DNA of 64,000 bases. Source: Candidatus Eiseniibacteriota bacterium (GTDB taxonomy: Bacteria; Eisenbacteria; RBG-16-71-46; CAIMUX01; WJJG01). A model generated the notes under the pieces. It was not told the DNA's origin. It made no database searches and saw only the letters and a list, made by a program, of their open reading frames with translations. A program made the translations under genes and the position numbers. Shown one piece after another: positions 1-64,000 of the stretch (the stretch's first letter is position 1; every line of letters starts with the position of its first letter). The stretch is from contig JAGMBO010000005.1 in NCBI GenBank assembly GCA_023129715.1, positions 1 to 64,000 of the forward strand. Reading direction: 5' to 3'.

Positions 1-36
1 GTCGGCTGAGTTTTGGCACACTACGCCGAGGCGCTA

Positions 37-3000
37 TCAGCGAACCAGAACGATGCGGCGGCTGACGCGGCGCCCGTCGGCATCCAAACGCAGGAAATAG
101 ACCCCACTCCCCACACGCGCTCCGCCTTCATCGGCCCCATCCCAGCGCAGGCTCTGCGGCCCGGCGGGCGTAGGGCCGCGCAGCAAGTCGCGAACCCGGC
201 GGCCACTGACATCGAAGAGCGCCAGGCGCGCCTCGCGCGCGGGCGCGCGCAGTCCGAAGCGGATCGTCAGTCCGGCCCCGCCGGCCAGCAGGGGCATCGG
301 GTTGGGCAATGGTGCAGCAAGAAAGAAGGTATGCCGTCCCGCCGCGGTGCGGATCGTGATCGTATGCGTCTCCCGCCGGGTCCCGTCTGGAAGCACGGCC
401 AGCAGCATGTACTCATAGAGCGTCCCCGAGGCCACTCCGACATCGAGGTAGCGCAACTCCCCATCCCCATGCACCGGCGCGTCCGGATTGCGCAGGGCAT
501 ACTCAGCCCCCGGGAGTTCGGGCATCCGGCGGTAGACATAGAAGTCGGATCCGAGTAGCGCCGGAGGCGGAGTCCAGCGGATATCGATTCCACCACCGGT
601 CTCGGCCACCGCGAAGGCGACGAGTTCGACCGGGGTGCCCTCGTAGCGCGCCCACAGCCCGCTTGGACGCCGAAAGGGGGGGCCGCCGCGATAGAGCTGA
701 CACTCGGTGCCCGCGGACCCAAACCGCAGCAGGCTGCCGGTCGGACCGGGGTAGCCTCCCGGGTTGGCCGTGCCGTCGGCGATCAGTAGACGTCCATCCT
801 CGTCGCAGATCAGCGCCCGCGGATCCTGGACGTACTCACACGAGGCGATCAGCTGCGGGGATGCATCCCCGGACAGGTGGTAGACGAGCCCACCGCCCAA
901 CCCCCGCTCGACGACCAGCAACTCCCCGCCGGGCCCCCACCCCCCACACCGCGGCGAGCGGAAGGGATCGCCCACCCAGAGGGTCATCACCGTTCCCGTG
1001 AGCGGATCGACACTGAAAACCCCACCGGTGAAGCCGCCCACCCCCGGCTTGGCGGCGCGATCGACGACGTAGAGCATCCCGCTGATTCGATCGAGGATCA
1101 GGTCGACCGGTTCCGCGAAACGCGCATCGGAGGCGACCAGGCGCCCCGATCCCGTCTCGAGGTCAACGCTGTAGATCGCCCCCGGTCCTCCGCTCTCGGA
1201 GCCGGAGATCAAATCCAGGGGATCGGCCTCCCGATCCAGGAGGTAACAGAGCGTGCTGTCCAGCAGGGCGAGGGCGACCGGCTCGACCAGGCTCGAATCC
1301 TGGAACAGGGCAACGACCGCGCCGGTGGCCGTACTGGCGCGAAAGAGGCCCCCCTCGCCGAGTCCCGGGCCGGGAGCGTCCGCGTCGAGCACCAGCAACT
1401 CGGTCGCGCTCCCCGGCAATTGCACCACGCCAACCGGAGAACTCAGCTGCTCACTCACGACGATCGGCACCGGCTCGCGCGTCGGCCCCTCAAGACGGAA
1501 AACCGCTCCGTGCGCGACGTCGTCCTCCAATGGATTGGCGCGTGCATCGGCGACGAGAAGCTCGCCTTCCCCCGTCGCCGAGGCGACGTAGTGGCGCAGC
1601 TCGGCTTCGGTCCCCGCGGCCATCGCCGCGGTCATCACCAGGCTCTGGACCCCCCAGGGCGACTCACCGGGGCTGCGCGGCGCAACCATCATGCGGTAAT
1701 CGATCGCAACCGAGTCGCCCGCGCCCAGGGGCCCCTGCCAGGTCAGTTCCGCCTCCGCCACCGCCAGGTCTCCAGCCGTCGCTTCCAGTTCCAGAACATC
1801 GAGGATCAGGATTTCGGAGAACTCGATCGTTGCGATCGCCGCGGGCTCGACGAGCGTGGAGCTGTTCTCGAGCACCAGCCGGCAGTCGAGCGTATCCCCG
1901 GCCGCAAAGCCACCCTCGCGGCCGTCGACCAGCCCCCAGCGGCGGATCCCGATGCGAGGCGCCGGGACCCGCACAATCGCCTGTAGGCGCGCGAGCGACG
2001 AATGCTGCACGGCACCGATCAGTTCGCCCGTCAGGCGATTGACCCGCAGGAGCGCCCCCGATCCCTCACCGCCCGACGGCTGAGCCGTCGAATCGACCAC
2101 CAGCAACTCATCCGTAGAGAGGGCCAGCATGCGGGTCGGTGTTCCGAAGTCGTCGGAGGTCAGGAGCACCTCGATCTCGCGCGTATCCGGGTCGATGCGC
2201 CGAATGCCCGTATCACCCCCGATGTGCCAGATCGGATCGGTGAAGTAGAGCCCTTCCCCCGCGACCCAGGCCAGTCCCTGGGGATCGGCGAGCGCATCAT
2301 TGGCCAGCGTATCGATCAGCGTCCCGGTCTCGCTGTCGAGGATGAAGAAAGCGCCGCTGTTCTGAACCGGATAACCTCCCGGGTTGGCCCGCACGTCGGC
2401 AACCCAGAGATCGCCATTCGGGGCCAGCGCCATGTCGACGGGGCGGCGGAAGGCCTCGGGGTTCGCCCAGACCTCCGGGTCGCCACCCTCCTCGGGCACA
2501 TAGAAGACCGCTCCGTGCCCGACGCCGCCCGGTGAGGGCACCTGGGAATCGAGCACCCAGTAGCCACCCTGCGGGTGGGCCAGCAGGCGCAGCGGCATCA
2601 CCAGGGGATCCCCCATCGCCAGGGTGGTCAGGCTGTCGGTCGTCAGATCCCAGAGCTTCAGGGCCGGCTGGGAAGGCTCCTCACCGGACGTGTCGACTTG
2701 CGTGGCGAGCACGGCGAGGCGCTCGTCCCCGACCACGAGGAGATCGACCGGATTGACCAGCTCGGGATGTGTTCGATAGGGGTACAGCGCTCCCTCGTCC
2801 CGATTGTAGAGGTAGAGCGCGCCCTGAGCTCCCATCTCGAAGGGATCGGCCTGCGTATCGAGCACGAGAATCTGATCGGGCGGGAGCGGCCCGCTGATCG
2901 TATCGCGCAGTGTGGCGGTCGAGGGATCCTCTCCCCCGATAATCTGTAAGGTGACCTCCGCGGTCGCCGGGCTCACCGCTAGAGAGTCGACCCGCAAGAG

Positions 3001-5601
3001 CACGCGCAGCGATTCGGGTGCGACAAAGGCGAGGTCGGCCGACCAATGCAGCGTGCCTGAGGAGACCTCGGCGCGCACATCGCCGCGGCTGGCCGTGGCC
3101 GAGATGAAACGCAACACCGACGAGTAGGTCAGCACGCCTCCGGCGCCGAGTCCCGGCGTCGGTACTTGGTTCTCGAGCACCGCCGCAACCTCGAGCGTGT
3201 CACCCGGCGCCAAGCGGCCCCCGTTGAGATCCTCCATCGCGAACTGCCGGCTGACGATCTCCGGGGGCTGATAGCGGGCGGCGCGGCGGGGGCGACCGAG
3301 ACGAAAATGGAAGCTCTGCATCTCGAGGTTCCACCGCCCTCCTTGCCGGTAGAGCCGCAGGAGTCCGCCGTGTCCCGGGTAATAGAGATTGCGCTGCACA
3401 TCGCAGATCACGAACTCATCGTTGCCCCAGGGAACGATCCCGGCCGGTTCGATGAGCAACGTGTCCTGCGGCGAGGAGGCAAGACGCGTGAAGCTGAACA
3501 CCCCGGACCCGAGGCGTACGAGCTGGATAACCGACGGCAGGCTCTCCACGATATCGGTCACGAAGATGCGCCCCCGCGAGTCGACACAGAGACTGTAGGG
3601 ATCGTCCATCAGCCCGGTGGCGCTCAGGCTCTGGACAATCGCGCCGTGGCGATCGAGCTCGATGATGCTGCCCCAGCGCGGCGCGGCCGGCGCTGACTGG
3701 TAGTCGGCCACCAGGTAGTGGCCCCCCACGTCGGGATGGACATCGACCGGATCGCCCATGACAGCAAGATCACCGGCCGCGAAGAACGTCGTCAGCTCGC
3801 CGGTCTGCAGGTCGAGGCGATAGATCGCCCCCGCGGTTGCGTCGGGATAGGTGCCCTTGGGGTCGGCGATCAGCAGGGCCCCGTCGTGGGCCATGCAGAG
3901 GCCGCTCGGATCGCTCAACGGCGATCCCTCGTAGAGCACGCTGAGCGAGCGGTCGACCGGATCGATGGCGACCACCTTCGGCCGGTCCGGATCGCTGTCA
4001 AGCACGTAGACCCAGCCGTCGGGCCCGATCGTCACGTCGACCGGCGCGGGCAGCAGCCCGGTGCGATCGGCGGCCCACTGCTCGGGTTGATACCCGGTTG
4101 CATCGAGGGTGAAGAGCTGCGGGGCCGGATAGACCCTGTAGGGATCGGCGAAGATCACCAGGCCCGGTTCGAGACCCGCCGCGATGTCATAGCGGAGCGT
4201 GTCCCGGCGCGCCAAGGCCTCACCGGTCAGCTCAATCGCTACCGCGACTTCGCTGCCGGCAGTGAGTGCTTCAGGTACCCGCACATCGACCGTAACCCGC
4301 AAGCTCTCCTGCGCGGCCAGCGATCCCTCCCAGGCGAAGCGGTTGGCGCCGACATCATAGGAAAGCGCGCCGCTCGCGGCACTGGCGGTTCCGAAGAGGC
4401 AGTCTAGGGAATCGAATGCCACCGCCAGGCGCAGATCCGCCGCGTTCGCGCCCCCGCCGTTGATCAGATCGGCGACCAGCGTGCCCCGCGCACCGGGCAG
4501 CAGATAGGTTTCGGGAAGACCGGTCAGGGTGACGCGGCTCGCGTCGAGATCGGGCCCGGCGTAGAGTCCGCCCGAGCGCAGGTCGGTGAAACGGGAATCA
4601 GTGAGAACATCGATGAGATCCCCACTGGCGAGATCGATCCGCACGACAACGCCCTGCGCATTGGCATAGCCGTCGGGGTTGGCCGTCCGGTCGACCACGG
4701 CGAGTTGGTCCCCGGGCAGGACGACCAGATCCACCGGATCCCGCAAGACCGCCGCACCAAGCGTATCGATGATCGTCAGACTGCTCAGCGAGATCACGTA
4801 GATCGCCCCGCGGGCATCCGGATAGGCCGGCAGAATCGCCCGCGCATCGAGCAGCAGAATCGTCTCCGCGTCACGCAGGGCCACCGCCACCGCACGATCC
4901 GCAAAGCTGAGCGAGAGGAGCGGCTCGGTCTCGTGGGTCTCGGGATCGACACGGAAGAGCGCCCCGGTACCCGGCGCGCCCGAACTCATCCGCCCCCAGG
5001 CATCCATGACCAGGATCGTGCCCGCCGCCTCGGCGACCAGATCTCCCGGCGCCACAAAGAGGGAATCGCTGGCGATCAGACCAATCGCCTCGGTGGCCGG
5101 ATCGAGTGAGAAGAGCGCCCCCTGATACCCCTCGCCGAGTGGATCGGCACTCCGATCCAGCATGAGGATCTCTCCCGCCGCGCCGCGCGCGAGCGAGACG
5201 ATCTCGGAAAAGAAGGGATGGACGATGCTACGCGACGCCGCGCCCAGGGAATCGTAGGCATCGGCCATCCAGACCCGGGGACCATCACCGACATAGAGCG
5301 TCTTCTCCGAGCCCCAGGTGATCCCTGAGAGGCCGCTGATCCCGGCAAGGTAGCGAACAGGACGCACGCCCGCACTCACGGGATCCGCAGCCACCAGGGC
5401 CCCGGCGGCCGCCCCCGCGGGCCAGCCGCGGTCGACGAGGATCAGCTCGCCGAACTGGGGCGGATCGACCGCCCCGGCGGAGCCCACGGCAATCAACGCC
5501 GCCAGGAGCAGGCCGGCAACCCGGATCCACGGCGCCGACGCGAAACCCAGGCCGGCGATCCCGGTCATCCTGCGGGCTTCTGCATCGCGTGCCCCTACCA
5601 C
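37..5601 (-). CDS. Giant secreted beta-propeller/NHL-like protein with FlgD-like C-terminal domain
   Basis: A protein of about 1854 residues. After a signal peptide (hydrophobic run AGLLLAALIAVGSAG), it has many modules built on the pattern 'lVlDa.adP.g..GalfrvdP.tg....l', which resemble NHL or SMP-30 propeller blades. Between them lie CARDB/DUF11-like beta segments with 'gDtl....vlEN' motifs. The last 80 or so residues form a FlgD-like Ig domain (LFDVSGRRVRDL, then GVYFLRLDADG), the usual tail of surface proteins in FCB-group bacteria. I chose the GTG at 5601 because GGAGGAG lies 8 nt upstream; an ATG at 5568 and one at 5658 are also open. Probably exported and cell-surface or extracellular. 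The specific function is unknown. Confidence 0.8.
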   Translation of the reverse strand: MVGARDAEARRMTGIAGLGFASAPWIRVAGLLLAALIAVGSAGAVDPPQFGELILVDRGWPAGAAAGALVAADPVSAGVRPVRYLAGISGLSGITWGSEKTLYVGDGPRVWMADAYDSLGAASRSIVHPFFSEIVSLARGAAGEILMLDRSADPLGEGYQGALFSLDPATEAIGLIASDSLFVAPGDLVAEAAGTILVMDAWGRMSSGAPGTGALFRVDPETHETEPLLSLSFADRAVAVALRDAETILLLDARAILPAYPDARGAIYVISLSSLTIIDTLGAAVLRDPVDLVVLPGDQLAVVDRTANPDGYANAQGVVVRIDLASGDLIDVLTDSRFTDLRSGGLYAGPDLDASRVTLTGLPETYLLPGARGTLVADLINGGGANAADLRLAVAFDSLDCLFGTASAASGALSYDVGANRFAWEGSLAAQESLRVTVDVRVPEALTAGSEVAVAIELTGEALARRDTLRYDIAAGLEPGLVIFADPYRVYPAPQLFTLDATGYQPEQWAADRTGLLPAPVDVTIGPDGWVYVLDSDPDRPKVVAIDPVDRSLSVLYEGSPLSDPSGLCMAHDGALLIADPKGTYPDATAGAIYRLDLQTGELTTFFAAGDLAVMGDPVDVHPDVGGHYLVADYQSAPAAPRWGSIIELDRHGAIVQSLSATGLMDDPYSLCVDSRGRIFVTDIVESLPSVIQLVRLGSGVFSFTRLASSPQDTLLIEPAGIVPWGNDEFVICDVQRNLYYPGHGGLLRLYRQGGRWNLEMQSFHFRLGRPRRAARYQPPEIVSRQFAMEDLNGGRLAPGDTLEVAAVLENQVPTPGLGAGGVLTYSSVLRFISATASRGDVRAEVSSGTLHWSADLAFVAPESLRVLLRVDSLAVSPATAEVTLQIIGGEDPSTATLRDTISGPLPPDQILVLDTQADPFEMGAQGALYLYNRDEGALYPYRTHPELVNPVDLLVVGDERLAVLATQVDTSGEEPSQPALKLWDLTTDSLTTLAMGDPLVMPLRLLAHPQGGYWVLDSQVPSPGGVGHGAVFYVPEEGGDPEVWANPEAFRRPVDMALAPNGDLWVADVRANPGGYPVQNSGAFFILDSETGTLIDTLANDALADPQGLAWVAGEGLYFTDPIWHIGGDTGIRRIDPDTREIEVLLTSDDFGTPTRMLALSTDELLVVDSTAQPSGGEGSGALLRVNRLTGELIGAVQHSSLARLQAIVRVPAPRIGIRRWGLVDGREGGFAAGDTLDCRLVLENSSTLVEPAAIATIEFSEILILDVLELEATAGDLAVAEAELTWQGPLGAGDSVAIDYRMMVAPRSPGESPWGVQSLVMTAAMAAGTEAELRHYVASATGEGELLVADARANPLEDDVAHGAVFRLEGPTREPVPIVVSEQLSSPVGVVQLPGSATELLVLDADAPGPGLGEGGLFRASTATGAVVALFQDSSLVEPVALALLDSTLCYLLDREADPLDLISGSESGGPGAIYSVDLETGSGRLVASDARFAEPVDLILDRISGMLYVVDRAAKPGVGGFTGGVFSVDPLTGTVMTLWVGDPFRSPRCGGWGPGGELLVVERGLGGGLVYHLSGDASPQLIASCEYVQDPRALICDEDGRLLIADGTANPGGYPGPTGSLLRFGSAGTECQLYRGGPPFRRPSGLWARYEGTPVELVAFAVAETGGGIDIRWTPPPALLGSDFYVYRRMPELPGAEYALRNPDAPVHGDGELRYLDVGVASGTLYEYMLLAVLPDGTRRETHTITIRTAAGRHTFFLAAPLPNPMPLLAGGAGLTIRFGLRAPAREARLALFDVSGRRVRDLLRGPTPAGPQSLRWDGADEGGARVGSGVYFLRLDADGRRVSRRIVLVR

Positions 5602-5718
5602 CGCAGCTTCTCCTCCCGCCCCGGACGCCCCCGCCCGGAGCGGCTCCCGCCCGCGCATGCGGGAAGGACCCCGATCATGATTGGGCGGCTCGGGCGGTGA
5701 GTCAAGATTGCCCCTCCC

Positions 5719-7083
5719 TCAGATCCACTGCAGGAGCAGGGTCGTCGCGCCCAGGTAGATGGTCAGCCCCACGATGTCGTTGGTCGTCGTCACGAAGGGG
5801 CCGGTGGCCAGCGCCGGATCGGCGCCGAGCCGCTTGAAGACCAACGGCACCGCCGAGCCGACGATCGCCGCAAACGTCATCGCGACCGCCAGGGAGAAGC
5901 CGACGACCGCCGCCAGCTTGATGCGGCCCAGCCAGAGGGTCACGATCAGCCAGAGCACGGCCGCGAGAATCAGCGCATTGAGGGCCCCGACGGCGATCTC
6001 CTTGACCAGGCGAGCTCGCGAGGTGGGCTCGGCGATCTCGCCGGTCGCCAGTCCGCGCACGATCGTCGCCGAGGACTGGATCCCGACATTGCCGCCCATC
6101 GCCATGATCACCGGAACGAAGAAGGAGATCTGCAAGGCCTCGCGGAACTCGAAACCGGTGACAAAGCGGCTCATCACCCATGCCGAGAGCGCGCCCCCGG
6201 CAAGACCGAGCAGCAGCCAGGGAAGCCGGTTGCGCGAGACGGAGAGCACCGAGTCGCGCGGCGACTCCTCCTGCAGGGCGCCCGAGAGGCGCACGAAGTC
6301 CTCCGAAGCCTCCTCCTCATAGACATCGAGGATGTCATCCAGGGTGATCTGTCCGAGCAGCCGTCCAACGTCGTCGACGACCGGCACGACGACGAGATCG
6401 TACTTGCGGACGAGCTCGGCAACCTCTTCCTGATCCAGAGAGGCCGGTACTGAGAGGAATTCGCGATCAGCGATCTCACCGACGAGCCGGTCCGGTTCGT
6501 TGAGCAGCATGCTGCGCAGTGAGAGGGTCCCGGTGAGCCGCCCGCCGCGGTCGACGACGAAGACCTGGGGCACATCGCGTTGGGTCTCTCCGGCTTGACG
6601 CAGGCGCTCGATCGCCTGGGAGAGGCGCTCGCCTTCGGGAACCGCCACGACCTCGACGGCCATGATGCCGCCGGCGGTGTCCTCGGGATAGGCCAGCAGC
6701 CGCCGGACGCGCCGGGACTCGGCCGGATCGATCTCGGTGAGGACGCACTCGGCGACATCATCGGCGAGATCCTGAACGAGATCGGTGGCATCGTCGGAGT
6801 CGAGATCCTCGACCAGATCGACGATCTGCGAGGCTTTGAGCACACTCAGGAGTCGTTCGCGGGCGCCTTCCTCCATCTCGGCGATCGCGCGGGATTGATT
6901 CTGCGTCCCGATCAGGCCGAAGACATAGGTGCAATCGTCGTCCTCCAGATTCTCGAGGACGTCGGCCAGGTCGGCGGGGTGCAGTTCGGCGAGCAGACCC
7001 CGCAGGAGTTGCTCGTTGCGCGTCGCGAGCAGCGCCCGCAGGTCGTCATGGAATTCGTCGCTGGGGGGACGCCAGAAATCCAT
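5719..7083 (-). CDS. mgtE: Magnesium transporter MgtE
   Basis: A 454-residue protein with MgtE architecture: an N-terminal helical superhelical domain (about 1-130, with the typical 'LHPADLADVLENL' repeat), a pair of CBS domains (about 135-255), and about five transmembrane helices from residue 285 to the end. In the family the cytoplasmic N and CBS domains sense Mg2+ and gate the dimeric pore. The frame ends in TGA right after the last helix, which shows that TGA is a normal stop codon in this genome. It starts 23 nt downstream of the cytochrome/UshA-like gene and may share its transcript. Confidence 0.95.
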   Translation of the reverse strand: MDFWRPPSDEFHDDLRALLATRNEQLLRGLLAELHPADLADVLENLEDDDCTYVFGLIGTQNQSRAIAEMEEGARERLLSVLKASQIVDLVEDLDSDDATDLVQDLADDVAECVLTEIDPAESRRVRRLLAYPEDTAGGIMAVEVVAVPEGERLSQAIERLRQAGETQRDVPQVFVVDRGGRLTGTLSLRSMLLNEPDRLVGEIADREFLSVPASLDQEEVAELVRKYDLVVVPVVDDVGRLLGQITLDDILDVYEEEASEDFVRLSGALQEESPRDSVLSVSRNRLPWLLLGLAGGALSAWVMSRFVTGFEFREALQISFFVPVIMAMGGNVGIQSSATIVRGLATGEIAEPTSRARLVKEIAVGALNALILAAVLWLIVTLWLGRIKLAAVVGFSLAVAMTFAAIVGSAVPLVFKRLGADPALATGPFVTTTNDIVGLTIYLGATTLLLQWI

Positions 7084-7106
7084 ATCGGCCCATCCCTTCT
7101 AGAACC

Positions 7107-8489
7107 CTACGGCGCCGGCGCCGTGTGCCGCACCGCCGCCAACGCCTCGGCGTAACCCCAGGCGGGGCTCCACTCCGAGGTGTGGCACCGGCGGCAGAGC
7201 GCCTCGGTGATTCGCGGCGCGTCGCCACCGCGGACATGGCGGGTCCCGACGCCGTGACACGCCTCGCACTGCACACCGGCCAGCGCGCCACCGCCGCGCC
7301 CGGGGTGATAGCCCCCGGGGCGTCCATAGCCGGTCACATGACACCGCACACAGGCGGGATCGCCGCCGCGGCCCTCGTCCCTCAGCGTGGTCAGCGCGTG
7401 GGCATGGGCCGTCGCCGACCACTGCTCGCTCTCGGCAACATGACACCGCCGGCAAACGGATTGGCCCAGATAGTGGTCCTGACTCGAGACGGGGGCGCGG
7501 GTCGTGGACGAGCGCAGTACCCCTCGGGCCGCCCGTTCGGCCTCTCCGACCTGGGCAACAACGAGGGAATCCTCCGGCAACGCGACATCGAGTACGATCT
7601 GGCGCCCGCCCCAATCGAGGATCTCCCCGTCCGGGGAAACGATCAAGCGCGTCGCCGAGAAGGACTGCCCATGGGAACCGCTCCGGTTCAGGATCACCTC
7701 GCCCACCGGCATCGCATAGGTCGTCGGAATCGGGCGGTAGCCGCTCAGAACGACGTCGATGCCCTCCACCTGCCTGGCGATCCGAAACCCCTCCTCGTTG
7801 CCGACACACGCCATCACGACAACGATCTCGGCCGAATCCCGGATCGTGGGAAGCACCTCGGCGATCGCCGCCAGGGGATCCTGGTAGGTGTAGGGAATGC
7901 CCCCGGGCATCTGGATCGCACCGAACGCCGACTCACCGAGAACCCCGATCAGACCGACGCGGAGGCCGGCCCGCTCGACGATCAGACTGCGCGGGGCAAT
8001 CGGCCGCTGCTCCCCGTCGATGAGCTGGGTGAGATTCGCATTCACCAGGGGAAGCGCGTGACCCGCCAGCAGCGCCTGGAACTCCTCCCAATGCGCCAGC
8101 TCACGCGGTCCCGGCGTCATCGCCGCCACGCCCTCGCGCTCGAGACGCTCGATGAGCAGTTCGTTGACCGGCCCCCACCGGCGCGGCGCCACCTCAATCA
8201 GATCCCCAAGGTCGAGGATCAACAAGGGGAATGCTCCCACCCGCAACGAATCGACCATCCTGGCCCGCCGGGCCAGACCGCCCTTGCGCTGGTTGCTTCA
8301 CCCGACCGCGCGGAGCTTGCCATCGAGCGAACCGCTCGCCAGGATCAAGAGCGCCGCATTGGCCGGCCGTCGCCCGGCCTCTCCGAGCATCGGAGCACGG
8401 CAGCCGGGCAGGCCCATGGCCAGCAGCGGCAGGCCGAAAGCGATCGCCGCCAAGGCGGCGGTGTAGCGTCTAGCCCTCGATCTCGCCAT
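7107..8489 (-). CDS. UshA-like lipoprotein with tetraheme cytochrome tail; in-frame TGA, probable selenoprotein
   Basis: One reading frame runs from an ATG at 8489 (GAGAGGCGGG upstream) to 7107, crossed once by TGA at 8298-8300 (codon 64), giving 460 residues if read through. It begins with a lipoprotein signal (GLPGC, Cys30). Next is 'LASGSLDGKLRAVG-TGA-SNQRKGGLARRA', which aligns with the 'EPCGC....GGLARRA' start of UshA-like 5'-nucleotidase relatives and puts TGA at the second Cys. The metallophosphoesterase ligands are mostly lost: the NDLHG motif is SGSLDG, the GNHE motif is GPRE, and only LGDL remains. The last 110 or so residues carry four CXXCH heme-c motifs, as in cytochrome c554-like domains. 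A hairpin lies 21 nt after TGA. Conventional calling would report only residues after Met78. Likely a periplasm-facing redox lipoprotein; substrate unknown. Confidence 0.72.
8260..8276 (-). promoter_or_regulatory. SECIS-like hairpin after the in-frame TGA
   Basis: In the mRNA, 21 nt after the UGA, the sequence CUGGCCC-GGC-GGGCCAG forms a perfect 7-bp stem with a 3-nt loop starting GG. Bacterial SECIS elements sit directly downstream of the UGA inside the coding region. Their apical loop lies about 16-37 nt away and has a G among its first two bases; this loop starts at +29. In DNA this rich in G+C such a stem can arise by chance, so it is supportive, not decisive. Confidence 0.45.
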
Positions 8490-8616
8490 GCTCGTCCCGC
8501 CTCTCGCTGTGCGTGACCCGAGGCCGGCCCGCCAGCCGGCTGGGCAGCCCGGCGCTTGCGCACCAGCCCCGGCGCCGACGGCCCCGCCAGGACCCGGAGT
8601 CATGCTCCCACTCCAT

Positions 8617-8622
8617 ATTATA
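8617..8622 (-). promoter_or_regulatory. Perfect TATAAT -10 element upstream of the UshA-like cytochrome gene
   Basis: The minus strand reads TATAAT inside an AT-rich island (CTATAATATGG), which stands out in DNA this rich in G+C. It lies about 130 nt before the ATG at 8489. No good -35 is found 17 nt upstream (AGCTTG), which suggests a regulated promoter dependent on an activator bound at the palindrome just upstream. This is inference from sequence only. Confidence 0.5.
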
Positions 8623-8644
8623 GTCTACCATCCTAGCCTCAAGC

Positions 8645-8666
8645 TTGCGGATTGGGCAATCGGCAA
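8645..8666. promoter_or_regulatory. Imperfect 22-bp palindrome, candidate operator
   Basis: TTGCnGATTG-2-CAATCnGCAA reads the same on both strands except for one mismatched pair per arm. It sits about 35-56 bases upstream of the start point predicted from the TATAAT at 8617-8622, where an activator would bind. A second perfect inverted repeat, ATGCGA-t-TCGCAT, lies at 8673-8685. The binding protein is unknown. Confidence 0.35.
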
Positions 8667-8730
8667 GGCCCCATGCGATTCGCATCAACATGCCTGCGCC
8701 CTACCGCACGGCATCCATCTCATCAAGGCC

Positions 8731-11700
8731 TCAGAGACGGCGGCGTTCGTACTTGATATCCGGAAGGTCCTTGATACTGATTCGGAAGTAGTAGCTCGAT
8801 CGCCCACCACTCGTCCGCCGCTCGAAGACCGCCTGCCAGCAGTGCAGATCCCGTGAAAGGGTATACCCCTGGGAGGTCACCGCCTCGTCACTGATGTCGT
8901 AGTAGAGACCGTACTGCACCCGCCATGCAGGCGTCAGTGAAAGCCCCAGGGAGAGATTGGCCGAGCTGTTCTCCTCGGCCCCGGCGCTCTTCGAGAGCAC
9001 ATGGGTCAGCGTCATGTGCCAGGGTCCGGTCAGTGAGGAGAGCGCGGTCACGCCCCCGGGGCCGGGATCGATGCCCCCGGCGGGGTCACCGAAGTCCCCG
9101 TGACCTTCGCTGCCTGGAGGTAGCGTGCCGGCGCCCGCGTCTGCTGTCCGGCCGGTGCCCGCCGCGGTGGCCCCCCCGGCAACCCCGCCACCGCTGAGTC
9201 TCACGTTCGTCCGCAAGGAGAGCCGGTAGTCGTCGCGCCAGCGCTCGGGATCGTGCGTGATCGAGAGATTCGAGTCCAGGAAACGGCCCGGCTGCAGCCG
9301 GAAGCTATGGGAGATGTTGCTCCAAGGTTGCGCCTGCGCGGGATCGCTCGCCTTCTCCTCGGCAAGGAAGTCATAGGCGGTCGAGGTGCTCCAGACGAGC
9401 ACGTTCTCTTTCTTGCCCCCGCCATCTTCCGAGCGCCACTTCAGGTGGAAGCGTTGGGTCGCACGCAGGGAAACCGAACTTGCCTTCGAGCTGCGCAGGC
9501 TGATCCCGCCGACCGACGGAAATCCCTCGAGGTCTTCCAGCTCGGGGCGGTAGCTGTAGGCGGCGCTCAGCTCGACGACGTGCCGCAGCGCTTCCCAGGC
9601 CCCAAGATGCGGGGAAAGGGTCCCATAGAGCGTGGTTCCCGCAGAGAATCCCGCCCGCCAGGAGACGCCGGTGCGATGGCGGCCGCCGTCGGGATCCTCA
9701 TGGACCCAGGCGGCAGAGATGGTCGCCGACGGGGTCAGATTGATCGCTCCCAACAGGCGGCGCTTGTCCGAGAGTCTCACATTGAGACCGGAGGCCTGAT
9801 TCGTCTCCCGCTCACCGCACCAGTTCTTCGAGTAGATGCTGCGGTACTTCAGATCGCCGCGCACGTAGGTGCTCGCCAGAAACCCGAGTCGCCCCCCGTG
9901 TCCCCGTTCGTCGGCGCGCACGCCGAGCGGGAAGGAGTTCAGCGAGAAGGTCACGCTCGGAATCGACTGGCTGATCCGATTCGAGCAGTCTTCCGGGTCG
10001 CTCAAGTACTCGGTGCGATCGGCATAGAGCGAGAGCGAGGCTGCCGACCAGCTCTTGCTGAAGCTGACCTGGGAACGCAGAACCTGGTTGATGCGCTCGT
10101 CGACGCTGGCGCCGAAGTCGCGATCGCCGCCATAGTCCTTGTCGCTCTGGAAGTTTCCCGAGATCTTCAGGCTGGTACGCTCACCGAGCATCTGATCATG
10201 AGCGAGGCGGATCAGCCAGCGGTCGGCGCGTCCTCCGAGATAGTTCTCCTGGCGCGTGAACGAGGCTTCCGCCTGGCCGCTCAGGACGTAACGCAATCGA
10301 TAACGCGTCTTCAGGCTGTAGGTCGTGCGCGGGTCTTCCTCGTAGTAGTCGAGCCACCCGAGCATGTCGATGTAGTCGTTGGGGGCCCAGTAGTAGCCGA
10401 CGTTCTTCAGGAAGCGACCGCGTGAGGTGTCGAGACCAACCTCGACATCGGGAATCAAGATGCCGCTCTGGCGCCCACGTCGAGTCGGGAAGACCGCATA
10501 GGGAACCGCCATGATCGGAATGTGCCCCAGGTAGAGCACCACCGGGCGCGCCACGACCTTCTCGCCAGGAATGACCTTCATCTTCGGAGTTCGGAAGTGG
10601 AAGTGCGCGCTGTCGTCGGAACAAGTCGTGAAGCGCCCTTCCTCGACGAAGAAGGACTCGGCCGTCACGCGCTTGATCCGCTCTCCAATGTAGTATCCGG
10701 TGCCGAGTTGACTGCGCCCCTGGCAGATGAGTCCTTGATGCCGGTCGATACGGTAGGTCATCTCTGTCCCGACGATCTTCGAATTGCGATCGCTGAGCTC
10801 CGGCTCTCCCCGGGCGACGACGAGATTGCGCGGCGCATAGAAGACGATCTCCTCCGAGCGCAATTCCATGTCCCGGTAAGTCACGCTGCCCTCCCCCGAG
10901 ATGAGCATCTTCTCGGTGGCCACCGCGAAGTCGATCTGCTCTCCCGCGTAGTGCACCGTCTCCCCGGGATCGAAGGGCAACCACGCCAGCAGGGAATCGC
11001 TTGGCTCGAGGCTGCCGTCCCGGGCGAGCTGCCGGATGGCGTTCAAGGCGGCGGGGGAATAGGCCCCCTCGCTCGGACGGCGCGTGCGCGCGGCCGGTGT
11101 CCGCGTGCGCGCGGTATCGATCTCTGCCGACCCCTGCATGGTTCCGTGAGCGGCGTCCGCCGAAGCCGCCTCGGTCGTATCGGACTCCGCCGACGCCGGG
11201 AGCGGCGCGGGCGCGGCGCCCCGGGGCGCACCCGTGTAGGGTGTCGCGTAGCGCCCCTCGGTGCCCCCCTCGAACTGGATGCGTTCGACCCCGCTCTCGC
11301 CAAAGACGAGACGCAGCCGGCGCCCCCGGGTCCAGTTGTAGCCGACGCCCTGCGTGCGGTCCTCGGGGGAGGGCAGGTAGAGCGCCTCCGCATGCCCCTC
11401 CAGCAGCACGCTGCGAATCGCGCCTTCCTCGAGGAATGCGGTCAGCGAGTCCCCGACGGCGAAATGCCGCTCTTGGGGACGGTCGGCAGGGCTGTACTCA
11501 CTGCACGCATGGCCCCAGACCGAGAGGCGCTCGGCTGCGCCCCCGCGCAAGCCGACCACCATGCTGTCGCCGCTGATCCACCCTTCGGCATCCTGCATGA
11601 CCGGCGCCCCGGTCAGCAGAATGCGGTCTTCGGGCAGGAGGAAGCGGGCCCGCTCGCAGAACCCCTCGGCGCCCTCGTATGTCAAGGTCACGCCACCGCT

Positions 11701-12483
11701 CGCCGCCCCGATGCGCTCGTCGGTCCCCATCTCGAGGGTATCGGCGGTGACGCGCAGGCTGGCGCCCTCGGGACCAAACCCCTGCTCCATCCGGGGACGG
11801 AAGGACTCGTTGCCCACGACCCACATCAGAGCGGCGGCGCGATCGTAGGTCAGATACCGGCCTCGGACCTCGATGCTGTCGACCTGATCGCGCACGAGGA
11901 CTTCATCACCAGCCGTGGCGATGGAGTCGGCCAAGTTGTAGTGCAGCCAGGCGCACTCCAGACGCCGGTCGGCTTCGAGCAGGCGAACCGCCCCGCGCAA
12001 GGTGAGCGTCTCGCCGCGGCGGTCGTGGAAGAGACGGTCGGCGTAGAAGCGCCCCTCGGGCCCCTCGCCGCGCACGTTCTCCTCAAGCTCCAGTTTCTCC
12101 GACTGCCGGTAGTAGAGGCCGCGCTCGGCGTAGAGCACTCGGGATGTATCGCGGATGACCACCTGGCCCTGCAGCTCGATCACCTGCAGCTCGGGCAGCC
12201 AGCGCCCCTTCAGGGCACGGATGTGCATGGACTCGTGTTGGACCTCGACCGAGTCGATCTCCAGCGGCCCATCGATCGTGCCCACGAGCTGGCTCCCCGC
12301 CAGACGCCAGAGTCGCCCGCCAAGTCTCTGCCGGGCCGGCTCCCCCCTGGCGGGCACCTCGCCGACCGCCTCAGCCTCCGCGCTTGCCGGCACCTCTTGG
12401 GCGCGCGGCGCACCCAGGGCCCCGGCGCAGAGGGCGAGCAGACCGAGCAGGGCGGCCAGGAGGGTCAGGCATCCGGGGGGCAT
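8731..12483 (-). CDS. lptD: LPS-assembly outer-membrane protein LptD
   Basis: A 1250-residue protein with a signal peptide, two OstA/LptA-like beta-jellyroll segments (about 60-330 and 500-600), then the LptD barrel region ('ARPVVLYLGHIPIMAVPYAV', followed by many amphipathic strands ending near the C-terminus). LptD with LptE inserts lipopolysaccharide into the outer leaflet. The protein is much longer than E. coli LptD (784 residues). A low-complexity Ala/Pro/Thr-rich linker (about 410-475) separates the OstA segments. The start ATG at 12483 follows GAGGGGGAG and overlaps the ROK gene by 19 nt. It indicates an LPS-type outer membrane. Confidence 0.9.
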   Translation of the reverse strand: MPPGCLTLLAALLGLLALCAGALGAPRAQEVPASAEAEAVGEVPARGEPARQRLGGRLWRLAGSQLVGTIDGPLEIDSVEVQHESMHIRALKGRWLPELQVIELQGQVVIRDTSRVLYAERGLYYRQSEKLELEENVRGEGPEGRFYADRLFHDRRGETLTLRGAVRLLEADRRLECAWLHYNLADSIATAGDEVLVRDQVDSIEVRGRYLTYDRAAALMWVVGNESFRPRMEQGFGPEGASLRVTADTLEMGTDERIGAASGGVTLTYEGAEGFCERARFLLPEDRILLTGAPVMQDAEGWISGDSMVVGLRGGAAERLSVWGHACSEYSPADRPQERHFAVGDSLTAFLEEGAIRSVLLEGHAEALYLPSPEDRTQGVGYNWTRGRRLRLVFGESGVERIQFEGGTEGRYATPYTGAPRGAAPAPLPASAESDTTEAASADAAHGTMQGSAEIDTARTRTPAARTRRPSEGAYSPAALNAIRQLARDGSLEPSDSLLAWLPFDPGETVHYAGEQIDFAVATEKMLISGEGSVTYRDMELRSEEIVFYAPRNLVVARGEPELSDRNSKIVGTEMTYRIDRHQGLICQGRSQLGTGYYIGERIKRVTAESFFVEEGRFTTCSDDSAHFHFRTPKMKVIPGEKVVARPVVLYLGHIPIMAVPYAVFPTRRGRQSGILIPDVEVGLDTSRGRFLKNVGYYWAPNDYIDMLGWLDYYEEDPRTTYSLKTRYRLRYVLSGQAEASFTRQENYLGGRADRWLIRLAHDQMLGERTSLKISGNFQSDKDYGGDRDFGASVDERINQVLRSQVSFSKSWSAASLSLYADRTEYLSDPEDCSNRISQSIPSVTFSLNSFPLGVRADERGHGGRLGFLASTYVRGDLKYRSIYSKNWCGERETNQASGLNVRLSDKRRLLGAINLTPSATISAAWVHEDPDGGRHRTGVSWRAGFSAGTTLYGTLSPHLGAWEALRHVVELSAAYSYRPELEDLEGFPSVGGISLRSSKASSVSLRATQRFHLKWRSEDGGGKKENVLVWSTSTAYDFLAEEKASDPAQAQPWSNISHSFRLQPGRFLDSNLSITHDPERWRDDYRLSLRTNVRLSGGGVAGGATAAGTGRTADAGAGTLPPGSEGHGDFGDPAGGIDPGPGGVTALSSLTGPWHMTLTHVLSKSAGAEENSSANLSLGLSLTPAWRVQYGLYYDISDEAVTSQGYTLSRDLHCWQAVFERRTSGGRSSYYFRISIKDLPDIKYERRRL

Positions 12484-13460
12484 ACGGTCTCCCCCTCGGC
12501 GGCAAGACTGTCGCCGGCAAAGAGCGCGGCGCCGATGACGCCGGCCCCCAGACCGAGGGCCGCCGCACGCAGGGAGGCGACCCGCTCAGGCCCGATGATT
12601 GCCCGCTCGCGCAGGATCGCCCGGGCGGAACCCAGCAGCAATTCACCGGCCTGCGCGATACCGCCCCCGATGACGAAGCGTTCCGGATCGAGGAGGTTGG
12701 AGAGGTTGACGAGTCCGATCCCCAGCGCTTCCCCCGCCCGGGCGAAGGCGAGGCGGGCGGCAGGGTCGCCGCGTTGCGCCGCCGCACAGAGCATCTTCGG
12801 CGTCAATGCATCCCGGTCCCCCCCCACCGAATCGTAGGCGGGCTCTCCGGACCGCCAGGCAACCTGGTCGAAGAAGTCCGCCATCAACCCGCGCCGCCCG
12901 ACGAAAAGCTCAAGGCAGCCGCGATTCCCGCAGGGGCAGGGCGGTCCGTTGCGATCGATCGACATGTGGCCCACCTCGCCGCCGAAGCCGTGGAAACCTG
13001 ATGCGAGGCGCCCCCCGATGACCAGCGCCCCCCCGACCCCGGTGCCCAAGGTCAGGGCCACGACCGGGGAAGCCCCCCGGCCGGCTCCGGCGCGAGCTTC
13101 CGCGAGGGCGAAGGCGTTGGCATCATTGAGAACGAAAACGGGCAGGCCAAGTTTCCCCGCGATCAGGGGACCGAGCGGCGCGTCCCGCCAGCGGGGCAGA
13201 TTGGGCGAGAGATGCACAACGCCCTCGCGGCTGCTCACCAGTCCGGCGCATCCGATGCCGACGGCTGCCACGCTGCGGCCGGCCACGAACCGTCCCAGAT
13301 CGCGGGCCAGCCCATCGATGGCCTTGGCGGGGGGCAGCGCGACCGGAGTGGGAAACTCGGTCTCGGCGACGAGCTCACCCTCCCTGGTGAGCAACCCCGC
13401 CTTGATCGCGGTGCCGCCGATGTCGATGCCCAGGGTCAAAGGGGTCTCTGCGGCTGGCAT
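12465..13460 (-). CDS. ROK-family sugar kinase (glucokinase-like)
   Basis: A 331-residue ROK protein. The N-terminal phosphate-binding motif is LGIDIGGTAIKAG, the sugar-binding loop is near FVLNDANAFALAE, 'LGTGVGGALVIGG' follows, and the zinc motif is CPCGNRGCLE. No DNA-binding helix-turn-helix precedes the kinase fold, so it is more likely an ATP-dependent glucokinase or related hexose kinase than a ROK repressor. The start at 13460 follows CAGGAGGAGGG. It overlaps folC by 25 nt and lptD by 19 nt, so these three genes are translationally coupled. Exact sugar specificity cannot be read from the sequence. Confidence 0.88.
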   Translation of the reverse strand: MPAAETPLTLGIDIGGTAIKAGLLTREGELVAETEFPTPVALPPAKAIDGLARDLGRFVAGRSVAAVGIGCAGLVSSREGVVHLSPNLPRWRDAPLGPLIAGKLGLPVFVLNDANAFALAEARAGAGRGASPVVALTLGTGVGGALVIGGRLASGFHGFGGEVGHMSIDRNGPPCPCGNRGCLELFVGRRGLMADFFDQVAWRSGEPAYDSVGGDRDALTPKMLCAAAQRGDPAARLAFARAGEALGIGLVNLSNLLDPERFVIGGGIAQAGELLLGSARAILRERAIIGPERVASLRAAALGLGAGVIGAALFAGDSLAAEGETVCPPDA

Positions 13461-14836
13461 CGCCCTCCTCCTGCTGCCCGCGGTCGCCCTACCTCCATCG
13501 GCTCCGCCGCCGAGGGCTCGAAGGCAAAGAGCCGCTCGACCGGCCGCATCCCGAGTAACCGCATTCCCGCCTCGACGGTCAAGAACGATCCGGTGATCAG
13601 CACCGGCGCGCCCCAGCGCATCGCCCGGCGCCAGGCCTCGGCGACGCCGGCGCACGTCCAGGCCTCGAATCCGCCGCGGCGCGCGGCGCGGGCAATCGGC
13701 TCCAGCGGACCCGCGCGCGGGGAATCGAGGGGAATCAACAGCAGGCGTTCACCGAGCGGGCGGAGTCGGCGCAGGAACGCCGCGTGGCGCTTGTCTCCCA
13801 ACATGCCGACGATCAGTGTTGCGTCCTTCGCATCGGGAAGCCAGCGCCTCCACGTCTCGACGATCGCGGTGGCGCCCTGGACATTGTGGGCGACATCGAA
13901 GACGGTCAAGGGACCGTGACTCCGCGGTCGGCGCAGCTGAAAGCGGCCCGGCCAGGCGCCCTGGGTCAGACCGGCTCGCCGGGCGGCGCCGTCGAGTGGC
14001 CAGCCCGCAGCGGCCAGCAGGTGGGCCGCCTCGTCGGCGAGCAGCGCATTGACGACCTGGTGGGCGCCACAGAGACGGATCGTCTGACGGCCGGTCCGGG
14101 CGCCGGCTGCTTCGGAAGCGGCGGGTCGCTGCCAGTCATAGCGCGTGCCGCGACCCTGGGGCACCACACCGTGCCAACGGACTCGCCGTTCGAGCAACTC
14201 GAGGGGGGCTGCGAGTTCCTGCGCCCGCCGTCGAAAAACCTCCCGCACCGCCGGCCCGCTCGGCCCCAGGAGCAACGGTACCCCTCCCTTGATGATGCCC
14301 GCCTTCTCGCCGGCAATCTGCGGGCGCGTGCGACCGAGCGATTTCACATGATCGAGATCGATCCCGGTGACGATCGTGAGCGCGGGATGGACCACATTGG
14401 TCGCATCCAAACGCCCCCCCATGCCGACCTCGATCACCGCGACATCAACTTGGTGGCGGGCAAAGAGCTCGAAAGCGAGCAGGGTCGTCGCCTCGAAGTA
14501 AGAGAGGCCGATCTCGCGGATCAGCGGGGTCAACTCGCTGGTCACCGCGGCGATCTCGGCGGCAGAGGAGAGGTGGCCGTCGATGCGAATCCGCTCCCGG
14601 AAGTCGAGCAAGTGGGGCGAGGTGAGCAATCCGGTGCGCAGGCCGGCGGCGGCCAGAATCGCCGTCAGCAGCGCGCAGGTCGATCCCTTCCCATTGGTGC
14701 CGGCGACATGGATCGTCGCGTAGCAGCGCTCAGGGTGCTCCCGGGCGGCGGTTGCCGCAACGATGCGCTCGAGTCCGAGCTTGATCGCGCCATGCTCGAG
14801 CGCGTAGAGGAACTGGATCGCCGCGGAGTACTCCAT
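13436..14836 (-). CDS. folC: Folylpolyglutamate synthase/dihydrofolate synthase
   Basis: A 466-residue FolC of the Mur-ligase superfamily. The P-loop is IHVAGTNGKGST, followed by LLTSPHLLDFRERIRI (folate/glutamate site) and the family motif VGMGGRLDATNV. The C-terminal ligase domain contains 'FDVAHNVQGA'. It adds glutamate to folates and, in many bacteria, also to dihydropteroate. I chose ATG 14836, 11 nt after GGAG. An upstream GTG at 14848 overlaps its own Shine-Dalgarno sequence and is less likely. It follows accD by 15 nt. Confidence 0.93.
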   Translation of the reverse strand: MEYSAAIQFLYALEHGAIKLGLERIVAATAAREHPERCYATIHVAGTNGKGSTCALLTAILAAAGLRTGLLTSPHLLDFRERIRIDGHLSSAAEIAAVTSELTPLIREIGLSYFEATTLLAFELFARHQVDVAVIEVGMGGRLDATNVVHPALTIVTGIDLDHVKSLGRTRPQIAGEKAGIIKGGVPLLLGPSGPAVREVFRRRAQELAAPLELLERRVRWHGVVPQGRGTRYDWQRPAASEAAGARTGRQTIRLCGAHQVVNALLADEAAHLLAAAGWPLDGAARRAGLTQGAWPGRFQLRRPRSHGPLTVFDVAHNVQGATAIVETWRRWLPDAKDATLIVGMLGDKRHAAFLRRLRPLGERLLLIPLDSPRAGPLEPIARAARRGGFEAWTCAGVAEAWRRAMRWGAPVLITGSFLTVEAGMRLLGMRPVERLFAFEPSAAEPMEVGRPRAAGGGRCQPQRPL

Positions 14837-14851
14837 GACGGGATGCACTCC

Positions 14852-15796
14852 TCAGTCGAGAACCGGTGACGAGGAATCCCCGGCGGGGAAAGGGTTCCGT
14901 GCCGCGCGGGCGCCGGAATCCGTGCGCCGGTGGGGGACGCGTCGCGCCATGCTATCGGTGAAGTAGCGCAGGAGCGTGCCCAGGACGGCGCGCATCTCTC
15001 CCCGCGGGGTCACGCGGTCGACAAATCCGTGCGCCAGCATGAACTCGGCCCGTTGGAATCCGGCGGGCAACTCCTGACCGATTGTCTCGCGGATCACCCG
15101 CGGACCGGCAAAGCCGATCAAGGCGTTCGGCTCGGCGAGAATGACATCCCCGAGCGTCGCGAAACTCGCACTCACCCCCCCCGTCGTCGGATCGGCGAGG
15201 ATCGAGATGTAGGGCACGCCCGCATCCTGCAGGCGGGCCAACTCGGCACAAGTCTTGGCCATCTGCATCAAGGAGAGAATGCCCTCGTGCATGCGCGCTC
15301 CCCCCGAACTGGAGATGATCACCAGGGGACAGCGCTCACGCCGCGCCAGAGCCGTCACCCTTGCGACTCGCTCGCCGACAACCGAACCCATGCTGCCGCC
15401 GAGAAAGCTGAAATCCATGACCCCGAGAGCGATGGGAATCCCCTCGATCCGCGCCCGACCGGTGACGACCGCCTCGCGGGACGGCTGACCGCCCTGGGCG
15501 CGAGCCACCTTCTCGCTGTACTTGCCGCGGCCGTCACGGAACTTCAGCGGATCGACGGTGCGGATTCCGTCGAAGAGCTCCTCGAAGGACTCCGGATCAC
15601 AGAGGATCCGCAGATATTCCGCCGCGGGGATTCGGAAATGCGCCCCGCATCGCGCGCAGACCCACAAGCTGCGCTCCAACTCCTGGCGGTAGAGAATCTC
15701 CGCGCAGCTCGCACACTTGACCCAAACGCCATCCGGCGTTTGGCGGCGGCGGGCGACCCTGGACAAGGGGACGACCTTCTTGCGAAACCAGGACAA
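14852..15796 (-). CDS. accD: Acetyl-CoA carboxylase carboxyltransferase subunit beta
   Basis: A 314-residue AccD. The N-terminal MSWFRKK is typical, and a C4 zinc ribbon follows (CASC near residue 28, CARC near 47). Then comes the crotonase-fold carboxyltransferase core with SSGGARMHEG, the oxyanion-hole loop DPTTGGVSASFA, and GFAGPRVIRETIGQ. It transfers carboxyl from biotin to acetyl-CoA together with AccA, which is not in this window. The start codon is TTG at 15796, supported by AGGAG 7 nt upstream and by the conserved N-terminus. Confidence 0.96.
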   Translation of the reverse strand: MSWFRKKVVPLSRVARRRQTPDGVWVKCASCAEILYRQELERSLWVCARCGAHFRIPAAEYLRILCDPESFEELFDGIRTVDPLKFRDGRGKYSEKVARAQGGQPSREAVVTGRARIEGIPIALGVMDFSFLGGSMGSVVGERVARVTALARRERCPLVIISSSGGARMHEGILSLMQMAKTCAELARLQDAGVPYISILADPTTGGVSASFATLGDVILAEPNALIGFAGPRVIRETIGQELPAGFQRAEFMLAHGFVDRVTPRGEMRAVLGTLLRYFTDSMARRVPHRRTDSGARAARNPFPAGDSSSPVLD

Positions 15797-15825
15797 GGGC
15801 TGTCTCCTCTCTCACCGTCGGCGTC

Positions 15826-16353
15826 TTACTCCGTGATCCGCTTCCCGCGCCCCCGCACGGCGGTTTCCGAGGCTTCTGCTTGCGCGCCAGGGGTGAGATC
15901 CTGCCGCATCAACAGCGCATCCTCGCCGCCCTCGCCGTAGTAGTGCCGGCGGCGCCCGACGATGCGGAATCCGATCCGGCGATAAAGCGCCAGAGCCGCA
16001 GCGTTCGAATCGCGCACCTCGAGGTGGATTTCCCGCGCCCCGCGCCGCTCCGCTTCCGCCAAGATCGCTTCGAGAAAGCGGCGGCCCAGTCCGCGCCGCC
16101 GGTAGGCGGGCGCAACGGCCAGATTGGCGATCTGGACCTTGTCGCCGATGAACCAGGCGATCGCAAAGCCTGCCGGCCCTCCGGGACCGACCGCAACCAG
16201 AGGCCAGCGGACGTCGGGGGCCTCGTCCACTTCCGCCTGAAAGCAGGCCCGCGGCCAGGGATCGCCGAAGCAGGCGCGTTCGAGCGCAACGACCGCATCG
16301 AGATCATCCTCCCCCATCGGACGCAGGGCCAGCTCGTCCGGCTCAGCCGCCAC
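15826..16353 (-). CDS. rimI: Ribosomal protein S18 alanine N-acetyltransferase (RimI-type GNAT)
   Basis: A 175-residue GNAT protein. It contains 'IANLAVAPAYRRRGLGRRFL' (acetyl-CoA binding R/QxxGxG) and LEVRDSNAAALALYRRIGF, both characteristic of RimI. I chose GTG 16353, preceded by GGGAGGG with about 9-nt spacing; it overlaps the end of tsaB by 11 nt. It lies directly after tsaB, as in many bacteria where tsaB and rimI are adjacent or fused. In E. coli RimI acetylates the N-terminus of S18. Confidence 0.9.
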   Translation of the reverse strand: MAAEPDELALRPMGEDDLDAVVALERACFGDPWPRACFQAEVDEAPDVRWPLVAVGPGGPAGFAIAWFIGDKVQIANLAVAPAYRRRGLGRRFLEAILAEAERRGAREIHLEVRDSNAAALALYRRIGFRIVGRRRHYYGEGGEDALLMRQDLTPGAQAEASETAVRGRGKRITE

Positions 16354-17086
16354 CTTCGCGTTGCCCTCCCGGCCGCCGGGTGTCGGCACCCCGCAGGTAG
16401 GCCGGCTCCAGCGCATCGATCGCCGCGCCCTCGACCAGCTCCGCTGCGGGAGCCTGCGCCGCCAACAGCGCCGCCGCACCGGGCACGGCGCCGAGCAGCG
16501 CCCCAGGCAGCCAGACGGCGTCCGGATCGGCGGTCACCGCTGCCACCGCCTGTTCCAACACCCCGGCGACGCCATCCCCGGCACAGAGCAAGGGAAGTTT
16601 CCCCTCCCGGCGCGCGGCTTGCAAGGCTGCCTTGAGCCATGCGGCAGTCTCTCCCACGGGCCGCGACGCCGCACCAAGCAGCCACTGGAACCCCTCGGGC
16701 GCATGGTAGCCCGCCCCGCAGAACACCTCGCCTCGCCGGTAGGCGGTCAGCACCATCACCGCGCGGCCCGCCGCGCCCAGGGCGAAAGTCCGCGCCGCGA
16801 TCGTCGAGAACCCCACGACCGGCACCTCCAGGCCGAGCGCAAGCCCCTTGGCGGTCGCCAATCCAACCCGCACGCCGGTGAAGGATCCCGGGCCGAGCAC
16901 CACCCCAACGCGCTCAATCGCCCTGCGCGCCAGCCCGAGATCGGCCAGCAACCGATCGATCTGCGGCAAGATGCGCTCGCTCGCCGCCGCGCGCGCATCA
17001 CTGCGCGTCTCGGCGAGCAGGCGCCCCTCCCGGGCCAGAGCGACTCCGCCCAGAATCCCAGAGGTATCGATCCCGAGCGCGATCAC
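16343..17086 (-). CDS. tsaB: tRNA threonylcarbamoyladenosine biosynthesis protein TsaB
   Basis: A 247-residue ASKHA-fold protein with the TsaB hallmarks MIALGIDTSG and VVLGPGSFTGVRVGLATAKG. TsaB forms the TsaBDE complex that adds threonylcarbamoyl to A37 of ANN-decoding tRNAs. It has no metal-binding motif of its own, unlike TsaD. The start is GTG at 17086 with GGGGAGGAG just upstream. Between tsaE and rimI it forms a standard t6A/translation block. TsaD is not in the window. Confidence 0.93.
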   Translation of the reverse strand: MIALGIDTSGILGGVALAREGRLLAETRSDARAAASERILPQIDRLLADLGLARRAIERVGVVLGPGSFTGVRVGLATAKGLALGLEVPVVGFSTIAARTFALGAAGRAVMVLTAYRRGEVFCGAGYHAPEGFQWLLGAASRPVGETAAWLKAALQAARREGKLPLLCAGDGVAGVLEQAVAAVTADPDAVWLPGALLGAVPGAAALLAAQAPAAELVEGAAIDALEPAYLRGADTRRPGGQREGGG

Positions 17087-17157
17087 CTAGCTCCTCCCCG
17101 ATCCCCGGACGACCCGCTGGAGATCTCGAATCCGTCGACCGCAAGCGGCGGCGGCAT

Positions 17158-17634
17158 TCAAGACCCCTCCCGCTCCAGGGCTTTTCGCAGTTCAGCCGCA
17201 CGCGCCCGCGGCGCACTCAGTTCCACACTGCGGCAGTCCCCGCCGGCATGCTCGAGACGCACGATCAGCGCGCCCGGTGCCAGTGTCCCGCCGAGACGTT
17301 CGGCCCACTCGATGAAGCTGATCCCCTCTCCCTCGGTGAATTCCTCCCATTCCTCCAACTCGGCTCCCCGCCCGGCCGGTTCCCAGCGGTAGAGATCGAA
17401 GTGATAGATCGGGATCCGCCCCTGATAGACGTTGAGCAGTGTGTAGCTCGGTGAGCGCACGCGGCCGGGCACCCCGAGCTCCCGGCAGGCAGCGGCGACA
17501 AAGCACGTCTTGCCGCTGCCCAGCGCCCCGATCAGCCCGACGACATCCCCGGGACGCAGACAACGGGCGATGCGCCCGGCGAGCCTGGCCGTCTCTGCCT
17601 CGCCGGCGCTCTGCCACCTCATCACCCGGACCAT
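17158..17634 (-). CDS. tsaE: tRNA threonylcarbamoyladenosine biosynthesis ATPase TsaE
   Basis: A 158-residue P-loop ATPase: Walker A is GALGSGKTCF, followed by VRSPSYTLLNVY and 'YHFDLYRW', both diagnostic for TsaE. The acidic stretch and 'GISFIEWAERL' complete the active site. It hydrolyses ATP to reset TsaBD during t6A synthesis. ATG 17634 was chosen (AAGGCAGG upstream); an ATG four codons later is also possible. It lies 14 nt after the PorX-like gene and 71 nt before tsaB. Confidence 0.93.
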   Translation of the reverse strand: MVRVMRWQSAGEAETARLAGRIARCLRPGDVVGLIGALGSGKTCFVAAACRELGVPGRVRSPSYTLLNVYQGRIPIYHFDLYRWEPAGRGAELEEWEEFTEGEGISFIEWAERLGGTLAPGALIVRLEHAGGDCRSVELSAPRARAAELRKALEREGS

Positions 17635-17648
17635 CTCACGCCTGCCTT

Positions 17649-19211
17649 CTAGGCCGGATCGAGTGTCGCCAGCGGAACGATCATCTCTTCCAGCGAGATC
17701 CCCCCGTGCTGGAAGCTGTCGCGCAGGATCCGCTCGTAGGTATGTTGTTGGGTCGGATAGACGAAGAAGAAGTCTTCGCGCGCGAAGAGATAGGTCTTCA
17801 TCAATCCTCCGCCGGGCAGTCCAAAGTGCTCCGGTGTCTCGAGCACCAGGGCCTGTTCGGAGTCGCCGCGCAGCGCGGGCCCGAACTTGAACCGCGTGCC
17901 GCTCGAGGCCCGGCGATCGGCCCGCACGCGCGCCGGACGGCGCACCTGGATGTTGCCATGATCAGTCGTCACGATGACACGACGCCCCTGGCGACCCATC
18001 TCGCGGATTGCATCGCGGACGATCGAGCGCTCGAACCAGGTCCCCAAATGCGCCCGCAACCCACTGGCGTCCTGGGCGAACTCCGCCACGATCGCATCCC
18101 GACTGCGGCCATGGGTGAAGGTGTCGACAAAGGTGAAGACGAGGGCGACCAGATCGCTATCGGCGTAGCTGCCCACACGGCGCCGGAAATCCTCGGCATC
18201 CTGCCGTGACACCACCTTGGCGTATTGGACCCGCTTGGCACCGACCCCCTGGCGCTCGAGCAGTTTCACCAACAGCTCGCGCTCGAAACGGTTCAGGCCG
18301 GTCTCGTGCTCTTGCACTTCCTGCCAGAACTGAGGATAGCGGGCGGCGATCTCCGCCGGAAACAGCCCGCTGAAGATCGCGTTGCGGGCATAGGGCGTCG
18401 CGGTCGGCAGGATCGCACAAGCAGCCTCGGTCTGGATGCGGAACTCACCCGCCAGCAGCGGTTCGAAGACCAACCACTGATCCATGCGCAGGCAATCGAT
18501 GACGATCAGCGCCACCCGCTTGCCCTCCGCCAGCGGCGGCACGACGCGCGCGGCCACGATCTCCGGCGAGAGGGGCGGTCGCTCGCCGCCGGGGCCGGCG
18601 ACCCAATCGGCATAGCCGTCGGCAACGAAGCGGCCGAATTGACGGTTGAGAGTCACGAGCTGCGCATGGTGGGCCTCGCGCAATTCCCCCTCGCCGAGTG
18701 CGTCGAGTTCGAGCTCCCAGCGCGCCGCGCGCAGGTAGGCTCGCACCCAATCGGACCACCCGAGCCGGCCACTCAGCCCCAGGCGACCACGATCGAGTTC
18801 GCGCACATATTCCCGCACCGCCGTTCCCCGCTCGAGGTCGCGGGCCTCGAAGATCTTCTTGCAGGCCAGGAAGATCTGGCTCGGGTTGACCGGCTTGATC
18901 AGGTAGTCACTGATCTTGCGGCCCAACGCCTGGTCCATCAGGTTCTCTTCTTCGCTCTTGGTGATCATCACGACAGGGAGGTTCGGCTGACGCTCCTTGA
19001 TCGCCGCCAGGACCGTCAAGCCCCCCATCCCGGGCATCATCTCATCGAGGAGGACGAGATCGAAGGTCTCCTGATCGACGAGTTCGAGTGCGTCGTGACC
19101 GTTGGCCACCGGGGTGACCTGGTACCCCTTGCCCTCGAGATAGAGCATATGGGGACGCAGCATGTCGATCTCGTCATCGACCCAGAGAATGCGCTGTCGT
19201 CGCGCAACCAT
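17649..19211 (-). CDS. PorX-like response regulator with PglZ phosphodiesterase domain
   Basis: A 520-residue protein. It has an N-terminal receiver domain (acidic pair 12-13, phospho-acceptor Asp56 in LVLLDEMMPG, Lys in DYLIKPVNPSQ), a helical linker, then a PglZ/alkaline-phosphatase-fold domain. That domain shows the metal/catalytic signatures VIDCLRMDQW, 'LPTATPYARNAIFSG' (the catalytic Thr is probably 270 or 272) and TTDHGN. This is the architecture of PorX, which in Bacteroidota controls type IX secretion and hydrolyses oligonucleotides. The neighbouring sensor kinase 113 nt upstream is the obvious partner. Start ATG 19211 (GGAAGGGG upstream) is preferred over ATG 19241. Function beyond the architecture is inferred. 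Confidence 0.85.
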   Translation of the reverse strand: MVARRQRILWVDDEIDMLRPHMLYLEGKGYQVTPVANGHDALELVDQETFDLVLLDEMMPGMGGLTVLAAIKERQPNLPVVMITKSEEENLMDQALGRKISDYLIKPVNPSQIFLACKKIFEARDLERGTAVREYVRELDRGRLGLSGRLGWSDWVRAYLRAARWELELDALGEGELREAHHAQLVTLNRQFGRFVADGYADWVAGPGGERPPLSPEIVAARVVPPLAEGKRVALIVIDCLRMDQWLVFEPLLAGEFRIQTEAACAILPTATPYARNAIFSGLFPAEIAARYPQFWQEVQEHETGLNRFERELLVKLLERQGVGAKRVQYAKVVSRQDAEDFRRRVGSYADSDLVALVFTFVDTFTHGRSRDAIVAEFAQDASGLRAHLGTWFERSIVRDAIREMGRQGRRVIVTTDHGNIQVRRPARVRADRRASSGTRFKFGPALRGDSEQALVLETPEHFGLPGGGLMKTYLFAREDFFFVYPTQQHTYERILRDSFQHGGISLEEMIVPLATLDPA

Positions 19212-19238
19212 CGCTGCCCCTTCCCAGCAGAACGCCGC

Positions 19239-19300
19239 CATGGAACCGGTGCCCTGGCTGCCTCTTCACTTCACGGCGCCGCATGGAACCGGTGCCCTGG
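19239..19300. repeat. 19-bp direct repeat pair between kinase and PorX-like genes
   Basis: CATGGAACCGGTGCCCTGG occurs at 19239-19257 and again, without change, at 19282-19300, with 24 bp between. Each copy contains an ACCGGT palindrome and, on the minus strand, ends in an ATG. The second copy lies in the 113-nt gap; the first covers the alternative upstream start of the response-regulator gene. It may be a small duplication or a paired binding site. Confidence 0.7.
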
Positions 19301-19324
19301 AACGAACGGGAGACGCCGATGGTC

Positions 19325-20683
19325 CTAGGCAGGGAAGGACATCACGAAGGTCGAGCCCTTGCCGACTTCGGTCTGCTCGACCCAGATGTGCCCGCCGTGA
19401 TTGTCTTCGATAATCCGCTTGGCCAGTGTCAGCCCGAGTCCCCAACCGCGGCTCTTGGTCGTGAATCCGGGGGTGAAGACCTGGCGCACCTCGGCGCTGG
19501 TCATCCCCTCGCCTTCGTCGGTGATGCGGACCTCGACGCACTCGGTCTCGTGGCGGTGGATCACCTCGACCTTGATCGTTCCTCGGGAACGGGTCGCATC
19601 GACGGCGTTCTTGAGCACGTTCTCGACGACCCATTCGACCAGTTCCTCGTTGAGGCTGACGTGAGGAACCATCTCGTAGAGCTCGCGGATCTCGATTTCC
19701 TTCTTCATATGCGGTAACCGGCGCCGGAAGTAACGTACCGCCGAGCTGACGATCGGGACGACGTCGGTCATTTCCAAGTTGGGGGCCGAACCGACTTGGC
19801 CGAAGCGCTTGGCCACCTTGCTGAGCCGGTCGGCATCGTCCTCCATCTCATTGAGGAGCTCGTGGAGGGCACTCGCCGGCAGCCTGACCCACCGCTCCAC
19901 ATCCCCCCCAGCCGCCGCCGCGGAGGACTCGCCGGCGGCGCCGGAGGCGCGAGCGGCCGTGGCGCCGGGCGGCGTCTCACGCTCGGCCTGCTCCTCGGAC
20001 TGCGAGACGCGCTCGCGGGCGATCTCGACCCAGCCGAGCAGAGAGGAGATCGGCGAGCCGAGCTGGTGAGCGGTCTCCTTGGCGAGACCGATCCAGATCG
20101 CCCGCTGCTCACTCGTCTTGATCGAGCGGTATCCGGTATACCCGAGGGCCAAGAAGACGAAGAACACGGCGAGCTGCAGGAGGGGAATATAGCGCAACTC
20201 GCTCGCCAGGCGCCGCTCGCCGTAGTGCACCAATCCGAAGGGCCGGGTCCCGCCGCCGGTGTAGATCGGAATCGGATCGTGGCCCTTATCGAACTGGGCC
20301 ACCTTTTCGAGAACCCGGCGCAGCACGGGCGGCGGCTCTTCGCTGGGATTCCACTGCGAGATCGTCTCGACGTCGATCGCATCCGGGTCGACGCCGATGT
20401 TGTGCCAAACAAAGGGACGGCCCGCGCGATCGGTCAGGATCAGGGGCAAATCGCTCGGGGTGACGACCTCGGCGAAGATCGATCGCAGTTGCGGATCAGC
20501 GGTCGCTTCCAGAGCGCTGGCGGCAACGAAGCGGGCGAGGATCTGGGAGACGGCCTGGGATTCCTGATTAACCTTGCGCACCCAGTCGTAGGAGTAGGCG
20601 AAGGCGGCGGCGATGAGGACAAAGCTGCCCAAGAAGAGATAAGCGCGCAACAGCGAGGAGAGGCTGGAGCGTGACCAGGGCAT
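19325..20683 (-). CDS. Membrane sensor histidine kinase paired with the PorX-like regulator
   Basis: A 452-residue kinase. TM1 is at about 13-31, a roughly 130-residue extracytoplasmic sensor follows, and TM2 is at about 166-184. The phosphoacceptor His206 sits in AKETAHQLGSPISSLLGW, a variant typical of FCB-group kinases. An Ala/Gly-rich insert lies in the dimerisation region. The ATPase domain shows NVLKNAVDATRS (N box), DEGEGM (G1) and GWGLGLTLAKRI (G2). Start ATG 20683 follows GAGAGGA. It sits 24 nt after serS. Gene order makes it the likely kinase for the adjacent PglZ response regulator, in the role PorY plays for PorX. Confidence 0.88.
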   Translation of the reverse strand: MPWSRSSLSSLLRAYLFLGSFVLIAAAFAYSYDWVRKVNQESQAVSQILARFVAASALEATADPQLRSIFAEVVTPSDLPLILTDRAGRPFVWHNIGVDPDAIDVETISQWNPSEEPPPVLRRVLEKVAQFDKGHDPIPIYTGGGTRPFGLVHYGERRLASELRYIPLLQLAVFFVFLALGYTGYRSIKTSEQRAIWIGLAKETAHQLGSPISSLLGWVEIARERVSQSEEQAERETPPGATAARASGAAGESSAAAAGGDVERWVRLPASALHELLNEMEDDADRLSKVAKRFGQVGSAPNLEMTDVVPIVSSAVRYFRRRLPHMKKEIEIRELYEMVPHVSLNEELVEWVVENVLKNAVDATRSRGTIKVEVIHRHETECVEVRITDEGEGMTSAEVRQVFTPGFTTKSRGWGLGLTLAKRIIEDNHGGHIWVEQTEVGKGSTFVMSFPA

Positions 20684-20707
20684 CGTACGGTCCTCTCCCG
20701 CGCTGGG

Positions 20708-21973
20708 CTACTCGGCCCGCAGCGCGGCAATTCCCCCCAAGTAGGGACGTAGCGGCTCGGGCACCCGCACGGTGCCGTCGGCCTGCTGGTAGTGCTCCAG
20801 CAATGCCACCGTCAGCCGCGGCAGGGCAACCCCCGAACCATTGAGCGTATGGACAAGGTGCAGCTTTCCATCGCTGCCGCGATAGCGCAAACCGATGCGC
20901 CGCGCCTGGAAGTCTTCAAAGTTGCTGCACGAGGAGACCTCCAACCAGCGCGCGCTCCCCGGCGCCCAAAGCTCAAGGTCATAGCACTTCGCCGAGGCGA
21001 AGCTCAAATCGCCGGAAGCGAGCAAGAGCACGCGATAGGGCAACCCGAGCGACTGGAGCACCTGCTCGGCATCCGCGGTCAACCGCTCCAGTTCCTCGTA
21101 GGAGCGCTCGGGAGTCACGATCTTGACCAACTCGACCTTGTCGAACTGGTGTAAGCGGATCAGCCCATGGGTCTGCTTGCCGTGCGCCCCCGCCTCTCGC
21201 CGGAAGCAGGGGGAATAGGCGACCAGGTTGACCGGCAGTTCCTCCTCGTTCCAGATCACCCCGCGATAGAAGTTGGTCAACGGCACCTCGGCCGTCGGGA
21301 TCAGGAAGAGATCCTCACCCTCGAGCCGGTACATGTCCTCGGCGAGCTTGGGCAGCTGCCCGCAGCCGAAGAGCGCCGCGCTGCGGGTCGCGTAGGGAAC
21401 GCGCATCTCGCGATAGCCGGCGACGCCATGGAGGTCGAGCATGTAGTTGATCAGCGCGCGCTCCAGTCGCGCGCCGAGACCGGTGAAGCCGATGAAACCC
21501 GATCCGCTCATCTGCGCGGCCGGCGTCAGCGCGAGGATGCCGAGCGCCTCCCCGATCTCGAGGTGATTCCGCAGCCCCTCTTCCTCGCGGGGCGTTCCCC
21601 AGGCACGCACGACCGCGTTGGCGCTCTCATCTCCCACCGGAACCGATGGGTGGGGAATATTGGGCACCCACTGCAGCCGTTCGTGGATCTCCCCCTCGAT
21701 CGTACGCAGCTGGTCGTCTAATTCGCGAATGCGCTCACCGAGTTCGCGCATCGCCGCGACGCTGGCAGAGACATCCTCACCGGCGGCCTTGCGCCGTCCG
21801 ATCTCTTGGGAAGTTCGATTGCGCTCGGCTTTCAGCTTCTCGACCTCGGCGAGCAGGGCGCGGCGCCGTTCCTCATCCGCCAGAATCGCGTCGAGGTCGG
21901 CATGCTCCCGTTTCTGCTCAACCGCCCGGCGCAATTCGCCGGCATGTTCACGCACGAACTTCAGGTCATACAT
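20708..21973 (-). CDS. serS: Seryl-tRNA synthetase
   Basis: A 421-residue class II synthetase. The N-terminal tRNA-binding coiled coil is at about 1-110. Motif 2 (FRREAGAHGKQTHGLIRLHQ) and motif 3 (near NGSGVALPRLTVALLEHYQ) are both present, with 'IPTAEVPLTNFYRG'. It charges tRNA-Ser, and also tRNA-Sec where one exists. The start ATG 21973 (MYDLKFVRE) matches the family N-terminus; the open frame upstream of it is not conserved sequence. It lies between hemC (47 nt gap) and the sensor kinase. Confidence 0.97.
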   Translation of the reverse strand: MYDLKFVREHAGELRRAVEQKREHADLDAILADEERRRALLAEVEKLKAERNRTSQEIGRRKAAGEDVSASVAAMRELGERIRELDDQLRTIEGEIHERLQWVPNIPHPSVPVGDESANAVVRAWGTPREEEGLRNHLEIGEALGILALTPAAQMSGSGFIGFTGLGARLERALINYMLDLHGVAGYREMRVPYATRSAALFGCGQLPKLAEDMYRLEGEDLFLIPTAEVPLTNFYRGVIWNEEELPVNLVAYSPCFRREAGAHGKQTHGLIRLHQFDKVELVKIVTPERSYEELERLTADAEQVLQSLGLPYRVLLLASGDLSFASAKCYDLELWAPGSARWLEVSSCSNFEDFQARRIGLRYRGSDGKLHLVHTLNGSGVALPRLTVALLEHYQQADGTVRVPEPLRPYLGGIAALRAE

Positions 21974-22020
21974 CGAGAATCCGTCCCGTGTCCCGGCAGT
22001 GCCGGTCGCCTTCGAATCCC

Positions 22021-22971
22021 CTATCCCACGATCCCGACTTCCTCGCGCGCGCGCGCGAGCATCTCGCCGGCGCCCTGCTCGAGCAGCTGCTGAGCAAGCC
22101 GCTCGCCGGTGCGCAGCGGGTCGTCGGGGAAGCCCTCCGCCCAGGCCCGCAGGATCTCGCGTCCGTCGAGCGAGCAGACGCACCCGTCGATGCGCAGAAT
22201 GTCCCCCTTGACCCGGGCGAGACCGCCGACCGGTGAACCTTCCCAGGCCCCCAGGGCGACATAGTAGGCGCGCTCGGCATCAACTTCTTGCCGCGAAAGG
22301 GGTTCATTGAGAAAGCGGAGCTTCTCGACCAGTCCCTCCGCGGCACCCGCCCCCACCAGAATGCCCAGCGCCGCCTGGCCCACCGCCGGGAGACAGACCT
22401 GGGCGGTGAAAACCTCGGCGACCCGCTCCTGCCAGCCACGCCACTCGATGCCCGCCGCCGCGATCACGACGCCATCGAGCTTGCCGGCAGTGACCATCTC
22501 CAGGCGCTCGGAGAGCGTGCCGACGATGAACTCGATCGACAGATCGCGGCGATAGCGATTGAGCTGGGCCTCCCGCCGGCGGCTGCTGACGCCGATCCGC
22601 GCTCCCGCGGGGAGTTCGTCGAGAATCGATCCATCGGCGGTCACCAGGACATCGAGCGGTGTCTTGCGCTCGGTGACCGCCACCAGCTGAACATCATCGG
22701 GCAACGGTGCCGGCAGGTCTTTCATCCGGTGCACGCCGATGTCGATTTTGCCGTCGACGAGCGCGCGGTAGATCGGCTCGGAGTAGAACTCCCGGATCGG
22801 GATCCGGCGGCCCTGGCCCGAGCGTCCAGCGCGCCGGGGGCGGGAACCGAGCGCCTTCAAGGCGACCTCGAGATCCGGCCAGCGGGCGGTGAGCTGCTCC
22901 TCGAACCAGCTCCCATGCAGGTGCCCAGATTCGACATCCAATACACCCACGCGCAGGCGGCGCTTGCTCAT
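22021..22971 (-). CDS. HemC-like porphobilinogen deaminase paralog lacking the cofactor cysteine
   Basis: A 316-residue protein with the overall fold of hydroxymethylbilane synthase. It keeps IGVHRMKDLPAPL with the catalytic Asp (D85), GVSSRRREAQL, 'AGIEWRGW', 'LPAVGQAALGI' and the ERA domain-3 motif. However, the cysteine that covalently holds the dipyrromethane cofactor (GGCQVPIG in E. coli) aligns with Glu244 in GAWEGSPVGG. The N-terminal substrate loop (GTRxSxLALWQA in the family) is also not conserved. It may therefore not make hydroxymethylbilane by the usual mechanism. Start ATG 22971 follows GGGAGG. Confidence 0.75.
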   Translation of the reverse strand: MSKRRLRVGVLDVESGHLHGSWFEEQLTARWPDLEVALKALGSRPRRAGRSGQGRRIPIREFYSEPIYRALVDGKIDIGVHRMKDLPAPLPDDVQLVAVTERKTPLDVLVTADGSILDELPAGARIGVSSRRREAQLNRYRRDLSIEFIVGTLSERLEMVTAGKLDGVVIAAAGIEWRGWQERVAEVFTAQVCLPAVGQAALGILVGAGAAEGLVEKLRFLNEPLSRQEVDAERAYYVALGAWEGSPVGGLARVKGDILRIDGCVCSLDGREILRAWAEGFPDDPLRTGERLAQQLLEQGAGEMLARAREEVGIVG

Positions 22972-23013
22972 CGCGTCCTCCCAATCCCTAGTCTTCGAGG
23001 GATTTGCCCAGGC

Positions 23014-23042
23014 AGACTATCACAGCCCCCCGGAGCGGTCAA
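23014..23042 (-). promoter_or_regulatory. Candidate sigma70-type promoter for hemC-like and downstream genes
   Basis: On the minus strand, TTGACC (23037-23042) and TAGTCT (23014-23019) are separated by 17 nt, with a TGn extension before the -10. It lies in the 67-nt gap before the hemC-like gene. The -35 matches 5 of 6 and the -10 only 3 of 6, helped by the extension. Confidence 0.42.
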
Positions 23043-24139
23043 CGCAAGGCCCGCGGCCGGCCGCGGGCCGCGACGAGCAGCACGGCCCAGGGAACCAGGG
23101 CAACCAGCATCGCGGCCCCCGGGCCCTGTGGCAGGAGCCAGAGCAGCCCGCTGCCCACCGAGAAGGCCTGCACCCCCAGGATCAGACGCAGGGCATGTCC
23201 CCACCCGCCGCAGCGCCGCGCGAGGTCGTGAGCGAGATGATCGACGCCCCCTCGCCAAGGCGCCCGCCCCTGCCCGAGGCGCCCGAAAACCGTGTAGAGC
23301 GGATCGAAGATCAGGTAGCCCGCGATCAATCCCAGTGCGCCGATCCGGGCGATTGGCGGAAGACGCAGCTCGACACCGCCGCCTCCCCCGACGGCCCCCG
23401 CCAACTCACCCGCTCCAAGCGCGATCCAGATCAGCACGCCGGCGAGCGCGCCCACCGCGAGGGTCCCGAGATCACCGAGGTAGAGACGCGCGGGGGGTCG
23501 GTTCCAGAGCCAGAAGCCGCTGAGAGCCCCCGCCAGAAGGAGCGCAACGATCCGCGGCCCGGGCGGGCCGTCGAGCGCGGCGAGCCCCAGGAAGGTCATT
23601 GCCCCTGTGCCGGCGGCGAGTCCGTCGGAATTGTCGATCAGATTGAAGGCGTTGGCGCAGACGACCAGCAAGAGGCTCCAGGCGGCCAGGGCACCGATGC
23701 CTGCCGGGGCGCTCACCCAGGCCTCCGGGCCGGCGTGCGAAAGCCAGATCCCGACACCGACCGCAATCGCCGCCTCGGCTGCAAGACGCAGCCCCGGGGG
23801 AGCTTCACGCAGATCATCGGCGAGTCCGATGAGCCCGAATGCCCCGGCGAGCAATCCGAAAGTGAGAGCCTCAACCCCACCGATGCTCTGACCCGCATCC
23901 GCCCAGGCGACCACCCCAGCACCGGCAACCACCCCCCCCAGCACCGCCAGCCCGCCGCCCAGGGGGACATCTCCGGGTCCCGCCCGCCCCCCTTGACGGC
24001 GTGAGATCCACACCCGCCGCCGCGCCCAGCGACGCACCAGCAGAGAGAGGCCCCAGGCGACCGCTCCGGCAATCAGGAATCCACTCAGGGAGGAAAGGGC
24101 CGACGACGCCGGCCAGAAGGGAAGGATTACGACGGTCAC
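23039..24139 (-). CDS. MraY/WecA-family polyprenyl-phosphate sugar-1-phosphate transferase
   Basis: A 366-residue protein with about ten hydrophobic segments and the family motifs GLADDL (Asp-Asp loop), NAFNLIDNSDGLA, RLYLGDLGTLAVG and a final His-rich loop DHLAHDLARR. Enzymes of this family move a sugar-1-phosphate from a UDP-sugar to undecaprenyl phosphate at the inner membrane, starting a glycan. The gene lies beside nucleotide-sugar genes (galE-like, rmlB-like, ugd), so a WecA/WbpL-like role in surface polysaccharide is more likely than the peptidoglycan role of MraY. The start is GTG 24139 with a weak ribosome site. Confidence 0.83.
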   Translation of the reverse strand: MTVVILPFWPASSALSSLSGFLIAGAVAWGLSLLVRRWARRRVWISRRQGGRAGPGDVPLGGGLAVLGGVVAGAGVVAWADAGQSIGGVEALTFGLLAGAFGLIGLADDLREAPPGLRLAAEAAIAVGVGIWLSHAGPEAWVSAPAGIGALAAWSLLLVVCANAFNLIDNSDGLAAGTGAMTFLGLAALDGPPGPRIVALLLAGALSGFWLWNRPPARLYLGDLGTLAVGALAGVLIWIALGAGELAGAVGGGGGVELRLPPIARIGALGLIAGYLIFDPLYTVFGRLGQGRAPWRGGVDHLAHDLARRCGGWGHALRLILGVQAFSVGSGLLWLLPQGPGAAMLVALVPWAVLLVAARGRPRALR

Positions 24140-24147
24140 GCCCGGGC

Positions 24148-25164
24148 CTACGGCGCCAGGCTCCGCGTGGCGGCGGTCTCGGCCGGCGCCACCGGCGCCG
24201 CCCCCCGCGCACGGAAGCTCGCCACGGTCAGCTGCAGCAGTTCATCGAGCGCGACGCGCGGCTCATAGCCGACGAAGGCACGGATTTTCTCGAGTGCCGG
24301 GACGCGCCGCCGGATGTCCTCGAAGGCCTCACCGAAGACCTGCGCGTAGGGCACAACCTGGATCGTCGAGGTGCTCCCGGTGAGGGCAACGATCTTGCGC
24401 GCCAAGTCGATGATCGCCACCTCCTCGTCGTTGCCGACGTTGAAGATCTCCCCATGCGCCGCCGGCAAGGCGTGCAGCATCAGGGCGCCGCGCACGACAT
24501 CGCCCACATATGAAAAACAACGCGTTTGGCGCCCGTCACCATGGACGGTCAAGGGAGTGGCGGCCAAGGCCTGGCGGATGAAGGTCGGCAGCACCATGCC
24601 GAAGCGATCGGTCTGGCGCGGCCCGCAGGTGTTGAAGCAGCGCACGATCGTCACCGGCAATCCGCGTTCGGCATGGTAGGCGAGCGCGAGTGCCTCATCG
24701 ACCGCCTTGCCGGTGGCATAGGACCAGCGGGCGACGCTCGGCGCCCCGATGGCGAGATCGTCGCGTTCATCGAGCGGCTCGCCGCGCCCCTTGCCGTAGA
24801 CCTCGGAGCTGGAGAAGAGGACCAGGCGCAGGCCCCGCCGCGCCACCTCATCCAGCAGAGTCATCGTCCCGATGACGTTGTTGCGCAGACTCTCGAGGGA
24901 GTGGCGCACGATCCAGCGCACGCCGACATGCGCCGCCAAGTGGAAGACGGCCTCGGCCCCCGCGAGCGCCCCGACGAGCCGTTGCGCGTCGCGGACGTCA
25001 CCTTCAACGAATCGCAGACCGGGATGATCCGCAACGGCGGCCAGATTGCCCCGCCGCCCGGTGGAGAGATTGTCGAGAACGGTCACCTCGTCACCGCGCG
25101 CCAGGAGCGCTTCCACCAGATGGGACCCGATGAACCCAGCCCCTCCTGTGACGAGAATTCTCAT
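24148..25164 (-). CDS. NAD-dependent nucleotide-sugar epimerase (UDP-glucose 4-epimerase-like)
   Basis: A 338-residue extended SDR. It begins MRILVTGGAGFIGSH (NAD-binding GxxGxxG), has 'FSSSEVYGKG' and the catalytic YATGK (Tyr-x3-Lys), then 'CFNTCGPRQT' and YVGDVVRGA. This pattern fits UDP-glucose/UDP-glucuronate 4-epimerases or the UXS branch. ATG 25164 is chosen because GAGAGG lies 6 nt upstream. It acts in the cytoplasm on sugar-nucleotide precursors. The neighbouring ugd gene suggests uronic-acid chemistry, but the substrate is not proved. Confidence 0.85.
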   Translation of the reverse strand: MRILVTGGAGFIGSHLVEALLARGDEVTVLDNLSTGRRGNLAAVADHPGLRFVEGDVRDAQRLVGALAGAEAVFHLAAHVGVRWIVRHSLESLRNNVIGTMTLLDEVARRGLRLVLFSSSEVYGKGRGEPLDERDDLAIGAPSVARWSYATGKAVDEALALAYHAERGLPVTIVRCFNTCGPRQTDRFGMVLPTFIRQALAATPLTVHGDGRQTRCFSYVGDVVRGALMLHALPAAHGEIFNVGNDEEVAIIDLARKIVALTGSTSTIQVVPYAQVFGEAFEDIRRRVPALEKIRAFVGYEPRVALDELLQLTVASFRARGAAPVAPAETAATRSLAP

Positions 25165-25298
25165 CGCGCGCCTCTCGCTGCTGCCCATACGCGCCGGCGG
25201 GTCATGCTCCCGCCGCCGCCTCCACACACCCCCAGGGGACCGGCTCCGACCCTGGCGCCCGGCGCGCGCGCGCGGGCACAAGCACCGGCGGGCGGATC

Positions 25299-26363
25299 TC
25301 AGGAACCCTCTCCCCCTTCTGCCGCGGCGTCAAGGAACTTGTAGTTGCGCCGGTAGAACTCGAGAAACTCCCCCGACTTCAGCGGACGCCACCAAGGCCC
25401 GTGTTCTTGATACCAGCGCACCGTCTCGAGGATCCCTTCCGCGAACGGCATTCGGGGCTGCCAGCCCGTTCGGGCAGTGAGCTTCGAGAAGTCGACCGCG
25501 TAGCGCCGGTCATGGCCGGGACGGTCGACGACATGCGCGATCAGAGTCTCGGGTTTCTCGAGCGCGGCGAGAATATGCCCAGCGATGGCCAGCACATCCT
25601 TCTCGTTGCCCGCCCCGATATTGAAAACCTCGCCGTCGACCCCATCGGCGAGCAGGAGCGCGACCAGCGCCTCGACATGGTCCTGGACGTGGATCCAGTC
25701 GCGGCGGTTCTTGCCCGAGCCATAGACCGGCAGCCGCTCATCGTCGAGCGCATTGGTCGCAAAGAGCGAGATCAGCTTCTCGGGATACTGGTACGGCCCG
25801 TAGTTGTTGGCGCAGCGGGTGATCACCACCGGGAGATCGTAGGTCGTGTGATAGGCGTAGGCGAGGCGATCCCCGCCCGCCTTGCTGGCCGCATAGGGAT
25901 TGCGCGGCATCAGCGGGGCGCGTTCATCAACCGGATCACCGAGGATCTCTCCATAGACCTCGTCGGTCGAGATCTGGACGAAGCGGCCGACACCATGCGC
26001 GCGCACCGCCTCGAGCAATACGTGGACACCATAGACGTCGGTGATCACGAACTCGCCGGGATCGCCGATCGATCGGTCGACATGCGTCTCGGCGGCGAAG
26101 TTGAGAATCCAATCGAAACCACCGGCAACGATCTCGGCGACCAGATCGCGGTCGGCGATGTCGCCGCGCACGAAACGGTAGCCGGGCGTGCCTTCGAACT
26201 CAGCCAGGTTGGCGGGATTCCCCGCATAGGTGAGCTTGTCGAGCACGGTGACCTGCGCCTCGGGAAAGGTGCGGCGGATATGGCGCACGAAATTGCTGCC
26301 GATGAAACCGGCGCCCCCAGTCACCAAGTACCGGCCGGCGGCGACACGTTGCTGCCTATCCAT
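25299..26363 (-). CDS. rmlB: dTDP-glucose 4,6-dehydratase-like SDR
   Basis: A 354-residue extended SDR with RmlB signatures: TGGAGFIGSNFVRH, 'LDKLTYAGNPANL', 'ETHVDRSIGDP', STDEVYGEI, the catalytic YAASKAG and RCANNYGPYQYPEKLI. It converts dTDP-glucose to the 4-keto-6-deoxy sugar. ATG 26363 overlaps the cupin gene by 8 nt, so the two are coupled. RmlA and RmlD are not in the window, so the final sugar (rhamnose or another 6-deoxy sugar) is open. Confidence 0.92.
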   Translation of the reverse strand: MDRQQRVAAGRYLVTGGAGFIGSNFVRHIRRTFPEAQVTVLDKLTYAGNPANLAEFEGTPGYRFVRGDIADRDLVAEIVAGGFDWILNFAAETHVDRSIGDPGEFVITDVYGVHVLLEAVRAHGVGRFVQISTDEVYGEILGDPVDERAPLMPRNPYAASKAGGDRLAYAYHTTYDLPVVITRCANNYGPYQYPEKLISLFATNALDDERLPVYGSGKNRRDWIHVQDHVEALVALLLADGVDGEVFNIGAGNEKDVLAIAGHILAALEKPETLIAHVVDRPGHDRRYAVDFSKLTARTGWQPRMPFAEGILETVRWYQEHGPWWRPLKSGEFLEFYRRNYKFLDAAAEGGEGS

Positions 26364-26811
26364 CCTGGAGGCTCCAGTCGTAGGGGATCTCCGAGCCGTG
26401 GGCGGGAATTCGGAATTCGTCGGGCCGCTGATAGTCGTAGACATGGGAGGGCGTATTGATCATGAAGGCCGCCCCCGCTCCGATCGCCTTCATCCCGTGG
26501 GCGACTCCCGGGGGAATCCTGATCAGCAGCGGGTTGCGTTCTCCGATGAAGAACTCCTGCAGCTCACTCTTGGTCGGGGAGTCATCGCGCAGATCGTAGA
26601 GCACGATCTTCGCCATCCCGCAGACGACCGCCATCCGGTCCGTCTGCTGCTTGTGATAGTGCCAGCCCTTGACAACCCCGGGGTAGGCAACGCTCAGATA
26701 GACCTGTCCGAAAGAATCGAAGAACTCATCGTCGTTGCGCAAGATCTCCATCAGGAGACCGCGTTCATCAGGAATCACCTTCAGCTTCTTGACGACGACA
26801 CCATCGATCAT
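26356..26811 (-). CDS. RmlC-like cupin, dTDP-sugar 3,5-epimerase family
   Basis: A 151-residue cupin. The motifs KLKVIPDERG, 'VKGWHYHKQQTDRM' and 'IPPGVAHGMKAIG' match the dTDP-4-dehydrorhamnose 3,5-epimerase fold. It is shorter than classic RmlC (about 180), with a His in the WHYHKQQ segment where the catalytic His usually lies. Directly coupled to rmlB (8 nt overlap) and ugd (ATGA overlap). It may be an epimerase or a related 3,4-ketoisomerase; the sequence alone does not separate these. Confidence 0.8.
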   Translation of the reverse strand: MIDGVVVKKLKVIPDERGLLMEILRNDDEFFDSFGQVYLSVAYPGVVKGWHYHKQQTDRMAVVCGMAKIVLYDLRDDSPTKSELQEFFIGERNPLLIRIPPGVAHGMKAIGAGAAFMINTPSHVYDYQRPDEFRIPAHGSEIPYDWSLQDG

Positions 26812-28160
26812 GCCTTCCTCCTCCTGGCCGGCGGCACCGAGCCGCGCAGGAGATGAATGCCCCGCCCGACACCGGCGTAGTTGAAGCCGATGGCAGTCAT
26901 CTCATCGGGAACGTAGATGTTGCGGCAGTCGACCAGATTGGGCGCACGCATCAAGCGGTGGATCTTGCGCATATCGAGCATGCGGAACTCGTTCCATTCC
27001 GTGGCCAATACAAGCAGGTCGGCGCCCTTGGCCGCCTCGTAGGCGTCGGGGCAGAAGGTCACCCGGCGCAGATGTCCGCGGGCCTGCTCCATGGCGACGG
27101 GATCGAACGCGCGCACCCGTGCTCCTTCCCGCTGGAGCGCGGGGATCAGCTCGAGGGCGAAAGCCTCGCGCAGGTCATCGGTCTGCGGCTTGAACGACAG
27201 GCCCAGAACGGCCGCCTCGCGCCCCTTCGACCGGGCCAGCATCTCGATTGACCGGCGCACGAGCATCCGCCGCTGGCGCCGGTTGGCGGCGATGGTCGCC
27301 TCGACGATCGAGAACTTGAATCCCGCCTCGCGCGAGAAGTTCGCCAGCGCGCGGGTGTCCTTGGGAAAACAAGAACCGCCGTAGCCGGGCCCGGCATGCA
27401 AGAATTTCGCGCCGATGCGCCGGTCGAGTCCCATGCCGCGGGCAACGACCTTGATGTCGGCGCCGATCTTCTCGCAGAGCAGCGACATCTCGTTGATATA
27501 GGAAACCTTCGTTGCCAGGAACGCGTTGGCGGCATACTTGATCAGCTCGGCGGTCTCGACACTCGTCTTGACCATCGGCGTCTCGTTGAGGAAGAGCGGG
27601 CGGTAGATATCGCTGAGCAGCTTCTCCGCCTTGGGGTTCCAGGTGCCGATGACCACGCGGTCGGGGCGCATGAAGTCTTCGACCGCCGAACCCTCGCGTA
27701 AGAACTCGGGATTGGAGGCAACGTCGAAGGCGACCTCACCCGCGCGGCGGCGCTCGATCAGCGCCTTGATCTTCGCCCCCGTATCCACCGGGACGGTGCT
27801 CTTCTGGACGACCAGCTTGTAGGTATTGAGGTTATCGGCAATCGTGCGGGCGACGGCGAAGACCTGGCTCAGGTCGGCTTGACCGCGGGCATTCGAGGGG
27901 GTCCCCACCGCGATGAAGACGACCCGGCTGCGCCGGATCGCCTTGGCGATGTCGGTCGAGAACGAGAGGCGCCCATCGCGCATGTTGTGCTTGACCAGTT
28001 CCTGCAGGCTGAATTCGTAGAAGGGGATCTCGCCTCGATTGAGCAGATCGATCTTCTCAGCGTCGGTATCGACACAGGTGACTTGATTGCCGAAATCAGC
28101 GAGGCAGGTCCCGGTGACCAGCCCAACATAGCCCGTCCCAACCACACAGATGCGTTGCAT
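26808..28160 (-). CDS. ugd: UDP-glucose/GDP-mannose dehydrogenase family (UDP-glucose 6-dehydrogenase)
   Basis: A 450-residue enzyme. N-terminal NAD motif VVGTGYVGLVTG, 'VAVGTPSNARG', 'STVPVDTGAKI', NPEFLREGSAVEDF, central helix with 'ELIKYAANAFLATKVSY', and the catalytic-cysteine motif GPGYGGSCFPKDTRAL. It oxidises UDP-glucose to UDP-glucuronate in two steps. It is the first gene of the nucleotide-sugar operon, behind a good promoter at 28205-28233. Confidence 0.95.
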   Translation of the reverse strand: MQRICVVGTGYVGLVTGTCLADFGNQVTCVDTDAEKIDLLNRGEIPFYEFSLQELVKHNMRDGRLSFSTDIAKAIRRSRVVFIAVGTPSNARGQADLSQVFAVARTIADNLNTYKLVVQKSTVPVDTGAKIKALIERRRAGEVAFDVASNPEFLREGSAVEDFMRPDRVVIGTWNPKAEKLLSDIYRPLFLNETPMVKTSVETAELIKYAANAFLATKVSYINEMSLLCEKIGADIKVVARGMGLDRRIGAKFLHAGPGYGGSCFPKDTRALANFSREAGFKFSIVEATIAANRRQRRMLVRRSIEMLARSKGREAAVLGLSFKPQTDDLREAFALELIPALQREGARVRAFDPVAMEQARGHLRRVTFCPDAYEAAKGADLLVLATEWNEFRMLDMRKIHRLMRAPNLVDCRNIYVPDEMTAIGFNYAGVGRGIHLLRGSVPPARRRKA

Positions 28161-28204
28161 GGGTCGCTCTCCCCTCCCCCGGCCCGGAAGCCAATAAATG
28201 TTTG

Positions 28205-28233
28205 ATGTTACCGCAGGCGCCCAGCCTGGTCAA
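28205..28233 (-). promoter_or_regulatory. Sigma70-type promoter for the ugd polysaccharide operon
   Basis: The minus strand has TTGACC (28228-28233), a 17-nt spacer and TAACAT (28205-28210), followed by an AT-rich stretch and the ugd start about 45 nt downstream of the -10. The -35 overlaps the stop codon of pyrF. It would separate the sugar genes from the pyr operon. Confidence 0.55.
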
Positions 28234-28958
28234 ATGTCCGCCGGCGGCGCCGCCAACGCTCCCAGGATCTCGCGCGCGGCGGCCACCGGATCGGGCGCCG
28301 CCGTAATCGGCCGCCCGACGACGATCCAGTCGGCACCCGCCGCGCGGGCCGACTGCGGCGTCGCAATCCACTGTTGGTCGGCGCGCTCTGCCCCGGAAGG
28401 CCGAATTCCCGGGGTCAGCAGACGGAACGCCGCTCCGCAGCGGCGGCGCACCTCGGCCGCCGCCGGTGCCGGCGCGACGACCCCGTCGAGACCGGCCGCC
28501 TGAGCTTCAAGGGCGCGGGCAACCACTGCCTCGACGAGCCCCGCCGGCGAGAGCTCGCCCTGATCGGCAAGGCGCCGCAGGCTCGTCAAGACCGTCACCC
28601 CCAGGAGGCGCGGACGCTCTCGATCCCGATACCGGGCCTGCAGCGCCTCCGCGGCCGCTCGCATCGCCTCCGCCCCGGCGGCGACGTGCAGATCGATCAG
28701 GTCGGCTCCCAGATCGGCGCCCTGGAGCGCCGCCTGGGTGACGGTGTTGGGGATGTCATGGAGTTTCAGGTCGAGGAAGACGCGCTTGCCCTCCCGCCTC
28801 AAGGTGCGCACCGCGCTCGGACCGGCCGCGCTGAAGAGCTGTAGCCCGACCTTGTACCAGGCAACCTCATCCCCCAAACGGCGGACCATGTCGAGGGCCG
28901 CGCTCAGGTCGCCCGTATCGAGCGCCACGATCAGCTGATCACGGGGTGTTGAATCCAT
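28230..28958 (-). CDS. pyrF: Orotidine-5'-phosphate decarboxylase
   Basis: A 242-residue TIM barrel with LIVALDTGDL at the start, the catalytic charged tetrad motif FLDLKLHDIPNTV (Asp-x-Lys-x3-Asp), 'VTVLTSL' and the phosphate-binding 'LTPGIRPSGAERADQQ' and VVGRPI. It makes UMP from OMP. Start ATG 28958 follows GGGAGGAGGGC; the frame open upstream has no family similarity. It is the last gene of the pyr operon. Confidence 0.96.
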   Translation of the reverse strand: MDSTPRDQLIVALDTGDLSAALDMVRRLGDEVAWYKVGLQLFSAAGPSAVRTLRREGKRVFLDLKLHDIPNTVTQAALQGADLGADLIDLHVAAGAEAMRAAAEALQARYRDRERPRLLGVTVLTSLRRLADQGELSPAGLVEAVVARALEAQAAGLDGVVAPAPAAAEVRRRCGAAFRLLTPGIRPSGAERADQQWIATPQSARAAGADWIVVGRPITAAPDPVAAAREILGALAAPPADI

Positions 28959-29026
28959 TGCCCTCCTCCCAGTTCTCGCCGGCCAGGGTTCCACTCGGTC
29001 GCCAGGGAAACGCGGCGGGCAACCCG

Positions 29027-29053
29027 GGGCCTGCCCTTCCCGGGCGCAGGCCC
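29027..29053 (-). other. Intercistronic hairpin between pyrD and pyrF
   Basis: GGGCCTGC and GCAGGCCC form an 8-bp stem around an 11-nt loop in the 129-nt gap between pyrD and pyrF. No T-run follows, so it is more likely an mRNA-processing or stability element than a terminator. Confidence 0.4.
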
Positions 29054-29087
29054 GCCGGCCGCCGCTCGCCATCGTGACCGGACGCTA

Positions 29088-30014
29088 CTAGGGCACATCC
29101 CGCAGGCCCTCGAGACTTGCCACCAGATCTCGAATCCGCGCCAGGCCGCGCGCCTCGGCAAAGGTGGCGAGCTCCGTCACCAGGGCCGCGGGGCGCGCCG
29201 GGTCGCGCAGGGTGGCGGTCCCGACCTGGACCGCCGTCGCCCCGGCCATCATGAAGGCGGCCGCGTCGCGGGCGGTCACGATGCCCCCGGCGCCGATCAG
29301 GGGGCAGTCGAGACTGCGGGCCAGTTCCCAGATGCGGTAGAGGGCGAGCGGCCGGATGGCGGGTCCCGAAAGCCCCGCGCCGACTCGGCCGAAGCGGGGG
29401 CGCGACCGCTCGAGATCGATCTCCATGCCGAGGAAAGTATTGACCGCCGTCAGCCCCGTGGCGCCCTCATCGAGAGCGGCGCGTCCGATGGCGACGATGT
29501 CGGTGACATTGGGTGTCAGCTTGACGAAAAGCGGGCGCTGCGTGACGCGGCGCACCCCGCGCACGACGCGCGCCGTCTCCCCGGGTGAGCGGCCGAAGGA
29601 AAGTCCTCCCTGGGCGACATTGGGACAGGAAACGTTGAGCTCGTAGGCCTCCAGGGCTCCTGCTTCCAGCCTCTCCACCACGGCGGCGAACTCCTCGGCG
29701 CTCGCCCCACCGACACTGGCGATCACCGGTGGCCGCAGCGCACGCAGTGCGGAGAGATGCTCGGCCAGAAAGGCGGTGACCCCGACATTCTGCAAGCCGA
29801 TCGAGTTGAGCAGACCGCTGGGGGTTTCCTGAAGCCGGGGCGGGGGATTGCCCGCGCGCGGCTCGAGCGTCAGCGTCTTGGTCACAATTGCGCCCAGCAC
29901 GGCGGTGTTGCAGAGCCGCGGCCACTCGTCCCCATAGCCGAAGGTGCCCGATGCGTTCATCACCGGGTTGGCCAACCCCAGGGGTCCCAAGTCGGTGCTC
30001 AGATCACAGGTCAC
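29088..30014 (-). CDS. pyrD: Dihydroorotate dehydrogenase, class 1B catalytic subunit
   Basis: A 308-residue FMN barrel. Family motifs are LGLANPVMNASGTFGYG, 'ELNVSCPNV' with the catalytic Cys nearby in NVSCPN, PLFVKLTPNVTDI, 'AVNTFLGMEID', GGLSF and 'IGAGGIVTARDA'. Class 1B enzymes pair with PyrK and use NAD+. GTG 30014 was chosen: it overlaps the end of pyrK by 11 nt and gives the usual short N-terminus. Longer starts would lie inside pyrK. Confidence 0.94.
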   Translation of the reverse strand: MTCDLSTDLGPLGLANPVMNASGTFGYGDEWPRLCNTAVLGAIVTKTLTLEPRAGNPPPRLQETPSGLLNSIGLQNVGVTAFLAEHLSALRALRPPVIASVGGASAEEFAAVVERLEAGALEAYELNVSCPNVAQGGLSFGRSPGETARVVRGVRRVTQRPLFVKLTPNVTDIVAIGRAALDEGATGLTAVNTFLGMEIDLERSRPRFGRVGAGLSGPAIRPLALYRIWELARSLDCPLIGAGGIVTARDAAAFMMAGATAVQVGTATLRDPARPAALVTELATFAEARGLARIRDLVASLEGLRDVP

Positions 30015-30894
30015 TGGCGTTCCATCGCTCCCAGTCGACAGACTCAGCCGGTAGCACCGGCCCTTGGCGGCAGGCCCACAGAAAGTCGGGCGGCTTGCCG
30101 GCGGCGGGGATCGCACACCCCCCGCAGAGGCCGGTGCCGCAGCCGAAGACCGCCTCGACCGAGACCCAGCACGCGGCCCCGCGGGCCGCCGACCAGCCCG
30201 CAACGCTTGCCAACATCCCGTGGGGGCCGCAGGCCATCACCGTCGGCGCCTCCAACCGCAATCCGTCCAGAACGTCGAGAACCGTGCCACGGCGCCCCCG
30301 GGCGCCATCCTCGGTGGCAAGCCAGATCGATCCCCCCGGCAGCTGGCCCGCAGGCAGCATCTCGGCTCCGCGGCGCGCTCCATAGACCAGGGCGAAGGCC
30401 CGGCCGCGGCAAGCCAGGGTCTCCCCGAGGTAGAGGAGCGGCGCGATTCCGCGGCCGCCGCCGACGAGCAGGATCGGCTCGGGCACCTCGAGGGGAAAGG
30501 GAGTGCCGAGCGGCCCGAGCAGTCCGATGTTCGCGCCCGGAACGAGCGCCGCCATGCGGCGGGTGATCCGGCCCACGGATGCGTAGAGCAGCTTCAGCCG
30601 GCGCCGCCCCCGCGCTTGCACGAAACCGGCGACACTGAAGGGCCGGCGCAGCAGTGGCCCTTCCAGCCCCTCGAACTCCGGTTGCGCCACGCCGCTCTCC
30701 AACACCAACGAAACGAACTGCCCCGGCCGCGGCGGATCACCCGCATCGGGGACGGCGAGCAGGAGTTCATAGAGCCCTGCGGCCACGCGCTGGTTGCGTA
30801 GGACGCCTCCGGAGAAAAGCGCCGGCTCGCCGAGCGGCCCGCCCGCCGGTGCACGATCAGGCGCTGCTCGTCCCTGAACCGGCCGGCGTGTCAC
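30004..30894 (-). CDS. pyrK: Dihydroorotate dehydrogenase electron-transfer subunit
   Basis: A 296-residue ferredoxin-reductase-like protein. FAD-binding segment 'RRPFSVAG', NAD-binding 'LLVGGGRGIAPLLYL', and the C-terminal [2Fe-2S] cysteine cluster FGCGTGLCGGCAIP followed by WACRQGPV. It passes electrons from PyrD to NAD+. GTG start at 30894 overlaps the TPR gene stop (GTGA) with AGGAG upstream. Confidence 0.94.
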   Translation of the reverse strand: MTRRPVQGRAAPDRAPAGGPLGEPALFSGGVLRNQRVAAGLYELLLAVPDAGDPPRPGQFVSLVLESGVAQPEFEGLEGPLLRRPFSVAGFVQARGRRRLKLLYASVGRITRRMAALVPGANIGLLGPLGTPFPLEVPEPILLVGGGRGIAPLLYLGETLACRGRAFALVYGARRGAEMLPAGQLPGGSIWLATEDGARGRRGTVLDVLDGLRLEAPTVMACGPHGMLASVAGWSAARGAACWVSVEAVFGCGTGLCGGCAIPAAGKPPDFLWACRQGPVLPAESVDWERWNASDL

Positions 30895-33101
30895 GGGGTC
30901 TCCTCTTCCCCGGCACCGCCGGGAGCGCCCGGAGCGCCCGCAGCGCTACTATCGGATGCCGCAGCCTCCTCTCCCACCAGGCGGCTGGAATCGGCCGCGG
31001 CAAGGCTCTCGGGCAGCGCGCTGCTCTCCCCGATCCGACGGTTGGAATCGGCGGCGGCACCCCCATCGGCCGGCGGGAAGCTCTCCGGGGCCGCGGCGGC
31101 GGCCGCGATCGAATCCCGCTCGGGCACGACCGGCCGCAGGAAGGCGGGCGCCGAGGGGCGGCGCGAGCGGCGAATCAGGGAGTCGGCAATTGCATCGGCC
31201 CGGCGGATCATGGCCAGCGAGTCGGCGTGCGTCAGGTAGGCGAGGGAATCGGCCGTCGCCTGGGCGAGCGAATCGCCGGGTGCCTCCGTGGGCACCAGCT
31301 GCGCGAGCGAATCCCCGGCCGCCTCCGTGGGCACCAGTTGCGCGAGCGAATCGCCGGCTGCCTCCACGGGCGCCAGTTGCGCCAACGAGTCGCCGGCCAC
31401 CTCCGTGGGCTCTAGTTGCGCGAGCGAGTCGGCCACCGCCCGAGCAAGGGAATCCACTGCTGCCCTCGCGAGGGAATCGGCGGTCACCTGGACCGCCGCA
31501 ATCGAATCGGCCAGGAATTGCTCGACGGCGCGCGCACTGTCGACGCGCGCGCTCAGACGGACCCGCCGCTCCGGAGGCATCTCCAGCATCTCGAGCAGAT
31601 CAAGGGCCCCCTTGGCCTGGTTGCTGGCCGGGTAGGTCTCGATCAGATCAGCGAGAACCGCCTGGGCCGCCGCCACCGAATCGTATTCCTCGCAGAGGAT
31701 CCACCCATGCGCAAAGGCGGCCCGCAGCCCCGCCTCGCTCCCCGGATAGTCGCGAGCGATCGCCCGGTAGTGCGCGAGCGCCTCGCCGGGATCTCCCGAC
31801 TCAAAGAGCGTGAACTCGGCGACTCTCAGCGCCGCTTCCGCACGCCGATCGCGGTCGGTTTCTTCCTCGGCCTCCTCGGCACCGGCCACCGCCTCGAGTT
31901 CGATCAGGTAGCGTAAGTTCTCCAGGCGCCGACTCGCCTGCTCCTGGAAGACGGAACGCGTCCGTCTCGCGGCGGTACTCTCGTAGGCCGTGCGGGCCTC
32001 CTCGTACTGATGCAGGTAGACTTCATGCGTGTAGCCGGTCAGAAAGAGCGCCTCGACTTCCAAGGCCCGGTTCTCGAAATGCTCGATGACCAGAGCGAGT
32101 TTCTCCAACGCCTGATCGTGCCGCTTGGCCCGATTGTAAGCCTCGGCCATCGCCAGCCAGACGCGTCCACCCCGCTCATCGCGCTCGGGTTGCACGGGCA
32201 GGATCCGCACATAGATCGAGATCGCCTCGTCGTACTCACCGCGGCGCACGAGGCTGGCACCGCGCATCAGCTGCGCCTCGAAATAGACGTCGTCGTCCCG
32301 GGTCGCAGCGGCCAACTCGGCAAAGGCGACGCCGGCGCTGTCATAGTTGCCTTCTTCGAAGTGGATCTCGCCGACGCGCTTGAGCGCCTCCTCACGTTTC
32401 TCACTATCGGGAAACTCGGTGATGATCCGCCGATACTGCCGCAACGCCTCGGCATCGTTGCCCGTCGTCTCCAGCGCCTCGGCATCGATGAAGAGGATCT
32501 CGTCCCTGCGCTCGAAATCGGGGTGTTCGCGCAGGAGACTGCCGAAGATCTGGCTCGCAGTTCCGAAGTTGCGCAAGTGCTGGTAGCTCATCCCGGTGTA
32601 GAAGAGCGCCTTGGTGGCGTGATCGGACTCGGGGTAGTTCAGCACGAGGTCGTTGAATCTGCCGATCGCGGTCTCGTACTCGCGTTTGCCGAAGTAGCAC
32701 TGCCCCATCAGGAAGAGTGCATCGTCGATCCCGGCGCGCCAGCCCCCTCCATGGCTGACGATGACCTTCGTGCATTTCTCGATCGACAGGTCGTAGTAGC
32801 GGACCGCCTCGGGAGAAAGGCGATCGGTCGTCGAGGCTTCCTGAAGGCGTTGTGCCTTGGCGTAGTATTTCTTGGCGTAGAAGAAGGTGTTGTAGTAGGC
32901 ACAACCACCCGACCCGAGCATCACGAGCACGAGCAGCAACCCCGGCCCCCACCAGGCAGACCAGGCGCCCCATCCGCACCAGGCAACCCGTGCGCGCCGT
33001 CGGCGGCGCCCCTCGGGGAGGCGGGAACCGGGCGCCTGCGGCGGCGGGCTTCCCGGGCGGGGGGCTAGGAGAACTCTGTCTGGAATCGCTCCGATGGGCA
33101 C
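30891..33101 (-). CDS. TPR lipoprotein with DSLA-repeat C-terminal tail
   Basis: A roughly 736-residue protein. An Arg-rich start and hydrophobic run (GLLLVLVMLGSGGC) end in a lipobox, followed by AYYNTFFYAKKYYAKAQ, an N-terminus common to TPR lipoproteins of FCB-related phyla. TPR-like helix pairs run through about residue 500 ('AIGRFNDLVLNYPESDHATK', 'ALFYTGMSYQHLRNFG'). The tail is low-complexity, with tandem GDSLAQLVPTEAA units. GTG 33101 is preferred (AAGGGG 9 nt upstream, 37-nt overlap with pyrC) because no other in-frame start precedes the signal peptide. Possibly a periplasmic scaffold; a distant relation to T9SS PorW/SprE is speculative. Its place inside the pyr operon is unexplained. 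Confidence 0.78.
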   Translation of the reverse strand: MPIGAIPDRVLLAPRPGSPPPQAPGSRLPEGRRRRRARVAWCGWGAWSAWWGPGLLLVLVMLGSGGCAYYNTFFYAKKYYAKAQRLQEASTTDRLSPEAVRYYDLSIEKCTKVIVSHGGGWRAGIDDALFLMGQCYFGKREYETAIGRFNDLVLNYPESDHATKALFYTGMSYQHLRNFGTASQIFGSLLREHPDFERRDEILFIDAEALETTGNDAEALRQYRRIITEFPDSEKREEALKRVGEIHFEEGNYDSAGVAFAELAAATRDDDVYFEAQLMRGASLVRRGEYDEAISIYVRILPVQPERDERGGRVWLAMAEAYNRAKRHDQALEKLALVIEHFENRALEVEALFLTGYTHEVYLHQYEEARTAYESTAARRTRSVFQEQASRRLENLRYLIELEAVAGAEEAEEETDRDRRAEAALRVAEFTLFESGDPGEALAHYRAIARDYPGSEAGLRAAFAHGWILCEEYDSVAAAQAVLADLIETYPASNQAKGALDLLEMLEMPPERRVRLSARVDSARAVEQFLADSIAAVQVTADSLARAAVDSLARAVADSLAQLEPTEVAGDSLAQLAPVEAAGDSLAQLVPTEAAGDSLAQLVPTEAPGDSLAQATADSLAYLTHADSLAMIRRADAIADSLIRRSRRPSAPAFLRPVVPERDSIAAAAAAPESFPPADGGAAADSNRRIGESSALPESLAAADSSRLVGEEAAASDSSAAGAPGAPGGAGEEETP
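31264..31419 (-). repeat. Four tandem 39-bp coding repeats
   Basis: Units at 31264-31302, 31303-31341, 31342-31380 and 31381-31419 encode near-identical 13-residue copies of GDSLAQLVPTEAA in the tail of the TPR lipoprotein. Diverged DSLA units continue on both sides. Probably prone to copy-number change by slippage. Confidence 0.85.
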
Positions 33102-34426
33102 GCGGTCACCCCTTCGCTGTGTGTCAACCGGCCGCCGCAGACCGTCATGCGCACCCGCCCCCGCAAGGTCCAGCCCCGGAAGGGGCAATTGCGCGCGCGG
33201 GAGGCGAAGCGCTCGGGCTCGACCTGCCAGCTCGCCTCCTCGTCGAAGATGGTCAGATCGGCATCCTCGCCGAGCTTCAGCCGCCCGCCCCCCCAGCCGA
33301 GGACCTGCGCGGGGCGCGTCGCCCACAGCGCAACGATCTCGGTCAGCGAGAGCCCCTCGCGGTGCCGGAGCACCTCGAGCGTCACCCCGACGGCCGTCTC
33401 CATTCCGATCATACCCGGGGGGGCCGCCGCAAGCTCCTGATCTTTGGCGACTACCGTGTGGGGCGCATGATCGGTCGCCAGGATATCGAGGGTCCCATCC
33501 CGCAAGCCGGCAATCAACGCCTCCCGATCCTCGGCCGAGCGCAGGGGGGGATTAACCCGGTAGACGCTCTCGTAGTCCTTGAGCGCCTCGTCGGTTAGGG
33601 CGATGTAGTGGGGAGCCGTCTCGGCCGTGACCGCCACGCCCCGGGCCTTGGCCGCCCGGATCGTCTCGACCGCCTCCCGCGTGCTGACATGGGCGACATG
33701 AAGGCGGGCGCCGGTCAGCTCGGCGAGGCGCACATCGCGCGCCACGGCGATCCCCTCGGCCGCCGCCGGAATGCCCTGCAGACCGAGCACGGTCGACCAG
33801 TAGCCCTCGTGCATCACCCCCTCACCGACCAACTCGGGATCCTCGGCATGGGTGATCAGCAACATTCCCCAGGTGCGGGCATACTCGAGCACCCGCCGCA
33901 TCATCCGACTGCTGGCGATCGGGTTGCCGTCGTCTGAGACCGCCACCGCCCCCGCCGCCTGCAGCTCGTGCATCTCGGTCAGCTGTGCCCCCTCCCGGCC
34001 CCGGGTGGCCGCCCCGACGGGATAGACGCGCGCATGGCCCGCGGCCTGCGCCTGCCGCAGCACATACTCGATCTGCCCCCGCGTATCGAGGGAGGGCTGC
34101 GTGTTGGGCATGCAGGCAATGCGGGTGAAGCCGCCGCGGGCCGCCGCCAGGCTTCCCGAGGCGATCGTCTCGGCGTCCTCGTTGCCGGGCTCGCGCAGGT
34201 GGACATGGGCGTCCCCGAATCCCGGGGCGATCACCAGGCCGCTGAGATCGAAGGTCAGGTCGGCGTCACGGGAGATCTCGGCCGCCATACCTTCCAGCCG
34301 ACCCCGCCGGATGAAGAGGTCCTGGCGCCCGTCGATCTCGGCCGCGGGATCAACCAGGCGGCCGCCGCGCAGGAGAATCGTCTCGGCGGATCTCCACATC
34401 TCACCCGTTGAGATTCCCTCGTTCAT
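33065..34426 (-). CDS. pyrC: Dihydroorotase (class I)
   Basis: A 453-residue amidohydrolase. Metal motif DAHVHLREPG, 'CMPNTQPSLD', 'ITHAEDPELV', LHVAHVSTREAVE, and the catalytic Asp in ATDHAPH, ending with 'LGWGGGRLKLGEDADLTIFD'. It closes carbamoyl-aspartate to dihydroorotate. Start ATG 34426 follows GGGAGGAG. It precedes the TPR lipoprotein gene with a 37-nt overlap and follows pyrB after a 123-nt gap. Confidence 0.96.
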   Translation of the reverse strand: MNEGISTGEMWRSAETILLRGGRLVDPAAEIDGRQDLFIRRGRLEGMAAEISRDADLTFDLSGLVIAPGFGDAHVHLREPGNEDAETIASGSLAAARGGFTRIACMPNTQPSLDTRGQIEYVLRQAQAAGHARVYPVGAATRGREGAQLTEMHELQAAGAVAVSDDGNPIASSRMMRRVLEYARTWGMLLITHAEDPELVGEGVMHEGYWSTVLGLQGIPAAAEGIAVARDVRLAELTGARLHVAHVSTREAVETIRAAKARGVAVTAETAPHYIALTDEALKDYESVYRVNPPLRSAEDREALIAGLRDGTLDILATDHAPHTVVAKDQELAAAPPGMIGMETAVGVTLEVLRHREGLSLTEIVALWATRPAQVLGWGGGRLKLGEDADLTIFDEEASWQVEPERFASRARNCPFRGWTLRGRVRMTVCGGRLTHSEGVTACPSERFQTEFS

Positions 34427-34495
34427 GATCCTCACTCCTCCCGCACCGGTTCTGCCTCCGCGGGCGCTCAGGCGCTTCTCAGGATCTGCAACTCC

Positions 34496-34523
34496 GCACC
34501 GTGGGGCGCACGCCCCACGGTGC
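34496..34523 (-). other. Strong inverted repeat between pyrB and pyrC
   Basis: Arms of 13 bp (GCACCGTGGGGCG and its exact complement) flank 2 nt, which folds as a 12-bp stem with a 4-nt loop. It lies in the 123-nt pyrB-pyrC gap. No T-tract follows in either direction, so an mRNA stability or processing hairpin fits better than a terminator. Confidence 0.55.
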
Positions 34524-34549
34524 ATCGCTCGACGGCCCGGCAACGTCTT

Positions 34550-35521
34550 CTAGCGCCCGGCGGGATGGGGCGCCGAGAGCACCGGGGTCATGCCGACCGC
34601 CTCGGGGGGCGTGCCCCCACTGATTAAGTAGAGCACCGCCATGCGCACGGCGACACCGTTGGCCACCTGATCGAGAATCACCGACTGGGGGCCGTCGGCG
34701 ATATCGGGCTGGATCTCGACACCCCGGTTCATCGGACCAGGATGCATGATTAGGGCATCCGGTGCGCCCCAGGCGGCCCGTTCTCGATCGAGACCGAAGG
34801 TCATTGCATACTCACGTTGCGAGGGCAGGTATCCTCCGCGCTGCCGCTCGAATTGCAGACGCAGCAAATAGATAACATCCGCGCCCTCGATTCCGGTCTT
34901 CAGGTCGGTGGTGACCTGCACGCCCAGGCGGCCGATCTCCGCCGGCAGGAGCGTCCAGGGCGCGACCACGCGCACCTCGGCGCCGAGCCGGCGCAGCCCG
35001 ATGATGTTCGACTTCGCCACCCGGCTGTGGGTGATGTCGCCGACGATCGCGACCTTCAGTCCGGCGATCCGCCCCCTGTGCTCACGGATCGTGTAGAGAT
35101 CGAGCAGCGCCTGGGTGGGATGCTCGTGCTGCCCATCCCCGGCGTTGATCACTCGCGCCTTGATGTGTCGTGCAAGGAATTGAGGCACTCCGGAGGCCCA
35201 ATGGCGAATGACGACGATATCGACCTTCATCGCCTCGATGTTCTGAATCGTATCGCGCAGCGTCTCGCCCTTGCTCACCGAGGAACCCGAGACCGAGAAG
35301 TTGACTGCATCGGCGCTCATCCGCTTCTCGGCCAGCTCGAAGGAAACCCGCGTGCGCGTGCTCGGCTCATAGAAGGCGTTGCAGACCGTCACGCCGCGCA
35401 GCGCAGGAACCTTCTTGATCGGGCGATCGAGAATCTCGCGGAAGGAACGCGCGGTATCGAGGATGGTGAGCATCTCCTCGGCGCACAAATCCTCCATGCT
35501 CATCAGGTGATGCAAGGCCAT
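34550..35521 (-). CDS. pyrB: Aspartate carbamoyltransferase catalytic subunit
   Basis: A 323-residue ATCase. Carbamoyl-phosphate motif [16 protein letters not shown], '[12 protein letters not shown]', '[20 protein letters not shown]', '[11 protein letters not shown]'. It forms carbamoyl-aspartate, the committed step. No pyrI follows, so this is a catalytic subunit without the regulatory chain. ATG 35521 was taken; internal Met codons at residues 7 and 9 are alternatives. It lies 56 nt after pyrR. Confidence 0.96.
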
Positions 35522-35577
35522 CGGCTCGACTCCTCATCCGCGCCCCCGAGCGGATCTCGCGCGCGGGGGCCGCGCTG

Positions 35578-36357
<780 letters not shown>

Positions 36358-36362
36358 TCACC

Positions 36363-36386
36363 TTATTGACCTCGCGGGATCAACTT
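36363..36386 (-). promoter_or_regulatory. PyrR-binding hairpin in the pyr operon leader
   Basis: In the minus-strand RNA, GAUCCCGCGAGGUC (36381 down to 36368) matches the published PyrR binding consensus ARUCCNGNGAGGYU at 12 of 14 positions. The two differences replace an A-U pair by G-C, so the fold is kept. Flanking UUGA and UCAA extend the stem. It lies about 240 nt upstream of the pyrR start codon, just after the terminator of the preceding gene. How binding is transmitted (antitermination or translation) is not clear, since I see no following terminator with a U-run. Confidence 0.72.
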
Positions 36387-36445
36387 AAAGGTCGTGCAGG
36401 TCGAAACCTGTGAGACGCTAACGCCTGCACGGGGACGAAGACAAG

Positions 36446-36467
36446 GAAAAACTCCCTCTTCAGGAGT
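36446..36467 (-). terminator. Intrinsic terminator after the second propeller gene
   Basis: The minus strand reads ACTCCT, loop GAAGA, GGGAGT, then TTTTT. This is a 6-bp stem (one G-U pair) with a T-run, about 90 nt after the stop at 36555. It would isolate the pyr operon from upstream transcription. Confidence 0.65.
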
Positions 36468-36554
36468 CGCGGGACGGCTGCGCCGACCGCAAGCGGCCTC
36501 GGCCGGGCATGGCCGGGGACCGTGGGAGACGGGCGCCCAGGCAGCCTTTCAGAA

Positions 36555-39140
36555 TCACTCGATGCGCACCAGACGGTGGGTGACCCGCTGCTCGCCGGCG
36601 CCGAGGCGCGCGAAGTAGACGCCCGCGGACGCCGCGGCAGCCCGCCCACCCAGAGAGCGGCTCCAGGCAACCTCGTGCCAGCCGCCGCAGAGCCGCTGGT
36701 CGAGCAGCCGATCGATCAGCCGCCCGCTCGCATCATGGATCGTCAGGCACACCGCGGCGGGAGCAGCCAGGTAGAAGCCCAGGCGCGCCGTGCCCCGGAA
36801 GGGATTGGCGCCCAGGGTCGTCAGCTTCAGGTCCGCCAGCGCGGGGCGGTCGGGGATCGCCGCCGGATCGGTGCCCTGCCAGCGGGCAACGTAGTAGGAA
36901 GGCTGGGAGCCGGCCGTCGCGAAGCGGCCCCCAACATAGAGATCGATCCCGTGGGTCTGCAGCGCCTCGACCCAGCCATCGGTCCCGGCGCCGAAAGCGT
37001 GCCACTGCCCGCCATCCCAGCGCGCCAGGTTGGGGCTCTCGATCTCATCGGCACTGGTGAACTCGCCGCCGACGATCAGGTCGCCGTCATGGCTCTCAAG
37101 ACTGTGCACCCAGTAGTTGAGTCCACCGGCCAGCGCGCTCCAGGCGCTGCCGTCCCAGCGCGCAACGTAGCTGGCCCCCACACCCCCCGCCTGCTCGAAC
37201 CAGCCGCCGGCAATCAGATCCCCATCGTAGAGCTCGAGCGCCTGGACCGCGGGCCAGGTGCCGCCCCCCATGCCCCCCGCCAGAGAAGACCAGCCGGCAC
37301 CATCCCAGCGCGCGATGTGATTGACGGTCGTTCCGCCGGCGGTGGAGAAGTCACCCCCGACGATGAGATCCCCGTCGAATATCGCCAGCGCCTTGACCCG
37401 GTCGTTGACCCCGCTGCCGAGGGTCGACCAGGACGATCCGTCCCAGCGGGCGATGTAGGAGGCGCTCAGTGCGCCCGCCGTCTCGAAGTTCCCCCCAACG
37501 TAGAGCCCATCCTCGCAGACCGCGAGGGCTAGCGCGCCCGGCGTTCAGCATCCGCCGACGCCGCCGGCAAGGGGCGCCCACTGGCTCCCGTTCCAGCGCG
37601 CGAGGCCATTGACCGTCGTGCCCTCGGCGGTCGTGAAGATCCCGCCGGCGTAGAGGTCGCCGTCGAAGACGGCCAGCGCATCGACCTCGCCGTTGAAGCC
37701 GCCGCCGAGCGAGTCCCAGACCGATCCGTTCCAGCGCGCGATCCGCGAGACGATCACCTCCCCCGCCTGGGTGAAGGTGCCGGCAACGATCAGATCTCCA
37801 TCATAGACAGCCATCGCGAGCACGGCGGCATCGAGACCGTGTCCCGAGCCGAGCCCACTCCAGGCATCACTCTCCCAACGCGCGATGTGCGGGGCCAACG
37901 CATCCCCCGCCGTGGTGAATTCCCCGCCCGCATAGAGCGTCGCGCCATCGGCCGCCAAGGCGAGCACCACCTCGCTGGCACCCGCGCCGATGCTTTCCCA
38001 GGCACCACCCTGCCAACGGGCAATGCGATTGACCGTCAGAACACCCGCCTGCAAGAAATACCCACCGACCAGGAGGCCATCCGGCGTCGAGACGAGCGCT
38101 CTGACCACGCCGTCGACGGTCTCGGCCAGCGGACTCCAGGCCGCGCCGTCCCAGGACGCAAGATAGGGCGCGGCCGCGCCGCCGGCGTTTTGGAAGAGCC
38201 CGCCGGCATAGAGCAGGCCGTCGTGGGCGGCGAGCGCGTAGACCCAGGAATCGACGCCATCGCCCAGCGGATGCCATTGCGCGCCATCCCAGCGCGCGAG
38301 ATAGGCGGCTCCCCCACCCCCCGCACTGGTGAATCTCCCACCGGCGACCAGATCCCCGTCGTAAGAGGCGAGCGCAGAGACGGCGCGATCGACGCCCGTG
38401 CCGAGCGCACTCCAGGCGTAGCCGTCCCAGCGCGCCACGCGCACGGCGCTGTTGCCCCCCGCGCTGGTGAAGTCCCCCCCGGCGCAGAGGGCACCGTCGT
38501 GAACCGCAAGCGCGTTGACCCGGGCGTTGACCCCTCCGCCCAGAGGCGCCCAGGAGGCTCCGTCCCAGCGGGCGATATGCTCGGCCGGCTGCCCGCCCGC
38601 CTCGCTGAACCAGCCGCCGGCGATCAGCTCGCCGTCATAGACGGCGAGGGCGTTGATCGCCGCATCGGTCCCCTCTCCCAAGGCATGCCAGGCAACACCG
38701 TCCCAGCGGGCGATCCGGCTTGCCAGCGTGCCACCCGCCTGAGTGAAGGTGCCGGCAACGATGAGATCCCCCTGATAGAAAGCCAGCGCTCCAACCGCCT
38801 GGTCGACGCCGGGGCGGGAAAATCCGTCCCACCAGTTCTCGCTGCGCTCGCCCGCCGGCACCGGGGAGCGCGGGCGAATCACCCGCTTACCGTCGGACCG
38901 CTCGATGTCGAGGACGAATTCATCGAGCGCCAGGGCACCCTGGTAGCCGCTCGCGCGCAACGCGTCGAGATCCAGGTGCCCTGTGCTTTCAGCGGCGATC
39001 AGGCATGCGGCGGGATCAGCGGAAGCCGTCGGCGCGAGCAGAGTCAGCGCGAGGCCGATCGCGATGCCTGCGCCGAAACGCATGGTGAGCGCGGCAGCAC
39101 GTGCGGCGGGGTAAGGATGCATGGTTGTTGCTCTTCTCAT
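36555..39140 (-). CDS. Secreted beta-propeller protein with FlgD-like tail, crossed by one in-frame TGA
   Basis: A single frame from ATG 39140 (GAGGAG, 6 nt spacing) to 36555: 861 residues if TGA at 37545-37547 (codon 532) is read. Signal peptide (IGLALTLLAPTASA), then about 14 repeats of 'vnALAvyDGdLiaGGxFttAGG...iARWDGsxWsxLGsG', then a FlgD-like Ig domain. Repeats continue in the same frame, with normal composition and no shift, on both sides of the TGA: 'AGGVGGC-TGA-TPGALALAVCEDG'. TGA lies in a blade loop directly after a Cys. In the next long loop the aligned residue is Thr, so the site is not conserved within the protein. A hairpin with a GGUCU loop follows. Either a recoded UGA or a nonsense/assembly error. 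An ordinary caller would report 37545-39140 plus a separate fragment at 36555-37271. Confidence 0.7.
37511..37527 (-). promoter_or_regulatory. SECIS-like hairpin downstream of the propeller TGA
   Basis: CCUCGC-GGUCU-GCGAGG, a perfect 6-bp stem whose loop starts 24 nt after the UGA. The GGUCU loop and following GC match the apical part of the E. coli fdhF SECIS (GCAGGUCUGC). The distance falls in the range known for bacterial SECIS elements. Chance formation in GC-rich DNA cannot be excluded. Confidence 0.42.
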
Positions 39141-39206
39141 TGCCGCTCCTCGTACAAGTTTAGCAGAAACGCTGCAAAGAGCGCTAGCCAACCGTCGGTC
39201 CAACGA

Positions 39207-40160
39207 TCAACCGCTCTCTCCTGGGGAAGTTCCGCGACGATCGTCAGCCGCGCGCCCAGCGGGAGGCGCGCCCCTCCGCCGCAGGGCGCGCCAGGCAGTG
39301 AGGCTCTTCAACGAACGCAGACCGCGGTATCCGGTGATGTGATAACGCAGGAAGGCCTCGATGATCTCAGCCACCTGGCGTTCCACGGTCAGGGGCAACT
39401 CTATTGCCGCGTCCTCGCCCGGCGCCCCTGCCTCGCCCAGCGCCCCTGCCTCGCCCGGCGCCGCCCCGGCCGGCGTCTCTGCCCCGCCCGGTGTCACCCC
39501 GGTCGGCGTCCCTGCCCCGCCCGGCGCCACCCCGGCCGTCCCTGCCCCCTGGGCAAGATGCCGCAGCCACACAAGCGCGGGGCGGTCGACCCGCAGGGTA
39601 GCGCCCATAGCGGGACATCGATCACACAGCACGCCCCCTTCGGCCACGCCGAAACGGACCGGCGGGGCGATCTTGCCCCCGCAATGGGCGCAGTGCGCAA
39701 GCCGTGGTGCATAGCCGAGCAGGGCGACGACGCGCAGCTGAAATGCCTTCAAGGCCTGGTGGGTTACCCGCCCGGGCCGGCGATCACAGCGCGCGAGCCA
39801 CGCCCCCAGCTCGGCAAAGATCTCGGGCACCGGATCTTCGTCGGGCAGCACGCGCAGGATGAATTCGGTTGCCGCCGAGGCCAGGTGGTAGGTCTCCGGA
39901 TCACGGAGGATCCGCAGATAGGCCCGCAGGACAAAGGCGCTGTGCAGCAGGTGCAGATCGCGGTTCTTCTTGTGATACAAGACGAGCTGGCTGCAGGTCA
40001 GCGCCTCGAGCGCGCCGCCGAAGCCCTTTTTGTACTCGCGGGCGCCCTTGGCAAGCAAGTGGATCTTGCCATGGCGCCGGGTCAGGGCAACGACGATACG
40101 GCTCGTCTCGCGGTACCGCATCACGCGCAGGATCAGGCCGGCGTCCTCAAGAATCGCCAT
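39207..40160 (-). CDS. recO: DNA repair protein RecO
   Basis: A 317-residue RecO. N-terminal OB-fold (AGLILRVMRYRETSRIV, 'LLAKGAREYKKGF'), helical middle, and a zinc site with CAHC and CDRC. Between the zinc site and the C-terminal helix lies a 45-residue Gly/Ala/Pro/Glu low-complexity insert (39410-39550). RecO anneals SSB-coated DNA and loads RecA with RecR. Start ATG 40160 overlaps the CorC-like gene by 14 nt; the upstream open frame is shadow. Confidence 0.92.
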   Translation of the reverse strand: MAILEDAGLILRVMRYRETSRIVVALTRRHGKIHLLAKGAREYKKGFGGALEALTCSQLVLYHKKNRDLHLLHSAFVLRAYLRILRDPETYHLASAATEFILRVLPDEDPVPEIFAELGAWLARCDRRPGRVTHQALKAFQLRVVALLGYAPRLAHCAHCGGKIAPPVRFGVAEGGVLCDRCPAMGATLRVDRPALVWLRHLAQGAGTAGVAPGGAGTPTGVTPGGAETPAGAAPGEAGALGEAGAPGEDAAIELPLTVERQVAEIIEAFLRYHITGYRGLRSLKSLTAWRALRRRGAPPAGRAADDRRGTSPGESG

Positions 40161-41331
40161 CGCCTCCCCCTCCCGGGGAGGCCGGCTGCGACTCGGCGGC
40201 GCCAGGCGACGCGGGGTCACCCGCGGGCTCGGCCAGCGGCGCCGCAGCGGCCAGGGTGATGCGCAGGCTGAAGACCCGGCGCTGATTGCCGGCGACGACC
40301 TCGAAGCGCGCATCGGCGACCGTCACCGTCTCGCCCTCTTCGGGGATCCGGCCGAGTCGGGCCAAGAGGAGTCCGCCGAGCGTCTCGTAATCGCCTTCGG
40401 GCAGGGCATGCCCCGTCCCCTCGGCGAAGTCGTCGATTCGGTATTGGCCGTGCGCCAAGTAGACCCCCGGCCCGAGGGGAACCATCCCGATCCGACCGGC
40501 GCCATCCTGGTCGATGTCCCCGAGCAGGATCTCGAAGAGGTCCCGATCGCGCACCAGGCCGGCCGTGCCGCCGAACTCGTCGACGACGATCGCGAAGCGC
40601 TCTCCCGCCGCGAGCAGGTCGCGCAGCAAATCGTCACAGCGCATGCTCTCCGGCACGAAGCGCGCCTCGCGCAGGAAGTCGGTCACCGGGCGCTGGGGGG
40701 CGGTGGCCGAGAAGAGGTCGTGCAGACCGAGGAAGCCGCGGATCTCGTCGAGGTCCTCACCGTAGACCGGCAAATAGGGGTGGCGCGACTCGCGTGCCAA
40801 GCGAACCCAATCGGCAACGGTCGCCGTGTCGGCCAGCGCGTCGATCTCGCTGCGCGGCACCATGACCTCATCGACGGTCGTGCGGCCCAGCTCGACGACA
40901 CTCTCGAGCGCCTCCCCCATGCGCTCCGCCGCGCCGGGATCATGGATCAGGGCTTCGGCAGGATCTTGTCGGGCCCCGATCGGCGCCGCCCGGCGGTGAC
41001 GCCAGTCGGCTAGCCAGAGCCCGGCCAAGGCGCAGGCATGCACTGGACCGAGGAGCCAGATCCACTGCCGCACCGGTGCGCGGCGCGCCAGGGCCACGCC
41101 GGCACGCGTGAGCAGGAGACCCAGCACCCCCCACGCCGGCCCGAGGGCCATGGCGACCGGCCAGGGGGCTGAGACCCAGCGATCGCAAGCCGCGATCGCC
41201 CAGAGCCCCGAGAAGGCGACCCATGGCGCCACGCCGCCGGTGGCGCGCGGCGAGCGCTGCCAGGCGGCGATCAGCATCCCCGCCGCCAGGTAGCCGCCAA
41301 GCACGATCAGGACCAGATCGAGGCGGGTCAT
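40147..41331 (-). CDS. HlyC/CorC-type CBS-domain protein
   Basis: A 394-residue protein. Three or so N-terminal hydrophobic helices (about 5-110), then a CBS pair starting VDEVMVPRSEIDAL and 'YLPVYGEDLDEIRGFL', with 'AIVVDEFGGTAGLV', and a C-terminal CorC/HlyC domain ('YRIDDFAEGTGHALPEGDYETLGG'). The membrane part is weaker than the usual DUF21/CNNM domain. Family members are linked to Mg2+/Co2+ export. The next upstream gene (ATGA overlap) is a second CBS membrane protein, so they may act together. Confidence 0.82.
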   Translation of the reverse strand: MTRLDLVLIVLGGYLAAGMLIAAWQRSPRATGGVAPWVAFSGLWAIAACDRWVSAPWPVAMALGPAWGVLGLLLTRAGVALARRAPVRQWIWLLGPVHACALAGLWLADWRHRRAAPIGARQDPAEALIHDPGAAERMGEALESVVELGRTTVDEVMVPRSEIDALADTATVADWVRLARESRHPYLPVYGEDLDEIRGFLGLHDLFSATAPQRPVTDFLREARFVPESMRCDDLLRDLLAAGERFAIVVDEFGGTAGLVRDRDLFEILLGDIDQDGAGRIGMVPLGPGVYLAHGQYRIDDFAEGTGHALPEGDYETLGGLLLARLGRIPEEGETVTVADARFEVVAGNQRRVFSLRITLAAAAPLAEPAGDPASPGAAESQPASPGGGGDGDS

Positions 41332-42140
41332 AGCTCCGCCTCCGCGGGTGGACGGTCGAGGAGCGCCTGGAAGAGCTGGTTCCAGGAAACGAAACCAAGC
41401 AGCTGACCGGCGGCGTCGGTGACGGCTGCCAGCCCACAGCCGTCGCGCCGCAAGGCCTCGATCAGCTCGGTGGCCCGTTGATCGGCCCGCAACGTCGGCA
41501 GCGACCGGCAGCTCGCCCGCAGCAGGGCGCTGCGCGAAAGCCCCGCGTCATCACCGGCGGCGGGAAGCAGCGACATCAGATCGCGACCATCGAGAAGCCC
41601 GATTGCCTGGCGGCCCTGATCATCGAGCACCGGCACGCGCAGATTGCTGCCCGCGCGGAGTCGATCGAGGACCTCCTCCCACGGGCTCGCCGCACGCACG
41701 GTGGCGACCCGGGCAAGCGGCACCAGGAGATCGGCCACCCGCCATTGGCGCAGCGCGACGAGACGCTGCAACAGGCGCACATCGTCGACATCGAGCGCGG
41801 CCGGGTCTCCGGTGCCTGCCCCTGGAGGAGGCGGCGGGGGATCCTGCTCTCGCAGGCGCGGCAGTTCGGCGATGCTCCAGTGCAGAACCGTGGCGGCCAG
41901 CAGCCCGAGCGCCGGCAGCAACCAGACGAGGGGGATGCGCCAGCCGGCCAGCGGCAGCGCCTCACGCGGCAGGAGACCGAGCGCGACCCAGGCGACGGCA
42001 CCGACCCAGAAGGCAGGCCCCGGCATGCGTCCCGCCGGACGCGGCGCGCGCCGGTAGGCGATCCACTGCCAGAGCAGGGCGAGCATGGCGATCGCGAGGA
42101 TCGCCACGGCTATGGGGGGTTGAGAGTCGGCCGCGGCCAT
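41328..42140 (-). CDS. Membrane-anchored CBS-domain protein, CorC-like partner
   Basis: A 270-residue protein with about three hydrophobic helices (10-90), a Pro-rich stretch (PPPPPPG), then a CBS pair (about 135-260: 'VADLLVPLARVATVRA', 'LRVPVLDDQGRQAIGLLDG', 'GLAAVTDAAGQLLGFVSW'). It lacks the CorC_HlyC C-terminal domain. It overlaps the following CorC-like gene by 4 nt. Likely a paralogue-derived half of a two-protein CorC system; function inferred from context only. Confidence 0.7.
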   Translation of the reverse strand: MAAADSQPPIAVAILAIAMLALLWQWIAYRRAPRPAGRMPGPAFWVGAVAWVALGLLPREALPLAGWRIPLVWLLPALGLLAATVLHWSIAELPRLREQDPPPPPPGAGTGDPAALDVDDVRLLQRLVALRQWRVADLLVPLARVATVRAASPWEEVLDRLRAGSNLRVPVLDDQGRQAIGLLDGRDLMSLLPAAGDDAGLSRSALLRASCRSLPTLRADQRATELIEALRRDGCGLAAVTDAAGQLLGFVSWNQLFQALLDRPPAEAEL

Positions 42141-42151
42141 CTCCAGGCGCT

Positions 42152-42601
42152 CTACCTCCTCTTTCCGGGCCCGCGCAGGTAACGATTCTCCTGCCGCCGC
42201 ATGCGGGCACGCGCGGCGCGGGTATCATCCAGGTATCCGAGCAGGTGCAGGACTCCGTGCACGACAAGCCGCGCCAACTCGGCCTCGAGCGCCTGATCAC
42301 GCCGCCCGGCCTGCTCGCAGGCCCGGTCGATCGAGACGACTACCTCACCCAGGGGACGGGGTTCTTCCGCGGGCCAACCGACCGGATCGCTCGGGAAGGA
42401 TAGCACATCGGTCGGCCCTTCCCGATCCCGGTAGCGTACGTTGAGCCTTGCCATCGGGGCGTCGCGCAGGAGAACCACCGTCACGCCGCGATCGGCGGGC
42501 ATCCCCTCGGCCGTCAGCACCCGCTCCACCAGACGCGCGAGGCGCGTCCGGTCAATTCTCCGCCTTCGCTGCCGGTTCTGGATGTGCACCCGGCTTGCCA
42601 C
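42152..42601 (-). CDS. ybeY: Endoribonuclease YbeY with altered third zinc ligand
   Basis: A 149-residue YbeY (start GTG 42601, GGAG 7 nt upstream; ATG 42607 is the alternative). The family core is 'LNVRYRDREGPTDVLSFP' and HGVLHLLGY. The third metal ligand of the H-x3-H-x5-H motif is changed: the sequence reads GYLDD where YbeY has GYDH, placing Asp at the His position. YbeY matures 16S rRNA and takes part in ribosome quality control. It lies 3' of the PgpH-type gene with 50-nt overlap, in the conserved phoH-pgpH-ybeY-corC order. Confidence 0.9.
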   Translation of the reverse strand: MASRVHIQNRQRRRRIDRTRLARLVERVLTAEGMPADRGVTVVLLRDAPMARLNVRYRDREGPTDVLSFPSDPVGWPAEEPRPLGEVVVSIDRACEQAGRRDQALEAELARLVVHGVLHLLGYLDDTRAARARMRRQENRYLRGPGKRR

Positions 42602-44828
42602 GCGCATGCTCCGTTTTCGGGTAGGCGATCCGGCTGCTCGTCCGTCCATGGAAGAGCACCGTTAGGATCGGTATGAAGGCCTCGCGCAAAGCGGCCAGAT
42701 CTTTCAGCGTCAGGTCGCTCTCGTCCAACTCCCCTTCCAGGGTGCGCTTCTCGATCAACTGCTTGACCACGCCCCGCAGCCGGCTCGGCGTCGGATCCTC
42801 GAGACTGCGGGAGACGGCATCGATCTGGTCCGCCAGCAGGAGCACCGCCGCTTCCCGCGACTGCGGCCGCGGTCCGGGATAGCGATACTCGGTCTCGGAG
42901 GTCTGCGGGTCCTTCTGCAGGGCCCGGTGGTAGAAGAAGGTCATCAGGCCGGTCGCGTGGTGCTGGACGATGCCGTCGCGCACGACCTGGGGAAGCTTGG
43001 ATTCCTTGGCCAGGGCGACACCATCGCGCACGTGCGCCTCGAGGATCAGACGGCTCATCGCTGGCCCCAACTTGTCGTGGGGGTTTTTCTGGCCCGGCCG
43101 CAGGTTCTCGATGAAGTAGTCGGGCTTGTTCAGCTTGCCGATGTCGTGGTAGTAGCCGGACACCCGGGCCAGGAGCGCATTGGCCCCGATGTGCGCCGCC
43201 CCGGCCTCGGCCAGGGTGCCGACCATCAGGCTGTGGTGATAGGTGCCGGGAGCCTCGAGCATCAGCCGCCGCAGCAACGGCCGGTTGAGGTCGAGCAGCT
43301 CCAGCAACCGGAGATTGGTGCACTTGTCGAAGAACGACTCCGATAGCGGCACGGCGAAGAGCGCGATGCCCGCCGCGAGAAAGGGATTGGCGACCAGGTA
43401 GAGCACATCCCCGAGCAGGGCATCGAGCGGCGTCGAACGCATGAGCCCCAGCGCGCCCAGGGCTGCCAGATGGACCAGCGGCACGAAGAGCAGCAGGCGG
43501 TAGAGTTCGCGCCGATCGCGCAGCTGCCGCACGCTCATGACCGCCGCCATCGAGCCGAGCCCCAGGATGACGATCACATCGAGTCCCCCATCGCCGACCA
43601 GACCGACGGTGATCGCCAGGAAGCCGGCGCAGGCGAGCGCAAGCAGCTCGTCGTAGAGCAGGGCGATGATGACGGCAAAGGCCGCCACCGGGATCAGCAG
43701 TCCGGAAATGCGCAGAACGTTCAGGATCGTCCCGCCAAGCAGCAAACCGAGCGCGGCCATCGCGGCGAGCAAGAGTAGGTCGTTCTGCCGGGAGAGCAGG
43801 CGGCGCCGATAGGAGACAAGAAACTGCACGACCGCCGCCAGGGCCAGGATCAGGATCATCACCCGACCGAGGAATGAAAGGATCTGGTCGCGCAGCTGCA
43901 GGTTGGCGGCGCGCCGTTCCCGTGCCTCCTCGTATGACTCGAGCTTCAGCAGATCCTCCTGCCAGATCCGCTTGTGGGCGCCGAGGATCTCCTCCCCCTT
44001 GAGCACCATGCCGACGCTGCGATCGACACCGTCGCGTGCCAGGCGACGGCGGCGCTCGGTGGCCGCGCCATCAAGGGTGATATTGGGCCGGGCGAAGCGA
44101 GTGACCAACTCGGCCGCCGTCTGTTCCTGGGGATCCCCCGCCTCATCGCGGGCACGCTGAAGACGGGACCGGGTGACGAAGCGATCCACCGGGCCGACCC
44201 AGTCGACGCCCCCGATGACCAGGGCGGCACGTCCAACGCCCCGCAGGCGCTCCTCGAGCTCGGCCGAGAGAATGCCCTGGGTGAAGTACCCCTGCAGGCG
44301 CTCGCGCGCCTGCGCGAAAACCGCGCTCGTGCCCTCCATCAGCAGGACGGCGTAGGCGTTCTGCGAAAGAGCGATGCCCGGCTCATCAAAGGGCTCGACT
44401 TCAGCCGCGTTGCCCCGGAGGTCGTCGATCGAGCGGCGCAGGCGACCGAGGGCGGCCAGCGCCTCGACCGCGACCGAGTCCTGCAGCACGAGCACCGGCG
44501 GCACCGCGGCCATCGCCGCCTGCTGCTCGCCGCGCAGACGTTCGCGCTCCTTGCGGATCGGGAAATCGAACTCGGCGATCACCGGCTTCGCCAGCACGGT
44601 GCCCACCGCATACTCGGCGCGCCGGTAGGCCTCTTGCCGCGGGAAGAGCGTCAGGCCAGAGAGAAAGACCACACCGAGGAGGATCCAGCGGAAGGCACGG
44701 GTGTGCTCGCGCGACCAATTCTGCAGGAGACGCCCGAAGCGCCGGTCCCGACCCGCGGGCGCCCGCCCCCCGGGCGCCCGGCCCCCCGACCGGCCACCGC
44801 CGCCTTCACTGGCCTCACCCGGCACCAT
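42552..44828 (-). CDS. 7TM-HD phosphodiesterase, PgpH family
   Basis: A 758-residue protein. One N-terminal TM (about 48-66), an extracytoplasmic 7TMR-HDED domain (about 70-315), seven transmembrane helices (about 318-510), then an HD domain with TYHHSLMVGTLAE, YYHDIGKLNKPDYF and 'HHATGLMTFFYHRAL'. In Listeria PgpH, this architecture degrades c-di-AMP. ATG 44828 overlaps the phoH stop by 1 nt (TGATG). Confidence 0.9.
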   Translation of the reverse strand: MVPGEASEGGGGRSGGRAPGGRAPAGRDRRFGRLLQNWSREHTRAFRWILLGVVFLSGLTLFPRQEAYRRAEYAVGTVLAKPVIAEFDFPIRKERERLRGEQQAAMAAVPPVLVLQDSVAVEALAALGRLRRSIDDLRGNAAEVEPFDEPGIALSQNAYAVLLMEGTSAVFAQARERLQGYFTQGILSAELEERLRGVGRAALVIGGVDWVGPVDRFVTRSRLQRARDEAGDPQEQTAAELVTRFARPNITLDGAATERRRRLARDGVDRSVGMVLKGEEILGAHKRIWQEDLLKLESYEEARERRAANLQLRDQILSFLGRVMILILALAAVVQFLVSYRRRLLSRQNDLLLLAAMAALGLLLGGTILNVLRISGLLIPVAAFAVIIALLYDELLALACAGFLAITVGLVGDGGLDVIVILGLGSMAAVMSVRQLRDRRELYRLLLFVPLVHLAALGALGLMRSTPLDALLGDVLYLVANPFLAAGIALFAVPLSESFFDKCTNLRLLELLDLNRPLLRRLMLEAPGTYHHSLMVGTLAEAGAAHIGANALLARVSGYYHDIGKLNKPDYFIENLRPGQKNPHDKLGPAMSRLILEAHVRDGVALAKESKLPQVVRDGIVQHHATGLMTFFYHRALQKDPQTSETEYRYPGPRPQSREAAVLLLADQIDAVSRSLEDPTPSRLRGVVKQLIEKRTLEGELDESDLTLKDLAALREAFIPILTVLFHGRTSSRIAYPKTEHARGKPGAHPEPAAKAEN

Positions 44829-45817
44829 CAGTCTTCCTTCCGTCCGGCGCGCGCCTGGTCATGATCGGCGAACGCGTTGATAATATCGCGTACCAACCGA
44901 TGGCGCGCCACGTCGCGGTCATCGAGGTCGACGAAGGCAATCCCGGGCACCGCGCGCAAGATCTCACGAATCCGCACCAGGCCTGAGTCGGCGGGATTGG
45001 CGAGATCGATCTGGGTGATATCCCCGGTGATCACGGCACGCGATGCAGGGCCGAGACGCGTCAGGAACATCTTCATCTGCAGCAGGGTCGTATTCTGGGC
45101 TTCGTCTAGAATCACGAAGGCGTGGTGCAGCGTCCGGCCACGCATGTAGGCCAGGGGCGCCACCTCGATCACGCCGAGCTGCAGGAACCGCTGCAGCTTC
45201 TCGTAGCTGAGCATCTCACCCAAGGCGTCGTAGAGCGGCCGCAGGTAGGGGTCGACCTTCTCCTGCAGGTCACCGGGCAGAAACCCGAGGCTCTCGCCCG
45301 CCTCGACGGCCGGGCGCGCGAGCAGCACACGGTCGACGAGCTTCTCCTTCAGGCAACTGGCCGCCATCGCCACGGCGAGATAGGTCTTGCCGGTTCCGGC
45401 CGGGCCGACGGAAAAGACGATCTCGTTTCCGCGCATGGCCGCGACGTAGTCACCCTGGCCGTAGGAGCGGGCCTTGACCGTGCACCGTTCACTGCGCAGG
45501 ACGATCTCAGGCGCCGCCAGCACGGGCTGGCCGCACACGGCAGCGTCATCACCGCGTTCGACCTGCGAGAACGCGTAGCCGAGATCCTCGGCGTCGATCG
45601 TCTCGCCGCCGCGCACGCGGCCGATCAAGTGCTCCAACAGGCGCGCGGCACCCGCGACAGGCGCCTCCGCGCCGGATATGGCGAGCTGGCCGTTGCGCGC
45701 AACGATGCGCACACCGAAGCGCGTCTCGATCGCGCGCAGGTGACAATCCTTTTCGCCAAAGAGATTGACCAGGGGTAGGTCTGCGAGAGGCAGTGTCCGC
45801 TGGACGTCTTCGCTCAT
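44828..45817 (-). CDS. PhoH-like ATPase (YbeZ type)
   Basis: A 329-residue protein: an N-terminal KH-like segment (about 15-75), then a helicase-like P-loop ATPase with FSVGPAGTGKTYLAVA (Walker A), 'RPAVEAGESLGFLPGD', VILDEAQNTT (Walker B) and 'VITGDITQIDL'. In E. coli the homologous YbeZ works with YbeY in rRNA processing; here it is in the same operon as ybeY. Confidence 0.92.
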   Translation of the reverse strand: MSEDVQRTLPLADLPLVNLFGEKDCHLRAIETRFGVRIVARNGQLAISGAEAPVAGAARLLEHLIGRVRGGETIDAEDLGYAFSQVERGDDAAVCGQPVLAAPEIVLRSERCTVKARSYGQGDYVAAMRGNEIVFSVGPAGTGKTYLAVAMAASCLKEKLVDRVLLARPAVEAGESLGFLPGDLQEKVDPYLRPLYDALGEMLSYEKLQRFLQLGVIEVAPLAYMRGRTLHHAFVILDEAQNTTLLQMKMFLTRLGPASRAVITGDITQIDLANPADSGLVRIREILRAVPGIAFVDLDDRDVARHRLVRDIINAFADHDQARAGRKED

Positions 45818-45823
45818 CGTTTC

Positions 45824-46408
45824 CTAGCGAGGTATCGTGAGACGCAGACCCGGCTTCAGAGGAACCTGCGGGTCCTCGATCTGATCACGATTGGCATTGT
45901 AGATCTTACGCCAATTGGAGGTCGACCCGTAGAAGAGGGTGCCCAGTGACGTCAGGGTATCTCCCTCCTTGGTCACATAGGTCGACGTCGTGTCGCGCCG
46001 CAGCTTGGTTTCGCGTAACTCGCGCTCGAGCTCGCGCGCATTCCGGTTGAGGCGTCCTGTCTCGACGGTCAGCGAATCGAGCACCGTGCTCAGACTGTCC
46101 TGCAAGCTGCGGGCGAGGGCGACATCCGCGCGCAGACCATCGAGGTAGCTACCGAGCATCCCGCAGTATTTCTCGAGTTGGGCCCCGCTCAAGGCGCGCT
46201 GCTCTGCGAGCGTCAGGAACTCGCCCGACTCAGGCAGCGGCAGCTCCACCCGCGGCGCGCCGCTGCAGCCGATCAGCAGAAGAATCGCGGCTGCACCGCA
46301 GATGATCTGCCCGTGCCGCAGCCAGCCCCGTGGACGAGCGCCGTCACCGGCGCGGCGCCCGCTGATCCGCTCCTGCCTTCCCGCGTTCCGCCTCGCTGTG
46401 GCCACCAC
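45824..46408 (-). CDS. LysM-domain lipoprotein
   Basis: A roughly 194-residue lipoprotein (lipobox LLIGC). Following the lipidated Cys is a helical, coiled-coil-like middle ('LDSLTVETGRLNRNARELER'), then a C-terminal LysM domain (YVTKEGDTLTSLGTLFYG, 'NRDQIEDP'). LysM binds peptidoglycan. Start GTG 46408 (AGAAGGGGG upstream) is preferred; ATG 46453 lacks a ribosome site. It follows a small coiled-coil lipoprotein and may act with it in envelope maintenance. Confidence 0.8.
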   Translation of the reverse strand: MVATARRNAGRQERISGRRAGDGARPRGWLRHGQIICGAAAILLLIGCSGAPRVELPLPESGEFLTLAEQRALSGAQLEKYCGMLGSYLDGLRADVALARSLQDSLSTVLDSLTVETGRLNRNARELERELRETKLRRDTTSTYVTKEGDTLTSLGTLFYGSTSNWRKIYNANRDQIEDPQVPLKPGLRLTIPR

Positions 46409-46479
46409 CCCGGACCCCCTTCTCTCGTTTCTTTCTGCTCCGGCAATCGGCATCGGCGCCCCGTGGCGTCTTCAGACCA

Positions 46480-46749
46480 TCAGTCGCCTTCGGTCGTTGT
46501 CAGGCTATCGAGCAACGCCTTCTCCGCCTGCAGTCCCTCGAAACGAGTCTTCGTGCTCTGCAGGGCTGCCAATCGCCGGTCGACACGCTGGGCGGTCGCT
46601 TCGAGTTCCGTCAGCAGAGCATCCCGGCGCTCCTGCACCAGTTCGATTTGGGCCGGGATCACCAGGCAATTGCGTGGCTGGCCGCAACCACCGACGCTGA
46701 CGATCAAGATCGCACACAGACCCGCAAACCCCATCAACACTCGATGCAT
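46480..46749 (-). CDS. Small coiled-coil lipoprotein
   Basis: An 89-residue protein from ATG 46749 (GGGAG 8 nt upstream). Lipoprotein signal with hydrophobic run FAGLCAILIVSVGGC, then a predicted coiled coil from about residue 35 to the end (charged heptads, ELEATAQRVDRRLAALQS). No family recognised. Similar in plan to Lpp-like spacers. First gene of the operon running to ybeY. Confidence 0.65.
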   Translation of the reverse strand: MHRVLMGFAGLCAILIVSVGGCGQPRNCLVIPAQIELVQERRDALLTELEATAQRVDRRLAALQSTKTRFEGLQAEKALLDSLTTTEGD

Positions 46750-46813
46750 GCTTAGACTCCCTCGTCTCTCCCGGCCGCGCACCGGCCGCTACCCGAGACC
46801 CATGCCCCACATA

Positions 46814-46846
46814 TGAATACTTCGGGATCTCTTGCGCATCTGTCAA
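46814..46846 (-). promoter_or_regulatory. Possible promoter of the coiled-coil lipoprotein-phoH operon
   Basis: A perfect TTGACA lies at 46841-46846 on the minus strand in an AT-rich part of the 158-nt gap before the gene at 46749. A -10 is uncertain: TATTCA at 46814-46819 is 21 nt away, longer than usual, and AGTATT is 19 nt away. Confidence 0.35.
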
Positions 46847-46907
46847 GCGAAACGCCGATCCCCCTCCGCCCGCCGGGAAATGACTTGCCGGCCGCGGGCG
46901 CTGCGCC

Positions 46908-48758
46908 TCATGGGGGGCCCGGCCCCTCCTGCGGCCGCGCTGCCCGGGGTGCGATCCGGATGTGCAATTCCTCCAGATCGGCCGGATCCGCTTCGCTTGG
47001 CGCCCCATCCATCAGGGAGAGCGCGCTGGTCGTCTTGGGAAACGCAATCGTATCGCGAATCGACGCGCTCCCTGCCATCTGCATCACCAGACGGTCGAGA
47101 CCCAAGGCAATGCCGCCATGCGGCGGTGCCCCATACTGGAAGGCCTTGAGCATGAAACCGAAGCGCCGCTCGAGGGTCTCCCCGTCGAGCCCGATGACCT
47201 TCATCACCCGCTCCTGGATGTCCCGGCGATGGATCCGGATGCTGCCGCTACCCAATTCGACCCCATTCATGACCAGGTCATAGAGCTGGGCGCGGACTGC
47301 CAGGGGGTCGGATTCCAGACGCGGGAGATCCTCCGCCAGGGGCATGGTGAACATATGGTGCGCGGGCGCGATGCGGCCGGTCTCTTCGTCGCGCTCGAAG
47401 AGCGGGAAGTGACGCACCCAGAGGAACCGATAGTCGCCCGGCGCGGCCCCCGCCGCCGCGCGGGCCGCGAGGCAGGCCCGCAAGCGCCCGAGAGCACGGT
47501 TGGCCTTCATCCGCTCAGCGACGACGACCCCGATCAGATCCCCCTCGCGCGCGCCGCAGGCGGCAATCATCCCCTGCGCCCGATCGGGCTCGAGACGGTT
47601 GCCGAAGCCGGTCTCGAGTCCCTGCGCGGTCACCTTTGCCCGGGCGAGCCCCTTCGCCCCCGCCAGTTTGACTTCCTCCTCGAGCGCATCCGCCTCCTTG
47701 CGCGAGAGGGCCCCGCCCCCCGGCACCACGAGCCCCTTGACGCACTGGCCCTGCTCCACCGCCGCGCCGAACAACTGGAACTCCGATCCGGCGACGGCCG
47801 CCGTGAAGTCGGCGATCTCGCCTTCAAAGCGCAGATCGGGCTTGTCGGAGCCGAAGCGATCGAGACACTCGTCATAGTCGAGACGAGGGAAGGGCAACTC
47901 CAGACCGACGCCGAGGACGTCGGTAAAGAGGCGGGCCACCAGGCGCTCGACCAACCCGTAGACATCCTCCTCGTCGACGAAGCTCATCTCGATATCGATC
48001 TGGGTGTGCTCCGGCTGGCGATCGGCCCGCAGGTCCTCGTCGCGCAGGCAGCGCGCGATCTGGAAGTAGCGATCCATGCCGGCGACCATCAGGATCTGCT
48101 TGTAGAGCTGCGGGCTCTGCGGCAGGGCATAGAACCGGCCCGGGTACTCGCGGCTGGGGACGAGATAGTCGCGCGCGCCCTCGGGTGTCGGCTTGACCAG
48201 GGTCGGCGTCTCGATCTCGAGGAAGCCCTCCCCATCGAGATGGCGCCGCGTGGTCATGGTCACCTGGTGGCGCATGCCGATGATCCGCTGCAGCCGGGGG
48301 CGCCGTAGGTCGAGGTAGCGATACTCGAGGCGCAGGTCCTCGCCCGCGTTGGTCTCATCCTCGATGACGAAGGGGGGCACCTCGGAGGGAGCGAGGGTCT
48401 CGACCCGCTCGGCGACGACCTCGACCTCGCCCGTCGGCCGGTCGGGATTGACCATCCCCTCCGGCCGCCGGGCAACGCGCCCGGAGACCTGGACGACGAA
48501 CTCGGGCCGCAGCGCGGCGAGACTCTCGAGCAGTTCAGCGGCCGCCTCGCCGGGCCGGGTGACGACCTGGGTCACGCCGTAGCGGTCCCGGAGGTCGAGG
48601 AAGTAGACCCCGCCATGATCGCGCACCCGGTTGACCCATCCGGTCAACGTCACCGTGCGCCCCTCGTCGCTCCCCCGCAGCTCACCACAGGTGTGTGTCC
48701 GCAGCGCCGTGCTCCGATCGGTGCGCACCGGCGCACCCGCTCCCCGCTCCTCGGCCAT
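46908..48758 (-). CDS. aspS: Aspartyl-tRNA synthetase (bacterial type)
   Basis: A 616-residue class II synthetase: N-terminal OB-fold ('LTGWVNRVRDHGGVYFLDLR'), motif 1 with FLEIETPTL, motif 2 'FQIARCLRDEDLRADRQPEH', the bacterial GAD insertion domain (about 290-430), motif 3 GIALGLDRLVM. Charges tRNA-Asp. ATG 48758 lies 2 nt after the VanZ-like gene; the frame upstream of it is antisense noise. Confidence 0.96.
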   Translation of the reverse strand: MAEERGAGAPVRTDRSTALRTHTCGELRGSDEGRTVTLTGWVNRVRDHGGVYFLDLRDRYGVTQVVTRPGEAAAELLESLAALRPEFVVQVSGRVARRPEGMVNPDRPTGEVEVVAERVETLAPSEVPPFVIEDETNAGEDLRLEYRYLDLRRPRLQRIIGMRHQVTMTTRRHLDGEGFLEIETPTLVKPTPEGARDYLVPSREYPGRFYALPQSPQLYKQILMVAGMDRYFQIARCLRDEDLRADRQPEHTQIDIEMSFVDEEDVYGLVERLVARLFTDVLGVGLELPFPRLDYDECLDRFGSDKPDLRFEGEIADFTAAVAGSEFQLFGAAVEQGQCVKGLVVPGGGALSRKEADALEEEVKLAGAKGLARAKVTAQGLETGFGNRLEPDRAQGMIAACGAREGDLIGVVVAERMKANRALGRLRACLAARAAAGAAPGDYRFLWVRHFPLFERDEETGRIAPAHHMFTMPLAEDLPRLESDPLAVRAQLYDLVMNGVELGSGSIRIHRRDIQERVMKVIGLDGETLERRFGFMLKAFQYGAPPHGGIALGLDRLVMQMAGSASIRDTIAFPKTTSALSLMDGAPSEADPADLEELHIRIAPRAARPQEGPGPP

Positions 48759-48760
48759 GT

Positions 48761-49192
48761 CTATGCCTCCCCCGCGCGCGCGGAGTTCCCCCGGCGGCTG
48801 CCCATGCGCGCCAGTCCCCATCCCAACCAAACGCCGATGATGTCGCTCGCCAGATCGGCGAGACTCGCATCCCGTCCCTGCACCCGTGACTGAACGCCCT
48901 CGTCGATCAGCCCGATCAGCAAACCGGCGGCGAGCACGAAACCCATCCCCGTCAACGGGCGCCAGCGCCGCCGGCCCGGCTCGAATGAGGCCAACACCTG
49001 CGTGCCCAGCCAGCCCAGCAGCCCATATTCGATCAGATGGGCGACCTTGTCCCACAGCGGGAACTGGATCGGTGAATCGAGGTGCGGGCGCGAGGAAAGA
49101 AAAATGATCAAGGCCACATAGCCCAAGAGCGCCACCCGCGGGAGTATCGTCCGCCAGTCTCTGCTCACCCCGCTCACGGAGTCCGCCCCCAT
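48761..49192 (-). CDS. VanZ-like membrane protein
   Basis: A 143-residue protein with four hydrophobic segments. 'LSSRPHLDSP', 'WDKVAHLIEYGLLG' (the WDKxxH..EY signature) and DEGVQSRVQGRDASLADLASDIIG are VanZ-family hallmarks. VanZ gives low-level teicoplanin resistance in enterococci, but most family members have no known role. Tightly linked to aspS downstream. Confidence 0.85.
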   Translation of the reverse strand: MGADSVSGVSRDWRTILPRVALLGYVALIIFLSSRPHLDSPIQFPLWDKVAHLIEYGLLGWLGTQVLASFEPGRRRWRPLTGMGFVLAAGLLIGLIDEGVQSRVQGRDASLADLASDIIGVWLGWGLARMGSRRGNSARAGEA

Positions 49193-49215
49193 CGTTCACC
49201 CATGATCATCGGCCT

Positions 49216-49680
49216 CTAGGCTTTGATCCTGGCCTCCTCAGCCGCCACCAAGCGGATGAACTCCTCGGGCGTCTGGACCTTGAGGGCCTTCTTCTGGAGA
49301 TCGCCCGTGTAGAGCAGGCGCGAGATCCTGGTCAGGATGCGCATCAGTCCCGTCCGATCCCCCGGACCAACGACCATGAAGAGCACCTGCACGGGTTCGC
49401 CATCCAGCGCCTCGAACTCGACCGGCTCGCTGGGGCGGGCGAAGGCCACGGCAAAATCCATCACCGCTGTACATTGCGCGTGCGGCAGGGCGACGCCACC
49501 CCCCACTCCGGTACTCATCACGCGTTCCCGGTCGAGGAGGGCCCGGACCACCGGAGCGACGCTCTCGACCAATCCAGCCTCGGCCAAGCGGTCGACCATG
49601 CTGCGGATCAACTCCTCCTTAGAGAGTGGAGGCATCCCCAACAGGACACACCTGGCATTGAGCAGATCGGCCAATTGCAT
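49216..49680 (-). CDS. PTS EIIA (mannitol/fructose type, PtsN-like) domain protein
   Basis: A 154-residue single EIIA domain. The phospho-His motif is GGVALPHAQ, and VLFMVVGPGD and a C-terminal helix pair follow. ATG 49680 is preceded by GGAAGGGA. Stand-alone EIIA proteins of this type often regulate (PtsN) and do not transport; no PTS permease is nearby. A good promoter lies at 49803-49830. Confidence 0.88.
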   Translation of the reverse strand: MQLADLLNARCVLLGMPPLSKEELIRSMVDRLAEAGLVESVAPVVRALLDRERVMSTGVGGGVALPHAQCTAVMDFAVAFARPSEPVEFEALDGEPVQVLFMVVGPGDRTGLMRILTRISRLLYTGDLQKKALKVQTPEEFIRLVAAEEARIKA

Positions 49681-49802
49681 CGCAGTCCCTTCCAGACCCC
49701 GGATCCGGCCGCCGGGCCGCAGCCGTTCCGCGGCCCCGGGGACTCGATCGGATCCAAACAAAACGCGCATCGACGCTACTCCGACGCGCACGCTATCGGG
49801 GG

Positions 49803-49830
49803 AGTCTAGCAGAACGCGACTGAGCGTCAA
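49803..49830 (-). promoter_or_regulatory. Extended -10 promoter for the PTS IIA-VanZ-aspS group
   Basis: The minus strand carries TTGACG (49825-49830), a 16-nt spacer and TAGACT (49803-49808) preceded by TGC, an extended -10. It lies about 115 nt before the ATG at 49680, in the divergent gap with the GGDEF gene. Confidence 0.5.
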
Positions 49831-49900
49831 GGCTGCCGCCGGTGCCCGATGCTTCTGCAGAGGGAGCGATCCGAGGCATCTTGCCTGCGCATCGATATGC

Positions 49901-49906
49901 TATCAT
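49901..49906 (+). promoter_or_regulatory. Possible -10 element for the GGDEF gene
   Basis: TATCAT (5 of 6 to consensus) on the plus strand in a local AT-rich patch. There is no good -35 at 17 nt. An AGGAGG follows at 49915-49920, which would be at the very start of such a transcript. Confidence 0.3.
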
Positions 49907-50034
49907 TGGAGTTCAGGAGGGGTTGGCCTTTCAAGGGTGTGATCTTGCCCGCGCGAGCCGTGCCGGGCCTGCCCGCCAACACCAAGCGACAACATGAGTT
50001 ACAACTGTGGGCCCTCGCGGCCAGGACCGACGGC

Positions 50035-51441
50035 ATGGGTGATCGGTACGAAACGACCTACGCAGGACTGCTCCAGCGGCTCACCGCGGAGGGCTATCTC
50101 ACCGGCGAGGCGGGGGCGCGGGTTCCGCGCATCCTCGAATGCGATCCACAGGCGATCGCCCATGCGGCCCATGAGTTCGTCCGCTGGATAATCCGCCGCG
50201 GACGCCTGAACGTGGTTCAGGGGGGGCTCGAACCTGCCGGAGGAGCGCTTGTCGCCGCCGACGGCAGCCGGGGACTGCGCTTCGTCTTGCCGGCGCTCAG
50301 CTTGAAGGAACCGGGGCTCCTGCGCCCCACCCTCGATCCCTCCCTGGGCCCACCACCGGAGCTCTCCGCCCCCGAGACTTGGCGTCTCTTCAATCGCATT
50401 AGCTGCGAGATGCTGACCTCGGTGCGGCGTGCCGCCGATGTCCGGGCGGTGACGAACGGTCTTCTCGATCTCTCCCGCGAGCTGCTCGCGGTTCCGGCGG
50501 CGCTCTTCTCGGCGCGCAACTTGCCGATCCCCGGTGGGATCGCGCGCGGTCCGCAGGCACTGATCCTCGGATCAGGCGCCGAGGTAACCGCCGGCGCGGC
50601 AGCGAGTGCCGATCACTCCACCACCCTACCGCCCGTGTGGAACGAATGGATACGGCGTGCCGCCGAGTCGCCCGATTCCAGCCTGCTGCTCCATGACTTC
50701 GCACGCCTGCCGGCCGAGCGGCGTCCCGCCGGCGAGGGCAGCGCCGTGCTGCTGCCGCTGGCTGCCCAGGATCCCACCTGGACGGGAGTGCTCGCCGCGG
50801 TCAGCGATCGCCGTGAGTGGTTCGACGAGGAGCGCCTTGCCCGGGCGCGGTTGCTGCTCGCCCACGTGCGACGTACCGTGACCTACGCGATGCAGCTGCA
50901 GAGTGTCGTCTCGCTCGATTTCCTGACCGGGGCCTACAACCGCGGCTTTTTCGAAGACCAGGTTTTGCGCACCCTGGCGGGCGCGACGCGCCGGCACCAG
51001 AGCTTCGCTCTGCTGATCATCGACATCGACGACTTCAAGGTCTTCAACACCCGCTTGGGGTACGATGCCGGCGATGCCGTCCTGCGCTCGATCGCGCAGG
51101 CCCTGAGACGCACGCTGCGCTCAACCGACGTTCTCGCCCGCTATGGCGGAGAGGAGTTCGCCGCGATTCTGGCGCCGCCGGTCAGCGCCTCCGAGGCACG
51201 CCAGATCGGGGAGCGGCTGCGCGAGGCCGCCGCCAACGCCGCGGTGGCCGTCCCGAACCTGGCGGGCGAACGGCAGGGCGTCACCGTGACCGTCTCGGTG
51301 GGGGGAGCGCTCTTCCCGGGCGACGGCCGCGTGCGGGACGAACTCTGGAGCCAGGCAAACCAGATGCTGCTCGCCGCCAAGAACGCGGGCAAGAACCGCG
51401 TCTGCTTCCCCTCTTCCACACCATCGTCCGACGCGTCCTAG
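50035..51441 (+). CDS. Diguanylate cyclase (GGDEF) with N-terminal GAF-like region
   Basis: About 468 residues from ATG 50035 (AGGA upstream). Earlier in-frame starts (GTG 49939, TTG 49945, ATG 49849) are open, so the true N-terminus is uncertain. Residues 1-300 contain a GAF-like sensory segment; the C-terminal 170 residues are a GGDEF domain: DFLTGAYNRGFFED, DIDDFKVFNTRLGYDAGD, RSTDVLARYGGEEF (active site GGEEF with the RxxD inhibitory site) and 'VTVSVGGALFPGD'. Makes c-di-GMP. Soluble; the signal sensed is unknown. Confidence 0.88.
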   Translation: MGDRYETTYAGLLQRLTAEGYLTGEAGARVPRILECDPQAIAHAAHEFVRWIIRRGRLNVVQGGLEPAGGALVAADGSRGLRFVLPALSLKEPGLLRPTLDPSLGPPPELSAPETWRLFNRISCEMLTSVRRAADVRAVTNGLLDLSRELLAVPAALFSARNLPIPGGIARGPQALILGSGAEVTAGAAASADHSTTLPPVWNEWIRRAAESPDSSLLLHDFARLPAERRPAGEGSAVLLPLAAQDPTWTGVLAAVSDRREWFDEERLARARLLLAHVRRTVTYAMQLQSVVSLDFLTGAYNRGFFEDQVLRTLAGATRRHQSFALLIIDIDDFKVFNTRLGYDAGDAVLRSIAQALRRTLRSTDVLARYGGEEFAAILAPPVSASEARQIGERLREAAANAAVAVPNLAGERQGVTVTVSVGGALFPGDGRVRDELWSQANQMLLAAKNAGKNRVCFPSSTPSSDAS

Positions 51442-51648
51442 CGGCCGTCGGGGCTGGAGGGCATCGGAGGGATGTAAGCGGCGCGCGACGGGCAGGCTTC
51501 GGGGAAACACCCACGCCTCACGTGCGCCGCGCCCAAGGCGCGCGCATCAGAGAGGAACCGATCCCTTGCGCGCGCCGTTCCCGCAGATACCCTCCAGGCC
51601 CGGCGGTCGCATGCCCCCGCTGGGGGGGGAGAGGTCCTGTGGTGCAAC
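51442..51648. other. Convergent gap with two hairpins
   Basis: Between the GGDEF gene and clpB, whose 3' ends face each other. CGCGCC-CAA-GGCGCG (51528-51542) and CCCCC-GCT-GGGGG (51614-51626) can form hairpins. Neither is followed by a T-run, so they are only possible terminators. No gene seen. Confidence 0.4.
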
Positions 51649-54261
51649 TCAATCGGCCTCAGGCGGGCGCGTGATCTCCCAGGTGAACTCGCCGTCGGCG
51701 CCGCGGTCGATCGTTACCCGGTCGCCCTCGCCGACCTCGCCGGCGAGCATCCTCATCGCCAGCGGATTCTCGATTCGGCGCTGGATCAGGCGCCGTAGCG
51801 GGCGCGCGCCGAGATCGGGATCGTAGCCCTGCTCGGCGAGCAGATCCTTGGCCGGGGTCGTGATCGCCAATTCAATGCAGCGGGGCACGAGATGCGTCCG
51901 CAGCCGGTCGACCTGCAGATCGACGACCAGCCGGAGCTGCTCGCGACTGAGCGGATTGAAGAGCACGACCTCATCGATGCGATTGAGGAACTCGGGCCGG
52001 AAGTGGGCCCGTAGCTCCTCCATCACCCGCGCCCGGTGCGCCTCGCGCTCCCCCTCCTGCTCGGCCTGAAGATGATGGGTCCCGATGTTGGAGGTCATGA
52101 TCACGACGGTGTTGGTGAAGTTGACCGTGCGCCCCTGCCCGTCGGTCAGACGACCGTCGTCGAGCACCTGCAGCAGAACGTTGAAGACTTCCGGATGAGC
52201 CTTCTCGATCTCATCGAAGAGCACGACCGAGTAGGGCCGGCGGCGGATCGCCTCGGTCAGCGCACCCCCCTGCTCGTAGCCGACATAACCGGGCGGCGCC
52301 CCGATCATGCGGGCAACCGAATGGCGCTCCCCATACTCCGACATGTCGAGCCGCACGATATTGGACGCATCATTGAACAGAAAGGCAGCCAGCGCCTTGG
52401 CCGTCTCGGTCTTGCCGACCCCGGTCGGTCCCAAGAAAATGAAGCTGCCCATCGGGCGGTCGGGCGGCGTCAGGCCCGCGCGGCCGCGGCGCACCGCATC
52501 GCTGACCGCCCGCAGCGCCTCACCCTGGCCGATGACGCGCTGTCCCAACCACGCTTCCATTTCGACAAGCTTGGCCGCCTCGGTCTCCAGCATCCGGCTC
52601 ACCGGGATGCCCGTCCAGCGCGAGACGACCTCGGCGACATCCTCTTCGCCGACCTCTTCCTTGAGCAGACGGGCCTCTTTCTGCGGCGCGACGAGCTGTT
52701 CCTCGATCGCCTCCAGCTCCCGGCGCGTCTCCGGAATCTTCCCGTGGCGGATCTCGGCGACCTTCTCGAGCTGCCCCTCGCGCTCCAGAACTACTTCCTG
52801 AGCGCGGAGCTGCTCGAGCTGCTCCCGGCGCTCGCGAATTCGTCCGATCAATTCCCGCTCGCGCTCCCACCGGGCGGCCAGCCGCGCGCGCTCCTCACCC
52901 AGCTCGGCAATCTCGCGGCCGATCTCGGCGAGCCGCGCCCGCTCGACCTCCTGGCCTTCGCGCTTCAATGCCTCGCGCTCGACCTCGAGCCGTTTGATGC
53001 GCCGCTCGGCCAGCTCGAGCTCCTCGGGCATCGAATCGATCACGATGCGCATCGCCGCGGCGGCCTCATCGACGAGGTCAATCGCCTTATCGGGCTGGAA
53101 GCGGTCGCTGATGTAGCGGTCGGCGAGACGCGCGGCGGCAACCAGCGCGGCGTCCTTGATCCGCACCCCGTGATGCAGTTCGTAGCGTTCCCGCAGGCCC
53201 CGCAGGATCGCAATCGTGTCCTCGACGGAAGGCTCGTTGATCAAGACGGGCTGGAAGCGGCGCTCCAGAGCGGCATCTTTCTCGACATACCGGCGGTACT
53301 CATCCAGCGTCGTCGCGCCGATCGCCCGCAGCTCGCCGCGGGCGAGCATCGGTTTGAGCATGCTGGAGGCATCGACCGCCCCCTCGGCGGCGCCGGCGCC
53401 GACGAGCGTGTGCAGCTCGTCGATGAAGAGCAGCACCCGGCCCTCGGATTCCTGGATCTCGCGCAGCAGGGCCTTCAAGCGGTCTTCAAACTCGCCGCGG
53501 TACTTGGCCCCGGCGATCAGCGCGCCGAGATCCAGGGCCAGTAGGCGCTTGTTGCGCAGTCCCTCGGGGATCTCCCCATCGACGATCCTCTGCGCGAGCC
53601 CCTCGGCAATCGCCGTTTTGCCGACCCCCGGATCCCCGATCAACACCGGGTTGTTCTTGCGGCGGCGCGAGAGCACCTGCATCACCCGCCGGATCTCGGT
53701 GTGGCGACCAATCACCGGATCGAGTTCGCCCTTGGCGGCGAGTGCGGTCAGGTCCTTCGTATAACGCTTGAGCGCCTCGTACTTCTCCTCGGGGTTCGGA
53801 TCGGTGACCCTCGCCCCCCCACGGATCTCGGCCAGTAGGACAAGCAGCTTCTCACGATCGCCCCCATGGCGCCGCAGCAGGTCCCCCGCCGCGTGCGTCG
53901 TCTCGGCGTCGGCGGTCGCCAGGAGCAGGTGTTCGGTGGAAACGTACTCGTCCTTCAAGTGCTCGGCCTCGCGGCCGGCACGCTCGAGCAGGCTGCCTAA
54001 CTCAGGCGACGGATACTGCTGGGCGGCGCCGGTCACCCGCGGCAGCTGCTCCAGATCGTGTTCAAGGCCGGCGCTCAGGGCGGTGACGTCGGCGCCGAGC
54101 CGCTGCAGGATCCGCGCGGTGACTCCTTCGCGCTGGCCCATCAGGGCCTTGAGCAGGTGACTTGGTGTGATCTGCTGCTGATTGCGCCGCAGGGCGTCGC
54201 GGCGTGCCGCTTCAATCGCCTCGGCCGCCTTCTCGGTCAGGCGGCGTGGATCCCATACCAC
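51649..54261 (-). CDS. clpB: Disaggregase ClpB (Hsp100)
   Basis: An 870-residue AAA+ protein: N-terminal Clp repeat domain (1-150), NBD1 with Walker [15 protein letters not shown], coiled-coil M-domain (about 410-530), NBD2 with [14 protein letters not shown] and the D2 small domain. With DnaK it dissolves aggregates. GTG start at 54261 (AAGGGGG upstream). It lies 33 nt after the C25 protease gene and may be co-transcribed. Confidence 0.96.
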
Positions 54262-54294
54262 GGTAGAGCCCCCTTCCCGGGATGTGCGTCTAAC

Positions 54295-57200
54295 TCAGCG
54301 AACGCGAATGACCTTGTCCAGAATACGCGCACCGGCTCTACGGCCCGTCTCATCCCAAATAGTGAGTTCATAGAAATAGAGGCCGTTGGCCACTTGATCG
54401 CCATCCGCATCGCGACCGTCCCACAGGAAGTGGCGTAGCCCCTTGTCGACCGGCAGGCTCTCGTCTTTCAGGATCTCCCGGCCGCTCGAGGTAAAGACCC
54501 GCAACCGCGCCCGCGAGGCGGGACCGGTCAGGCGGTAGACCAGATGGGACCGATCCTCGAAGGGATTCGGAATCCAGTAGGCCTCGGCGATCCGCAGCGG
54601 GACCACCCCGACCCGGTTGGTCTGGCTGGCGAGCACCAGGAACTCGCCGTCGTGCTGGCGGATCTCGACATCGAGGGTGACATTCCCCTCTGCCAACTCG
54701 GGCAATTCCCCGTAGCGCAACGTCCAGGTTCCAGGCTCACCCGGAGACTGGCTCAGCTCGGCGCTGGCGATCCCGAGCGGCGTTCCGTCGATCAGGAAAC
54801 GGATATCCTCGGGCTCGACATGCGCCCCGCTGCGCACCGTCAGGGCCAGATGGCTCGTATCGCGGATGTCGGCCCCGTCGGGAAGCAGCTCGAGCCCCTG
54901 GCTGAGCCGCTCGTAGATCGCGACGTGGAAGGGAATGCGGATCTCCAGCCCGCGCGTCGAGCCCTCGTAGTCGACGGTGCGCACGCGCAGGCTGTAGGGC
55001 CGCCGCTGGACCTGGGTGCGATAGCTCAACCGCTGCAGCCGGCCCTCGCGATCGGGGTCCTCCAGATCGAGCCGCTCGGTCGGAACACTCCCGTAGTAGT
55101 CCTCCAGCTCGGGGAGGCCGACATCGGCCTCGTCGCTGATCTCGAGCGCGATGAACAGCGAGTCGTCCTCCCGGTCCGAGGCATACTCGGCGCCTGACTC
55201 CTCCTCCCACATCGCGTCGTTGAGCTCGAGCGTGATCCAGGGTGGCGAGATCCCGTGGCGCAAGGCGGGATCGCCGAGCAGCATGTAGGTGACCCGCTCC
55301 CGGAGCCCTAGTGGGAGTTTCACCTTGGAGTGGGAGACGATCTCCCCCAGCCGCCAGCGGCGGCGACCCTGGGCGTCGGCGGGGGGATCGGCGAACATCG
55401 CCGCAAAGACTTTCTCCTCATAATCGTGCCCGATCGTCTCGAAGTCGGTCGAGGCGATCGCCCCGATGCCCCCGCGAGGGGCGCCGGGGCAGCAGAAGAG
55501 CATGCGCTCGACCATCGCATCACCCCGCCAGCGATCCCCTTCTCGATGCGACGCGAACTCAGCCAAGTGGCAGCCGTAGCCATGGAAGACGAAGGGCCGG
55601 TCGAGGTTGTCGAGATCCTCGACATCCTGAATCGAGGCCACGATCGACTGGCGGAAGATCTCCTCGTGGGAGAGCTGGCGTGAGTGGGAGTGTCCCTGGT
55701 AGGCCCACAGGAGTGCCCCGCGACTGAGTGAGGCCTTGAGCAGCTCCTTGACCGTGGCGGCGCCATAGCTCTTGCTCGGGGCGAAATCGATGTCGGTTCC
55801 CACGTCGACCGGGACGATATCGCCGTTGGCATCGCGCAAGCACTCTTGCGGATCGACCGTATCGGGCTTGCAGCGTCCCAACGAAGGAACGCTGTCCATC
55901 AGGGTGTTCAGGTAGAGCGTATCGAGGCTGTAGTGGGCAAAAAGTGAGTCGCTCGCGGCGTAGTCGACGGCGTCACGCGAGATCGCGAGAAAGCGCCACT
56001 CCCCCGCCCGCCGTTCGTACGTTCCGGAGCCTCCGATCCCCGAGAGACTGCTGGAGAAATCGTCATCGGAAACCACCACCAGGCGATTGCGCCAGCGGCC
56101 CTCGAGATCGGACTCCTCGTAGTGGATCACCTTCTCGACATAGATCTCGGCCTCCTCACGCGTGCCGCAGGAGACCCGCCCGACATGGGCGTCGGGAAAG
56201 AAACTCATCTGGTCTCCCCAGGCGCCGTTGAGGTTGTCGATGAACCAGGAGTCGCTCGAGATCAGCTGGGTGCCGGTGGAGCCGAACGTGTGGCCCGGGA
56301 TGGTCATCGTCGGGACATAGGTCGTGTCGGCCAGCCCGTCGGGCGTCCCCAGCAGATAGCCCCCAAGATCATTGGAGGCATCGCCAAAGAGGAGGAGATA
56401 GTCGGGCGGCGGCGTGCTCCCCCGCCACATCCGCCGCATCAAGCGCTTGATCGCATAGGGATGCGCCCGCCCACCGCTGTAGGTGTCATAGAGATCCTCC
56501 ACGGCCGCGGCGAAGACCCGATGGCCCTGTCCTTCCCGATGCCCGATCAAAGGCGCGACCTCGGCGGCGAATCGCCGAGAGTAGACGAGAACGTAGTCTT
56601 CGCCGGTGAACTGATCAACGGGCGCGCCGGCCCGCTGCGTCACTGCCCCCACGGGCAGCGGGTCGAAGGCATCATCCTCCACAATCAGCAACTCTGATCC
56701 CGTGAGGATGTCCCCGCAATCGAGCTGCAGGCGCAGGTCGTAGTCGCCGCTCCCAGCGTCTCCAGAGAGCTGCCCGGCCGTCAGGGCGAGTCGCTCCGGC
56801 GCCCGCGGATCCTGGATGTCCAGCACGAGGAGATCCTCGGTCGACACGTTACGGATCAGGAACTCCTGCTGCCCGATGAACCCGGTCAAAGGAGCCTGCA
56901 GGCGATGGTCGTAGATCTCGAAGGTGCCCTCGAAATCGACATCGACCCAGTCGATCCCGATCCGGTCCCCGTCGATGTCATCGATCCCATCTCCGCGAAT
57001 GGGAACGTAGATCTTCACATAGTTGCGGCGATCGGAGAGCACCGTGCGCGGGATGCTGCTGCCCGTCGTGCAGGCCAGGCCATCATCGAGCGAGTAGACG
57101 TAGTAGGGATTGCCGGGGAAGGCCCAGGTGGTCTCCTCCGGCGCCGCCGCGCGCGAGAGCCACAGGCGCGGACGGTGAGGACTGCTCGAGGAATTGACGA

Positions 57201-58644
57201 AGAAAGTCCCCTGCAAGTGAACGCAGACACTGAGCGCGCGCAGCAACTTGGGCATCTCGAAAGACACCGTCTTGAGCGAGACGATCCCCGTGCCCACCGG
57301 CCGGGCCGTGGGTTGGCTCCAGACATAGTGATCGGTACCGAATGCCCAGGGGCCCGACCAAGTCGAGCCAAGATCGTCGCGCAGTTTGATGTCGCCGTAG
57401 TAGACGTTGTTCTCGAAGCGGACCGTTCGCCGGTACTTGATCGGCGGGGTGAGTCCCTCCCAATCGAACCAGGAGTCGGCGCTGGTCACTTGCGGACCGC
57501 TCCCGGCGCCCTGGATGAGCCAGTAGACGTTGCCGCGCCCGTAGCGCTTCTCCTCAAGGGGGTAGTCGAAGAAGGACCAGGCATCCTGGCCATAGAAGAT
57601 CAAACCCTCCCCCGCCTCGAAGAAGCCGTCGCCGTCCTCATCGTCGGGCAGAAAGGCGACCGGCCACTCGCGCAAGGGAGCGCCGTCATCCTCATCGTCG
57701 TAGCCGCGCACGACGAGCTTCAGCTCGTCCCAAGCGAGACTCGCTTGCGCCAAACCCGCCGCGGTCAGATCGGCGAAGGCAAGCCGGTAGAGCCCGGTCG
57801 TATCCACCGTCACGCGGAACTCGAGCCCGCTCGCCCGCGGCAGCCGGCTGCCTGGCGCCTGCGGTGCGGGCGCCAGAGTCGGCGCCGCGCGGCGGCGATA
57901 GGCACGGGCGCTGCCATGGTTGAGGATCCGCTGGCGGAAGAGCGGCTCCCAGCGCGGCTCGTCGAACAAGTAGGGCACCCGACGGCCGGGATCCCCAGGC
58001 ACGGACTTCTCGGGAGCGGCGACGAAGCGCACGCGCACCAGCAGGCGCGAGAACCAACGCACCTCCCCCGCGACCGGATCGAATTGCAGAGGGGTGAGCT
58101 GCACGGGGACGACCCGATAGTGGCGCCAATTGCGCGCCTCGCCCAGGGTCACGAGCTGGGCCGGAAAGGCGCCCGCGGCGCCATAGATGCGTGGGTCCTC
58201 CTCGTAATCGAGCTCATAGCGCGGCATCGGCTCGTCACGTTCCCCGGCCGGCCCCGGCACCAGGCGGATGTCCTGGCGCGCCACCGGCAACGGGCGTCCG
58301 GCGATCGGCGTCTCCCCCGCGGCTTCGACCAGCTGGGGCACGGCGACGCGGCCCGGGGGCAAGGCGATCAAGTACTCGAGGCTCGGCAGGTCGGGCTCCC
58401 CGGGCCGGCCGACATGGTCCCCTCCCGGCAGGTCGAGCCGATCGTAGCGCTCACCCGCAAGGATGATCGGCACCACTCCCGGCCGCGGCGTGGTCACGAC
58501 GAAGAGGACCTCGTCGGGCGACTCGGCGATGATCTCGATCTGCGGATCCGCCGTCGCGGGCGTCTGCAGTACCCATCCGCTGCAGAGCACCGCTGCTGCA
58601 GCGAGAACCCCAAGCAGCCGTCTGGGATCTCGTCTCTTGCTCAT
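54295..58644 (-). CDS. Gingipain-type C25 family peptidase with FlgD-like tail (PorU-like plan)
   Basis: A 1449-residue secreted protein. Signal peptide, N-terminal prodomain, an Ig/beta segment with VTVDTTGLYRLAFADL followed by 'WDELKLVVRGYD' (a pattern seen in PorU and gingipain-like proteins), then the C25 peptidase core. The core has 'PDYLLLFGDASND', the His in AYQGHSHSRQ and the Cys in HGYGCHLAEFA as the likely catalytic dyad. The C-terminal about 90 residues form a FlgD-like domain (YWIPNPFEDRSHLVYRL, 'GLYFYELTIWDETGRR'). ATG 58644 chosen over GTG 58650 by AGGGG spacing. May be a surface protease or the sortase-like peptidase of a type IX-like system. Confidence 0.85.
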   Translation of the reverse strand: MSKRRDPRRLLGVLAAAAVLCSGWVLQTPATADPQIEIIAESPDEVLFVVTTPRPGVVPIILAGERYDRLDLPGGDHVGRPGEPDLPSLEYLIALPPGRVAVPQLVEAAGETPIAGRPLPVARQDIRLVPGPAGERDEPMPRYELDYEEDPRIYGAAGAFPAQLVTLGEARNWRHYRVVPVQLTPLQFDPVAGEVRWFSRLLVRVRFVAAPEKSVPGDPGRRVPYLFDEPRWEPLFRQRILNHGSARAYRRRAAPTLAPAPQAPGSRLPRASGLEFRVTVDTTGLYRLAFADLTAAGLAQASLAWDELKLVVRGYDDEDDGAPLREWPVAFLPDDEDGDGFFEAGEGLIFYGQDAWSFFDYPLEEKRYGRGNVYWLIQGAGSGPQVTSADSWFDWEGLTPPIKYRRTVRFENNVYYGDIKLRDDLGSTWSGPWAFGTDHYVWSQPTARPVGTGIVSLKTVSFEMPKLLRALSVCVHLQGTFFVNSSSSPHRPRLWLSRAAAPEETTWAFPGNPYYVYSLDDGLACTTGSSIPRTVLSDRRNYVKIYVPIRGDGIDDIDGDRIGIDWVDVDFEGTFEIYDHRLQAPLTGFIGQQEFLIRNVSTEDLLVLDIQDPRAPERLALTAGQLSGDAGSGDYDLRLQLDCGDILTGSELLIVEDDAFDPLPVGAVTQRAGAPVDQFTGEDYVLVYSRRFAAEVAPLIGHREGQGHRVFAAAVEDLYDTYSGGRAHPYAIKRLMRRMWRGSTPPPDYLLLFGDASNDLGGYLLGTPDGLADTTYVPTMTIPGHTFGSTGTQLISSDSWFIDNLNGAWGDQMSFFPDAHVGRVSCGTREEAEIYVEKVIHYEESDLEGRWRNRLVVVSDDDFSSSLSGIGGSGTYERRAGEWRFLAISRDAVDYAASDSLFAHYSLDTLYLNTLMDSVPSLGRCKPDTVDPQECLRDANGDIVPVDVGTDIDFAPSKSYGAATVKELLKASLSRGALLWAYQGHSHSRQLSHEEIFRQSIVASIQDVEDLDNLDRPFVFHGYGCHLAEFASHREGDRWRGDAMVERMLFCCPGAPRGGIGAIASTDFETIGHDYEEKVFAAMFADPPADAQGRRRWRLGEIVSHSKVKLPLGLRERVTYMLLGDPALRHGISPPWITLELNDAMWEEESGAEYASDREDDSLFIALEISDEADVGLPELEDYYGSVPTERLDLEDPDREGRLQRLSYRTQVQRRPYSLRVRTVDYEGSTRGLEIRIPFHVAIYERLSQGLELLPDGADIRDTSHLALTVRSGAHVEPEDIRFLIDGTPLGIASAELSQSPGEPGTWTLRYGELPELAEGNVTLDVEIRQHDGEFLVLASQTNRVGVVPLRIAEAYWIPNPFEDRSHLVYRLTGPASRARLRVFTSSGREILKDESLPVDKGLRHFLWDGRDADGDQVANGLYFYELTIWDETGRRAGARILDKVIRVR

Positions 58645-58714
58645 GCTCACCTACCCCTGTGCCGCCGGCGCGCCCCGCAGCATCCAAGAGGTCGCGGAAT
58701 TCCCGCGTCCGGAA

Positions 58715-60454
58715 TCAGCCGGCCGCCGCGCCCCGGGCGATCGGCGGCGGCTCGAATTGCATCCTGCGGAAGACCTCCTCGTCAACCTCGATCGGGGTCA
58801 CTGCCTTGCGCTCCATGATGTAGTGCTTGAAGAGCGAGTCGGCGCGAGCCTCGGCGATGCGCTCGACCACCGCCTCGGCGATGTCCTCGAAGATCGGCAC
58901 GTGGCCTGGTTCGATCTTCTCGAGCCGAGCGATGGCGAAGCGCCCCTCGTAGGGAACCGGCTCGGTGATCTCTCCGGTCTCCAGTCGGAAGATCTGCCGG
59001 TCGAGGGGACTGCTGATTTGATTCCCCCTTGCGACCACCTGCCCTGTGCCGACCCAGTCGGCGGAAGGGTCGAGGCGCCGGATCTGCGTGAGGGCGGCAT
59101 TCGCCTCCCCGCGCCCCGCCAGAATCTCGCGGGCGGCGAGCCCCGTGTCCCAATCCCGTAGATGGAGCAACAGAAATGCCCGCTTCTCCGGTTCGCCGAA
59201 CTCGGCAGAGTGCTCCTGGTACCAAGCGCGGGACTCCTCGAGGGTCGGCCGGGCGCGCGCGGATACGAATTCCCGATGGAAAGTGCGCGCCAGCATCAGG
59301 GAGCGCTGCTTGTCGTCTTCGTACGCGAAGTCGGGCTGCAGATGGTACTCCCGGTCCCAAACCGCCTGGCGCTCGATACGATCGAGCATCAGCTCACGGG
59401 TCAGCCGGAGCACGTCGGCGGAATCCTCGAAGGTGGGCCACGTGTAGACCAGCTTGGTCATGAGATGGTCCAGAAGAAGAATCGCCACGATCGTATCGGC
59501 CTTCGAGGTCGCTAGGATGCGCCCCCAGTCCCCCCGCGGCAAGGGACACTCCGGCCAGGGAGGCGCGTCCCGACGCGACTCGCTCCCCGGGGGGGGCGGC
59601 GTGAACCGCCGGCTGATGTGCTGGGTGTTCTTACGCAGGAAATCGGTCATCCAGTGGACTTGAAAGATATCCGTCTTGAAGTCGTATTCCTCGAAGAGCT
59701 GCTTGCGGAAATCGACGATGCGATTGCCCGAGCGTTCCAGGATGATGTGCTGTCTGAAGCGGTCCTTGACCAGCCGGAAGGGGGGCGGATCGGGATTGGG
59801 CCGCTTCTCGATCAGCTGCACGAACCGGTAGAGGCCATTGGCTCGGATCAGTCCGCTCGTCTCCAGGGGCCCCAGATCGGCGAGCGCACGCATCACCGCC
59901 GCGGGGGCCGCATCGATTGAGCGCCACCCTTGGTCTCCACCCTGGGACAGCCCTCGACCCATCGCGACCTTCTCGAAGACCGCCCCTGCGCGGACTACGT
60001 CGAGAATCTGGCGAGCCTCCTCATCGTCCTGGAAGCTCATCTCGCGGTAGTGGTAGCGCGTGCGGATGTGCTCCTCGTAGATGTCACGCAACTCGCCGTC
60101 GGTGATCTCCATCACATCTTGATAGGCATCCTGCTCCATGCGGCGCATCATCTTCCCTTCCAGCATAGTCTGAGCGCGCTCCTCGCGCAGTGGCGTCCAT
60201 TCGACCGAGTCGGCCGCAATCTGCTCGAGGATCGTCTTGTCGATGTATAGGTTGAGGAACCGGCGCGCCGAGGCGCTGTCGGGCGTGGAGCTTCCATCCT
60301 CGCCAACGCTCTCGTGGAAGGCCCGCTCGAATTCACTCAACCAGATCGCGTCCGCGCCGACGGTGATCAGAACCGGATCCTGCTCTTGGTCACAGCCTGC
60401 GAGGCTCAGGGCACTCAGCACGAGTACGGCCCAGAACACGGCGGTCTTCATCAT
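58715..60454 (-). CDS. SurA/PpiC-like peptidyl-prolyl isomerase lipoprotein
   Basis: A 579-residue lipoprotein (lipobox SLAGC, Cys near residue 21). N-terminal SurA-like chaperone helices ('RAFHESVG', 'RFLNLYIDKTILEQIA'), then two PPIC-like halves: one around 130-220 ('YREMSFQDDEEARQILDVV', 'QGGDQGW'), one around 415-530 (LLLHLRDWDT, 'GEITEPVPYEGRFAIARLE'). The second keeps the parvulin pattern better than the first. Probably a periplasmic chaperone for outer-membrane or secreted proteins, in line with its place beside the C25 protease. ATG 60454 or 60451 could both serve. Confidence 0.82.
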   Translation of the reverse strand: MMKTAVFWAVLVLSALSLAGCDQEQDPVLITVGADAIWLSEFERAFHESVGEDGSSTPDSASARRFLNLYIDKTILEQIAADSVEWTPLREERAQTMLEGKMMRRMEQDAYQDVMEITDGELRDIYEEHIRTRYHYREMSFQDDEEARQILDVVRAGAVFEKVAMGRGLSQGGDQGWRSIDAAPAAVMRALADLGPLETSGLIRANGLYRFVQLIEKRPNPDPPPFRLVKDRFRQHIILERSGNRIVDFRKQLFEEYDFKTDIFQVHWMTDFLRKNTQHISRRFTPPPPGSESRRDAPPWPECPLPRGDWGRILATSKADTIVAILLLDHLMTKLVYTWPTFEDSADVLRLTRELMLDRIERQAVWDREYHLQPDFAYEDDKQRSLMLARTFHREFVSARARPTLEESRAWYQEHSAEFGEPEKRAFLLLHLRDWDTGLAAREILAGRGEANAALTQIRRLDPSADWVGTGQVVARGNQISSPLDRQIFRLETGEITEPVPYEGRFAIARLEKIEPGHVPIFEDIAEAVVERIAEARADSLFKHYIMERKAVTPIEVDEEVFRRMQFEPPPIARGAAAG

Positions 60455-60605
60455 AGCCCCCCTTGCGGCACTTCCCCTCGAATCGGACGAAACGCGATCT
60501 TAGCAAGCCAGACGATCCCTCGAAAGCGATTCCGCCCACTTCCACCCGCAAGCGCCGCAAGGGGTTCCGCCCGGAGCCCCCATCCCGGCGCGCGGGCGCA
60601 GGGAA

Positions 60606-60634
60606 TTGACACCGAGGGGGCGCTGGGCGATCAT
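60606..60634 (+). promoter_or_regulatory. Sigma70-type promoter for the plus-strand glycan cassette
   Basis: TTGACA (60606-60611), 17-nt spacer, GATCAT (60629-60634), about 68 nt before the GT2 start codon. The -35 is perfect and the -10 matches 4 of 6. It lies in the 247-nt divergent gap with the SurA-like gene; on the other strand only weak elements (TAAGAT near 60495) are seen. Confidence 0.6.
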
Positions 60635-60701
60635 TTCTACTTGCCTGCTGAGATAGGTGGTCATCCGTCCGATGGGTAGCCAAGGGGGTGGGAGGAGCAC
60701 C

Positions 60702-61457
60702 ATGATCCACAAGTCCCTGGAGGGGGAATCGATTAGCATCTTCTTCCCCGCCTACGGCGACTGGGGCACGATCGCGAGCATGATCGTGTTGGGCTTCTGC
60801 GTGCTCGACGCTCTGGAGGTCGCCGGCGAGGTGATCGTCGTCAATGATGCAAGCCCCGACCACACGCCCGAGATCCTCGAGGAACTCCAGCGCCGCTACC
60901 CTCGCCTCCGGATCGTGACCCACGCCGCCAATCGTGGGTACGGCGGGGCGTTGCGCAGCGGTTTCGAGGCGGCCGCGGGACGCTGGATCTTCTATACCGA
61001 TGGCGATGCGCAGTACGACGTACGCGAACTCAGGGATCTCTGGGCGCAGCGCCAGGGAGCCGACCTGGTCAATGGGTACAAGATTCGCCGCAGTGATCCC
61101 TGGTACCGGGCCGTGATCGGCCGCCTCTACCACAACTTCGTAAAGCACCTCTTCCGGCTGCCGGTGCGCGATGTCGACTGCGACTTCCGCCTCCTGCGCC
61201 GCGAGGTATTCGAGCAAGTCCGCCTGACCGAAGATTCCGGGCTGATCTGCGTCGAGTTGGTGGCCAAGATCGCCCTGGCCGGCATGCGCATCGCCGAGGT
61301 GCCTGTGCACCACTTCCACCGCATGCACGGCAAGTCTCAGTTCTTCAACTTCCGCCGCGTGGTGCGCGTCCTGCTGCGTATGCTGCAGCTCTGGTGGAGG
61401 CTGTTCGTCCGCCATGAGCCGATCGGACCGTTGTCCGCGGCTCGGGATGAGCGCTGA
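60702..61457 (+). CDS. Family 2 glycosyltransferase (dolichyl-phosphate-mannose-synthase-like)
   Basis: A 251-residue GT-A protein: 'SIFFPAYGDWGTIASM', 'VIVVNDASPDHTPEIL', 'NRGYGGALRSGFEAA' and the DXD-type YTDGDAQYD, followed by DVDCDFRLLRREVF. This is the DPM1/GtrB-like pattern that charges polyprenyl phosphate with a sugar. The C-terminus has no clear TM pair, so it is soluble or peripheral. ATG 60702 follows GGGAGGAG. It is coupled by TGATG to the epimerase gene. Confidence 0.88.
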   Translation: MIHKSLEGESISIFFPAYGDWGTIASMIVLGFCVLDALEVAGEVIVVNDASPDHTPEILEELQRRYPRLRIVTHAANRGYGGALRSGFEAAAGRWIFYTDGDAQYDVRELRDLWAQRQGADLVNGYKIRRSDPWYRAVIGRLYHNFVKHLFRLPVRDVDCDFRLLRREVFEQVRLTEDSGLICVELVAKIALAGMRIAEVPVHHFHRMHGKSQFFNFRRVVRVLLRMLQLWWRLFVRHEPIGPLSAARDER

Positions 61458-62458
61458 TGGGTAACGGTGAAACAATCTATGCGGGGAAGCGGGCGCTCGT
61501 CACCGGCGGAGCCGGCTTCATCGGCAGCCATCTCGCCCGCCGGCTGCACGAGCTCGGCGCGGAGGTCTCCGTCGTCGACGCCATGATTCCCAACTGCGGA
61601 GGCAATCTCTATAACCTCGAGCCGATTCGCGACGCGGTTGCGCTGCACATCGTCGACATGCGGGATTGCGAGCGGATGCGGCCCCTGGTCCGCGCTCAGG
61701 ACTTCATTCTCAACCTGGCGGGCAAGGTCAGCCACATCGACAGCATGCAGGATCCGCACCAGGACCAGGGCATCAATTGCGAGAGTCAGCTTGCCCTGCT
61801 CGAGACCTGCCGGTGTGAGAATCCCAGCGCCCCCATCGTCTACGCCAGCACTCGGCAGCAGTACGGCCGCCCACTCTATACCCCGGTCGACGAGGACCAC
61901 CCCTTGCTGCCGACCGACTTCAATGGGATCAACAAGCTGGCCGGAGAGTGGTACCATCGCCTCTACGCGCGGCTGCACCGAATGCAAATCACCAGCCTGC
62001 GGCTGACGAATACGTACGGGCCCGGTCTCCTGATTAGCCACGACCGCCAGGGGTTTCTCTCGGTCTTCATCCGCCGTGTGCTCACCGGAGAACCGATCCG
62101 TGTCTTCGGCGACGGCAGCCAGCTGCGGGACCTCAACTATGTCGACGATGTCGTTGACGCGCTGCTCGCCGCCGCCGCCCGGCCCGATGCCGCCGGAGCG
62201 GGCGAGGTCTACAACCTCGGGTCCCCCGAGGCGATCTCCCTCAAGGAGGTCGCCGAGCTGATGGTCCGGATCGTCGGGTGCGGCCGCGTGGAACTCGTGC
62301 CTTTCCCGAATGAACTGCGCCGGATCGACATCGGTAGTTATCAGGGAGATTTCAGACGCATCCACAAGGCCCTCGGCTGGCAGCCGCGGATTTCGGTGGA
62401 GGAGGGATTGCGGCGCACCCTCGCCTTCTACCGCGAGCACGGGGGCCACTATCTCTAG
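61457..62458 (+). CDS. Extended SDR nucleotide-sugar epimerase/dehydratase with Asn in place of catalytic Tyr
   Basis: A 333-residue SDR. NAD motif VTGGAGFIGSHLARRL, 'NLAGKVSHIDSM', 'IVYASTRQQYGRPLY', then the position of the YxxxK pair reads DFNGINKLAGEWYH: Lys is kept but the residue four before it is Asn, not Tyr. 'LTNTYGPGLL' and 'RDLNYVDDVVDALL' follow. Members with such a change are known in sugar-nucleotide clusters; the reaction here cannot be fixed. Second gene of the plus-strand cassette, between GT2 and aminotransferase. Confidence 0.83.
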   Translation: MGNGETIYAGKRALVTGGAGFIGSHLARRLHELGAEVSVVDAMIPNCGGNLYNLEPIRDAVALHIVDMRDCERMRPLVRAQDFILNLAGKVSHIDSMQDPHQDQGINCESQLALLETCRCENPSAPIVYASTRQQYGRPLYTPVDEDHPLLPTDFNGINKLAGEWYHRLYARLHRMQITSLRLTNTYGPGLLISHDRQGFLSVFIRRVLTGEPIRVFGDGSQLRDLNYVDDVVDALLAAAARPDAAGAGEVYNLGSPEAISLKEVAELMVRIVGCGRVELVPFPNELRRIDIGSYQGDFRRIHKALGWQPRISVEEGLRRTLAFYREHGGHYL

Positions 62459-62492
62459 CCACGCGGTCTCCCGGGGGCTGCAGGAGGGGGGA

Positions 62493-63653
62493 ATGAGCAG
62501 CGAGTCGAGACAGCGAACTGCGGAAGAGACGCCGGCTCCCTTGCCCGTGTTCGATGTACGCACCCACGATGCGGCGATTGCCGCCGAGATCGGCGCCGCC
62601 ATCCAACGGGCGGTCGCCTCGGGTTGGTTCATTCTGGGCCCGGAAGGCGAACGCTTCGAAACCGCCTTTGCCACTTGGCTCGGCGGCGGCCACGTCGTCG
62701 GCGCCGCGTCGGGCACGGCAGCCTTGAGTCTCGCGCTAAGGGCCGCCGGCGTCGGACCCGGCGACAGCGTGCTCACCGTGCCCAACACCGCGATCCCTAC
62801 GGTCAGCGCCATCAGTGCCGTCGGCGCCGAACCGGTTTTCGTCGACGTCGATCCCGAGACCGCCCTGCTCGATCTCTCGCGGATCGACGCGGCCGTGCGG
62901 CCCAACAGCCGGGCAATCATCCCCGTGCACCTCTACGGCCGGGCGCTGGATCTCGACGCCCTGATGCCGATCGCCCGCCATCACGGACTGGTGGTCATCG
63001 AGGATGCCGCCCAGGCTCACGGCGCCCGCTGGCGCGGCCGCCCGGCGGGAACCTGGGGGAACTTCGGCTGCTTCAGCTTCTATCCGAGCAAGAACCTGGG
63101 CGCCTATGGCGATGCGGGGGCGGTCTGGACGGCGGACGAGGAGGACGCTCGGCTGCTGCGCAGCTTGCGTAACTATGGTCAGAGCGAGCGCGACCGACAC
63201 GAGCGCGTCGGTCTCAACAGCCGTCTCGATGAGATCCAGGCAGCCATTCTGAATGCGAAGCTCCCGCACTTGGTCCACTGGAATCAGCAACGCCGGCGCC
63301 TGGCGGCCCGCTATCGCGAGCTGCTCGCCCCGCTGCCCCTGACACTTCCGCCGCCGGCCCCGACCGAAGAGGCGCACGTCTACCATCTCTTCACCGTGCG
63401 CGTTGCCGAGCGGGGTCGAGTTCGCGACCGGCTCGCCGATCGCGGGATTGGGTCTCAGGCGCATTATCCAACGCCGATCCATCTCCAGGAGGCCTACTCC
63501 CATTTGGGATACCACGCGGGTGATTTCCCGGCAGCCGAGGCCTGGTGCCGCGAAACCTTAAGCCTTCCTTTCTCCCCAGCGCTGGGGGAGAATGATCTGC
63601 GACGCGTGGTGCAGGTCCTCACCGAAACGCTGGGCGGCAGGAGGGACGGCTAG
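62493..63653 (+). CDS. DegT/DnrJ/EryC1/StrS-family sugar aminotransferase
   Basis: A 386-residue PLP enzyme. Signatures: 'GWFILGPEGERFETAFATWL', 'VGAASGTAALSLALRA', VVIEDAAQAHGARW, CFSFYPSKNLGAYGDAGAVW (PLP Lys in SKNLGAYGD), 'GLNSRLDEIQAAIL'. It aminates a keto-sugar nucleotide. ATG 62493 with CAGGAGGGGGG. Together with the epimerase it would produce an amino sugar for the glycan the GT2 handles. Confidence 0.93.
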   Translation: MSSESRQRTAEETPAPLPVFDVRTHDAAIAAEIGAAIQRAVASGWFILGPEGERFETAFATWLGGGHVVGAASGTAALSLALRAAGVGPGDSVLTVPNTAIPTVSAISAVGAEPVFVDVDPETALLDLSRIDAAVRPNSRAIIPVHLYGRALDLDALMPIARHHGLVVIEDAAQAHGARWRGRPAGTWGNFGCFSFYPSKNLGAYGDAGAVWTADEEDARLLRSLRNYGQSERDRHERVGLNSRLDEIQAAILNAKLPHLVHWNQQRRRLAARYRELLAPLPLTLPPPAPTEEAHVYHLFTVRVAERGRVRDRLADRGIGSQAHYPTPIHLQEAYSHLGYHAGDFPAAEAWCRETLSLPFSPALGENDLRRVVQVLTETLGGRRDG

Positions 63654-63717
63654 GCGGCCGCCGCTCGGCCACTGCCGGCGCCACGAATCGCCCGACCCGT
63701 TCGCCGTCGGAGGCAGC

Positions 63718-64000
63718 ATGTCGACACCTCTGTTCATGGTTCTCATCGCAGTGGTCTTCTCCGTCGCAGGCGAGATCTTCTTCAAGGAGGGCATGAATCG
63801 CGTCGGGGTGCTCACGTTCTCCACGCTCGGTCCGACGGCGGCGCGCATGATCCGCACCTGGCCATTCTATGCGGGTTGCGCCTGCTTCCTGGTGAGCGTT
63901 TCCTTCTGGTTCGCAGCGATCTCGCGGGTCGATCTGAGTTGGGCCTATCCCCTGCTCGCAACCGGATACATTCTGATGCTGCTCTTCTCCGCGATCATTC
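63718..64000 (+). CDS. SMR/EamA-like membrane protein (partial, runs off the window)
   Basis: Starts ATG 63718 (GGAGG 5 nt upstream) and is open to the end: 94 residues with three hydrophobic segments (FMVLIAVVFSVAGEIFF, 'YAGCACFLVSVSFWFAAIS', 'YPLLATGYILMLLFSAII'). 'SRVDLSWAYPLLATGY' fits the small multidrug-resistance/ArnE-ArnF group that flips sugar-charged undecaprenyl phosphate. The linkage to GT2 and aminotransferase supports a lipid-linked sugar flippase. The C-terminus is beyond the window. Confidence 0.75.
   Translation, partial: MSTPLFMVLIAVVFSVAGEIFFKEGMNRVGVLTFSTLGPTAARMIRTWPFYAGCACFLVSVSFWFAAISRVDLSWAYPLLATGYILMLLFSAII

Follow-up and report, generated by a model that had tools for sequence, protein, structure and literature searches.

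The closest described relatives of the gene studied here are the UshA-like selenoproteins, a family on record since 2008 that still has no function assigned to it and whose motif is CxU (PMC2398784, PMC13188914). The original prediction noted that such proteins had already been named, which is correct; they are published and are modelled in NCBIfam as NF041198 (UshA_like_PCGU; COG0737, UshA-like). The stretch of DNA that we analysed (the window) is 64,000 nucleotides from a Candidatus Eiseniibacteriota bacterium (contig JAGMBO010000005.1, positions 1–64,000). One of its genes encodes a protein that has in common with NF041198 a UshA-type domain, a predicted selenocysteine (Sec) at the same column, the GGLARRA sequence that follows it and a C-terminal multiheme domain. 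Unlike the modelled family, it has lost the Cys of CxU together with the following His and has gained another Cys, C228. The UshA-like domain and the multiheme part are thus present and the CxU (PCGU) motif is absent; the score is 161.9 bits, below the curated cut-off of 275, with the match falling in two stretches, the best of which aligns residues 307–446 with model positions 364–518/519. The family-level orthologues L028 and L029 score 201.2 and 178.9 bits, respectively, and the cut-off is passed by L040, L051, L077 and L127, all of which have PCGU. The family itself is already known; what is new is the variant form that the window protein has in common with its family-level orthologues.

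Similarity to UshA-like selenoprotein family 2 (NCBIfam NF049981, UshA_like_Sel_2, CxxU; model length 262) is weak and covers the Sec loop only (residues 63–85; 16 bits versus a cut-off of 140), taking in no heme part. With cytochrome c554/CycA (PF13435, 1bvb) only the heme part is in common (residues 345–413). The same genome encodes a paralogue (L024, G000:C165:69430–70377; 35% identity) that is also a Sec-containing UshA-like lipoprotein but, unlike the window protein, keeps EPCGUH, is heme-less and has His at the C228 position. Searching the literature on selenoproteins of Eisenbacteria or Krumholzibacteriota, on selenocysteine and LptD and on c554–nucleotidase fusions returned nothing relevant.

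The gene lies on the reverse strand at 7107–8489, from an ATG at 8489 to a TAG at 7107–7109, and encodes 460 residues if its TGA is read as Sec. As first described, this is one frame with a single interruption, the TGA at 8298–8300 (codon 64), at which the listing of open reading frames splits it into pieces of 383 and 101 residues. The lipoprotein signal that was originally noted is there, with the lipobox LPGC (8400–8411) ending at C30, and the lipobox Cys is found in most of the Krumholzibacteriota-clade relatives that cover this column and in two of the three Eisenbacteria proteins of the same variant; the ribosome site, which had been called good, is only moderate (GAGAGG, ∼11 nt 5′ of the ATG). 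The four expected heme-c motifs are all found: CRRCH (residues 346–350; 7440–7454), CVRCH (380–384; 7338–7352) and CEACH (408–412; 7254–7268), which lie in a PF13435 (Cytochrome_C554) match at residues 345–413 (54.8 bits), and CRRCH (432–436; 7182–7196), identified from the sequence. An AlphaFold model built from a ten-sequence alignment (pLDDT 72.6, below 50 in the Sec64 loop) has a predicted fold that resembles solved 5′-nucleotidase-type structures, for example 3gve (TMt 0.69). By its sequence, the protein is an exported lipoprotein in which a decayed 5′-nucleotidase (UshA-type) domain precedes a cytochrome c554-like domain with four hemes.

The comparison goes beyond the original prediction in that the defining CxU motif is broken in the window protein and its partner cysteine appears to have been relocated. 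The residues preceding Sec64 are A61-V62-G63 (8301–8309), so that the PCG of PCGU is replaced and the Cys at position −2 is lost (V62), giving AVGU; L028 and L029 have PTGU. Related loci were recovered from genome contigs with a ten-sequence alignment as the query, a single-sequence search of the same contigs having found none; six of the loci (L101, L102, L106, L110, L122 and L140) have no clear family motif. Among 109 distinct proteins, 67 have CGU, 17 have CGC and 25 have another residue at −2 (xGU), and Cys never stands in place of Sec where the −2 Cys is missing (no xGC among the 109). The xGU proteins fall into two clades with a support of 100 each, one of three Eisenbacteria proteins and one of 22 from Krumholzibacteriota and near relatives. 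A single common xGU clade is rejected (AU p = 7.9e-5), which indicates two origins, the −2 Cys having been lost independently in the Eisenbacteria and Krumholzibacteriota branches. Tandem copies of the family also occur (L032/L058 on G002:C10, L061 in G011, L065 in G017 and L057 in G007); some of them set a Sec form beside a Cys form, or a heme-bearing copy beside a heme-less one.

Each of the two clades has a cysteine of its own. C228 (codon 7806–7808) is present in all three complete Eisenbacteria xGU proteins and in the truncated L030, a pattern of four sequences in one clade that amounts to one evolutionary event. Elsewhere Cys occupies this column in one of the 67 CGU proteins and in none of the 17 CGC proteins; the CGU proteins mostly have His or Gln, and the column aligns with the SHLG His, a metal ligand, of the Thermus thermophilus 5′-nucleotidase (2z1a). 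The Krumholzibacteriota xGUG proteins (for example L104) are likewise tetraheme Sec proteins that lack the −2 Cys and have lptD upstream, but with an independent origin: they keep His at the C228 position, and their new Cys lies in a DCAD motif that is found in 22/22 of them and in none of the 84 CGU and CGC proteins. We infer that the partner thiol moved twice, to different places, in two events, and we lean towards C228 being the relocated partner cysteine of Sec64. That the partner Cys was lost twice, each time alongside an invariant, clade-specific Cys and never with a change of Sec to Cys, suggests a hint at the mechanism of the Sec centre, and the loss of the adjacent Cys with a gain elsewhere makes a likely role in disulfide chemistry testable.

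Sequence comparison provides the Sec column, the SECIS, the domains, the loss of the −2 Cys and the gain of C228; the pairing of Sec64 with C228, the thiol substrate and the direction of electron flow are what we infer from them. A Sec–Cys centre beside a multiheme domain suggests thiol–cytochrome redox exchange. Sec64 and C228 would form a reversible selenenyl-sulfide, this centre would exchange electrons with the thiols of a periplasmic substrate and the hemes would pass the electrons on. Such a redox pair would resemble that of a Dsb-type thiol oxidase by analogy of function only; its two candidate residues, Sec64 and C228, are both present. We put thiol/disulfide redox with the hemes as an electron relay at roughly even chances; a role as a reductase is possible. 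Taken as a whole (Sec64 decoding, a relocated C228 partner and thiol redox with hemes), this is the best explanation that we have and, blending our separate judgements of its parts, a probable one.

The alternative that survives best is that Sec64 works alone and that C228 is coincidental, with the selenol reacting with an external thiol or a small substrate in a peroxidase-like or reductase-like manner and the hemes serving as the electron donor. Some selenoenzymes do without a resolving Cys of their own, the CxU partner is gone from the Sec loop and C228 arose only once, all of which would fit. Against this, C228 is the only Cys of the mature window protein outside the hemes and the lipobox and sits at an active-site ligand position, and the second lineage without the −2 Cys also has its own invariant Cys. 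We regard Sec64 acting alone as unlikely.

Much less favoured is a UshA-like catalytic function, as a nucleotidase or another metallo-esterase in which Sec would add a further ligand to the metal. The fold and distant sequence similarity to 5′-nucleotidases and SoxB speak for it. The ligands of the two-metal site of UshA (D41, H43, D84, N116, H217, H252 and H254) are largely missing: the window protein has not kept H43, N116, H117, H217, H252 and H254 of UshA, and the GD aspartate (the D84 equivalent) alone is clearly there. Because the metal site is largely gone, phosphatase activity is unlikely as judged from the sequence, and a metallo-esterase with a Sec ligand is highly improbable.

The TGA at 8298–8300 is almost certainly decoded as selenocysteine (Sec64), in agreement with the original prediction; the hairpin at 8260–8276 and the Sec machinery of the genome itself would aid decoding. 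The homologues that a protein search turned up come from 46 of the 47 genomes of the phylum. In an alignment that was not filtered on the motif, the column of codon 64 has TGA in 26 of the 30 readable homologues and Cys in the other four, with no other residue among the 30; such agreement is well outside what chance would produce, and the TGA does fall on a Cys position of UshA-like proteins, as proposed; a 31st homologue (L030) starts after this column and is outside the count. The wider sample of 109 distinct proteins gives 92 with Sec and 17 with Cys, in a tally whose search pattern required U or C in the Sec column and would miss any other residue there. The genome (4.83 Mb, 95.9% complete; a metagenome assembly, as are its relatives) has the machinery that was to be looked for: a tRNA-Sec with a TCA anticodon (68.8 bits; gathering threshold 47), SelB (317.9 bits), SelA (537.9 bits) and two SelD proteins (410.4 and 373.5 bits), all four proteins above their cut-offs. 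One of the selD genes (L018 and L019, on G000:C109 and C138) is itself Sec-containing, with its own in-frame TGA and a GAGUAS motif, and the other is Cys-containing and sits in an 892-residue open frame, possibly a fusion. Reassignment of TGA (code 4/25) was rejected because lptD, mgtE and other genes of the window end normally in TGA. Some homologues have a further TGA, which we weighed as a possible second Sec and also rejected: in the homologues shown it is the ordinary stop at the C-terminal end. A genuine stop or a mistake in the assembly, leaving a broken gene or two short frames with a downstream restart at an internal ATG (8258), would accord with the stop in the frame and the two listed pieces. 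This reading is extremely improbable: the TGA is too conserved at its column for error or decay, conservation extends to the 5′ part with its lipoprotein signal and first strand, and the RNA covaries 3′ of the TGA.

The hairpin is as originally described, CUGGCCC-GGC-GGGCCAG, with a 7 bp stem (5′ arm 8276–8270, 3′ arm 8266–8260), a GG-starting loop (8269–8267) and a 5′ arm that begins 21 nt after the UGA. In bacteria, a SECIS takes the form of a hairpin just downstream of the UGA whose small apical loop contains a G (PMC1088965), and the hairpin at 8260–8276 fits this description in both position and loop. Its folding energy is not unusual for comparably GC-rich DNA (z = −0.65); against synonymous-codon shuffles the mean z is −0.84 to −1.12 in the Sec groups and 0.02 in the Cys group. 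Folding energy alone was rejected as support for a SECIS, and the case is carried by pair covariation. A GG-starting loop is found in 88/92 Sec genes versus 4/14 Cys genes (Fisher p = 3e-8), and a stem of 5 bp or more in 81/86 versus 3/11 when genes with the amino-acid motif in common are compared (p = 1.3e-6). The third codon positions of a Leu and an Ala codon are paired in 88 of the 92 Sec genes (51.4 in shuffles) and in seven of the 14 Cys genes (6.1 in shuffles); two outer stem pairs in the Sec genes also exceed every shuffle, while none of the three stem pairs does so in the Cys genes. These counts are uncorrected for relatedness, but the variation lies largely at synonymous sites and includes several different pair types. 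By these comparisons, the SECIS-like hairpin shows covariation at third codon positions where the gene encodes Sec, and most Cys genes lack it.

Directly upstream of the selenoprotein gene, and also on the reverse strand, is lptD (8731–12483; PF19838, LptD_2), and directly downstream is mgtE (5719–7083, reverse strand), a gene order common to the family-level orthologues. Adjoining mgtE, positions 37–5658 encode a predicted secreted protein of 1873 residues with repeated segments. A co-oriented lptD lies no more than 1 kb upstream of the U codon in all three Eisenbacteria xGU loci, in all 21 Krumholzibacteriota xGU loci with enough DNA and in 32 of the 58 CGU loci (37 if those farther off are included); lptD is upstream in one of the 15 CGC loci. 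The pairing with UshA-like selenoprotein genes is seen in Eisenbacteria, Krumholzibacteriota and some Gemmatimonadota metagenome-assembled genomes (MAGs). A strict operon reading is weakened because in Krumholzibacteriota a small gene, HU-like by its sequence, intervenes between the two. The neighbouring LptDs have two invariant Cys, at window residues 621 (15/15) and 1215 (21/21), which precede and follow the match to the barrel domain (642–1078), respectively. In Escherichia coli LptD, disulfides between the β-taco and the barrel activate the protein (PMC10567701), and the two invariant Cys recall these by analogy.

Six Cys-type loci (L108, L128, L133, L136, L142 and L148) have a DsbA-like gene within ∼25 bp downstream (for example L128 6243–6872, L133 6167–6793 and L142 6121–6747); Pfam confirms DSBA for three of the six and the others were assigned by similarity. 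These pairs come from Nitrospirota, one deltaproteobacterial MAG and one gammaproteobacterial MAG. The gene order, with lptD just before most of the Sec-type genes and a DsbA-like gene just after six of the Cys-type ones, suggests disulfide chemistry and makes LptD or a DsbA-like protein the best candidate partners. DsbB was found in 0/47 genomes of the phylum, VKOR in 8/47 and DsbA in 12/47. This linkage, in a phylum in which DsbB was not found, gives a testable proposal for how the disulfide of the LPS translocon is made. In its broadest form, which we advance tentatively and regard as unlikely, the UshA-like tetraheme (seleno)proteins would be an unrecognised heme-coupled periplasmic disulfide route, oxidising the thiols of LptD or a DsbA partner via Sec and passing electrons to c-type cytochromes in place of DsbB/VKOR, with the branch of the window protein having swapped the partner cysteine of Sec. 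The window's own genome is not without a classical disulfide system, since it has a VKOR match and two DsbA-like matches on one contig. These lie together at G000:C122:102597–104339 in open frames of 774 residues, likely a VKOR–DsbA fusion. In two order-level relatives, DsbA-fold proteins (L185 1501–2082 in G003 and L186 1501–2076 in G002) have a U-P-W-C active-site motif whose U is encoded by an in-frame TGA and are, by sequence, Sec-containing DsbA-like proteins.
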